35,945 bases of DNA from a virus, in IMG/VR virus record IMGVR_UViG_3300047496_000025, positions 1 to 35,945 of that record, one strand, 5' to 3'. A model generated the notes under the pieces. The model had not been told where the DNA came from. It worked only from the letters and a program-made list of their open reading frames with translations, and made no database searches. Numbering within the stretch: position 1 is the stretch's first letter; each line of letters starts with the position of its first letter. Positions 1 to 35,945 of the stretch are shown piece after piece. A program made the position numbers and the translations under genes.

Positions 1-92
1 CCGAAGGTGAAGTACCACTTCTGCGACTTGTCGTTGCGCTCGTGCTCCTTAGCGATCTCGTCATCGAAGACCGCCTCGATGTCAGCATCCAT
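1..92 (-). CDS. Hypothetical protein, N-terminal part (runs off left edge)
   Basis: Only the first 30 codons are present; the rest lies left of the window. The visible N-terminus is acidic then charged (MDADIEAVFDDEIAKEHERN, then DKSQKWYFTF). The ATG at 92 is preceded by a strong ribosome binding site (GAGGAGGT, 5 bases before the start). It is the first gene after the promoter at 123-152, so it probably heads a leftward unit that continues outside the window. Family not recognised. Confidence 0.75.
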   Translation of the reverse strand, partial: MDADIEAVFDDEIAKEHERNDKSQKWYFTF

Positions 93-122
93 TGAAACCT
101 CCTCGCTCTGCGCTATACATTA

Positions 123-152
123 ATTATAGCGCATGTCCTTCGGACCTCTCAA
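123..152 (-). promoter_or_regulatory. Leftward sigma70-like promoter with overlapping inverted repeat
   Basis: On the minus strand TTGAGA (147-152), an 18-base spacer and TATAAT (123-128) form a good housekeeping-type promoter in front of the gene at 1-92. The -10 box lies inside an inverted repeat, GCGCTATA (110-117) with TATAGCGC (125-132), which could be an operator. The TATAATTAAT string recurs in the promoter at 2804-2833. Confidence 0.65.
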
Positions 153-197
153 GCATCTTCCTGAAGAAATTTTTTGATCAGGTCGATGTCCGGCTGA

Positions 198-653
198 TCA
201 GTTGGTTGAGCCAGCAACAACCGGAGGCGCAGCAGGTCCGTTAGGTCCTCCTTCGGCCGAAGTTGCTTCACGCGGAGAAGGAGATCCGGTGGGATCTGTG
301 ACGGGCTCACGGTAAGGTGGCGTGTACGTCGCGACTGGACGAGTGTCGACGTCGCTGTCCGTAGGCGACGGAGTAGGGTCGACGTTTGCGACCGCGGTGA
401 GTCGCTTTGCGGAAGTGGTTGCACTGGTCTTGATCACCACCTTCGAAGGGGTGTGCTTGGTCGGCACGGTGTGAACCGCGCCCGCGTGGAGTTTGAGCGA
501 CGCCGTAGGAGTCGGCGAAGGCGATCCGATCTGCGACACGTCGTGAGAAACCGGACTGTTGCCAGCCGATCCGAACGACAGCCCCACAGCGACTGCTGGC
601 GCGAGGCCAACACCCACAATGGTGCCGAAGAGGATCTTCGGTGTGTACTTCAT
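198..653 (-). CDS. Secreted or membrane-anchored Pro/Ser/Thr-rich protein
   Basis: 151 residues. The N-terminus has a positively charged start (MKYTPK) followed by a hydrophobic stretch at about residues 8-28, consistent with a signal peptide or one membrane anchor. The rest is low-complexity, rich in Pro, Ser and Thr, with SPSPTP-like repeats and no cysteine, like an extended linker. The start is supported by GGAAGG seven bases before ATG 653. It lies between the tRNA-like gene upstream and the promoter at 123-152 downstream; a short inverted repeat TGATCAG/CTGATCA (175-181, 194-200) overlaps its stop. Export or surface exposure is inferred; the family is not recognised. Confidence 0.75.
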   Translation of the reverse strand: MKYTPKILFGTIVGVGLAPAVAVGLSFGSAGNSPVSHDVSQIGSPSPTPTASLKLHAGAVHTVPTKHTPSKVVIKTSATTSAKRLTAVANVDPTPSPTDSDVDTRPVATYTPPYREPVTDPTGSPSPREATSAEGGPNGPAAPPVVAGSTN

Positions 654-680
654 TGGCGTCCTTCCGTGGACATTTGTGAA

Positions 681-759
681 GCTCTCCAGGCAGGAATCGA
701 ACCTGCACTTCCAGTTGCCTGAGATGTAAGGCGTCCTGCTGGCACAGGATCTGGAGAGC
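681..759 (-). tRNA. Atypical tRNA-like gene 1 (anticodon not assignable)
   Basis: Minus strand. A canonical T arm (GCAGG-TTCGATT-CCTGC) is followed directly by a long acceptor helix, GCTCTCCAG/CTGGAGAGC, 8-9 bp instead of 7. The D arm is a helix TCCTG/CAGGA with a six-base loop lacking the usual GG. The expected anticodon arm pairs GCCT/AGGC around an eight-base loop, TACATCTC. A small variable hairpin (ACT-GGA-AGT) follows. No CCA is encoded. Because the loop is one base too long and U33 cannot be placed next to a sensible anticodon, no amino acid is assigned. A weak promoter (TTGCAT-18-TATACC) may lie just upstream. It may be a degenerate tRNA, a tRNA mimic, or an unusual decoder. Confidence 0.5.
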
Positions 760-786
760 CCTTCCTGGTATACTGCACGGGAAGGG
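759..786 (-). terminator. Possible hairpin terminator after the gene at 788-1003
   Basis: CCCTTCC (759-765) pairs with GGAAGGG (780-786) across a 14-base loop, directly after the stop of the leftward gene at 788. No clear T-run follows, and the left arm touches the tRNA-like gene, so it could also be a processing structure. Confidence 0.35.
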
Positions 787-787
787 A

Positions 788-1003
788 TTAATGCAATTGC
801 CGGTCGGAACCGGTCGAGCCTGCGTTAGTACTGTTGAACAGTCCGTCACCATGCTCGTTCAATGCCCACTGAACGTAACCGCGACGACCGTCGATTGCTG
901 TGCCTAGTTCTGTCTTGACCTCGTACGGCTCAGGCCACGTTCTAGTTCGTACGGCTTCCTCGTACTCGCTTTGACCGAGGAGTCGGCCTCTCCAAGGGTT
1001 CAC
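788..1003 (-). CDS. Hypothetical protein, 71 aa
   Basis: Opens at GTG 1003, inside the 3' end of the gene at 942-1184, with AGGAAG about ten bases upstream. The product begins MNPWRGRLLGQSEYEEAVRT and has a balanced, globular-looking composition (WPEPYEV, GYVQWALNEHGDG). The 62-base overlap with the preceding gene is larger than the 1-4 base overlaps typical of this block. An alternative is that the two frames belong to one longer protein split by a frameshift, since the last 20 residues of the upstream frame (Arg/Pro-rich) look less protein-like than this frame. Family not recognised. Confidence 0.5.
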   Translation of the reverse strand: MNPWRGRLLGQSEYEEAVRTRTWPEPYEVKTELGTAIDGRRGYVQWALNEHGDGLFNSTNAGSTGSDRQLH

Positions 1004-1184
1004 GTCCGAACTTCTTCCTGAAGGCTTCGTACTTGGACTTGCCGTAGACTAGCTTGCCGATCGTCCCGAAGTACTGGTAGTGGACGTACCCGCAAGCCTC
1101 TTCCTCGTCGAATACCGTCTTCGTGACGAGGATCTTCTTGTTGTCGTAGTAGCGATACCAGGTACCAGCCCAGTAGCTATCCAC
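942..1184 (-). CDS. Hypothetical protein, 80 aa
   Basis: 80 residues, rich in Tyr, Trp and Lys (MDSYWAGTWYRYYDNKK). The ATG at 1184 overlaps the stop of the upstream gene, so the two are translationally coupled. The last third (REPLERPTPRSKRVRGSRTN) is basic and Pro/Arg-rich and overlaps the next gene by 62 bases; it may be a frame artefact. No known domain recognised. Confidence 0.6.
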   Translation of the reverse strand: MDSYWAGTWYRYYDNKKILVTKTVFDEEEACGYVHYQYFGTIGKLVYGKSKYEAFRKKFGREPLERPTPRSKRVRGSRTN

Positions 1185-1375
1185 TACTTCTTGATCGTCC
1201 CGTTGGGCCAGATCTGGAGGCGCTTGTCGTCCTCCTCCTTCCAGGCCGGATCGACGATCAGGGCGTAGGTGGAGTTCGGGTAGATGTACCCGCCGGTGGT
1301 CTTCAGAACGACCTCACGCTCACCGTTCTCGTCAGCGTCCGCCATCAGGATCTCGGCCAGTTCGTTGTTCTTCAT
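1184..1375 (-). CDS. Hypothetical protein, 63 aa
   Basis: 63 residues, acidic N-terminal half (MKNNELAEILMADADENGER) followed by a short beta-rich segment (VVLKTTGGYIYPNSTYALIVD). GAAGG lies about eleven bases before ATG 1375. The stop shares a base with the start of the next gene. Upstream is a 135-base non-coding interval with a hairpin. Function unknown. Confidence 0.7.
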   Translation of the reverse strand: MKNNELAEILMADADENGEREVVLKTTGGYIYPNSTYALIVDPAWKEEDDKRLQIWPNGTIKK

Positions 1376-1407
1376 GATGCGAAACCTTCGTTCTCGTGAG
1401 GTGTTCA

Positions 1408-1455
1408 GACGGACTTTGCAAGCAGTTCATGTAACCACAGTGATCGAAGTCCGTC
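1408..1455. other. Intergenic inverted repeat
   Basis: GACGGACTT (1408-1416) pairs with AAGTCCGTC (1447-1455) around a 30-base loop in the gap between two leftward genes. It could act as a weak terminator, a processing site or an operator. No T-tract follows on either strand. Confidence 0.35.
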
Positions 1456-1510
1456 CTCTGACCGCGATCTACGGCGTGGCGGTGGGGGCGGAACTTGTGA
1501 TCCGTAATCA

Positions 1511-2206
1511 CTAGATGTCGTCGACGGAGGTCGCGTCCAGCCCCTCGACTTCGAGCGCCGCCTTGACGTACTCCTTCAAGCTCATCGCAGAGAACCTGAC
1601 CATGATGCTCTCGACGCCGTCGAAGCCGATGAACTCGATCATCTCGGTCCAGGTCAGGAACTTGCCGACGTTGCGCTGCCCGCTCAGCGACCAGCCCAGT
1701 TCGGTCTTGATCGCCGCGTAGCGGTAGGTCGAACCTCCCTGACGTGCACCGAAGGTCTTCTCGAAGGTGATCACGGAACCGTCCTCGAAGATGTCCTCCG
1801 TCGGCACGCTCTCGACCTTGGCTGCCTGCTCGAGCATCTTCTCGGCCTGTGTACGGTACCACTCGGCACTCTTCATTTTCTTGCTCTCCTTGTACTCGAA
1901 CTGGTAGTGATCACTTGCTCGCGGAATGCTGATCTCCGGGAACATGTTTTGCTCCACAACCTCTTGGGCCAGCTTGTCCAACATCTGAGGGCTCCAACCC
2001 TCGTTGTCGATGAGCGATTCCAACTCACCTACGGACAAGGTTCCGTACTCTGGATACTTGTGACAAGTCACGCGTACCAAGTGCGGATTCGCAGGAAAGA
2101 CAACATCGCGCAGGAACTTCAAGTACGCCATGCGCTCATCGGTTGCCTGTGTAGGACCGTCGTAGTCCTCGTAGCTGTCTACGATAGCCTGATCCCAGTC
2201 GTTCAT
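1511..2206 (-). CDS. Hypothetical early protein, 231 aa
   Basis: One of the two longest genes of the left block. The start is secure: AAAGGAGGTAAT lies directly before ATG 2206. The protein is acidic overall (MNDWDQAIVDSYEDYDGPTQ), with a helical central segment at about residues 105-130 (EYKESKKMKSAEWYRTQAEK) and a C-terminal region rich in Glu and Leu. No catalytic motif, membrane segment or cysteine cluster is apparent. It is the first gene downstream of the second tRNA-like gene. Likely a host-takeover or regulatory protein by position only. Confidence 0.8.
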   Translation of the reverse strand: MNDWDQAIVDSYEDYDGPTQATDERMAYLKFLRDVVFPANPHLVRVTCHKYPEYGTLSVGELESLIDNEGWSPQMLDKLAQEVVEQNMFPEISIPRASDHYQFEYKESKKMKSAEWYRTQAEKMLEQAAKVESVPTEDIFEDGSVITFEKTFGARQGGSTYRYAAIKTELGWSLSGQRNVGKFLTWTEMIEFIGFDGVESIMVRFSAMSLKEYVKAALEVEGLDATSVDDI

Positions 2207-2226
2207 ATTACCTCCTTTCTATTACG

Positions 2227-2303
2227 TGCCCCCGGTAGGATTCGAACCTACAACTAATACGCTACCATTTGATCTGACCAAGTCAGTCTCAGCGTACGGG
2301 GGC
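2227..2303 (-). tRNA. Atypical tRNA-like gene 2 (anticodon not assignable)
   Basis: Minus strand, 77 bases. It has a perfect 7-bp acceptor (GCCCCCG/CGGGGGC), T8-A9, a perfect T arm (GTAGG-TTCGAAT-CCTAC) and discriminator A, with no encoded CCA. The middle does not fold normally. Either a strong hairpin CTGAC-TTG-GTCAG replaces the D arm and an anticodon arm with one A-A mismatch has an eight-base loop (GGTAGCGT), or TACGCT pairs with AGCGTA around that hairpin and no anticodon arm is left. No anticodon can be named with confidence. As with the other tRNA-like gene, it may be a decayed tRNA or a structural mimic. Confidence 0.5.
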
Positions 2304-2396
2304 GCCTCTAGTAGGAATGGGATATGATAAGTATGCTTATTCAATTTGTACTGGTAGGAGTGTTACATGACGATCGCGCCGGCCTAGCTCATTTAA

Positions 2397-2432
2397 TTAC
2401 GCCCAGATGATGCCGTTCTTACGATCTCCCAT
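2397..2432 (-). CDS. Possible 11-residue peptide with perfect ribosome binding site
   Basis: The reading frame MGDRKNGIIWA begins at ATG 2432 after an unusually strong ribosome binding site (AAGGAGGTGAT). It starts just beyond the stop of the gene at 2446-2760. Such a site is unlikely to be ornamental, so either a tiny peptide is made or the frame is the remains of a longer gene. No function can be given. Confidence 0.35.
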   Translation of the reverse strand: MGDRKNGIIWA

Positions 2433-2445
2433 ATCCATCACCTCC

Positions 2446-2760
2446 TTAGATGTGGTACTGCTTGACGTTCGCAGGAGTCACCGTAACCGCTGTGCCAGGA
2501 ATCACATCCGACGGAGATCCAGGACCTTGTTGGCTCCTGATGACCCAATCGCCTACTGTATACGGTACATCTGCGACGTACGTACCGCTATACATGTCGA
2601 AGTGCAACGTCAACACGCCGTCGCTTTCACTCGCGATCGTCACGTTGATGTTCTCAGGCGTGTACATTGGCGAGTCCAAGACCCATGCGAGGATCTCATC
2701 ACTGTTACCGCCCGTGTACATGATCGCCTGCGTGGATTGCAACAGCCACTCTGCCGGCAC
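2446..2760 (-). CDS. Hypothetical protein, 104 aa
   Basis: GTG start at 2760 preceded by GGGAAGG. 104 residues, no charge clusters, beta-strand-rich pattern (NINVTIASESDGVLTLHFDM, then TYVADVPYTVGDWVI), no cysteine. It is the first gene after the promoter at 2804-2833. It may be a small beta-barrel or Ig-like protein, but this is only a composition-based guess. Confidence 0.7.
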   Translation of the reverse strand: MPAEWLLQSTQAIMYTGGNSDEILAWVLDSPMYTPENINVTIASESDGVLTLHFDMYSGTYVADVPYTVGDWVIRSQQGPGSPSDVIPGTAVTVTPANVKQYHI

Positions 2761-2803
2761 TTCTACCTTCCCTCGACCTCCGCAGTTCTTCCTGTCTAAA
2801 TTA

Positions 2804-2833
2804 ATTATACATGGGAAAACTAGGATCTCGCAA
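2804..2833 (-). promoter_or_regulatory. Leftward sigma70-like promoter
   Basis: TTGCGA (828-833 of this kilobase, i.e. 2828-2833), an 18-base spacer and TATAAT (2804-2809) on the minus strand, followed by TAAT as at the 123-152 promoter. It sits in the only gap between the genes at 2853-3623 and 2446-2760. Confidence 0.65.
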
Positions 2834-2852
2834 GGGAATTTTTGAAGATCTT

Positions 2853-3623
2853 TTAGAGGTTCACACTCGGATTGAAGCCCTTCACCATCCGAGCGTTGAT
2901 CTCGAACAGGTGACGATGCTTCAGCGGAATCTTACCCTGGTGCCAGACGTTGTGGCTCGTCAAGTACCACTCGCCGTCGTCTGCCTGTTCGACAGTGAAC
3001 CCGCGAGCGTCCAGCTTCTCCGCGTGCTCCTTGTCATACAGGTTGAACTTGAACTCCGCGCCGCCGTGACCGCGGTGGGCCGGCCGCGCCCGACCGTCAT
3101 CGCGAGAGACCGTACGGTGAACCCAGTCACCCGTGACGATCGCGTTACCGTTCCTCTTGTCATTCCGAGCCATGTCGTTCCAGTACTTGTCGCTGGCGTC
3201 GTCGAAAGGACCTTCGACGGTCACGCCCATACGGCCACGGTGGTCTTCGTGCGCACTGACGATGTACAGCGACTTCGTCTCGAGCGCCCTGTCCTCGTAC
3301 AGCCAGACGTGACAGAACATCGAGCCCTTGTGTGCACCCGAAGCACCTGACGTCAACGCGGAGCTACGTCGCTGCTGCACGCGACCTTCGGCGATCATCT
3401 CCTCGATTCGAAGAAGGATCGCTGTCCACCTCGGATCGATCGGCTTCGACTCGAGCAGACCGGGCACACGCTCGATCCTCTCAGGCTGGCCTGACTTCGC
3501 CCAGCCCGACAGTGCAGGAACGTTGGCACCGAGGAAGTGGTTGAGGTCAGAAGCGAACTTCTGCAACGCCTCCTGGTCATCGTCCCTGACAGCGACCTCG
3601 AACTCGACTCTGAATCGCGTCAC
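2853..3623 (-). CDS. Hypothetical early protein, 256 aa
   Basis: GTG start at 3623 overlapping the previous stop as GTGA, so translation is coupled. 256 residues. The first 50 residues alternate charged and hydrophobic positions (MTRFRVEFEVAVRDDDQEAL). The middle contains a His/Arg/Gly-rich stretch (RARPAHRGHGGAEFKFNLYD), and the C-terminus carries several histidines (SHNVWHQGKIPLKHRHLF). The histidine distribution could indicate metal binding, but no known motif is matched. Last gene of its run before the promoter at 2804-2833. Confidence 0.75.
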   Translation of the reverse strand: MTRFRVEFEVAVRDDDQEALQKFASDLNHFLGANVPALSGWAKSGQPERIERVPGLLESKPIDPRWTAILLRIEEMIAEGRVQQRRSSALTSGASGAHKGSMFCHVWLYEDRALETKSLYIVSAHEDHRGRMGVTVEGPFDDASDKYWNDMARNDKRNGNAIVTGDWVHRTVSRDDGRARPAHRGHGGAEFKFNLYDKEHAEKLDARGFTVEQADDGEWYLTSHNVWHQGKIPLKHRHLFEINARMVKGFNPSVNL

Positions 3624-3895
3624 CGGTCCAACTCCTTGTAGTACGTCTGCTGTGCGGCAGCCTCGTGGAGCACCTTAGCGATCAGCTCCGAACGAATCTG
3701 CCAGAACAGGAGCACGATCGGCTTGCTCTCCTGATTCTCGTCCGACAGCTCGTCGGCCCGAACGCCGCTGATCTCCTTGGCGAGCCGATCCAGTTCGACG
3801 TTGATCCCCCGAACGATCTGACCCAGCGTCGTCGGATCCGGCGCCTCCATGAACATGTCGCTGACCTTACGACCCAGTTCCTCGACTTTTTTCAT
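3620..3895 (-). CDS. Hypothetical helical protein, 91 aa
   Basis: Start chosen at ATG 3895 because AGAGGGAAG lies at the right distance; the open frame extends further upstream but that part has shadow-like composition. 91 residues, predominantly helical with many Glu, Leu and Lys (MKKVEELGRKVSDMFMEAPD), likely a small coiled-coil or helical-bundle protein. It overlaps the previous gene by 29 bases and the next by four. Function unknown. Confidence 0.7.
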   Translation of the reverse strand: MKKVEELGRKVSDMFMEAPDPTTLGQIVRGINVELDRLAKEISGVRADELSDENQESKPIVLLFWQIRSELIAKVLHEAAAQQTYYKELDR

Positions 3896-4064
3896 TCTTG
3901 TCCACTTCCCTCTGCACGTGGATGCGACCCGTCGACACAACAGCGCCGCGGTATTCCTTCCAGGAGCTGTGGTACTTGTCGCACGAACACTTGGCCTGCC
4001 AACCGCGATCCGGATGTTCACGGATCTCGATCTTGTGCTTCCTGCGAACTTCTTCCTCGTTCAC
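3867..4064 (-). CDS. Hypothetical protein with one CxC motif, 65 aa
   Basis: GTG start at 4064 in a GTGA overlap with the previous stop. 65 residues, strongly charged; contains a CSC motif within GWQAKCSCDKYHSSW that, with the nearby histidine, could bind zinc. The C-terminal tail (DKNEKSRGTGS) overlaps the start of the next gene. Family not recognised. Confidence 0.65.
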   Translation of the reverse strand: MNEEEVRRKHKIEIREHPDRGWQAKCSCDKYHSSWKEYRGAVVSTGRIHVQREVDKNEKSRGTGS

Positions 4065-4630
4065 AGTTCGCCGTGGAAGAAGTTCGTGTCTCGGTAGTAC
4101 TCGTCCTCGAGACCTTCCTGGACATCCTTGGCGACCTGCTCGCTAGCCCTGTCGACCGTCTCGTACAGGTTGTGCCAGAGCAGCCACCAGTTGCCCTCAC
4201 GGTCCTTGAAGCCCTGACGCTCCAGGTACGTCTTGTCGCTGTCCGGCTCGTGGTCCGTCTGCACGATCCGCCAGGTCTCGGAGTACGTGAGGCTATGCTT
4301 CGCCACCACGTACGTCACCTTGTTACCCTCGACGTGCGTGCCGGCCTTCCCGAACTCCACACGCTTGAGGTGCAAGCCGCGCGGGTAGTCGTCCAGATCC
4401 CACCAGCAGATACTGCAGATGCCATCCTGAGCATGCTCGACGGGCACGTGGGGCTGCCAGTCCTTGGCGAGCGTGGCTCGATCCTCTGCCTGCCGCACAA
4501 TCTCCGCAGCATCTCGCTTCACGTCGTTCAGGGCGATCTGCTTCCGCAGCGTCTTTCGCAGTTCCGTCAGGCTGCTGTCCAGCGCCCGACTCTCGTCCGT
4601 CGCTCGCACGTGGCGATCCCAGTCTTCCAT
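4061..4630 (-). CDS. Hypothetical protein with CxxC motif, 189 aa
   Basis: ATG 4630 follows AAAGGAACG. 189 residues: a helical N-terminal third (about residues 1-60, many Arg/Glu/Leu), then a CxxC with aromatic flank (GICSICWWDLDDYP), then a mixed region ending EYYRDTNFFHGEL. The single CxxC could contribute to a zinc site or be redox-active; no second pair is seen. One copy of the CGTGTGGAGT repeat lies inside this gene (4354-4363). Function unknown. Confidence 0.75.
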   Translation of the reverse strand: MEDWDRHVRATDESRALDSSLTELRKTLRKQIALNDVKRDAAEIVRQAEDRATLAKDWQPHVPVEHAQDGICSICWWDLDDYPRGLHLKRVEFGKAGTHVEGNKVTYVVAKHSLTYSETWRIVQTDHEPDSDKTYLERQGFKDREGNWWLLWHNLYETVDRASEQVAKDVQEGLEDEYYRDTNFFHGEL

Positions 4631-4690
4631 TGACGTTCCTTTCGTCGTTGGTCCATGAACGACAACGCCCTAGGCGCTGCCGAACAAAGA

Positions 4691-4852
4691 TCAGCGAGTT
4701 CGGATGGTCTTCAGCTCCTTGAGCGTCTGTACCTCTTCCGGCATCAGTTCGCCGGATTCGACCTTCTCCTGCAGAATGCCTGTTACCAGTGCCCACTGGT
4801 CGACATCCATCTTGAGCGTGAACTCCGTGTTCGCGTGCTCTTCCGCGTCCAT
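4691..4852 (-). CDS. Small acidic protein, 53 aa
   Basis: Reads MDAEEHANTEFTLKMDVDQW and then a Glu/Leu-rich helix ending LKELKTIRTR. GGAGG lies at correct distance before ATG 4852; an in-frame ATG one codon earlier (4855) overlaps the upstream stop as ATGA and could also be used. Its position, coupling and codon usage fit the surrounding operon. Function unknown. Confidence 0.75.
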   Translation of the reverse strand: MDAEEHANTEFTLKMDVDQWALVTGILQEKVESGELMPEEVQTLKELKTIRTR

Positions 4853-5064
4853 CATGCCTCCGGCATGTAGTATTCGCGACCCAAGTTACAGAAGTCGCAG
4901 AAACAGTTGTCCGTGTGGTCCAGGCCGTCCATCACCTTCAGGTACGCCTGATGCTCGGCACTCGTTGGCCGTCCGCCGTCGAGCTTGGCCTTGACGTAGT
5001 TCCCAGCCAAGATCTCATTCAGTGACGTGAATACCGTTCTCTGGTCCGCCTCGGCGTAGTACAT
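4852..5064 (-). CDS. Small protein with CFCDFC motif, 70 aa
   Basis: 70 residues. A compact cysteine cluster, CFCDFCNLG, near residue 55 follows a helical N-terminal part (MYYAEADQRTVFTSLNEILA). The cluster (CxCxxC) suggests zinc or iron-sulfur binding. Start overlaps the upstream stop as TGATG. Family not recognised. Confidence 0.7.
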   Translation of the reverse strand: MYYAEADQRTVFTSLNEILAGNYVKAKLDGGRPTSAEHQAYLKVMDGLDHTDNCFCDFCNLGREYYMPEA

Positions 5065-5252
5065 CAGCCCAGCTTCCGAATCATGTACTCGATCTGGATG
5101 GACTCGATGAAGTACATCTTGTGCTCCTCACCAAGAACTGCCGGATCGCGGAGGCTCTTACCGACCTCGTCGCCGTACATGTTCAGTGCACCTCGAATGA
5201 TCCACCCGTAGTGACCCAGCAGCCACTTGATCAGCATCCACCGCATGTGCAT
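5064..5252 (-). CDS. Small amphipathic protein, 62 aa
   Basis: 62 residues beginning MHMRWMLIKWLLGHYGWIIR, a Trp/Leu-rich amphipathic or membrane-interfacial helix, followed by a charged tail. GGGG precedes ATG 5252; a second in-frame ATG two codons later is possible. Overlaps the previous gene by 22 bases. Could be membrane-associated; function unknown. Confidence 0.65.
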   Translation of the reverse strand: MHMRWMLIKWLLGHYGWIIRGALNMYGDEVGKSLRDPAVLGEEHKMYFIESIQIEYMIRKLG

Positions 5253-5500
5253 GACCCCATCTCGTCCGCCAGCTGCACCAGTACCCGCGCGTACTTCTTC
5301 GCGACCCTATCGGCCACCACGATCCTACATCTGCATCCGTCCAGGTCGACCTCTCGCACCAGCTCCTGGAGTACGAGTTCCTGAACTTCGTCAACGCACA
5401 CAATGCTCGGCTTCAGTCGAAGCAACTCGTGAATGTACTCGTCCAAGAGCATCTTGCCGTCGCGGTACTGCTTCCGCAGCGCGGTCTCCTGCCCGATCAT
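5231..5500 (-). CDS. Hypothetical protein with C-terminal cysteines, 89 aa
   Basis: ATG 5500 in an ATGA overlap with the previous gene and preceded by GAGGAG. 89 residues, helical N-terminal half (LRKQYRDGKMLLDEYIHELL), with CRC in the middle and CTCGGC at the C-terminus, which may together bind a metal. Function unknown. Confidence 0.7.
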   Translation of the reverse strand: MIGQETALRKQYRDGKMLLDEYIHELLRLKPSIVCVDEVQELVLQELVREVDLDGCRCRIVVADRVAKKYARVLVQLADEMGSCTCGGC

Positions 5501-5703
5501 TCGGTCATCTCCTCTTCGGTGACCTTGAACTCGAAACCCGACTGCAGCAGGTGCTCGTAGATGTCCGACGGCTTGACGAACACAGCAGCGATCCCCTGAC
5601 CCTTACCCGAGGCGATCTCGTCCTCCGCCGCAACCCACTCTTTCAGGTCCTCGATCGTGAACCCGTCCTCGACCTCGATCGTCAACTTGATTCGAACACT
5701 CAT
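5497..5703 (-). CDS. Small acidic protein, 68 aa
   Basis: Start set at ATG 5703 (GAGAGG upstream); the frame stays open further upstream but that part is covered by another real gene. 68 residues, begins MSVRIKLTIEVEDGFTIEDL and ends FEFKVTEEEMTE, with an alternating strand-helix-strand look. Coupled by 4-base overlaps on both sides. Family not recognised. Confidence 0.75.
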   Translation of the reverse strand: MSVRIKLTIEVEDGFTIEDLKEWVAAEDEIASGKGQGIAAVFVKPSDIYEHLLQSGFEFKVTEEEMTE

Positions 5704-5843
5704 GACGTGAACCTCTCCGCCAGGTTCCACAGTTGCTTCTTGTATTGCAGTGGTACGCGAACGTCCCCGGCCGTCTCTCTCAGACTCCACACGACGGGGG
5801 TTGCTTCGCGTCCGAGCAGCTTCCTGATGAGCCACCACTTCAT
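5700..5843 (-). CDS. Small basic protein, 47 aa
   Basis: Reads MKWWLIRKLLGREATPVVWS and continues to a basic C-terminus (KKQLWNLAERFTS). ATG 5843 overlaps the upstream stop as ATGA and is preceded by GAGGG. It fills the gap between two coupled genes, which strongly supports it despite its size. Amphipathic N-terminus may contact membrane or protein partners. Contains a copy of the CGTGTGGAGT repeat (5784-5793). Confidence 0.7.
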   Translation of the reverse strand: MKWWLIRKLLGREATPVVWSLRETAGDVRVPLQYKKQLWNLAERFTS

Positions 5844-6001
5844 CGTGCCCTCGCGAACTCGACAAGCTGCCGCAGAGCCGCCTCCGAGATGCAGACAGTG
5901 TCTTCACCATCCTTGACCTCGTAGTACCCGTCGTCGTTCAGCTCCGAGATCTTCAACCCTGAGGTGAGGTACGTGATCTCCGTGTATCCGTACTCGCTCA
6001 C
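5840..6001 (-). CDS. Small acidic protein, 53 aa
   Basis: GTG start at 6001 overlaps the upstream stop as GTGA. The 53 residues begin MSEYGYTEITYLTSGLKISE and contain DDGYYEVKDGEDTVCISEAA, suggesting a short beta hairpin followed by a helix. Codon use matches neighbours and both ends are coupled by four-base overlaps. Function unknown. Confidence 0.7.
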   Translation of the reverse strand: MSEYGYTEITYLTSGLKISELNDDGYYEVKDGEDTVCISEAALRQLVEFARAR

Positions 6002-6384
6002 AGTCCGAACCCCTTTCGCCCCTGAGCGTCTGAAACCACAGCGCCCGTCTCATCCTTCACCACTGACCTGAAGTACGACCCCTGTGTGGTGTTCGCGTTC
6101 CTCGCCGACCTCAAGACGCCGATTCCCTCTTTTCGAACCTTGCACCCCGTGTTCGGAGCGTCGACCATCTTCCGTTCGCTGATCGCTTGGATTCGCGTTC
6201 CGCCCGGTAGTCCAGCGAGGTTGTTCGCGAAGGTGTTCTGCATCTTGTACCCGAGCGGCTTCGACTTCTTCTTGTTCGGAACCTCGTGGTTGCCCTTCCG
6301 AACTAGCGAATCCATCGACCGCAGTCGACGAAGCTGGATCTCGCGTACCTTGTCCTCGAGCTGCTTTTTGGTCAGTGCGGGCAC
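5998..6384 (-). CDS. Basic, probably nucleic-acid-binding protein, 128 aa
   Basis: GTG 6384 after a strong AAAGGAGGG. 128 residues with high Lys/Arg content throughout (KKQLEDKVREIQLRRLRSMD, then PNKKKSKPLGYKMQN). First gene downstream of the promoter at 6420-6450. The charge and position fit a DNA- or RNA-binding early protein, but no specific fold is recognised. Confidence 0.75.
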   Translation of the reverse strand: MPALTKKQLEDKVREIQLRRLRSMDSLVRKGNHEVPNKKKSKPLGYKMQNTFANNLAGLPGGTRIQAISERKMVDAPNTGCKVRKEGIGVLRSARNANTTQGSYFRSVVKDETGAVVSDAQGRKGFGL

Positions 6385-6419
6385 GACGCCCTCCTTTTAG
6401 GTTTTGCGGTTTATTTTTA

Positions 6420-6450
6420 ATTATACTGCGGACCTCTAGGTGCTTTTCAA
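6420..6450 (-). promoter_or_regulatory. Leftward sigma70-like promoter
   Basis: TTGAAA (6445-6450) and TATAAT (6420-6425) on the minus strand with a 19-base spacer, followed by TAAAAATAAA. The spacer is one or two bases longer than ideal. It serves the operon that begins at 6384. Confidence 0.55.
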
Positions 6451-6470
6451 GCCTCCGTCGACTTTTATTT

Positions 6471-6851
6471 TTAGTACGAAACCTGCTTCCCTGCCAGCGC
6501 GCCCGTCCGCCGCTCTTTGGACGTCGATGCGACCAGCACACGCTTCTCAGGCCTGCCCGGAAGCCCCGTGTTCTCGTTGTAGTCTCTGTCGGCCTTTGCC
6601 AACAGCGCCTGCAGTTGTGACCAGGTGAAGTTGATCGCCCAGGACTCCACACGCCCGTCGCCCTCATGCACGATCGTGACCGCCGTGTTGGCACCCTTGA
6701 CCTTGCCCGTAGTGAAGACCTCGCCGACTGCGTTCTTGGCCTGCAGGTTCCCCTCCCACCACGTCTCGAGTGCGTACTCCGGCATCTCGATCTTGTACGT
6801 GAGCCCGACTCGACTCGGATCGATTGCCGTCGTGACTAGTACGATAGCCAT
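6471..6851 (-). CDS. Hypothetical early protein, 126 aa
   Basis: ATG 6851 follows AAAGGAGATAGCAA. 126 residues, beta-rich first half (MAIVLVTTAIDPSRVGLTYK) and a helical, basic second half ending GALAGKQVSY. Monocistronic: promoter-like sequence upstream (6878-6906) and the next promoter right after it. Contains a copy of the CGTGTGGAGT repeat at 6644-6653. Family not recognised. Confidence 0.75.
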   Translation of the reverse strand: MAIVLVTTAIDPSRVGLTYKIEMPEYALETWWEGNLQAKNAVGEVFTTGKVKGANTAVTIVHEGDGRVESWAINFTWSQLQALLAKADRDYNENTGLPGRPEKRVLVASTSKERRTGALAGKQVSY

Positions 6852-7338
6852 TTGCTATCTCCTTTCCCCTGGTAATTATTATAACCTCGATACCCATCGG
6901 ACTTCACGTTCGATCCGCTGGACTTTTACCTGGGTTACGTTTGATTCGTTTGACACCCTTGTGAAGGCACTTACGATTCTAATGTACCCCAGACGGTTTT
7001 GGTCTCATAATCCGCCTTATTGGCCGGACTCGTACCTAAAACCCTCTGCAGAACACTATGCGGAAAATCGGTCTATTCATACCGCAAACCGGTCTCAAAT
7101 CGACCTCATTCGCTAACCAAGTGTCTATTTACACTTTACGAATCCAAATACGGCTTTTAGTATTATAGGGTTATGTTATATACTGTATGTAGTGATATCT
7201 ACTGACGTTCTCCTTCATTTCCCACCTAGGTAAAACCACCCCGTAGTTAAGAGAGTTGCAAATACAATATATCGTACTTCTAACTCCCGGGAACTGGGAG
7301 CAGATGCTATTGGCTAACACCTGCTCCCTTGTTACCCC
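6852..7338. other. Gene-free, TA-rich region
   Basis: About 490 bases without a credible gene, clearly richer in A and T than its surroundings. It contains a weak leftward promoter near its left end (TATAAT at 6878-6883 with a poor -35), three GGTCT-centred imperfect repeats (7001, 7070, 7091; two are followed by a CCGC), a TATATA-rich stretch around 7165-7200, and at its right end mutually exclusive hairpins: CTCCC...GGGAG and GGGAGCAG...CTGCTCCC (about 7286-7326). The latter follows the stop of the leftward gene at 7339 and may be its terminator. An origin or a regulatory region is possible but unproven. Confidence 0.5.
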
Positions 7339-7644
7339 TTACCTCAACGTGTAGGTGCCGTCGGCGTGCTTGTGTGGCGGCCGGATGCGGTGTTCCTTGA
7401 AGACCGGCTCGTACTGGGTGATCATGACCCACCCTCCCGGCACATCGTCGAACGTCACACACGGCCCGTTCGTCTCGACGTCCTCACAGTCCACGTAGTG
7501 CTTCTGGTACTCCTTCCAGACGTGCACTCCGACGAACGGCTTCCCGACTGCCCGTCCTACCTGCTCCATGCCAGCCCCAACCGTGTGGAGTTGTGAGGCG
7601 AGCAGGGTCCCGATCGCGGTGACTGTTGCCATGAAGATCTTCAT
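7339..7644 (-). CDS. Secreted or membrane-anchored protein, 101 aa
   Basis: Start set at ATG 7644 (GAGGAG upstream); upstream frame is unlikely to be translated. The first about 22 residues (MKIFMATVTAIGTLLASQLH) resemble a signal peptide. The mature part contains two cysteines (VDCEDVETNGPCVTF) that could form a disulfide and a His-rich C-terminus. Possibly exported and acting at the cell surface, for example in superinfection exclusion; that role is a guess. Contains CGTGTGGAGTTGTGAGG at 7582-7598. Confidence 0.7.
   Translation of the reverse strand: MKIFMATVTAIGTLLASQLHTVGAGMEQVGRAVGKPFVGVHVWKEYQKHYVDCEDVETNGPCVTFDDVPGGWVMITQYEPVFKEHRIRPPHKHADGTYTLR
7582..7598 (+). repeat. Copy of dispersed CGTGTGGAGT motif (17-mer form)
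   Basis: CGTGTGGAGTTGTGAGG. The identical 17-mer occurs on the other strand at 35701-35717. The core 10-mer is also at 4354-4363, 5784-5793, 6644-6653, 28167-28176 (all minus) and 9483-9492, 19103-19112, 32834-32843 (plus). Confidence 0.6.
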
Positions 7645-7710
7645 ACCGACTCCTCTGTTAGGTACCCAATGAAGGCCCCGTACTCCTAGCACGGTTCCCT
7701 CATAAGCTGC

Positions 7711-7830
7711 CTAACCCATGTACATCCTGTACCAACAGTCCAGGGAGAACCAGTAGATCACCCCTCCCATCTGTGCCGGGTACAGCTGGTCGTAATCCTG
7801 CCCGCAGTCACACACACCCCACTGGAACAT
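7711..7830 (-). CDS. Very small protein with CDC motif, 39 aa
   Basis: ATG 7830 overlaps the upstream stop as TGATG. The 39 residues (MFQWGVCDCGQDYDQLYPAQ, then aromatic-rich to YRMYMG) contain CDC plus one further cysteine. The ribosome binding site is weak (GGGGG), so expression may rely on coupling. Function unknown. Confidence 0.55.
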   Translation of the reverse strand: MFQWGVCDCGQDYDQLYPAQMGGVIYWFSLDCWYRMYMG

Positions 7831-8012
7831 CAGGCCCCCACCTTCGTCAGGTCCACCGACTGCACGGCCTCCCGGATCCGGGCCCACTCCGTGAGTGCCC
7901 ACGTGTAGTCCCGCACCGACTCCTGCTTCCAGGCCGCCGATTCCTCGGACCCTGCCCGCGGTACGTACCCGTTCGCGAGTTCCTCGATGTACGTGTCAGT
8001 CATGACGGACAT
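7830..8012 (-). CDS. Small acidic protein, 60 aa
   Basis: ATG 8012 follows GGAGGACACT. 60 residues, mostly helical and acidic (MSVMTDTYIEELANGYVPRA, then WKQESVRDYTWALTEWARIR). Downstream of the palindrome-dense spacer. Family not recognised. Confidence 0.7.
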   Translation of the reverse strand: MSVMTDTYIEELANGYVPRAGSEESAAWKQESVRDYTWALTEWARIREAVQSVDLTKVGA

Positions 8013-8035
8013 AGTGTCCTCCTAGTCACGATACC

Positions 8036-8134
8036 CTGTATAGGTATCCTAGGGCGTATATAGACCCCCGGCCTATATACCCCCCAGGGTATCTACCCCC
8101 GGGTGTATAGGGGCCCCTACGGGGGCCCCCTACC
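8036..8134. repeat. Palindrome-dense spacer
   Basis: A 100-base gap full of overlapping dyads: GTATATAG (8056-8063) with CTATATAC (8073-8080), ATACCC with GGGTAT (about 8076-8091), TACCCCCGGGTGTA, the palindrome TAGGGGCCCCTA, and GGGGCCCC-TAC-GGGGGCCCC next to the stop of the leftward gene at 8135. The G/C-rich part is a plausible terminator; the TATA-bearing repeats look like a family of related short sites. Confidence 0.55.
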
Positions 8135-8479
8135 CTAGATGTCCTTCGAGGCCTTCTTGGTGATCCAAGCGATGGCCTCCTCGTTCGTGTACCTGATGTC
8201 CTTCCCAGCCATACCCTTCGTACGCTTCGCGATCATTCCCTTGCTCCCGTAGATGTACCCCATCTGCGTGGGCAGGACCTTCGTACCCCCCGCGGCCTTG
8301 ATCACCGCGTTGGTCAACGTGATGATCTGGTACCCCGACAGACTCTCAGCGGATCCGACGATCTCCGCGACGATGTCCTCCACGGTGAGTTCCGTCTCCG
8401 ACTCCAGCTCAGCCGGGTCCCCGGTGAAGAGATCCTGGTCCTGGATCTCGACAACCTCGTTGATCACGTTCTCGTTCAT
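8135..8479 (-). CDS. First gene of leftward block, hypothetical protein, 114 aa
   Basis: Start set at ATG 8479 (AAAGGACACACC upstream). 114 residues: an acidic N-terminal half (DLFTGDPAELESETELTVED) and a basic, Gly/Lys-containing C-terminal half (SKGMIAKRTKGMAGKDIRYT). This charge split and its place closest to the divergent control region make a regulatory or DNA-contacting role possible. No known domain recognised. Confidence 0.75.
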   Translation of the reverse strand: MNENVINEVVEIQDQDLFTGDPAELESETELTVEDIVAEIVGSAESLSGYQIITLTNAVIKAAGGTKVLPTQMGYIYGSKGMIAKRTKGMAGKDIRYTNEEAIAWITKKASKDI

Positions 8480-8527
8480 GGTGTGTCCTTTCAGTTTGGG
8501 TGTGTTTTTCTTTTTCGTTCTAACTAT

Positions 8528-8556
8528 ATTATAATGCAAAAATATGGATCTTGCCA
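8528..8556 (-). promoter_or_regulatory. Possible leftward promoter of the divergent region
   Basis: Minus-strand TATAAT (8528-8533) with TGGCAA (8551-8556) 17 bases upstream. The -10 is perfect but the -35 is poor, so activation or another start is possible. It faces the gene at 8135-8479. Confidence 0.45.
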
Positions 8557-8588
8557 GCCCCCTACGTGTGTATATAAACTTGACAAAA

Positions 8589-8659
8589 TTGAAGTGTTAC
8601 CTTGTAGAACATGACCTACGGTGTAATGGAAACTAGCGAATTTTCAAGTGTTACCTTGT
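8589..8659 (+). repeat. Direct repeat of 14 bases in control region
   Basis: AAGTGTTACCTTGT occurs at 8592-8605 and again at 8646-8659, both preceded by TT and one variable base. The first copy lies just downstream of a TTGACA (8580-8585), the second just upstream of the rightward promoter at 8672-8701. They are good candidates for binding sites of a phage or host regulator. Confidence 0.55.
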
Positions 8660-8671
8660 TATACCTCCCTC

Positions 8672-8701
8672 TTGCGGAATTAAGCCCTCCTGTGATATAA
8701 T
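8672..8701 (+). promoter_or_regulatory. Rightward promoter for the packaging/structural genes
   Basis: TTGCGG (8672-8677), an 18-base spacer and TATAAT (8696-8701) preceded by TG one base upstream (extended -10). The first gene starts 22 bases after the -10, with GAGAGGGGG as ribosome binding site. Confidence 0.65.
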
Positions 8702-8722
8702 CATGACAGAGAGGGGGTCCAG

Positions 8723-9070
8723 ATGGACGACGAAGAGTACACCAAAGCCTTGGAACGACAGAAGGCATGGGTGACTGACGACGAGCTTGCGAACCTCAAC
8801 CTCGAGCGCGCAACGGGCATCCATTCTGCGAATGGTCCCGAGTCGCCGACTGACCAGGCGAATCGCATCATGCGGACGAACGCTCCCATGGCTGCGCAGA
8901 CCCTGGTCAAGCTTGCCCTCAACGGTGAGACCGAGCAAGTCCGGCTGAAGGCGTCCATCGAGATCCTCAACCGCGCGAACGCTGCGGGTCAGGGTGCTGA
9001 TGGTCGTGACCCGTGGGCGAAGCTGTACGAAGAGACGATGGTAGACGGTCCACTAAAGAGGCGGGTGTAA
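8723..9070 (+). CDS. Probable terminase small subunit
   Basis: 115 residues, ATG preceded by GAGAGGGGG. Mostly helical; residues 60-105 (MAAQTLVKLALNGETEQVRL and the following LKASIEILNRANAAG) resemble the helical repeat region often seen in small terminase subunits. Assignment rests mainly on being the first gene of the rightward block, shortly before the large terminase. In its family role it would recognise phage DNA and regulate the large subunit during packaging. No helix-turn-helix can be named with certainty. Confidence 0.55.
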   Translation: MDDEEYTKALERQKAWVTDDELANLNLERATGIHSANGPESPTDQANRIMRTNAPMAAQTLVKLALNGETEQVRLKASIEILNRANAAGQGADGRDPWAKLYEETMVDGPLKRRV

Positions 9071-9267
9071 TGGCAGCGAAGAAGGGTACTACCAAGAACT
9101 CGATGCCGGTCAAGGGCATCCCGGCCAAGACGGTTCCGGCGAAAGCCCAGCCGATGTTCGCCAAGGGTACCTCGGCCAAGGCGATCTCGAAGGGCAAGTC
9201 CAAGGCCGTTCCGGCCAAGAGCACGGGCATGAAGACCGGAAGCCGCTCGGGCGGGAAGTCGAAGTAA
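9070..9267 (+). CDS. Lys/Ala/Pro-rich basic protein, 65 aa
   Basis: Starts at ATG 9070 in a TAATG overlap, with GAGGCGGG upstream. The 65 residues are repetitive: blocks such as KGIPAKTVPAKAQ and SKGKSKAVPAKSTG, no aromatic residue except one Phe, and a Gly/Ser/Lys tail. The composition resembles the disordered tail of histone H1-like or nucleoid proteins, suggesting DNA binding, perhaps in packaging or DNA compaction. Position between the two terminase genes fits. Confidence 0.7.
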   Translation: MAAKKGTTKNSMPVKGIPAKTVPAKAQPMFAKGTSAKAISKGKSKAVPAKSTGMKTGSRSGGKSK

Positions 9268-9273
9268 TAGATC

Positions 9274-9345
9274 GCTGGTTAGACCTCGAGCTAACAAGAC
9301 CCGAAGACTAGGGTTGCTCCCGCTAAGGCAAGAGGTCTAACCAGC
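9274..9345 (+). ncRNA. Structured non-coding element or terminator
   Basis: GCTGGTTAGACCTC (9274-9287) pairs perfectly with GAGGTCTAACCAGC (9332-9345), a 14-bp helix enclosing 44 bases that can fold further (GAGC/GCTC, ACCC/GGGT). A TTTCT follows the right arm, so it may be a terminator after the basic protein gene, but the large loop is unusual for one. The interval 9268-9536 carries no credible gene. Confidence 0.45.
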
Positions 9346-9482
9346 TTTCTAACCTGTCTATACTCGTTTATTTAACGAGGCTTGAAGAACGAGCTGACGT
9401 CCTAAGGAACCTATCCTAACCGGCTCGCCCCAAACAAGTTCGCCACTCGGTGAACAGTTTCGCAGCGCAGGACAAGATCAGG

Positions 9483-9520
9483 CGTGTGGAGTCTGGGGCG
9501 GCTCTAGGAGGTTGTTAAAC
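9483..9520 (+). repeat. CGTGTGGAGT motif with linked AGGTTGTTAAACA
   Basis: CGTGTGGAGT (9483-9492) is followed by AGGTTGTTAAACA (9508-9520). The second string is repeated exactly near 35674-35686, also beside a copy of the first, but in the opposite relative orientation. The pair lies immediately before the small gene at 9537. Confidence 0.5.
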
Positions 9521-9536
9521 ACGGTAGGGAGCCGCA

Positions 9537-9722
9537 GTGACGATCGATCAGTACAAGATCAGGTTCCTGACAACTATACTCTGTGTCTGGGGCGTTGTCG
9601 TAGCGGCTTCGCTATTCGTGTATCTGTTCAAGAACGGCGAGCAGCCTCAAGCGTGGCTCTTGGGTATTCCAACGGGGACTTGGCTGGCGGTCTTTCCGCC
9701 TTTACCCAAACCGAAAGAGTGA
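9537..9722 (+). CDS. Small membrane protein, 61 aa
   Basis: GTG 9537 after AGGGAG. Residues 10-30 (FLTTILCVWGVVVAASLFVYL) form one clear membrane segment; a second hydrophobic stretch (WLLGIPTGTWLAVF) precedes a Pro/Lys tail. No family recognised. Three consecutive small membrane genes before the large terminase might form a small envelope complex, but nothing in the sequence defines it. Confidence 0.65.
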   Translation: MTIDQYKIRFLTTILCVWGVVVAASLFVYLFKNGEQPQAWLLGIPTGTWLAVFPPLPKPKE

Positions 9723-9724
9723 CG

Positions 9725-9898
9725 ATGACATACGGAGAGCAAGTTGCCACCTGGGCAATTGTAATTAGCGGAGGCGGGTACGCTGTCGGAGCGACAGTCG
9801 AGCTCTTGAGGAGGAAGCGTGGACGTAGTGAAAAGCATCGGGCTATGGTGCGTAGTCGCCGTGCTATCCGTAGCCTCGCTAGTCCTGTACGTCGATAA
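9725..9898 (+). CDS. Small membrane protein with basic tail, 57 aa
   Basis: ATG 9725, two bases after the previous stop. A hydrophobic, Gly-rich segment (WAIVISGGGYAVGATVELL) at residues 9-27 is followed by a strongly basic tail (RRKRGRSEKHRAMVRSRR), giving a predicted inside-positive orientation. It overlaps the next gene by 80 bases, so its C-terminus might be shorter in effect; the strong overlap lowers confidence. Confidence 0.5.
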   Translation: MTYGEQVATWAIVISGGGYAVGATVELLRRKRGRSEKHRAMVRSRRAIRSLASPVRR

Positions 9899-10142
9899 CT
9901 TCCGTACGAAGGAGTGCTTGTCGGGGTACATGTCTCGTGATGCCGCTGCAACGAAGGCACGTGCTGACGTTGCAGACGCTGAGCGTGTACAGTTCAAGAA
10001 GACGTTGCAGGTACTCGTTAGTGGTGAGACTGACCCTACCAAGCGTCAGGCAGCTATCACTGAGTACATCGACCTTCTCAATCGCGACGATGCTGTACGA
10101 GCAGCGAACCCGCCGCTTCCTGTTCCGACAGAATGTGACTAG
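9819..10142 (+). CDS. Membrane-anchored protein with periplasm-like domain, 107 aa
   Basis: GTG 9819 directly after GAGGAGG. The N-terminus carries one membrane segment (IGLWCVVAVLSVASLVLYV, residues 7-25) and the remainder is a soluble helical region (RADVADAERVQFKKTLQVLV) ending in a short Pro-rich tail. Two bases separate its stop from the large terminase gene. Function unknown. Confidence 0.7.
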   Translation: MDVVKSIGLWCVVAVLSVASLVLYVDNFRTKECLSGYMSRDAAATKARADVADAERVQFKKTLQVLVSGETDPTKRQAAITEYIDLLNRDDAVRAANPPLPVPTECD

Positions 10143-10144
10143 CC

Positions 10145-11584
10145 ATGCCGACCATTGACAAGCGGAAGTTCTTCCAGTCAGTAGGCTACGAGCCGCACCG
10201 CCTGCAGTGGCTCTTCCATGACTCGGAAGCACGCTTTCGCATTCCCGTTTGTGGTCGGCGATTCGGTAAGTCGCGTATGTCATCGATGGACGAGGCGCCG
10301 GGACTGATGTACCCGAAGCGTCGCGGCTGGATTGTGGGGCCGACGTATGACCTGGCGGAGAAGGAGTTCCGCGTCCTTTGGGATCTCTTCATCCTCCAGC
10401 TCGAGTTCGGAAAGAACAAGCGAGTCAAGAAAGCGTACAACAAGCGCTCCGGGGAAATGTATATTGAGTTCCCTTGGCAGACGCGTATCGAATGTCGCTC
10501 TGCAGATCACCCTGAGAACCTGGTTGGTGAGAAGCTCGACTTTGCAATCATGTCCGAAGCTGCGAAGCATAAGAAGGACACCTGGGAGCGATACGTTCGA
10601 GCTGCTCTTGCTGACAACAGGGGCCATGCCACATTCCCTACAACACCTGAGGGTTACAACTGGCTTCACGCTCTGTGGCAGGTGGGCCGTGATCCGAGTG
10701 AACCCGATTTCGAGTCATGGCAGTTCCCTTCCTGGGAAAATCCATACGTGTACCCTGATGGCCGTGAAGATTCGGAGATCAAGCTCGTGGAGCGAACGAC
10801 TGCTCACGAGTGGTTCCTTCAGGAGTATGGTGCCGACTTCTCCGCGTTCGTAGGCAAGATCTACGGAGAGTTCCAGGAGAACGTCCATGTCACGGATGTC
10901 AAGTTCAATCCCGCCTGGGATTCCTACGTGGGTTACGACCCTGGCTACACTAACCCGTGGGCGTGGGTCTTCTTCCAAATTGACCCTCAGGATAACGTAT
11001 ACGTATGGCGAGAGCACTACAAGCCTTACATGCAACTGGCGGAGCACATCGCTTTCATTAGGAACCTTCCACAGCCGGAAGGGTACCATCTCGATCTGGC
11101 TTTCGGGGACGCAGCCGACCCTGAAGCATGTGCGTCCATCTCAGAGAACCTCGTTCCGGCGTTCGCGGAGCCTGAAGCGAAGAAGAACTGGCGAGAGGGA
11201 GTAGACCTCGTCAAGTCCTTCCTCAAGCTTCAGGACGTCTTCACGCCATCAGGATCGCTGGTTGTCGTGGACGAGTACGGCACACCTAAGAAGCAGCCGA
11301 AGCTTTTCATTGACCACTCGTGTAAGAACCTCATCTACGAGTTCAACAACTACCGTGCGCCTGACACTCGACCGGAACAGAACGTACGTGAGCAGGCGAA
11401 GAAGCATGCGGACCACGCTTTGGATGCCTTGCGTTACGGTCTGATGCACATCGTTAAGCTCGGCTGCAACAGTCGGTTGACTGACCTATACCAAGGGGTT
11501 AACATGACTGAGTCCGATCGTGGATTGTTTGCAGCTGAGAGTTCTACAGGTGGATACTTCAACTACGATGAACTGGAGTTCTAA
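10145..11584 (+). CDS. terL: Terminase large subunit (packaging ATPase/nuclease)
   Basis: 479 residues, normal length for the family. ATPase: Walker A at residues 36-43 (CGRRFGKS), Walker B LDFAIMSE at 131-138 with D132 and catalytic E138. Nuclease (RNase H fold): D265 in YVGYDPGYTN, D322 in the LAFGDAADPE region, and D423/D427 in HADHALDALRYG near the C-terminus. With the small subunit it binds the portal, translocates DNA into the prohead and cuts the concatemer. The ATG lies two bases after the previous gene and the portal gene follows immediately, the classical packaging order. Confidence 0.93.
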   Translation: MPTIDKRKFFQSVGYEPHRLQWLFHDSEARFRIPVCGRRFGKSRMSSMDEAPGLMYPKRRGWIVGPTYDLAEKEFRVLWDLFILQLEFGKNKRVKKAYNKRSGEMYIEFPWQTRIECRSADHPENLVGEKLDFAIMSEAAKHKKDTWERYVRAALADNRGHATFPTTPEGYNWLHALWQVGRDPSEPDFESWQFPSWENPYVYPDGREDSEIKLVERTTAHEWFLQEYGADFSAFVGKIYGEFQENVHVTDVKFNPAWDSYVGYDPGYTNPWAWVFFQIDPQDNVYVWREHYKPYMQLAEHIAFIRNLPQPEGYHLDLAFGDAADPEACASISENLVPAFAEPEAKKNWREGVDLVKSFLKLQDVFTPSGSLVVVDEYGTPKKQPKLFIDHSCKNLIYEFNNYRAPDTRPEQNVREQAKKHADHALDALRYGLMHIVKLGCNSRLTDLYQGVNMTESDRGLFAAESSTGGYFNYDELEF

Positions 11585-13096
11585 ATGAGCGACCAAGGCA
11601 CGCTCTTCGAGTTGCCACCGGCAGGTGATCCAGGATCGGTCGCTCTGACTGAACTCCTGGAAGCGTACGAGCTCGTCGACGTGACAGACGACAACGTCGT
11701 CATCATGGCAGAGACGGTGGCTGTTGGTCCTGAGATTGGCTACAGTTCGCCTTCCCCCTGGACTTCCTGGACGCGTGAGGAGTGGAACCCGAAGCTCCGT
11801 GACAAGCTCGGCGTTACCGAATGGTATCGCATGAAGCGACTCGACGGCATCGTGCGTGGATCCCTCCGAGCGTTCAAGACGCCTGTCCTGTCGGCTCACT
11901 GGTTCATGAAGCCTGGCTCAGACGCCACACGGGATAAGAACGTGGCTGAGAAGATCCAGGAGAACCTCGAGTGCGACATGAACGTGTCGTGGTCTCGTAC
12001 ACTCGAGGACATCCTCCTCATGTGCGAGTACGGCTACATGGTGATGGAGAAGGTCTACGCGCTGAAGGATGACGGTAAGGTTCACCTCGCCAAGCTCGCC
12101 CCACGTCACCCTGCGGACATCCAGAAGTTCGAGTACGACCGCAATGGTGGTCCTGACGGTATCGTTATGGAGCCCATGAGTCAAGTCGGTTCGTTCGATC
12201 CGGTGCAGGGCATCTTCATCCCGATCGACAAGTTGGCCATCTTCTCCCTCGAGGCCGAAGCCGGCGACATGCAGGGCATCTCAATCCTGCGTTCTGCGTA
12301 CAAGCACTACAAGTACAAGGACACACTGTACAAGATCGATGCTATCCAGAAGGAGCGTCACGGCATCGGCGTTCCGGTTATCAAGATGCCTCCTGGCTGG
12401 AAGAAGGCCGACAAGGACCTGGCTGAGCAGATCGGTCGGAACCTTCGTACGAACGAGCGCAGCCACATCACGCTGCCGCCGATGTGGGAGATCTACTTCG
12501 CCAAGCTGGAGGGTCAGCCGGTCGACAGCCTTCCGTCGATCAACCACCACAACCAGATGATCATGGCGAACGTGTTGGCTCCCTTCATCACGGAGACAGG
12601 TACTACCAAGGAGTCCTTGGAGACCTTCTACAAGGCCACTCGGTACGTTGCGGAGACCGTTGCCGACACGATGAACCGTCACGTTATCCAGCCGTTGGTG
12701 GCGATCAACTACTCCCGAGTCAAGCCGCCGAAGCTCTGCGTCCGGCGAATTGGAGAGTGGGAAGATGCTCGTACCCAGTCCTTCACGCTACGCAACTACG
12801 TGGGTGCTGGTCTCATTCTCCCGGACGAGACCCTCGAGGCCCACCTCCGCGAAGAGAACGACCTGCCCGAGATCGACTTCGCAACTCGAGTCGAGCCCGT
12901 TGCTCCGTCGGCTCCTGGACAAGGCGGTGGCGTGGATCCCACTGAAGAGCCTAACCCAGGAACAGCTGCTCCCGGTTCCCAGCCGAACAAGGCTAACCCG
13001 GCACAACCGCCTAAGGTAGAGGGTTCGCGGCAGCCTGCACCGAGCCCGAGAGCACCGCACAAGAATGGTCAGGTGGATCGCTCGGGCGGTAAATGA
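11585..13096 (+). CDS. Portal protein (DUF935/Mu gp29-like)
   Basis: 503 residues starting right after the large terminase stop. Conserved-looking portal features: the crown/wing region with WYRMKRLDGIVRGSLRAFKT at about residues 80-100, a central SAYKHYKYKDTLYKIDAIQK helix, and a stem followed by a Pro/Gly/Asn-rich, probably disordered C-terminus (from about residue 440). Forms the dodecameric ring at the capsid vertex through which DNA enters and to which the terminase and the connector bind. The similarity to Mu-type portals agrees with the Mu-type protease downstream. Confidence 0.88.
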   Translation: MSDQGTLFELPPAGDPGSVALTELLEAYELVDVTDDNVVIMAETVAVGPEIGYSSPSPWTSWTREEWNPKLRDKLGVTEWYRMKRLDGIVRGSLRAFKTPVLSAHWFMKPGSDATRDKNVAEKIQENLECDMNVSWSRTLEDILLMCEYGYMVMEKVYALKDDGKVHLAKLAPRHPADIQKFEYDRNGGPDGIVMEPMSQVGSFDPVQGIFIPIDKLAIFSLEAEAGDMQGISILRSAYKHYKYKDTLYKIDAIQKERHGIGVPVIKMPPGWKKADKDLAEQIGRNLRTNERSHITLPPMWEIYFAKLEGQPVDSLPSINHHNQMIMANVLAPFITETGTTKESLETFYKATRYVAETVADTMNRHVIQPLVAINYSRVKPPKLCVRRIGEWEDARTQSFTLRNYVGAGLILPDETLEAHLREENDLPEIDFATRVEPVAPSAPGQGGGVDPTEEPNPGTAAPGSQPNKANPAQPPKVEGSRQPAPSPRAPHKNGQVDRSGGK

Positions 13097-13101
13097 CACC
13101 G

Positions 13102-13130
13102 TTGACATTCCTTTAACACCGCTATATAAT
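13102..13130 (+). promoter_or_regulatory. Perfect-consensus promoter for capsid genes
   Basis: TTGACA (13102-13107), exactly 17 bases, TATAAT (13125-13130). This is the full sigma70 consensus. It lies in the short gap between the portal and protease genes and would give extra transcription of the capsid genes, needed in the largest amounts. Confidence 0.8.
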
Positions 13131-13165
13131 CAGAGACAAGTCGAGTCAGGGCAGGGAGGTGAGTC

Positions 13166-14287
13166 ATGGCACGCTTTGGTTACTACGCAGACCTCCGCGG
13201 CGTCCAGTTCAACGAGCACGCGTCCTGGATTACTGCGATGCGGGTTGGCGAGTACCTGCACCCAGTGCACGGCAAGATCAGCTTCACGCCCGACCGGCTG
13301 AAGCGCTTCGCGGACAGTGTGAAGAACAAGGTCCGCGGCATTGAGCTTGACATTGACTACGACCACAAGACGGACCCCACAAAGGGGAACGAAGCCGCCG
13401 GGTGGGTCAAGGACGCCAAGGTCGAAGGAGATAGCCTGCAGCTCCTGGTTGAGTGGACGGCTTCGGCTGTTGACAAGATCAAGGAGAAGGCGTACCGCTA
13501 CTTCTCTCCTGAGTTCCAGGACGAGTGGACGGATGCGCTAGGCACCAAGCACCAGGATGTCCTCTTCGGTGGCGGTGTGACGAACAGGCCTTTCCTCAAG
13601 GACCTGCTTCCGGTCAACCTGAGTGAGCTGGCTTTCGAGAAGCAGCTGACTGAAACCAAAAAGGAAGGAAACGGTATGGACCCGAAGGCGCTTCGCAAGA
13701 AGCTGGGTCTTCCCGAGGACGCGACCGATGAGCAGGTCCTCGCGAAGATCGATTCCCTGAACAACCCCACTGCCCCGGACCGTACGGCGACCACTCACGG
13801 TCCCGACGCGGGTGCGACGAACAGCCCGAACGGTGTCATCGGCGGTCAGACCTACGACGCCACCACGGCGGGTCAGGTCGACAAGGACGGCAACGCCGTC
13901 ACGCCAGAGGACGTGCAGCTCTCGGAGCTGGCGAAGACCAACCCGGCGATCGCGATCCTGCTGGCCGAGCGTGCGACGAACGCCAAGCGCTTCGCTGACC
14001 TCGAGCAGGCGAACAAGATCGCGCAGATCAACGTCAAGCTGTCCGAGTACAAGACCGGCTCGACCATCGTGGCGCCGGCGATCCTCGACGAGGCCGCGAA
14101 GCTGCTCCACAAGCTTCCCGTGACCCTGCACGAGGACGTTCACGGCCTGATCAAGGCGATCCAGACCTTGGGCAGCGGTGCGCTGGTGCAGCTGGGCGAA
14201 ACCGGTTCGACCGGTCAGGTCAGCACGCGGGCGAACGGTGTCTCGGCGTCCGACGAGGCTGAGGCCTTGATCGCCACGCAGTTCTAG
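13166..14287 (+). CDS. Capsid maturation protease/scaffold (Mu I-like), ending at amber codon
   Basis: 373 residues from ATG 13166 (GGGAGGTGAGTC upstream) to TAG 14285-14287. The N-terminal 160 residues match the Mu I protease family pattern: IDYDHKTDPTKGNEAAGWV, then YRYFSPEFQDEW and GGGVTNRPFLKDLL. From residue 165 on the protein is helical and charged, as expected for a fused scaffold (an internal ATG at 13677, MDPKALRKKLGLPEDA, after AAAAGGAAGG could give a separate scaffold protein). The protease cleaves scaffold and capsid during prohead maturation. The same frame stays open and coding-like for 36 codons beyond the TAG (to 14398). Confidence 0.85.
   Translation: MARFGYYADLRGVQFNEHASWITAMRVGEYLHPVHGKISFTPDRLKRFADSVKNKVRGIELDIDYDHKTDPTKGNEAAGWVKDAKVEGDSLQLLVEWTASAVDKIKEKAYRYFSPEFQDEWTDALGTKHQDVLFGGGVTNRPFLKDLLPVNLSELAFEKQLTETKKEGNGMDPKALRKKLGLPEDATDEQVLAKIDSLNNPTAPDRTATTHGPDAGATNSPNGVIGGQTYDATTAGQVDKDGNAVTPEDVQLSELAKTNPAIAILLAERATNAKRFADLEQANKIAQINVKLSEYKTGSTIVAPAILDEAAKLLHKLPVTLHEDVHGLIKAIQTLGSGALVQLGETGSTGQVSTRANGVSASDEAEALIATQF
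13677..14287 (+). CDS. Possible internal-start scaffold protein
   Basis: In the frame of the protease gene, ATG 13677 is preceded by AAAAAGGAAGGAAACGGT, a strong ribosome binding site, and begins the region after the protease domain (MDPKALRKKLGLPEDATDEQ). Many phages produce the scaffold from such an internal start nested in the protease gene. About 203 residues to the amber codon, helical and Ala/Lys/Glu-rich. Inferred from context; may simply be part of the longer protein. Confidence 0.45.
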
Positions 14288-14398
14288 GAGACCACGGGTA
14301 AGGAGCTCGGCTACGCCGACGCCATGACCGACGTCTTCGCGAACAACGCCGACCTCTACCGTCGGTACCAGTCCGAGTCGTACAGCTTCCAGGCATAA
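14288..14398 (+). CDS. In-frame C-terminal extension of protease/scaffold beyond amber codon
   Basis: Directly after the TAG the frame of the protease gene continues as ETTGKELGYADAMTDVFANN, then ADLYRRYQSESYSFQA and TAA (14396-14398). This resembles the usual C-terminal tail of Mu I-type scaffolds (a short YxxAMxxVxxxNPxLYxxY pattern), and there is no separate start with a ribosome binding site. Readthrough would give a 410-residue product. Either UAG is read through at some rate, or a CAG codon has mutated and the protein is slightly truncated. Confidence 0.6.
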   Translation, partial: ETTGKELGYADAMTDVFANNADLYRRYQSESYSFQA

Positions 14399-14412
14399 GG
14401 GGGAGGTAAACA

Positions 14413-14811
14413 ATGAGCGGTCCCAACTACGGACTCGACAAGGGCTACAACCTCTCCAACTCCGGTGCGGCCCAGACGATCTACCGGTTCATGAAGCTGA
14501 ACGCCAACGAGAACCAGGTCATTCAGGCCTCGGCGATCACCGACGTGTGTGTCGGCGTCACTCAGCAGCGCATCGACGCTGTCAAGTCGGCAACGGGTAA
14601 CACGCAGGTCGACGTTCGCATCTACGGCATCAGCAAGGTCGAGGCCGGTGCTGCCATCGCGCTGATGGCTCGTGTGGCACCTGACACCGTCGGTCGCGCA
14701 CAGACGGCCGTCAGCACCCAGTTCGTCCACGGCATCGCACTGCAGGCGGCCACGGCTGCTGGCCAGTGGATCGACGTCCTGCTGACCACGCCCGTCGTGG
14801 CTGGCCCGTAA
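14413..14811 (+). CDS. Head decoration (capsid cement) protein, DUF2190-like
   Basis: 132 residues. GGGGGAGG lies before ATG 14413. Beta-rich sequence with TDVCVGVTQQRIDAVKS and VDVRIYGISKVEAGAAI, the layout of small capsid-cement proteins that bind threefold sites on the expanded head and stabilise it (DUF2190/lambda gpD-like). Position between the protease/scaffold and the major capsid gene is the normal one. Confidence 0.75.
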   Translation: MSGPNYGLDKGYNLSNSGAAQTIYRFMKLNANENQVIQASAITDVCVGVTQQRIDAVKSATGNTQVDVRIYGISKVEAGAAIALMARVAPDTVGRAQTAVSTQFVHGIALQAATAAGQWIDVLLTTPVVAGP

Positions 14812-14837
14812 CTAGTCTGAGAAGGGAGTAATACAGC

Positions 14838-15809
14838 ATGGCCGTTTGGAACCCATCAGGCGCCGGCAACGTCCACATCGACAAGATCCTGACTCAGATC
14901 AGTGTCGGGTGGCCGCAGGGCGCGTTCGCGGGAGAGCAGCTCTTCCCCGTCGTCCAGGTCAACAAGCAGTCGGACATCTACTACGTCTACGGTCGCGAGC
15001 AGTGGCTGCCGGAGCGTGGCGATGAGCGTGCCCCGGGTACCGAGGCGAACGAGATTCCTGGTATGCAGGTCTCGACGACTCCGTACTACGCCAAGGAGCA
15101 CGCGCTCCAGATCGCTGTCACGGACGAGGAGCGAGAGAACGCTGACTCGCCGCTGAGTCCGGACCGCGACGCCACGGAGCTGGTGACGGCGAAGATCATC
15201 CTCGGTCGCGAGCTGATCATCAAGAACACCGCGACCACGCTCGCCAACTACGCCACCGGCAACTCGGTGACGATCACCGGTACGGCGCAGTGGGACCAGT
15301 CGGGTACCTCGCACCCGATCGCCAACTTCCGGACGGGCATCCAGGCCGTCCACTCGAAGTTGTTCATGCGGCCGAACACCTGCGTCATGCCCTACCAGGT
15401 CATGGCGGCCATCCAGGACCACCCGGACTTCCTAAACCGCATCATGTACGCGGAGCGGGCCATCTTCTCGGAAGAGCTGATGGCGTCGATCCTCGGCATC
15501 GAGAAGTGGGTCATGCCGGGTGCTGGCTACAATACGGCGATCAACTACGGTGCCACCGAGGCCCTCGGCTACGTGTGGTCCGACGACGTCGTGCTGGCCT
15601 GCGTGCCGGACCGACCGGGTCTGAAGACGCCGGCGTACGGCTACGAGTTCCGCTGGGGCCAGCAGTTCGTGGACCGGTGGCGCGAGGAGAAGCGGGCGTC
15701 CGACGTCCTGCGTATCCGGCGGCGTTACGACATCCGTAACATCGCGCTCGACAGCTCGTCCAAGATCATCGCCGGATACCTGATGAAGGACACCCTGCAG
15801 GCCCTGTAA
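14838..15809 (+). CDS. Major capsid protein
   Basis: 323 residues; GAAGGGAG precedes ATG 14838. HK97-fold features of the Mu/P22-like group: an N-terminal arm, QVNKQSDIYYVYGREQWLPE, EHALQIAVTDEERENAD (spine helix approach), a beta-rich central part, and a conserved C-terminal part with GYEFRWGQQFVDRWREEKRA and DVLRIRRRYDIRNIALDSSS. Builds the icosahedral shell. No large N-terminal delta domain is present, consistent with a separate scaffold. Confidence 0.9.
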   Translation: MAVWNPSGAGNVHIDKILTQISVGWPQGAFAGEQLFPVVQVNKQSDIYYVYGREQWLPERGDERAPGTEANEIPGMQVSTTPYYAKEHALQIAVTDEERENADSPLSPDRDATELVTAKIILGRELIIKNTATTLANYATGNSVTITGTAQWDQSGTSHPIANFRTGIQAVHSKLFMRPNTCVMPYQVMAAIQDHPDFLNRIMYAERAIFSEELMASILGIEKWVMPGAGYNTAINYGATEALGYVWSDDVVLACVPDRPGLKTPAYGYEFRWGQQFVDRWREEKRASDVLRIRRRYDIRNIALDSSSKIIAGYLMKDTLQAL

Positions 15810-15820
15810 GGAGGCACGTA

Positions 15821-16126
15821 ATGGCTGACACCTTCTACGCCGTCTCTCGCATCGAGGGCGGGACGCTCGAGGAAGACGGTTCGCAGAACGGCAAGCACGT
15901 CCCGGTGACGTTCATGCCGGGAGACAAGGTCACTGGACTCGATTCGGTGGCCATGAAGGGGCTCTGGCGAGCTGGTGCCCTCACCCGCACCAAGCCGGAG
16001 GAGTCCGAGTCGGACGAGGCGGAGCCGGACGACAAGGGCCCCGACGCTGGCACTGGTACGAGTGACAGCACGCCATCGAAGCCTGTCGAGGCTACCGCCC
16101 CGAAGGCTGCTACGACGGCCAGCTAG
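15821..16126 (+). CDS. Hypothetical head-region protein, 101 aa
   Basis: ATG 15821 after AAGGAGG. An ordered N-terminal part (about 55 residues, MADTFYAVSRIEGGTLEEDG) is followed by an acidic and Pro/Thr/Ala-rich tail (EESESDEAEPDDKGPDAGTG) that is probably disordered. The place between major capsid and connector genes suggests a minor capsid or connector-associated role. No family recognised. Confidence 0.7.
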   Translation: MADTFYAVSRIEGGTLEEDGSQNGKHVPVTFMPGDKVTGLDSVAMKGLWRAGALTRTKPEESESDEAEPDDKGPDAGTGTSDSTPSKPVEATAPKAATTAS

Positions 16127-16136
16127 TCTTCGGGAA

Positions 16137-16168
16137 GGGGAGAGGTTCTCGGCTGGGGGCCTCTCCCC
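16137..16168 (+). terminator. Hairpin after capsid genes
   Basis: GGGGAGAGG (16137-16145) pairs with CCTCTCCCC (16160-16168) around a 14-base loop. A G/C-rich hairpin without T-run between the capsid and connector genes; probably reduces transcription into the connector and tail genes or protects the capsid mRNA. Confidence 0.55.
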
Positions 16169-16191
16169 CGTAAACTAGGAAAGGAGTCAGC

Positions 16192-16644
16192 ATGGCAGAC
16201 CTAGTCACGCTAGCAGACATTTCGGCCTGGGGAGAAAAGACCAAGCTGGCTCCTGCCCTTGTCGCTATCGATGAGCTCCTGCTTCAGCAGGTCACTGCTG
16301 AGGTCTTGGCACACATGGGTGTAGTTGCTAACACGGCTGCATGGACCAACGACACGAACACTCCCGTCATGGTCAAGACCATCATCGCCAAGATGTACCT
16401 TGCCTGGCTAATCGATCGGCAGTACTCCGAAGATGAAGACCTGTCGGCCTACTCGGCTTTGCTTCGTGCAGGAGCTGTTAGCCTTCAGACGTTGATCGAG
16501 ACCAGCCAGATCGACATTCCAGGTGTCACTGACGTTGACGACACTGCAGGTGATGGTCTTCCGGGGATGTACCCGTTGGACAACACCGTAGACAGCTGCG
16601 GCAACCCGTACGGCCCGTACTTCACAATGGATGCAGTGTTCTGA
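16192..16644 (+). CDS. Head-tail connector (gp6-like adaptor)
   Basis: 150 residues, AAAGGAGTCAGC before ATG 16192. Helical N-terminal 100 residues (LVTLADISAWGEKTKLAPAL then LLQQVTAEVLAHM and MVKTIIAKMYLAWLID), typical of the adaptor that docks below the portal in siphoviruses. The C-terminal part is Asp/Gly-rich. Function inferred from position and helical layout. Confidence 0.6.
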   Translation: MADLVTLADISAWGEKTKLAPALVAIDELLLQQVTAEVLAHMGVVANTAAWTNDTNTPVMVKTIIAKMYLAWLIDRQYSEDEDLSAYSALLRAGAVSLQTLIETSQIDIPGVTDVDDTAGDGLPGMYPLDNTVDSCGNPYGPYFTMDAVF

Positions 16645-16656
16645 GGAGGTGACATC

Positions 16657-17364
16657 ATGTCAGGAGAGAACCCAGCTGTTGGCATGCTGTCAGCTGCTCA
16701 GATTGCTGGAGCCATCGATGGTATGCGGTTCGACCGTGCTATCGAGTCATTTGAGTTCAAGCCGAGCCTTGGCATTGTCGCTAAGCGGATGCAGATGCTT
16801 GGTGATGAGTTCAAGGACATGCGAGAGCCCCTCAAGCAGGGTATTACCGACGTCATGACGATCTCGATCCTGGAGAACTTCGTTAGTGGCGGTCGGCCTG
16901 CATGGGATGCCTTGTCTGAGGATACACTCAAGCGGCATGCCAAAGAGGGTGCGGGCATGGTTCTCGTAAGGACGGGTGCCTTGGCGGAGGCAGCGTCTAG
17001 CCCTGGCATTTGGTCTATCGGGGCGTTCTCGGCAACGATTCGTGACCTGCCTAAGAACGTCTGGTATGGCAAAGTCCACCAGGCAGGCGTCGAGGGTAAC
17101 GAGTTCGGTGGCGGTAACTGGTTCGAGAAGTACAAGACGGCCGCACGAAAGATCCTCGGTCCCGAAGAGGACGACGAAGAGGTAACCAAGGCCGCGTACA
17201 AGATTTTCGACCAGCGAACTATCAAGCACGGTGCAGCACCTCGCGGTACACCTACCATCCCGGCACGTCCGTTCGCTGTATTCCAGGAAGAAGACATTGA
17301 CGCCATCCAGCTGATCTTCGTAACATGGATCGAAGCTAAGGTTGAAGAGGGGTTGAACTTCTAA
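16657..17364 (+). CDS. Virion morphogenesis/tail-completion protein (gpG/gpS-like)
   Basis: 235 residues, GAGGAGGTGACATC before ATG 16657. The sequence has the family pattern of phage virion morphogenesis proteins: helical start, VLVRTGALAEAASSPGIWSI, a GKVHQAGVEG motif in the middle, and the terminal IPARPFAVFQEEDIDAIQLI. These proteins act at the head-tail interface. The stop overlaps the next start. Confidence 0.75.
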   Translation: MSGENPAVGMLSAAQIAGAIDGMRFDRAIESFEFKPSLGIVAKRMQMLGDEFKDMREPLKQGITDVMTISILENFVSGGRPAWDALSEDTLKRHAKEGAGMVLVRTGALAEAASSPGIWSIGAFSATIRDLPKNVWYGKVHQAGVEGNEFGGGNWFEKYKTAARKILGPEEDDEEVTKAAYKIFDQRTIKHGAAPRGTPTIPARPFAVFQEEDIDAIQLIFVTWIEAKVEEGLNF

Positions 17365-17843
17365 TGGGTACACCAGTACAGTTCCCGAGTGAAGTAGCCC
17401 AACGCATCTTCCACCTCATCGACGATGCTAAGGCCACTTTGCTTCTGTCGCCTGAGGGTGTGCAGGGCCAACTCTTCTACGGAGACCAGAACCGGATTGG
17501 TGTAACACCGACGGCATGTGTTGAGAGCGGCATCACACAGCGAAGCCTGGCAGGTGTTCCGCAACGTACCGAGAACGCTCTGCAGTGCTACATCATTGTC
17601 TACTGGGCACGCGTAGACGAGACGCAGGTGACGAAGCTTCAAGCCGAACAGGCTGGAGAGGCGATAGCGCGATACCTGGATAGCAACCTAACCCTAGCAC
17701 GTGGCGGCGATGGTGGCATTGTTATCCATGGGTTCGTAACATCTATCGAACCAGGGTACACCTACAGGAATCAGGGTAAGACGCTGATGCAGACCGTCCG
17801 CCTAACGTGGACTGGTAAGACCAAGACGATGTTGGGGGCTTGA
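17364..17843 (+). CDS. Tail terminator-like protein
   Basis: 159 residues from ATG 17364 (overlapping stop, GAGGGG upstream). Mixed alpha/beta with ALQCYIIVYWARVDETQVTK, and C-terminal GYTYRNQGKTLMQTVRLTWT. The size, order (after the gpG-like gene, before the tail tube gene) and fold pattern match tail terminator proteins, which cap the tail tube and join it to the head. Assignment by synteny more than by motif. Confidence 0.6.
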   Translation: MGTPVQFPSEVAQRIFHLIDDAKATLLLSPEGVQGQLFYGDQNRIGVTPTACVESGITQRSLAGVPQRTENALQCYIIVYWARVDETQVTKLQAEQAGEAIARYLDSNLTLARGGDGGIVIHGFVTSIEPGYTYRNQGKTLMQTVRLTWTGKTKTMLGA

Positions 17844-18148
17844 TGCTCTACAAAATCACGAACACAGGTGAGGCTCGCACCGTCGACTTCCTTGCCGTGT
17901 TCGCGAAGGGTGAGACGAAGTTCTTCACCGAGGACGAGCTTCGTGCTTGTCAGCACATGAGTGGCATTCCGCTCGACAGTCTCCTTGGCGGTGACGACAG
18001 CCAGTTCGATTTCGCCAAGGACCAGGCCGACCTCACCAAGGAAGACCTCGAGAAGGACGCCGTCGCTCAGCAGGAAGCCACGGTCGCACAGCTGAACGGG
18101 CAGGTGCTCACCGAGGCCAACTCGGACGCCGAAGAGGAGGCGAAGTAA
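17843..18148 (+). CDS. Hypothetical tail-region protein, 101 aa
   Basis: ATG 17843 in a TGATG overlap. Acidic protein with a short N-terminal beta segment (MLYKITNTGEARTVDFLAVF) and a long helical, Glu/Asp/Ala-rich tail (KEDLEKDAVAQQEATVAQLN). Sits directly before the major tail gene. It resembles small proteins of unknown role commonly found there. Not recognised. Confidence 0.7.
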   Translation: MLYKITNTGEARTVDFLAVFAKGETKFFTEDELRACQHMSGIPLDSLLGGDDSQFDFAKDQADLTKEDLEKDAVAQQEATVAQLNGQVLTEANSDAEEEAK

Positions 18149-19084
18149 ATGGCTTACGGAGTAGGCGCTGGCGGCATCATGGGTATCGCCAAGGAGACGG
18201 TCTCGGGTACGTACACCGCCCCGACCAAGTTCGTCCCATTCAACAGCGAGAGCCTTCAGTGGCAGCAGGACACGAACTGGCGGCGAGCGATTCGCAACAG
18301 CCCTGACGTGACCTTCGCTGTTCCCGGCAACGCTCACGTCGAGGGCGATATCGAGATCGACGCCTTCGATGACATCCTGCCGTACTTCATGACGGCTGGT
18401 CGCATGGACGTCGTGAAGACGGGTACGACCCCGAACTGGATCTACACGGGGACGCCGAACGCGAACGCTGTGCCGGCCTTCACGATGTCGATCACGATCA
18501 TCCGAGACGGCATCGTCTTCGGCTACACCGGCTGTGTCGTGGGTCAGTTCACCTTCGGCATCGACGACGGTACTATGACGGCGAACATGTCGATCGTCGG
18601 TGCTGACGAGGCTGTGCAGACGGCTCCGGGTTCGGTCACCTGGCCGACGACCACGCCGTTCGGTATGGGTCAGTACTCCGTCGAGGTTCCGACTGGTACG
18701 CCTGTCACCGACGCTGACACGTTCGAGATGACGATCAACGACAACGCCGACCCGCAGTACCGCCTGAAGTCGTCGGGTCGCGGTGCGAACTTCATCAAGT
18801 TCGGCGAGCGCGAAGTCACCACGACGATGGAGCGCGACTTCCAGACGCGTACCGAGTACGACGCCTTCAAGGCGCTGACAGCGCAGACGCTGACACTCAC
18901 GGCCACCAAGGGTGCGAACAACAGCATCTCGCTCCTCATGCCGGTATCGATCAAGGACACCTACGAGGTGAACCTGAGCGGTCAGGGTGACCTGGTTCGG
19001 GCGAGCATCGCTTACCAGAACCTGATCGGACCTACCACGTCTGCTTACACCATCACGGTGAAGACACAGGAAGTGCTGACGTAA
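18149..19084 (+). CDS. Major tail (tube) protein
   Basis: 311 residues, GAGGAGG before ATG 18149. A beta-rich protein with AKETVSGTYTAPTKFVPFNS, repeated Thr/Gly-rich strands, and C-terminal LMPVSIKDTYEVNLSGQGDL-type segment followed by a helix/strand ending. It lies upstream of a strong hairpin and the chaperone genes, the usual position of the tube subunit that polymerises around the tape measure. G/C-ending codons are especially frequent here as in the major capsid gene, fitting high expression. Confidence 0.85.
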   Translation: MAYGVGAGGIMGIAKETVSGTYTAPTKFVPFNSESLQWQQDTNWRRAIRNSPDVTFAVPGNAHVEGDIEIDAFDDILPYFMTAGRMDVVKTGTTPNWIYTGTPNANAVPAFTMSITIIRDGIVFGYTGCVVGQFTFGIDDGTMTANMSIVGADEAVQTAPGSVTWPTTTPFGMGQYSVEVPTGTPVTDADTFEMTINDNADPQYRLKSSGRGANFIKFGEREVTTTMERDFQTRTEYDAFKALTAQTLTLTATKGANNSISLLMPVSIKDTYEVNLSGQGDLVRASIAYQNLIGPTTSAYTITVKTQEVLT

Positions 19085-19095
19085 CAGTTTGACAT

Positions 19096-19135
19096 CCTAG
19101 GCCGTGTGGAGTTGGGGAGTTCCGCACGGCCTAGG
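19096..19135 (+). terminator. Strong hairpin between major tail gene and chaperone
   Basis: A 15-bp stem: CCTAGGCCGTGTGGA (19096-19110) with TCCGCACGGCCTAGG (19121-19135), one G-T pair, loop of ten bases, followed by GTTTAACAA. Probably a partial terminator or an mRNA stabiliser separating the abundant tube protein from the assembly genes. The left arm includes one copy of the CGTGTGGAGT motif (19103-19112). Confidence 0.65.
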
Positions 19136-19153
19136 GTTTAACAAGGGGGCTGG

Positions 19154-19576
19154 ATGATTGAGGCAATCCAGTTCCTACGTCGACTCAAAGTTCAACGGGA
19201 GAACAAAATGCCAGTTGCAGTTGTAGTGAGTGAGCCGCAGCGGATGGAACTCAAGTCACTGCCCGAGGGCTTCGTCGTCATCCGTGAGATGACGTACGGC
19301 GAGAAGATCTACCGTACCGGCTTGACCGGTGCGATGAAGATTCTGAAAGACACCAAGTCCGACTATGCCGGCGAGATGGCGATGGAGACGTCGCGCATCA
19401 CGCTGTGGGACTTCGCCAACTTGGTCGTCGACCACAACCTGCAGGACACCGACGGTCGTCAGCTGAACTTCCGGAACGAGCTGGACACCAAGAAGCTCTC
19501 CGCAAGGATCGGCGACGAGGTCGGTACCTACATCGACAAGCTGAACAGCTTCGACGAGGATGACCTGGGAAACTGA
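19154..19576 (+). CDS. Tail assembly chaperone, short product
   Basis: 140 residues ending in DEDDLGN. AAGGGGG precedes ATG 19154; ATG 19208 (MPVAVVVSEPQRM) with GGGAG upstream is a good alternative start and would give 122 residues. Contains TYGEKIYRTGLTGAMKILK and WDFANLVVDHNLQD, as in the G-type chaperones. In siphoviruses this product coats the tape measure during tail assembly. The last codons carry the slippery heptamer leading to the longer product. Confidence 0.8.
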   Translation: MIEAIQFLRRLKVQRENKMPVAVVVSEPQRMELKSLPEGFVVIREMTYGEKIYRTGLTGAMKILKDTKSDYAGEMAMETSRITLWDFANLVVDHNLQDTDGRQLNFRNELDTKKLSARIGDEVGTYIDKLNSFDEDDLGN

Positions 19577-19818
19577 CGGGGCTGATTGAGGCTAGCGTCA
19601 TCCTCAATCGCCCACCAACGGCGGAGGTGGTACAGGTTCTGAATCTGTACCACTTCTGCAAAGAGTTCGGACAGCTTCCTAAGCCAGGCGGACTTCTCGA
19701 CCAGCCAGCGAAGTTGATGTACTTATTCGAGGCAGTCAGTAGGGCAACGTCGGAGCGTGCAGCGAAGGACGAGCTGCAGCGGAAACGAGAGGCGGACCGT
19801 GCCAGCAACCGTTCGTGA
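19154..19818 (+). CDS. Tail assembly chaperone, frameshifted (-1) long product
   Basis: The zero frame ends CTG-GGA-AAC-TGA. GGGAAAC (19567-19573) is a canonical -1 slip heptamer in exactly the right phase, and after a one-base step back the frame continues CTG ACG GGG CTG ATT without stop to TGA at 19816-19818, adding 81 residues (to 221) including VVQVLNLYHFCKEFGQLPK. This is the G/GT arrangement found in most siphoviruses. The extension overlaps the tape measure start by 20 bases. Confidence 0.85.
19567..19573 (+). other. Programmed -1 frameshift site
   Basis: GGGAAAC, phased as G-GGA-AAC immediately before the TGA of the short chaperone product. Confidence 0.85.
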
Positions 19819-22800
19819 TATCCTCCTCCTGATCCGTGCGCGGGACGAGGCGAGCAAGGCCTTTGGTACCGTGTCGGCGAATATGAAGAGGGCGAGCGTT
19901 GCTGCCGATGCTGCCTCGGCGCGTGCTAAGGCTGCTGCACTTCGTGCTCAGGCTATCCAGGCTAAGGCTAGCGGTGCTACTAGAGTACAGGTGCAGCAGC
20001 TTCAGGACAGTGCAAAGGCCTATGACGAGGAAGCTAAGTCGATTGAGAACTCGGCGAAGCAACGTGCTAGGCTAGCCAAGTCCGTGGAAGCTGGCGGCAA
20101 GGCTGCAATCTTGGCAGGTGGTGCCATGATTGTCGGTGGCGCCGCAACACTAGTCGGCCTGAGTAAGGCTGTCAGTGTAGCAAGTGACTGGGACAAGCAA
20201 GTCCGTCTAACCTTCACGCAGGTCGACAAGAAGTACAAGCCCAGTCTGGCTAACCTGGGTAAGATCGGTACTGACGTCGCAGGTAAGATCGCTACACCGT
20301 TCGAAGGCATCCAGGACGCCTTGTTCGAGGTCTTCTCCTCGACCGATGCTAACTTGCCTCAGGCCAAGTCACTTGTTACGGCATTCGCTAAGGCTGCTGT
20401 CGCAGGTAACACTGACATCCAGACCGCGTCGAAGGCAACGATCGGTCTGATGAACTCGTACTCGATTCCGTTCAAGGACGTTAACAAAGTCCTGAACATC
20501 CAGTTCGAGCTCGTCAAGGAAGGTGTCGGTAGCTACCAAGACTGGGCGCAACGTATTGGTCTTGTTACTCCTTCGGCAGTCCGTGCAGGACAGTCGATGG
20601 AAACGATGGCTGCCGCACTTGCAACCTCCACACGCATGGGAACGTCGGCGGCGCGATCGGCTACTTCAGTCGCTCGAGCATTCGATGCAATGTCGAACCC
20701 GAAGACGGAAACGAACCTGAAGAAGCTCGGTGTCGCTACCCGAGACGCTAAGGGGCAGTTCCGTCCAATGGTTGATGTCCTGGCGGACTGGAAAAAGAAG
20801 CTTGATGCCATGCCGCAGTCGCAACGAGTGAAGTCGATCCTCGACGTCCTCAAGGGTGCCGGCGGTACGATCGAAGCTCGCCGCTTCCTGCAGAGCATGC
20901 TACTCACCAAGGGTGGCTTGGTTGAGTTCCAGAAGCAGGTTAAGAACTTCAGCAAGGACAAGGACGCGTTCACCAACGCGTACAGCGACATGTCGAAGTC
21001 GATGTCGGCCAAGACACAGGTACTCCACAACAACTGGAAGATCCTGGAACTGTCGCTTGGTCAGGCACTGCTTCCGGCCTTCGGTAAGGTCGTTGACTAC
21101 CTCAGCAAGCTTGTTGGTTGGTTCAATAAGCTCTCGCCTGGGACCAAGTCGGCCATTGCTCAGTTCGCTATGTGGTCCGGTGTCCTTAGCATCATCGGTG
21201 GTGTGATCCTTGTCGTACTTGGTGGCATTGCCGCACTTGCGGCTGCCATTGCGACCGTTAGTGAAATCCTGCTTCCACTGATCGCAGGTATCGCTGCGGG
21301 CGTGGCGGTCTTCGCAGGTCTGACTGCTGGCATCATGTTGTTGGGCGCGGCAATGATCGCTGCCTACAAGAACTCTACACCGCTGCAGATGATCGTTGGA
21401 TCGCTCAGAGGTATCTTCGCCGACCTCGGTCATGTAGTTTTGACCTTCGCCAAGCAGGTATGGGCTTCGTTCCAAGCGAACTTGTTGCCAGCATTGATGA
21501 CACTCTGGCAGTACGTCAATGCCAACATCTTGCCGATCGTTGCTCGACTAGTAGCACAGTTCCGTGGACAGTTCCTACCCATGGCTACTGCGGTAGCTAA
21601 CGCCGTTCGCAAGCAGGTCACGGAAGTCTTCAAGACGATGTCGCAGGTTATCAAGACCGACGTCATTCCGACCTTGCAGGCGACAGTTGCTTGGTGGAAC
21701 AAGAATAAGGCCAGCATCGAACCTGTTGCCAAGTTGGTGGGTCAGCTTCTAGTAGCACTGGCGAAGCTGACAGCATGGATTGCCGGTAACCTAATTAAGG
21801 CACTTGTCACTAATGCCGGCCAAATGATCAAATGGGGCGGCGCGATTGCTCGTGCGATCGCAACAGGTGTTGTATGGGCTGTTGGTCAAATTCGTACTCT
21901 CATCCACGCCATCGGCGACATTATCTCGTGGTTCAAGAAAGTGCCTAGCGCAGTCTCGTCAGCATTCAATGCGGTCAAGAAGGCAGTTTCGAATGCGGCG
22001 AGCTCCGTCAAGGGTGCATTCGCTGGTGCAGGCACTTGGCTCGTAGCTGCTGGCCGTAACGTAATCATGGGTCTCGTCAATGGTATTAAGGGTTCCATTA
22101 GCTCGGCAGCATCTGCAGCAGCCAACGTAGCTAAAGCTGCCATTGGCGCAGCTAAGGCTGCTCTTGGTATCGCATCGCCGTCGAAGGTCTTCAAGGATAT
22201 TGGTGCCAACGTCGTTCGAGGCTTCACACTGGGCATCACAGGCAATGCCAAGAAGGTCAGCCAGGTGATGTTCAACCTGTCGCAGGCCGTCAAGAAGTCC
22301 ATCGATGGTGCCAAGATCAGTAAGCATGCTAAGGCTGCGATGTCCGCGTCCTGGTCGAAGAAGTTGTCGTCAGCGAACAAGAAGCTGACCGCTGATGCCA
22401 AGAAGCGTGACGCCCTCGAGGTGAAGCTGACAGCGACGACTAAGAGCTATAACGACCAGCTCAAGATTCGAGCTGACCTCGTAACCTCTATCAACGATGC
22501 TATCTCGGCTAGTGCCGATCTAACCTCGTTGGACACTAATCAGACTAAATCTACGGGCACGATGATTACAGGCCTGCAGGCACGTCTGGCAGCTGTCAAG
22601 CAGTTCTCGACGGAGCTGCAGGACTTGGCAAAGCGTGGCCTGGACAAGCAGACAGTAGCCGACCTTGCTGCTCAGGGCGTTGACGCTGCCGGTGCGATGG
22701 TCGACACGCTGTCTCACGGCTCGACGAACGACCTCAAGAACATTAGCGCGCTCCAGGATCAGATCCGCAAGATGGCAGGCGACACTGGTACTAAGGTTGC

Positions 22801-23239
22801 TGGCGACTTGTACAACGCAGGCATCAACGCTGCCAAGGGTTTGATCAACGGTCTGAACAGTCAGATCAAGAGCATCACTAAGGCCATGACGTCGATCGCA
22901 ACCGCGCTAGTCAAGGAGATCAAGAAGCAGTTGGGCATCCACTCGCCGTCGACAGTCTTCCACGGCATTGGTAAGAACACTGCACTTGGCTACGTCAACG
23001 GTTACATGAAGACCATGAACGACCAGAACAAGGCATTGGCTAACGCGGCGGTGTTTACTCCGACGCAATCGCTGATGACGAACAACACTAACCCGACTTA
23101 CGGTACGGCTTCGAAGCTGCCTGGCAACGTAGCACCGTCGAAGACGATCCAGCAGTACATCACCATCCACACGCAGGAGATCGATCCGCGTAAGACGTCC
23201 ACACAGCTTGGCTGGGAACTTGCAGGGAAGGTGAATTAA
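19799..23239 (+). CDS. Tape measure protein
   Basis: About 1146 residues, the longest gene, as expected. Start set at GTG 19799 (GAGAGGCGGACC upstream), giving MPATVRDILLLIRARDEASK; the open frame begins earlier without a better start. Residues 15-100 are Ala/Lys-rich coiled coil, several hydrophobic segments lie at about residues 460-530, and the C-terminal part has repeated Ala/Lys-rich helices with ASPSKVFKDIGANVVRGFTL and IHSPSTVFHGIGKNTALGYV, a repeat pair typical of tape measures. It fixes tail length and is ejected with DNA. The two SPS-x-VF repeats are visible in the sequence. Confidence 0.9.
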   Translation: MPATVRDILLLIRARDEASKAFGTVSANMKRASVAADAASARAKAAALRAQAIQAKASGATRVQVQQLQDSAKAYDEEAKSIENSAKQRARLAKSVEAGGKAAILAGGAMIVGGAATLVGLSKAVSVASDWDKQVRLTFTQVDKKYKPSLANLGKIGTDVAGKIATPFEGIQDALFEVFSSTDANLPQAKSLVTAFAKAAVAGNTDIQTASKATIGLMNSYSIPFKDVNKVLNIQFELVKEGVGSYQDWAQRIGLVTPSAVRAGQSMETMAAALATSTRMGTSAARSATSVARAFDAMSNPKTETNLKKLGVATRDAKGQFRPMVDVLADWKKKLDAMPQSQRVKSILDVLKGAGGTIEARRFLQSMLLTKGGLVEFQKQVKNFSKDKDAFTNAYSDMSKSMSAKTQVLHNNWKILELSLGQALLPAFGKVVDYLSKLVGWFNKLSPGTKSAIAQFAMWSGVLSIIGGVILVVLGGIAALAAAIATVSEILLPLIAGIAAGVAVFAGLTAGIMLLGAAMIAAYKNSTPLQMIVGSLRGIFADLGHVVLTFAKQVWASFQANLLPALMTLWQYVNANILPIVARLVAQFRGQFLPMATAVANAVRKQVTEVFKTMSQVIKTDVIPTLQATVAWWNKNKASIEPVAKLVGQLLVALAKLTAWIAGNLIKALVTNAGQMIKWGGAIARAIATGVVWAVGQIRTLIHAIGDIISWFKKVPSAVSSAFNAVKKAVSNAASSVKGAFAGAGTWLVAAGRNVIMGLVNGIKGSISSAASAAANVAKAAIGAAKAALGIASPSKVFKDIGANVVRGFTLGITGNAKKVSQVMFNLSQAVKKSIDGAKISKHAKAAMSASWSKKLSSANKKLTADAKKRDALEVKLTATTKSYNDQLKIRADLVTSINDAISASADLTSLDTNQTKSTGTMITGLQARLAAVKQFSTELQDLAKRGLDKQTVADLAAQGVDAAGAMVDTLSHGSTNDLKNISALQDQIRKMAGDTGTKVAGDLYNAGINAAKGLINGLNSQIKSITKAMTSIATALVKEIKKQLGIHSPSTVFHGIGKNTALGYVNGYMKTMNDQNKALANAAVFTPTQSLMTNNTNPTYGTASKLPGNVAPSKTIQQYITIHTQEIDPRKTSTQLGWELAGKVN

Positions 23240-24096
23240 TGGATCCGTTCTCATACAAGCTCACTGATGCGGGTACAGTCTTGAACCCGAACGATACGTC
23301 AGTGTTGCCCTTCGTGGACATTACGCAGGTTCAAGGTCTCGACACTCCCGACTTGCGGACGACAGAGCGTGACCACGAAGGTACTGACGGTGGCTTCTTG
23401 GATGCTGAGTTCGAGAAGATGCGAACGATCACGCTAACTGGTCAGGTCATCTCGAACGACCCGACGACAGTGCAACCGTTCCTCGATACGTTGAAGAGCC
23501 AGTGGTCAGTACGTAACAGTGCCGTGCCATTCTACTTCGGGACTCCTGGTGTCGCCGACCGTGTGGTGTTTGCCAAGCCGCTAGGCGTCCGCTACGACAT
23601 TGATGCGCTCTGGCGTACTGGTGCATGTGACATCCAGTTCATGTGCCAAGCCGAAGACCCTCGCATCTACGACAACAACCTTCAGACCTTTAGCCTGTCG
23701 CAGGGCTTAGCGATCACAAACGGTTTCGGATTTAACTTGTCGTTCAACTTTGGCTTCGGTGCACCAGTTGACCCGAACCAGACGAACGTCTTCAACAGTG
23801 GTAATCGACCTGCACCTGCAGTCATCACACTGCCCGGGCCGTTCAGCAACCCTGTGATCTATAATGATACTACAGGCAATGCTCTTTCGTTCCAGATCGA
23901 CGTTGCCTCAACTGACTACCTGACGATTGACTTGGGCTACCGCACAGTGAAGCTGAACGGTTCGGTTTCTCGACGTGCTGCTCTCCTTGAGCCTGACTGG
24001 TTCCTTCTCCAGCCGGGATCGAACTTTATGAGGTATCGGGCAACCACGTCGGGTGGACCTGCAGCGACCGTAGCTTTCCGAAACGCTTGGAGGTAA
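23239..24096 (+). CDS. Distal tail protein (Dit-like)
   Basis: 285 residues; ATG overlaps the tape measure stop by one base. N-terminal belt domain with a DQRTTERDHEGTD-like turn (DLRTTERDHEGTDGGFLDAE), then a beta-rich galectin-like part (TIDLGYRTVKLNGSVSRRAA). This is the position and size of the Dit hub that joins the tail tube to the tip in siphoviruses. Function inferred from position and domain pattern. Confidence 0.75.
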   Translation: MDPFSYKLTDAGTVLNPNDTSVLPFVDITQVQGLDTPDLRTTERDHEGTDGGFLDAEFEKMRTITLTGQVISNDPTTVQPFLDTLKSQWSVRNSAVPFYFGTPGVADRVVFAKPLGVRYDIDALWRTGACDIQFMCQAEDPRIYDNNLQTFSLSQGLAITNGFGFNLSFNFGFGAPVDPNQTNVFNSGNRPAPAVITLPGPFSNPVIYNDTTGNALSFQIDVASTDYLTIDLGYRTVKLNGSVSRRAALLEPDWFLLQPGSNFMRYRATTSGGPAATVAFRNAWR

Positions 24097-24099
24097 CTC

Positions 24100-25116
24100 A
24101 TGGCAGTCACTAACCCACCAGGATTCCTGCAGAACGCTGGAGCAGTTCACACTGCCGAGATCCTGCGTAACTCTAGCAATGCGGGCATGGTCGGTGCACG
24201 CGTTGCCGCGTCGCTCATCCCTCGTGGTGCTGTTCACCCGGCACTAGGTGGCGCTCTTCAGGTTACGCAGCAGACCTCGCCCACGATGGGTATCACTGTT
24301 GCTACTGGTCAGTGCTTCGTAGCAGGCACTGAAGGTACCTCGCAGGGTGTCTACAGCTGCCAGGCACCGACCACGACGAACCTCACCATCTCCGCCGCAA
24401 ACGCCACACTGGCTCGGCGTGACCTGATCATCGCACAGGTACAGGACACGGCGTACAGTGGTGCGACGAATGCATGGCAGTTGGCTGTTGTCACCGGTAC
24501 TGCCGCGGCATCTCCGACTGATCCTGCTGTGCCTGTCGATTCACTGATCCTAGCACGAGTGAACGTCGCTGCCGCTGCAACGTCGATCGTCAACGCTAAC
24601 ATCGCCGACCTGCGGACGTATATCGGTCAGGGAACTATTCCTATCGACATCCCGGCCAACCTTCCCGTGCCAGCATTCGAAGGCATGATGGCCTACGTCA
24701 TGTCGAACGACAGCTTGTACTACTACAGTGGCTCGGCCTGGATTCAGTCGTTCGCACTGAGCACGACTCCGACAGTAGTTACTAGCACTTCCGCCACTTC
24801 TGCTATCGGTGCAATCCAGTCCGGCTTCACCATGAACGACGTTCGCGTGGCGACGCTACTAGGTGGGAAGCTCGTCGAGTTCGACCTGTACTGTCAGACA
24901 CCTGCATTCGCGTCAGGTAACATTGCTGACACGACGGCGTTCATCATCAGCGCACCTTACATCCCGTCGCACACGATCGAAGTTGCTTTTGACCAGGGCA
25001 CAGCTGGTGCGTTTGGTGTCATTGATACGTCAGGCAACGTAACAGTCCGATCGACCACGGGCGCATGGTCATCGGGTAACAACCTGCGCTGCAACGCAAC
25101 CTATATCATTGGTTAG
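24100..25116 (+). CDS. Minor tail/tail-tip protein, 338 aa
   Basis: GGAGGTAACTC precedes ATG 24100. Beta-rich, low in Lys, rich in Ala, Thr and Ser; first half carries LARRDLIIAQVQDTAYSG and SLILARVNVAAAATSIVN, a pattern common in actinophage minor tail proteins, followed by a C-terminal strand-rich domain (VEFDLYCQTPAFASGNIADT). It may contribute to host binding. No enzymatic motif seen. Confidence 0.7.
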   Translation: MAVTNPPGFLQNAGAVHTAEILRNSSNAGMVGARVAASLIPRGAVHPALGGALQVTQQTSPTMGITVATGQCFVAGTEGTSQGVYSCQAPTTTNLTISAANATLARRDLIIAQVQDTAYSGATNAWQLAVVTGTAAASPTDPAVPVDSLILARVNVAAAATSIVNANIADLRTYIGQGTIPIDIPANLPVPAFEGMMAYVMSNDSLYYYSGSAWIQSFALSTTPTVVTSTSATSAIGAIQSGFTMNDVRVATLLGGKLVEFDLYCQTPAFASGNIADTTAFIISAPYIPSHTIEVAFDQGTAGAFGVIDTSGNVTVRSTTGAWSSGNNLRCNATYIIG

Positions 25117-25124
25117 GAGGTAGC

Positions 25125-26201
25125 ATGACCATCTTTGGATGGGACATGAGTCACTTCGACGCTGTCTCGGGCGACACGGCTGAGAAGGCGATTGCCGAAG
25201 GGTTCCTGTTCGTCACCCACAAGGCTGGTGGCGACGCCAACGACCAAGAGCTCGGAGCCTTCTGGAACGAGTTCAAGGGTCACCGTGACAAGCTCCTGCT
25301 GGGGGCGTACTGGGTTGTCTACCCCGGCAACGGTGCGTCGAGGGCAGATTCGTTCTGTAACCGGCTCGACACCATCTGTCCTGGCTGGGGTGACGCTCCG
25401 TTCATCCTTCAGCTGGACTGTGAGAAGTGGAACGGTGACTCGTCGACCGTTCCGTCGAAGTCTGACATCAAGGCGTTCTGCGATCGGCTTCGAGTCAGGG
25501 CACCGAAGCTCATGCCGATTGTGTACGCTCCTGAGTGGGTGTACGGCGACAAGCTAAACGGCCTGAACTACCCCTTGTGGGCATCAGCCTACGTTAGTGG
25601 TAGCGGTACAGCCTCGGGTCTCTACCCGGGAGATAGCAGTTCGAAGTGGAACGCCTACTCCGGGCAGGTACCGGCGATCCTGCAGTTCACCAGTTCAGCG
25701 AAGATCGCTGGACAGACCACATGCGACGCCAATGCCTACAGAGGTACGCTCGCACAGCTGACGGCGCTCGTGGCGCCAGGATGGAGTGAGGACATGACCT
25801 TCGAAGTTTCCGACCTCGACACGATGGTTCACACCGACAACGTGATCAAGGCTCCGGCCGGCAGCAAGAACTCCGACGGCTCCGACAACCTATACTGGGG
25901 TATGGAGGGCTACTTCCTCAACACGTACAACAACGTGGTCGCTGGCAAGACCTACGCCTCGCAGGCGCTCGCCCTCGTTCAGTCGTTGGGCACGTCGGTC
26001 TCGTCCCTCACGAGCCAGGTCTCTTCGCTGCAGGCGACCGTCAACGCGTTGTCCTCGACTCCTGCCGACGTCGACGAGGACGCCCTGGCCGAGGCACTCA
26101 TCGCGCACGGTCTGACCGGCGGTGCCAGCAAGGCTGAGGTCAAGGCCGCTGTGACCGAGGTCCTCAAGGGTGGCACTGACGCCGCTTCGGCTTCGGCGTA
26201 A
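25125..26201 (+). CDS. GH25-type endolysin (lysozyme)
   Basis: 358 residues, GGAGGTAGC before ATG 25125. The N-terminal about 200 residues are a GH25 (Chalaropsis-type) muramidase: FGWDMSHFD with D7, VTHKAGG, and LQLDCEKW with D98 and E100 as catalytic acids, then ILQFTSSAKI. It hydrolyses the beta-1,4 bond between MurNAc and GlcNAc. Residues 285-310 (LGTSVSSLTSQVSSLQATVN) form a short coiled coil, followed by a helical Ala/Glu-rich tail, which could oligomerise or bind the wall. No signal peptide. Unusually, it lies between tail genes, away from the holin. Confidence 0.88.
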   Translation: MTIFGWDMSHFDAVSGDTAEKAIAEGFLFVTHKAGGDANDQELGAFWNEFKGHRDKLLLGAYWVVYPGNGASRADSFCNRLDTICPGWGDAPFILQLDCEKWNGDSSTVPSKSDIKAFCDRLRVRAPKLMPIVYAPEWVYGDKLNGLNYPLWASAYVSGSGTASGLYPGDSSSKWNAYSGQVPAILQFTSSAKIAGQTTCDANAYRGTLAQLTALVAPGWSEDMTFEVSDLDTMVHTDNVIKAPAGSKNSDGSDNLYWGMEGYFLNTYNNVVAGKTYASQALALVQSLGTSVSSLTSQVSSLQATVNALSSTPADVDEDALAEALIAHGLTGGASKAEVKAAVTEVLKGGTDAASASA

Positions 26202-26206
26202 CTGTC

Positions 26207-27295
26207 ATGTCCGAGGAGCTTAGGTACGTCTTCGTCGATGCCTTGTCTGGGCTGATCATTGAAGAGATCCCTCTTCAGAGTGTTTCGATCAACCAGACAC
26301 TGAGCGGTGGGGAGTTCAACGCTACCTTCGGACTGGACCAGACAGGCCTGACCAACGATCAGCTCGTCGCAGCTACGATTCCCGGACGGTGCTTCGTGAT
26401 CGCGGAGACCGATACTCGAGTCTACTGGGCCGGGCTGGTCTGGTCAAGGACCTATCAGAGCCAAGCGAAGAGCTGCCAGATCTACGCGAAGACGCTGGAC
26501 CAGTATCCGACGAAGCGTCTGGTGAACTTCGACAGAACCTTCACAGCGGCCGACCCTCGTAACATCTTCCTTCAGCTGTTCTCTGACATGCAGTTCGATC
26601 CCATGAGCATCCAAGTGACGTTGCCGTCGACGTTCACTACAGCAAATGCGATCGACTATGCTGTAGCTACTTCGGAGCTTAAGACCTACCGTGCCTGCTT
26701 CGATGAAGTGTCCACTCTGGTCGAGGGGGGCTTTGAGTGGACAGTCGACTGGAACCGGACAGGTAACAGCTACAACGCATCACTCCGTATGGGTCAGCCA
26801 CTCGGTACGCCACCAGCCGTGAGCAACGTGGTGTTCGAGTACCCTGGCAACATCTTGAACTACTGGCGCAACGATACCATTGGCAACGGTGGTACGGACA
26901 TCTTCGGTGTGGGAGCTGGTGAGGGGGAGAGTCAGCTTGTCGTGGAGGTCGTTCACGATGATCTGCTCGACAACGGCTTCCCACGTCTAGATGCTCAGGT
27001 CAGCTTCAAGGACGTAGAGGACCAAGACACTCTCGAACAGCTGACACAGACACAGGCACAGATCCTGAAGGTGCCTCAGCCGCTTTACACCGTTCAGATG
27101 AAGGCAGACAGGGAGCCTGCTTTCGGTGACTACGGTTTGGGTGACTACTGCAACCTAGTCATCAAGGATCCACTGCACCCGAACCCTGGCGTATCGTTCT
27201 CGACTCGCATCTTGGGTTGGGATTACACTCCACCAAGCGCTGATGCTGTCGCAGAGGTGCAATTGATCCTGGCGGGAGATGATGACGCGTCGTGA
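26207..27295 (+). CDS. Minor tail (baseplate hub-like) protein, 362 aa
   Basis: ATG 26207 lies five bases after the lysin stop, without a strong ribosome binding site, so translation may be coupled. Beta-rich, with VSINQTLSGGEFNATFGLDQ and RVYWAGLVWSRTYQSQAKSC near the start, features of tail-hub proteins of the gpD/Tal type. C-terminal QMKADREPAFGDYGLGDYCN and a strand-rich end. Probably part of the tail tip; the similarity is only at the level of pattern. Confidence 0.65.
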   Translation: MSEELRYVFVDALSGLIIEEIPLQSVSINQTLSGGEFNATFGLDQTGLTNDQLVAATIPGRCFVIAETDTRVYWAGLVWSRTYQSQAKSCQIYAKTLDQYPTKRLVNFDRTFTAADPRNIFLQLFSDMQFDPMSIQVTLPSTFTTANAIDYAVATSELKTYRACFDEVSTLVEGGFEWTVDWNRTGNSYNASLRMGQPLGTPPAVSNVVFEYPGNILNYWRNDTIGNGGTDIFGVGAGEGESQLVVEVVHDDLLDNGFPRLDAQVSFKDVEDQDTLEQLTQTQAQILKVPQPLYTVQMKADREPAFGDYGLGDYCNLVIKDPLHPNPGVSFSTRILGWDYTPPSADAVAEVQLILAGDDDAS

Positions 27296-28002
27296 GTAAT
27301 ATTCAGCAGCACCGTGAGAATCCTGACCTGATCAAGATGATTGCCGACATCGATCGTCGACTTACTATTCAGGAGCAGGCGAAGCGTCTGGGCAACGCTT
27401 CAATCGACGGTGGCCGTCTTACTCTTCGTGGCGGTGACCTTGCCGTTGTTGACGACGATGGCAACCTGACGCTCCTGTTGTCACACGGTGAGACGCCTGC
27501 CATCACGTACTTCCCTGGCCAAGTGGATGGCGGATACTCTGCAGCACAGTTCGCTTGGGAGTCCGACGTCAACGGCGCGACGTTCGAGACTCACCTGGAA
27601 GATGCAAGTGGAAACCTCGATGGCGGCAAGCTACTACTGAACAAGCAGACAGCGTACCTCTCGCACCAGCCTCACGTGGGCAACGAGTGTTACGTGGCCG
27701 TTGGTCAGCAGGGTGGCTACACTGAGCACTTCCGCTTCAAGGGTCGTTGGGTAGCTAACGACGGCTTCGGTGCTGATGATGGTATCGTCACGGGCTGGAA
27801 CAACATCGCGTCAGGCTTCGGTGCGATCACCATCACGTTCCCAAACGCCTTCGACACGACGCCGCTAGTCCTGTTCAGTATTCAGAACGCTGGAACTGCC
27901 GTAGCATCCGACTTGTCAACGTTGGGTCCAACAGGCTTCACCGTGACATGGGCTACTGGCACAACGGCCAAGACGCTTTCCTGGGTGGCGTTCAGACTAT
28001 GA
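27292..28002 (+). CDS. Minor tail/receptor-binding-like protein, 236 aa
   Basis: GTG 27292 in a GTGA overlap. A short helical N-terminus (NPDLIKMIADIDRRLTIQEQ) precedes Gly/Asp-rich repeated strands, and the last 70 residues (GFGAITITFPNAFDTTPLVL, then VSDLSTLGPTGFTVTWATG-like end) have the pattern of an H-type lectin/receptor-binding head. It may be a tail fibre subunit. Family assignment is tentative. Confidence 0.65.
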   Translation: MSNIQQHRENPDLIKMIADIDRRLTIQEQAKRLGNASIDGGRLTLRGGDLAVVDDDGNLTLLLSHGETPAITYFPGQVDGGYSAAQFAWESDVNGATFETHLEDASGNLDGGKLLLNKQTAYLSHQPHVGNECYVAVGQQGGYTEHFRFKGRWVANDGFGADDGIVTGWNNIASGFGAITITFPNAFDTTPLVLFSIQNAGTAVASDLSTLGPTGFTVTWATGTTAKTLSWVAFRL

Positions 28003-28496
28003 TCGAATACCACAACCTGGAGAAGGCAGACCCTCTTCGGTTCAACGTCGACTGTACGATGGATGATGGGCGACTTCATCGTGTAGTCCTACATACGAAC
28101 GCGGTCATGTCGCACGCAGAGGCGAATGACGTAACGGATCACGAGGCGGTCCGTGCACTACTCAAAACTCCACACGGCGAGGATGCCGAGGTGGTAATTT
28201 TAGACGAACATGTCGATACCATCGTGCAAGGAGTACACCATGCTCGGAAAGTACAGCAAGCTGATCGCCGCGATAGTCGGTGGGTTGATCGTAGCGATCC
28301 CGGCCTTCGAGGCGGCGCAGAGCGGGGGAGTGTCGACGGGAGAGTGGCTGACGATCCTCGGACTGTTCCTGCCGGCGGTGTTCGCCGCGTTGGCGCCCGC
28401 AAACAAGCTCACCACGGGCGACCTCGTGGATCAGGCCCAGAAGAACCCCGACGTCGACGTGAAGACGGTCGTGACGCCCCTCCCGACCTCTTCTAA
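27999..28496 (+). CDS. Hypothetical protein, frame contains entire holin gene
   Basis: ATG 27999 overlaps the previous stop as ATGA. The first about 80 residues (MIEYHNLEKADPLRFNVDCT to DEHVDTIVQ) look like a genuine protein. From residue 81 the frame runs on for 85 more codons through the whole holin gene in a different frame, where it becomes Arg/Gly/Pro-rich like an out-of-frame shadow. No stop separates the two parts. Either a real 165-residue protein overlaps the holin completely, or it is only the N-terminal part that matters. Possibly a gene that evolved by extending into the holin. Confidence 0.6.
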   Translation: MIEYHNLEKADPLRFNVDCTMDDGRLHRVVLHTNAVMSHAEANDVTDHEAVRALLKTPHGEDAEVVILDEHVDTIVQGVHHARKVQQADRRDSRWVDRSDPGLRGGAERGSVDGRVADDPRTVPAGGVRRVGARKQAHHGRPRGSGPEEPRRRREDGRDAPPDLF

Positions 28497-28500
28497 GTAA
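28240..28500 (+). CDS. Holin, two membrane segments
   Basis: 86 residues from ATG 28240 with GGAG (CAAGGAGTACACC) upstream. Two hydrophobic helices: KLIAAIVGGLIVAIPAFEAA (residues 6-25) and WLTILGLFLPAVFAALAPAN (about 35-54), then a charged tail ending PLPTSSK. This layout fits class II, r1t-like holins. The protein forms membrane lesions that release the endolysin, three genes upstream. Last gene of the rightward block; terminator follows. Confidence 0.8.
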   Translation: MLGKYSKLIAAIVGGLIVAIPAFEAAQSGGVSTGEWLTILGLFLPAVFAALAPANKLTTGDLVDQAQKNPDVDVKTVVTPLPTSSK

Positions 28501-28507
28501 ATAGACT

Positions 28508-28560
28508 CCTGGCCTCTCACCACTGCGTGCCTCCGCAGTTCCCGTTGGTGAGAGGCCAGG
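28508..28560. terminator. Strong bidirectional hairpin between convergent blocks
   Basis: CCTGGCCTCTCACCA (28508-28522) pairs perfectly with TGGTGAGAGGCCAGG (28546-28560), 15 bp, with an inner hairpin ACTGCG/CGCAGT. No T-run follows, but its place between the end of the rightward genes and the end of the leftward genes makes a bidirectional terminator likely. Confidence 0.75.
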
Positions 28561-28567
28561 GTTCTGT

Positions 28568-29008
28568 TCACTTCAGGCGGAACAAGAACTCTTGGTTACC
28601 CATTCGTGTCGTCCAGTAGTGCAGCCAGTGCCTCGCTGCATCACGAGTGTGTCGCGTGCCACAGAACTTGTACACGCCGATGCGCTTGAGCTTGTCGTCG
28701 TCCCAGAAGCCCTTCGCCGTCGAAGCCGTCTGCATGGTCAGCGGTGTCTTCGTCTTAGCTGCGAAGGTCTTAACCACGCCGATGTACTCCGCGGCCTTGT
28801 AGTTCAGGTACTCGCGGTCCTTGTACTCCTTGCGGAACTCGAAGCTCTCGAGGATGATCCGATCGCCTGACCAGATGTGTGCCTCGAGCCACTTGTACAG
28901 TTCCAGATGACCTTCGTCCAGCTCGAGCGTCTCAGCTCGGAACTCCAGGTGACCTTCACGCCAGAAGATACCTGTATGAGGACCAGGATCAATCGCGTAG
29001 ATCGTCAT
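28568..29008 (-). CDS. RuvC-like Holliday-junction resolvase (RNase H fold)
   Basis: 146 residues, AAAGGACAACG before ATG 29008. Acidic residues at RuvC positions: D7 in IYAIDPGPHTG, E in RIILESFEF (about residue 54), and C-terminal HTRDAARHW (D122 region). The family resolves branched DNA before packaging, using two metal ions. Size fits phage resolvases. It is the last gene of the leftward block; the hairpin terminator follows. Confidence 0.8.
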   Translation of the reverse strand: MTIYAIDPGPHTGIFWREGHLEFRAETLELDEGHLELYKWLEAHIWSGDRIILESFEFRKEYKDREYLNYKAAEYIGVVKTFAAKTKTPLTMQTASTAKGFWDDDKLKRIGVYKFCGTRHTRDAARHWLHYWTTRMGNQEFLFRLK

Positions 29009-29074
29009 CGTTGTCCTTTCTGTCTGTCCAAGGCCGTGTGGCGTTTGGCTTCAAGGACTTCTTGTATAGACGTG

Positions 29075-29152
29075 AGATAGCCGAGCGATCAAACAAGCCC
29101 GCCCAAGTGTAAACAACCAGCTAAGTCCTCTGGTCTAACCGCTCGGCTATCT
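29075..29152 (-). ncRNA. Long structured hairpin element
   Basis: AGATAGCCGAGCG (29075-29087) pairs with CGCTCGGCTATCT (29140-29152), a 13-bp perfect helix around 52 bases that contain a second hairpin (ACCAG/CTGGT). It fills the gap 29009-29158 between two leftward genes. It may terminate, process or regulate the transcript. It resembles the element at 9274-9345 in having a long loop, and carries GTGTAAACAACC. Confidence 0.45.
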
Positions 29153-29158
29153 GGTCTG

Positions 29159-29482
29159 TTACTTGTCTATTCTTTTAGCGAGCTCGTCTGTGAGATCGTT
29201 GATCAGAGCGACCCTGTCATCGATCTCAGCACGTAGCTTGGCGATGCGTGACTCGATGGACTTTGTGTTCTGTGCCTCGGAGAGCACCACGTTGTCGACG
29301 TCGAGGTTCGCTCGGTTGCCATCCTTAAAGATGGCTCGCTCACCTGGAACAAGCTTGCGCCCGAGCTTCTCTTCCAGGATCAGAGTGTGCTTACCGATCC
29401 AACCCTCTTCGGTCTTGACTTGAGTGTAGCCGTTCGCGTTGGTCGTCTCAGTTCCGACTTCAGCTCTCTGCCCCCGAGGCAT
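29159..29482 (-). CDS. HNH-derived protein without catalytic histidines, 107 aa
   Basis: GGAGGTGTCCA precedes ATG 29482. Residues 17-70 (NANGYTQVKTEEGWIGKHTL, then EEKLGRKLVPGERAIFKDGN, RANLDVDNVVL) follow the pattern of phage HNH endonucleases in which ...GEVVHHINGDKTDNRPENL... is typical, but the His pair is replaced by AIF. The C-terminal 35 residues form a coiled coil. It is likely an inactive, DNA-binding derivative with a regulatory or structural role; the conserved frame shows it is not simply decayed. Confidence 0.65.
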   Translation of the reverse strand: MPRGQRAEVGTETTNANGYTQVKTEEGWIGKHTLILEEKLGRKLVPGERAIFKDGNRANLDVDNVVLSEAQNTKSIESRIAKLRAEIDDRVALINDLTDELAKRIDK

Positions 29483-29660
29483 TGGACACCTCCTCCTTAG
29501 TTAGGAAGAGGGCCATGGCCAGGATCGCCTTGGTCTTCTGCTCGATAGGTGTTGGCACCCACTTGTCGTGGACGTAGCCGTTTGCCTTCTTCTCCGGTGC
29601 GGTCTGCTCGGTGACAATCTCCGTTGCCATCTTCAGGGCATCCGCTCGACTCATTGCCAT
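29460..29660 (-). CDS. Hypothetical protein, 66 aa
   Basis: ATG 29660 overlaps the polymerase stop by one base (TAATG), with GGGGAG upstream; a second ATG two codons later is possible. 66 residues, helical and mixed in charge (MAMSRADALKMATEIVTEQT, then IEQKTKAILAMALFLTKEEV). It overlaps the next gene by 23 bases. Coupling with the polymerase suggests a replication-linked role. Family not recognised. Confidence 0.7.
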   Translation of the reverse strand: MAMSRADALKMATEIVTEQTAPEKKANGYVHDKWVPTPIEQKTKAILAMALFLTKEEVSNASGAES

Positions 29661-32053
29661 TAGAGGTCTCCCCAGCTGTGTCCGTGCGACACGTCTACTT
29701 CGAATGGAACGTACGTGGTAATGCGGCGTGCTGCTTCGACCATCTCGTATCGAAGCATTTCAGACACTTCGTCCAGTCGTGACTCAGGTGCTTCGACAAC
29801 AAGCGCGTCATGAATCGTGAGACGAATGAATCCGATCCCGCGAAGCTTTGGACGAAGTCGAACAAGTGCTGAGAGGCAGATGTCCGAAGCGATGGACTGC
29901 GGAAGGTACGACAGCGCTTCGTTGAAGATGTCGTTTTGGTTTTGAGGCGTAACGAGACTGTACCGTCGACGCCTACCGAAAGGCGTGATGAGATCCTCTC
30001 CTCGAAGGATCCGTTGCTTCGTTGCCGCCTGCCATGCAACGACTGCAGGAATCGTGTCGAGGAATGCATCGTAGTCACGTTTGGCTTCGTCAAGAGGTAG
30101 CTTGTACTCCTTGGCGATCGTGTAAGCCGTTCTTCCGTAGCCGATGCCGTAGAAGAAGGCCTTGACTCGAACACGTTGTTCCTTCGTTAGTTTGCCGTCG
30201 GTCTTGTACAGACCTGCGCCGAGCTGGTCGAATAGATCTTTATCAGGGTCGGCGAAGATGTCACGAAGGTATACATCCTGAGCCAGCCAAGCAATAGCTC
30301 GGCCTTCGGCCTGTTTGTAGTCTGCCTGGATGAGTACATTGCCAGGCTTCGACGCAACGAACTGCCGCCGAATATCCTTGTCCCGTACAATGTTCTGTAG
30401 GTTCGGGTTCCGACTCGATAGGCGTCCAGAGGTCGTGCCGTGGAGCATGTAGTTGGTATACACACGTCCACCGTAAAGCCTTTGACGAATACCCTTGACG
30501 AAGGTCCCGTATCGCTTTGCTTCGAAACGGTGGTCCATAAGTCCATCAACGAATTGGCCGGCGTAGCTCTCTGGAGCGAGACGCTCGGACAACCCCTGAA
30601 GGGTATCCTTATTCGTTGACTCGGGACGAAGCCCTTGGGTGAGGAGGAACTCTTTGACCTGCTTCGGGCTTCTGGGATTAAACGTTTCTGTCTTACCGTG
30701 AGTTGCGGCTTTGACGATTTCGACAATGTTCGCCTCCATGTCCTCAAGCTTCTTGAGGTATGCGAAGCTGAGCTCGGTGTTGTACTCGATGTCGACTGAG
30801 ATACCGTTGAGCTCCAGGAACATCAACTGGTTTGATGCTGCAACCAGGAACTCATGCCAGTCACGCAAAGTCTTAATGGGAAGATCAGGATAGGGCCATA
30901 CGTCTGTACTGGGTGTGTCCAGCTCGGTAGAAAACAGTTCGTACAGGTTCCACGTGCAAGCGACATCCAGGGCGTTATACTTGTAGAGGATCTCCCTCGG
31001 AATGTTCGCATAGTTACCACCGCGCGGGACGAAGCGTTTGATCTCATCGTCATATGCTGGTGCACCCAAACGTTCCACGGCCAGTACTTTGAGACCGTGA
31101 CCTCCGGAACGTTCGTCAAGAGCATAGTGGGCGAGCATAGTGTCGAACCAGAGGACAAGATCCTTATACCATGGATACATACCCGCGAGGTCGAACTTGC
31201 CATTGTGTGCGATGAGCTTCGATCGCCGGAGTAGATCCCCCACGATCCGCCGAACCTCAAGGTCTTGAAGAGCAACTTCCCCAATGACACCTGCCTTCTC
31301 CCTATCCCAGGCGAAACCGATACAGAGCATCTGGTACATGTTCGGGTGATCGAAGGCAGTATCCTTCTCAATACCGACTTCGATATCGACAACGAGCTCG
31401 TAGCGTCCTGTCTGGTCTTGCCACTCCATCAGGTCGCGAACTCGTTGATACGCTAGCTCGACTTCGTCCGCGTAGTACCAATCAGGCTCAACCCATGAAC
31501 CAGCATCGTGATGGGTGACCTTCTCGATGTCCGAAACTAGCGTTGGAAACGCATCTGCATTTCGGAGACAGTAAGCCGGGTGCCACGTCGGGACAATTCT
31601 TTGAACGTCGCTTTGCCCAAGAGCTCTGGTAGGAAGCTTGGGTGGCCCCACTCGTAGCGCGGTAATGGACCGCGGATCGTCAACGAGAGCACCAACGGCC
31701 GTTCCACCCAATGCAACGACATCTTGTACGCCGGAGGCTGCGAGCTCAGCCATAAGACGCGGTCGACAAGCACTTTGCGCCGCCGCAGGAGGTGTAGCAT
31801 TATCCTGGGGGCGACATAGGCAAACATTAGTGTACATCACCTCACTTCGATCGAACCCGTGATGGTTGAGGACCTTATCAAGCAGCTTGCCAGAAGGTCC
31901 CTTGAATGGTTCCTTGTATGCAGTCTCCTGGAAGCCTGGTGCCTCTCCCACGACTGCCAGGCGAGGCCGCCCCTCAGGAATGAGGGACGGCACAAACCCA
32001 TCGTCTTTGAGAGGGCACGCGTCGCAGTTAGCGAGCGGTGCCTTCGGTTCCAC
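29660..32053 (-). CDS. Uracil-DNA glycosylase (family 4)-DNA polymerase A fusion
   Basis: 797 residues, GTG 32053. Residues 1-180 are a family 4 UDG: Fe-S cysteines C10, C13, C78 or C80 and C96, VVGEAPGFQE (motif 1), and PTWHPAYCLRN (motif 2). A 3'-5' exonuclease follows with D223 and E225 (VVDIEV), D288 (AHNGKFDLA) and Y359-D363. The family A polymerase has motif A (IQADYKQAEGR, D578), the O helix with R627, K631, Y635 and Y639 (RVRVKAFFYGIGYG), and motif C with H749 D750. Tyr at the position of E. coli F762 favours dideoxynucleotide acceptance. It would replicate phage DNA and excise uracil near the replication point. A similar N-terminal UDG-like domain is known in the SPO1 polymerase. Confidence 0.93.
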   Translation of the reverse strand: MEPKAPLANCDACPLKDDGFVPSLIPEGRPRLAVVGEAPGFQETAYKEPFKGPSGKLLDKVLNHHGFDRSEVMYTNVCLCRPQDNATPPAAAQSACRPRLMAELAASGVQDVVALGGTAVGALVDDPRSITALRVGPPKLPTRALGQSDVQRIVPTWHPAYCLRNADAFPTLVSDIEKVTHHDAGSWVEPDWYYADEVELAYQRVRDLMEWQDQTGRYELVVDIEVGIEKDTAFDHPNMYQMLCIGFAWDREKAGVIGEVALQDLEVRRIVGDLLRRSKLIAHNGKFDLAGMYPWYKDLVLWFDTMLAHYALDERSGGHGLKVLAVERLGAPAYDDEIKRFVPRGGNYANIPREILYKYNALDVACTWNLYELFSTELDTPSTDVWPYPDLPIKTLRDWHEFLVAASNQLMFLELNGISVDIEYNTELSFAYLKKLEDMEANIVEIVKAATHGKTETFNPRSPKQVKEFLLTQGLRPESTNKDTLQGLSERLAPESYAGQFVDGLMDHRFEAKRYGTFVKGIRQRLYGGRVYTNYMLHGTTSGRLSSRNPNLQNIVRDKDIRRQFVASKPGNVLIQADYKQAEGRAIAWLAQDVYLRDIFADPDKDLFDQLGAGLYKTDGKLTKEQRVRVKAFFYGIGYGRTAYTIAKEYKLPLDEAKRDYDAFLDTIPAVVAWQAATKQRILRGEDLITPFGRRRRYSLVTPQNQNDIFNEALSYLPQSIASDICLSALVRLRPKLRGIGFIRLTIHDALVVEAPESRLDEVSEMLRYEMVEAARRITTYVPFEVDVSHGHSWGDL

Positions 32054-32819
32054 TTGCCCACCTCATGAACGTGTTGATGTTGTCGATGACCAGTGCCCGC
32101 TGGTCCTGGTCGTACTTACGCTCCTCGGTGAAGTAACCGTCAGGCCGGCCGATCGGTTCCTTCCGGGGCATCGCGTCGAGAGGCTGACCAGCGATGGCGT
32201 AGTTGTACGGAAGCGAGCTATCGACTGAACGAACCCACGAGTGGTCCTTCGCCAGCACGCTGACCTCTGCAGGGAACTTCGGGTTCGTTCCCAACAGGTG
32301 AACCTGGAAGCGCTTGTCGAGATCGTGTCCCTTGATCCAGGACAAGACCTGGTGACGCATCCACTTGTCCTTGTCGACGAAGTGTCGCGGGATCCCCAGC
32401 GTCGTGATCTGCGGGAACCTCTCGAAGAACCTGATGCAGTCCTGCCATTCGGACGAAGCACCGTTCGACTGTACGACAGCCATCGCCTGCGGGAACTTCA
32501 GGCCACCGTAGACAGCACTCTGCTTCCACTGGACTAAGGAGTGTTCGACCAGAAGCATCGTATTGCTGAAGTCGCCGATGACATCCGGCAGGACGATCTC
32601 TTCCGCACCGTAGGCGTAGGCACGCTGCAGCAAGGTCTCGAAGGAGACCATGTTACCCTCTGCCGCACCGTTATCCACGATCACGAAGTCGTCATCGCCG
32701 ACGTTGTACATGTAGTTGACAACGTAGTCGGTCATCGTGTGCTGAGCCAGCACCAGATGAATGTCCGACTGCATTGCCGTATCGTACAGTCCCTTCGGCG
32801 GGATGAGTGCTGCTCTCAT
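32028..32819 (-). CDS. DpdA/TGT-like DNA 7-deazaguanine transglycosylase
   Basis: 263 residues from ATG 32819, with ATGA overlap of the upstream stop. TIM-barrel TGT-like pattern with IVDNGAAEG (about 47-55), EEIVLPDVIGD (73-83), GLKFPQAMAVVQ (106-117) and WVRSVDSSLPYNYA (195-208); D49, D79 and D200 are candidates for catalytic/substrate residues. The family exchanges guanine for a 7-deazaguanine base; the phage DpdA branch acts on DNA rather than tRNA. Neighbouring FolE, QueE and QueD supply the base precursor. It overlaps the polymerase gene by 26 bases. Confidence 0.75.
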   Translation of the reverse strand: MRAALIPPKGLYDTAMQSDIHLVLAQHTMTDYVVNYMYNVGDDDFVIVDNGAAEGNMVSFETLLQRAYAYGAEEIVLPDVIGDFSNTMLLVEHSLVQWKQSAVYGGLKFPQAMAVVQSNGASSEWQDCIRFFERFPQITTLGIPRHFVDKDKWMRHQVLSWIKGHDLDKRFQVHLLGTNPKFPAEVSVLAKDHSWVRSVDSSLPYNYAIAGQPLDAMPRKEPIGRPDGYFTEERKYDQDQRALVIDNINTFMRWASGTEGTAR

Positions 32820-33115
32820 TCCGGAACACCGCCCGTGTGGAGTCTGGAGAGCTCACCGTCGTAGCCCGGCTTCGCCCGTGCGATGCTGGCGTCAGCCTGG
32901 AACGTGGCGAGGTTCTCCTGAAGCATGCGGAGCTTGATGTAGGTGAACTTGGCATAGTTACCCAAGTCGAGCACCTCGTCCATGGCGTGCTGGAGGGTAT
33001 CGATACCCAGCCAGGTACCCGGACCGTACTTCTCTTCGCCGGCGACGTGCCGCTCGAACGTCTTGCGGTCGTACTCGAGCGCGAACTCGTTGATCTTGTC
33101 TTCCAGTTCACTCAC
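32816..33115 (-). CDS. Hypothetical protein in 7-deazaguanine operon, 99 aa
   Basis: Start set at GTG 33115 (GAGGAG upstream); frame open further but that part overlaps the upstream gene. 99 residues, helical, begins MSELEDKINEFALEYDRKTF, contains EKYGPGTWLGIDTLQHAMDE and KFTYIKLRMLQENLATFQAD. It lies between MazG-like and DpdA-like genes with 3-8 base overlaps. It may be a nucleotide-pool or modification accessory protein. Not recognised. Confidence 0.7.
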   Translation of the reverse strand: MSELEDKINEFALEYDRKTFERHVAGEEKYGPGTWLGIDTLQHAMDEVLDLGNYAKFTYIKLRMLQENLATFQADASIARAKPGYDGELSRLHTGGVPE

Positions 33116-33527
33116 CGGAACGCTCCTCGTCGGTTGGTCCGTAGGTTCCGAACTTCGGGTCGATGATCTCGACGCGCGGGCCGAAGCGTGCAGCGTTGAA
33201 TGCACGCTTACGATTCCAGATCATCATCCAGTCGACGCCTTCGAATTCCTTAGCGCCCATCAGGTTCAGGAGGTAGATGAGAACGTCGACGACCTCCTCT
33301 TCCAGGTCACCGAGCACCTCCTCGAGCTCGTGCGATCCACGAACGACCTTCTTGACGAGGTTCGCCACCTCGCCGACCTCGCCAGCCATCGCTAGCGTAG
33401 TGAAGGCCAGATCCTGGTTCTTCGGGAACCAGCGGCTGCTGTCACCCGTGCACTGCCTGATCAGGTGGCTGAGGCTGTCGTTCCAGGCAGCACCAGAGGT
33501 GGTCTGCGGGGGGAGTGGTTGTGTCAT
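33108..33527 (-). CDS. MazG-like nucleotide pyrophosphohydrolase
   Basis: 139 residues, GCAGGGATCAA before ATG 33527. The EExE-type metal sites of all-alpha NTP pyrophosphatases are visible: LAMAGEVGEVANLVKKVVRG and DLEEEVVDVLIYLLNLMGA. These enzymes hydrolyse non-canonical or regulatory NTPs to NMP and pyrophosphate. In this operon it could clear unmodified or intermediate nucleotides, or ppGpp-like signals; the substrate cannot be read from the sequence. Confidence 0.8.
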   Translation of the reverse strand: MTQPLPPQTTSGAAWNDSLSHLIRQCTGDSSRWFPKNQDLAFTTLAMAGEVGEVANLVKKVVRGSHELEEVLGDLEEEVVDVLIYLLNLMGAKEFEGVDWMMIWNRKRAFNAARFGPRVEIIDPKFGTYGPTDEERSGE

Positions 33528-34120
33528 TTGATCCCTGCCAGGAATTCCATCTTGGCCGTGCGCGAGTGATCGGCGAAGACGCCTCGCGTCACGACCGTAC
33601 GAGTGGTTGTACCAGGTGTCTGTACACCGCGAATGGTCATGCAGAGGTGCTCAGCCTCCAGTACGACCATGACACCCTTCGGCGTTAGACTGTTGTCGAT
33701 GTAGTCAGCCACCTCCTCGGTGAGCCGCTCCTGTACCTGGAGCTTGTGTGCGAAGTGGTGAACAGCTCGTGCGAACTTGGACAGCCCTGCCACACGACCA
33801 TCGGGCACGTAGCCGATGTGTGCGAAGCCGACGAACGGAACGACGTGGTGGTTGCAGACGCTGCTGAAGGGGATCTTGTTAATGACGATCATCTGATCGG
33901 CATCCTCTTCGAAGACCTTCCACTTGATGCAGTCGCCGTTGCAGTCCTTACACTTCGTCAGCTCGTCCAACATGGACACGAAGCGCTTCGGGGTGTCTCG
34001 ACCGTGATCGTTCATCTGGAGACCGGCGTACAGCTTGAGCAGGTCCTCAGCGCAGCCCGGTACTTCGTGCTGCTCAGCCTTCAGGGCTTTGTAGCGGTCG
34101 TTCATCTCTCGCAGCTGCAT
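33524..34120 (-). CDS. folE: GTP cyclohydrolase I (FolE)
   Basis: 198 residues from ATG 34120 (GAAGG, seven bases before). The open frame continues to a TTG at 34174, giving 18 more residues, but without a ribosome binding site. Zinc ligands C89 and H92 in SVCNHHVVPFVG, C160 in EAEHLCMTIRG, and catalytic H91; GLSKFARAVHHFAHKLQVQE is the family core. Converts GTP to dihydroneopterin triphosphate, the first step of both folate and 7-deazaguanine synthesis. Coupled by ATGA to MazG. Confidence 0.92.
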   Translation of the reverse strand: MQLREMNDRYKALKAEQHEVPGCAEDLLKLYAGLQMNDHGRDTPKRFVSMLDELTKCKDCNGDCIKWKVFEEDADQMIVINKIPFSSVCNHHVVPFVGFAHIGYVPDGRVAGLSKFARAVHHFAHKLQVQERLTEEVADYIDNSLTPKGVMVVLEAEHLCMTIRGVQTPGTTTRTVVTRGVFADHSRTAKMEFLAGIK

Positions 34121-34146
34121 CTCTGCGCCTTCGAGACTAGGCAACT

Positions 34147-34281
34147 TCAGACCCCGATCTTGTCCATGATCCAAACGATAGAAATGACGAACATCCCCAC
34201 GATGCTATAGCTGCAGGGACCTTTACCGCTTGACGTATGCGGTGGAGGAGCTGGTGGCTTCCTGCCAGAGTAGCCAGGCAT
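34147..34281 (-). CDS. Small membrane protein, 44 aa
   Basis: ATG 34281 in a TAATG overlap with the QueE stop, GGAG upstream. The sequence starts MPGYSGRKPPAPPPHTSSGK and has one hydrophobic helix (SYSIVGMFVISIVWIMDKIG) at the C-terminus. It overlaps the start of folE. No obvious connection to modification; may serve in envelope function or be a coupling leader. Confidence 0.65.
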   Translation of the reverse strand: MPGYSGRKPPAPPPHTSSGKGPCSYSIVGMFVISIVWIMDKIGV

Positions 34282-34985
34282 TACACTCCAATCTGATCCG
34301 GATGCCAGATGAACTTGTGCACCTGGACGTTGAGCTTCCAGGGAAGCTGGTCATCGAGCATCCACTTGCACAGCGCCTCCGTGGAGAGCTTCCCCCACAC
34401 GACGCCGGCGTACACCTGAGGACGCTTGTAGACCTCCAGCGTTGCGATCTCGGTCGCGTACCGCTCCTTGGCGACCACGTAGTCGTACGGATCCGAGATG
34501 GTGAACTTGATCGCATCGGTGTTGCCGAGCTGACTGAAATTGCCATCGAAGTCCTCGTTGGCGACGTAGGCGTCCGACTCACCAGAGCCCGGAAGCTTCC
34601 AGTCGAGGATGAACGTGGAGATGTCCATCGTCGTGTCTTCGTCCCACGCGAGTGCACCGTTTGTGAAGCACTCGATGTCTCGACCAGCTGCGTGCAGGTA
34701 GCCTGTGAACTCCCGCAGCGCGTCAGCGTTCTGCAGGAAGACCTCACCACCAGTCAGGCAGATGTTATCGATGCGGAAGGCGTTGACAATATCTGCAAGC
34801 TCGCTTGGTTCGGCGAACTGCTGCGTGTCCTTGAACAGCTTCGGGTCGATGGCGTGCTGAGTGTCACACGGCCAGAGAGGACACTTGAAGTTGCAGCCGG
34901 CGAACCGTACGAAGACGGTCGGCTTGCTGGTATTGGGTCCCTCTCCCTGGTAGCTTGCATAGACCTCGATCACCCTCAGTTTCAT
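34281..34985 (-). CDS. queE: 7-carboxy-7-deazaguanine synthase (QueE)
   Basis: 234 residues, CAGGAGAAGCA before ATG 34985. QueE opening YASYQGEGPN, then RFAGCNFKCPLWPCDTQHAI with cysteines C31, C35 and C40, a radical-SAM [4Fe-4S] cluster site, and CLTGGEVFLQ as the GGE motif. Converts 6-carboxy-tetrahydropterin to CDG. The spacing CX3CX4C differs from the common CX3CX2C. Confidence 0.9.
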   Translation of the reverse strand: MKLRVIEVYASYQGEGPNTSKPTVFVRFAGCNFKCPLWPCDTQHAIDPKLFKDTQQFAEPSELADIVNAFRIDNICLTGGEVFLQNADALREFTGYLHAAGRDIECFTNGALAWDEDTTMDISTFILDWKLPGSGESDAYVANEDFDGNFSQLGNTDAIKFTISDPYDYVVAKERYATEIATLEVYKRPQVYAGVVWGKLSTEALCKWMLDDQLPWKLNVQVHKFIWHPDQIGV

Positions 34986-35146
34986 TGCTTCTCCTGTTCA
35001 GGAACGCCATACGCCTTGATGCAGCGCGTATCGATTAGCTTCACGTCAGTTGTGTCCTTAGGAGAGGAGACATAGCGACAGCAACAATCCTCAACATGGT
35101 ACATGAGGATTGCACCCTGCTCTGCCGACACCTCTCGTAGTGTCAT
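34982..35146 (-). CDS. Small cysteine-rich protein, 54 aa
   Basis: ATG 35146 overlaps the QueD stop as ATGA and has AAGGGAG upstream. The sequence MTLREVSAEQGAILMYHVED is followed by CCCRY and a later cysteine; ends VPEQEKQ. The triple cysteine could bind metal or assemble a cluster. It fills the gap between queD and queE and overlaps queE by four bases. Function unknown. Confidence 0.75.
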   Translation of the reverse strand: MTLREVSAEQGAILMYHVEDCCCRYVSSPKDTTDVKLIDTRCIKAYGVPEQEKQ

Positions 35147-35631
35147 CGTGCTCCCTTCGCGAACTTAGCTTCGAAGCCGGACCACTGGTACATGGCCTCG
35201 GCTCCGTTAGTTTTGGTCTCGTCGATGCGGCAGATGACGTCGACGTGGAACTCGTTGCAGGCCCACTCGGCGATCCACTTGGCGAGGTTCTCGACCGTCG
35301 GGTCACCTGGTACACAGACCAAACCGGGTAGCTGCAGCCAGTCGATCACATCCTTGTCATCCGACACGTTGAGCAGTCCGGCCCAGGGGTCTTCGCGGTT
35401 CAAGACGAGGTGGTGGTCGTACGTGGCGTCGATGTGGTTCCGGAAGGTCCTCTTCAGCCGACCGAACTCCAACTTGTTGCCATGCGAGTCAACGGCCATG
35501 CCGTCGGATCCTTCGCTCACGAGCAGAACCAGTTCGACCTGCATGCCGTGACCGTGGATCTGCTGGCACTTGCCAGTGTCGAGAGACAGCCTGTGAGCCA
35601 TCTCCATGTTGTGCCTAATCTTCAAACGCAC
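35143..35631 (-). CDS. queD: 6-carboxy-tetrahydropterin synthase (QueD)
   Basis: 162 residues from GTG 35631, chosen for GAGGTGAT three bases upstream; the frame opens further upstream (ATG 35670) without one. IRHNMEMAHRLSLDTGKCQQ and IHGHGMQVEL carry the zinc ligands H13, H26, H28 and catalytic C22; DATYDHHLVLN and GDPTVENLAKWI are further family signatures. Converts dihydroneopterin triphosphate to 6-carboxy-tetrahydropterin, between FolE and QueE in the pathway. Confidence 0.9.
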   Translation of the reverse strand: MRLKIRHNMEMAHRLSLDTGKCQQIHGHGMQVELVLLVSEGSDGMAVDSHGNKLEFGRLKRTFRNHIDATYDHHLVLNREDPWAGLLNVSDDKDVIDWLQLPGLVCVPGDPTVENLAKWIAEWACNEFHVDVICRIDETKTNGAEAMYQWSGFEAKFAKGAR

Positions 35632-35766
35632 CGGATCACCTCGCTCGTGTGGTGTTGTGTAGCTGTGCATTAAGGTTGTTAAACATGAGCGTCTGGAGAA
35701 CCTCACAACTCCACACGCACGAAGTACCCAGATGCCGATCTGTGAGCGCACATCTGGGTCCAGGCA
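35632..35766 (-). other. Leader of the modification operon with hairpin and repeats
   Basis: Between the secreted-protein gene and queD. It has a 9-bp hairpin (ACCCAGATG 35726-35734 with CATCTGGGT 35751-35759), then CGTGTGGAGTTGTGAGG (35701-35717, minus) and TGTTTAACAACCT (about 35674-35686, minus). No promoter of good quality is seen, so it may be an intercistronic regulatory leader. Confidence 0.5.
35726..35759 (-). terminator. Hairpin after secreted-protein gene
   Basis: A 9-bp stem around 16 bases, just beyond the stop at 35767. No T-run follows. It may partly separate transcription of the upstream gene from queD. Confidence 0.5.
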
Positions 35767-35945
35767 CTAGGCCTTGTAGATCGACTTGATCTTGTTGCTG
35801 AAGGTGCTGTTCATGGCGCCGTAGCTGTTGGCGTAGATCGGGCCCGTCGTCGGCCCACAGCTCGTGACCGTTGACACGACGAAGCTCGACGAGGAACTGT
35901 TGACGATGTAGCTCGTCGCCAGCGGGATCTTGCCGCTGGAGTTGA
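35767..35945 (-). CDS. C-terminal part of a probable secreted protein (runs off right edge)
   Basis: 58 residues of the 3' end only. The sequence is Ser/Thr/Asn-rich with few charges (IPLATSYIVNSSSSSFVVST) and ends STFSNKIKSIYKA. It resembles an exported or surface beta-rich protein, but the N-terminus is outside the window. Confidence 0.7.
   Translation of the reverse strand, partial: NSSGKIPLATSYIVNSSSSSFVVSTVTSCGPTTGPIYANSYGAMNSTFSNKIKSIYKA

Follow-up and report, generated by a model that had tools for sequence, protein, structure and literature searches.

In phages Mu (I/Z) and lambda (C/Nu3), protease and scaffold are encoded by nested genes, an internal in-frame start giving a scaffold that shares the C-terminal region of the protease; lambda is not known to have an amber codon at the equivalent point. 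The interaction partners of lambda Nu3 include both C and the capsid protein E (PMC3224144). The scaffold of phi29 and the C-terminal portion of the P22 scaffold form a helix-loop-helix, and in T7 a minor C-terminally extended head protein is made by frameshifting (PMC3185693). Among phages reported to recode TAG, phAss-1 carries TAG in 41 ORFs (PMC10607447).

The DNA analyzed here, referred to as the window, was the whole IMG/VR record IMGVR_UViG_3300047496_000025 (35,945 bases). The gene under study (Table 1) matched Pfam PF10123 Mu-like_Pro above the curated cut-off (E 8.1e-28; 98.3 bits, with the cut-off at 25.2) and phrog_328, head maturation protease (E 9.3e-28), which confirmed the originally predicted identity as a Mu I-type protease/scaffold gene. 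It is located between a Mu/P23-45-type portal gene (11585-13096) and the major head protein gene, and its product shares 57-76% full-length identity with close IMG/VR relatives. A profile search by sequence found no relative of solved structure for this protein, and the top PDB match of the protein model was the T4 gp21 capsid assembly protease, a weak match (E 6e-3, prob 1.00). The window contig was co-linear with three relatives of ~50-52 kb (L084-L086, G001), allowing for circular permutation; judged by this gene order, it appears to be without ~16 kb that are present in the three relatives. On its minus strand, the window carries genes for a GTP cyclohydrolase I, a QueE-like and a QueD-like protein (33524-34174, 34281-34985 and 35143-35751), with a DNA polymerase gene nearby (29660-32053). 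The first three likely encode a pathway for 7-deazaguanine modification of DNA, such as has been reported from other phages (PMC6884629). The best matches to the terminase hint at a host among Actinobacteria.

Table 1. Features of the protease/scaffold gene and of the head genes downstream, in window positions
Feature	Position	Strand	Basis
Head maturation protease/scaffold gene of Mu I type at full length (410 codons, amber counted)	13166..14398	+	Pfam and PHROG matches; full-length relatives
Protease domain, residues 1-170	13166..13675	+	Best-conserved stretch in the family alignment
ATG (Met171), with AAGGAAGG ahead of it; probably the internal start for a separate scaffold protein	13676..13678	+	Start and Shine-Dalgarno at the same column in 53/59 homologues
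Amber TAG in frame (codon 374), where helix 361-375 ends	14285..14287	+	Absent in 76/76 complete relatives
Conserved C-terminal tail, residues 375-410, helix-turn-helix 383-393 / 395-405	14288..14395	+	Columns occupied in 59/59 aligned proteins; model
TAA, homologous gene end	14396..14398	+	Relatives end at the same place, in the close group 13-16 bases ahead of the next gene
Small head protein gene, next downstream	14413..14811	+	phrog_673, E 1.4e-17
Major head protein gene	14838..15809	+	phrog_1005, E 2.8e-72

Reading of the ORF from its ATG at 13166 gave an in-frame TAG, after which the frame stayed open for 36 codons up to the TAA; the next ATG start, at 14413, lies 14 bases past the end of this extension. 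The original prediction had described both this interrupted frame and the TAA as the place where the gene should end, and both descriptions held, the second since the relatives stop at the homologous place. It had also given the extension no start of its own, which is effectively right: there is an in-frame ATG (14323-14325 region), but the nearest AAGGAG lies ~18 nt upstream, which is too far. Reinitiation at ~14323 was rejected on account of this distant Shine-Dalgarno, the same AAGGAG being present in the closest relative, L010.

Relatives were collected from IMG/VR by a scan with the family alignment using protease-domain patterns, which are not biased by the tail, giving 80 loci. In all, 82 loci were read, comprising those of the family-alignment scan, those of the first IMG/VR scan, and one GTDB contig; 76 of these had a complete gene, including some near-identical duplicates. 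Every one of the 76 continued into the tail, none had an internal stop, and none ended at the site homologous to the amber. The extension is genuinely coding, as had been proposed, and corresponds to the C-terminal end in all complete relatives that were collected. In the family alignment, A386, L397 and Y401 were conserved at ≥90%, and the linker just ahead of the tail, which holds the stop, varied in length among relatives. The protein of L010 was 75% identical to that of the window, with 28/36 tail residues matching. Over the tail, amino-acid identity to L010 was 78%, with dN 0.13, dS 0.36 and dN/dS ~0.37, against 67% identity over the remaining scaffold part. In a relative-rate comparison of the tail, the window branch received 2-6 nonsynonymous changes and the L010 branch 1-4, depending on the outgroup, numbers too small to be used. 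The undecayed state of the tail (28/36 residues, dN/dS ~0.37) implies that the stop is either recent or not effective. For near-identical DNA around the stop, the L010 contig was the sole match in IMG/VR. Against cultured phages, blastn returned no match and tblastn returned distant protease matches only, covering ≤50% of the query; GTDB genome contigs contributed one distant relative (L083).

The protein was modeled with AlphaFold2, using the 59-row alignment as input and with the stop position set to lysine. In the tail, block pLDDT was ~90-94 across residues 381-400 and 73 at the end. In this model the amber falls at the end of a helix, and the terminated product would be without the whole hairpin. 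The tail resembles the P22 and phi29 scaffolds in shape only; the helix-loop-helix of those scaffolds makes a coat-binding role for the tail reasonable, and by this analogy its helix-turn-helix is probably where the coat protein binds.

A second feature, the conserved internal start with its Shine-Dalgarno (13650-13680), was absent from the original prediction. The Met171 column held ATG, GTG or TTG in 53/59 homologues, and a Shine-Dalgarno-like sequence lay upstream in all 53; among other in-frame start codons of the same genes, 94/857 (11%) were preceded by one. The Shine-Dalgarno pattern set was broad, and the same set was applied to these control codons. The codon 171 start, rather than the amber, is probably the source of a shorter scaffold-only product. 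Two scaffold-type products would then probably exist that differ at the N-terminal side, for which the amber is not needed. The codon 171 start is the more solid biological point, indicating a nested protease/scaffold layout across a mostly uncultured phage family.

To place the amber in context, genes of the window were matched to ORFs of the L010, L012 and L003 contigs, and the codon at 14285 was the only internal stop; of the two other genes that were flagged, one differed slightly at its end (14811) and one was an antisense match (34839-35300). TAG is otherwise an ordinary terminator: the TAG that closes the window gene at 9819-10142 coincides with the end of its relative, 3 bases ahead of the terminase gene, and in L010, L005 and L007 the homologous protease/scaffold gene is itself terminated by TAG. 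No suppressor tRNA with a CTA anticodon was found in the window by ARAGORN, nor any tRNA in the three ~50-52 kb relatives, whose sequence takes in the ~16 kb seemingly missing from the window. The two unusual tRNA-like genes of the original prediction were reduced to a single ARAGORN call in the window, a tRNA-Leu(CAG) at 2226-2303 (- strand), which no Rfam tRNA model supported. At exactly these positions on the opposite strand, Rfam gave a sub-threshold match to an unrelated family, and some hairpin may be present.

The amber is very probably an isolated single-codon nonsense substitution, whether a consensus or assembly error, a minority variant that entered the consensus, or a genuine amber mutant. 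On this reading, a single nonsense substitution, recent or artefactual, would have struck an otherwise intact protease/scaffold gene, and the working protein of the phage lineage would be the 410-residue form. Such an event is of an ordinary kind. A recent change to TAG had been offered as one of two explanations in the original prediction; this stands as to kind, since the gene is intact save for one isolated nonsense substitution, but CAG as the source codon is not favored, as close relatives carry codons for Lys (the closest one), Ser, His or Asn there. In six head genes, columns that are otherwise invariant held no clear excess of residues private to the window, so that generally poor sequence quality was rejected. 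As the window is not generally error-rich, the balance between random error and real mutation shifts somewhat towards mutation, with no bearing on a programmed amber. A 9-base in-frame deletion (14272-14284 region) directly precedes the codons CAG-TTC-TAG and was unique to the window among the close relatives compared; deletion and amber are thus two private changes within ~12 bases. Being in frame, the deletion suggests real evolution of a translated sequence. A truncation that is real, in a gene presumed essential, would persist only with difficulty unless the host suppressed it. On the favored reading the consequence is mainly one of annotation: the gene call should extend to 14398 and contain an internal stop, instead of closing at 14287.

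Functional readthrough at some rate, the other explanation of the original prediction, would give 373- and 410-residue protease/scaffold proteins and two matching scaffold-only products, and is very unlikely. Past the stop, the open frame is conserved and constrained, but a recent mutation or an error would equally leave conserved coding there. Phages are able to recode to C-terminally extended capsid proteins, as T7 does by frameshifting (PMC3185693). Against readthrough, an amber at the homologous position was found in none of the 76 complete relatives, TAG is a normal terminator here, neither a suppressor tRNA nor a structural signal was detected, and the short form would be without the whole conserved helix-turn-helix, so that two scaffold lengths made by UAG readthrough found no support. 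Folding of the first 80 nt downstream of the TAG did not exceed that of shuffled sequences (z -0.78); certain readthrough signals work without RNA structure. A G follows the TAG directly, a context not known to be leaky. It is similarly improbable that the lineage recently gained working UAG readthrough, or an amber-suppressing host, so that most scaffold would be made without the tail and a fraction with it, as a ratio control atop the nested start. If readthrough is real, it offers a rare example of a tailed phage that controls its scaffold stoichiometry in this way.

We regard it as very unlikely that the 373-residue truncated form has full function, with a tail that has become dispensable in the window lineage. 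The position of the stop, in the variable-length linker just before the tail, would suit such a loss, but every complete relative keeps the tail with its conserved residues, and the window tail shows no clear decay, a weak point given the few sites. Still less likely is efficient decoding of the TAG by a host or phage suppressor tRNA, or its reassignment in the window phage: the intact tail, and the ~16 kb seemingly missing from the contig, which could hold a tRNA, are in keeping with suppression, but other genes still end with TAG at homologous ends, the compared genes hold one internal TAG only, and the three ~50-52 kb relatives carry no tRNA at all.

The nonsense substitution favored here sets the window apart from phages in which recoding has been described. 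An in-frame TAG within genes is common to the window and to TAG-recoding gut phages (crAss-like, phAss-1), but theirs occurs in many ORFs, whereas the window has one and TAG works as a stop. The extended capsid protein of T7 arises by a frameshift that is conserved in T3, whereas the window case is a stop codon found in no relative. With phage Mu I, the window gene shares the PF10123 domain and the placement from portal to major head protein, and it differs in the one in-frame amber ahead of its last 36 codons; the window genome also encodes a tape measure protein and a DNA polymerase of its own, and is not evidently that of a transposing Mu-like phage. As in Mu I/Z, a putative internal in-frame start follows the protease domain, and as in lambda C/Nu3, this start would yield a protease and a scaffold that share their C-terminal region.
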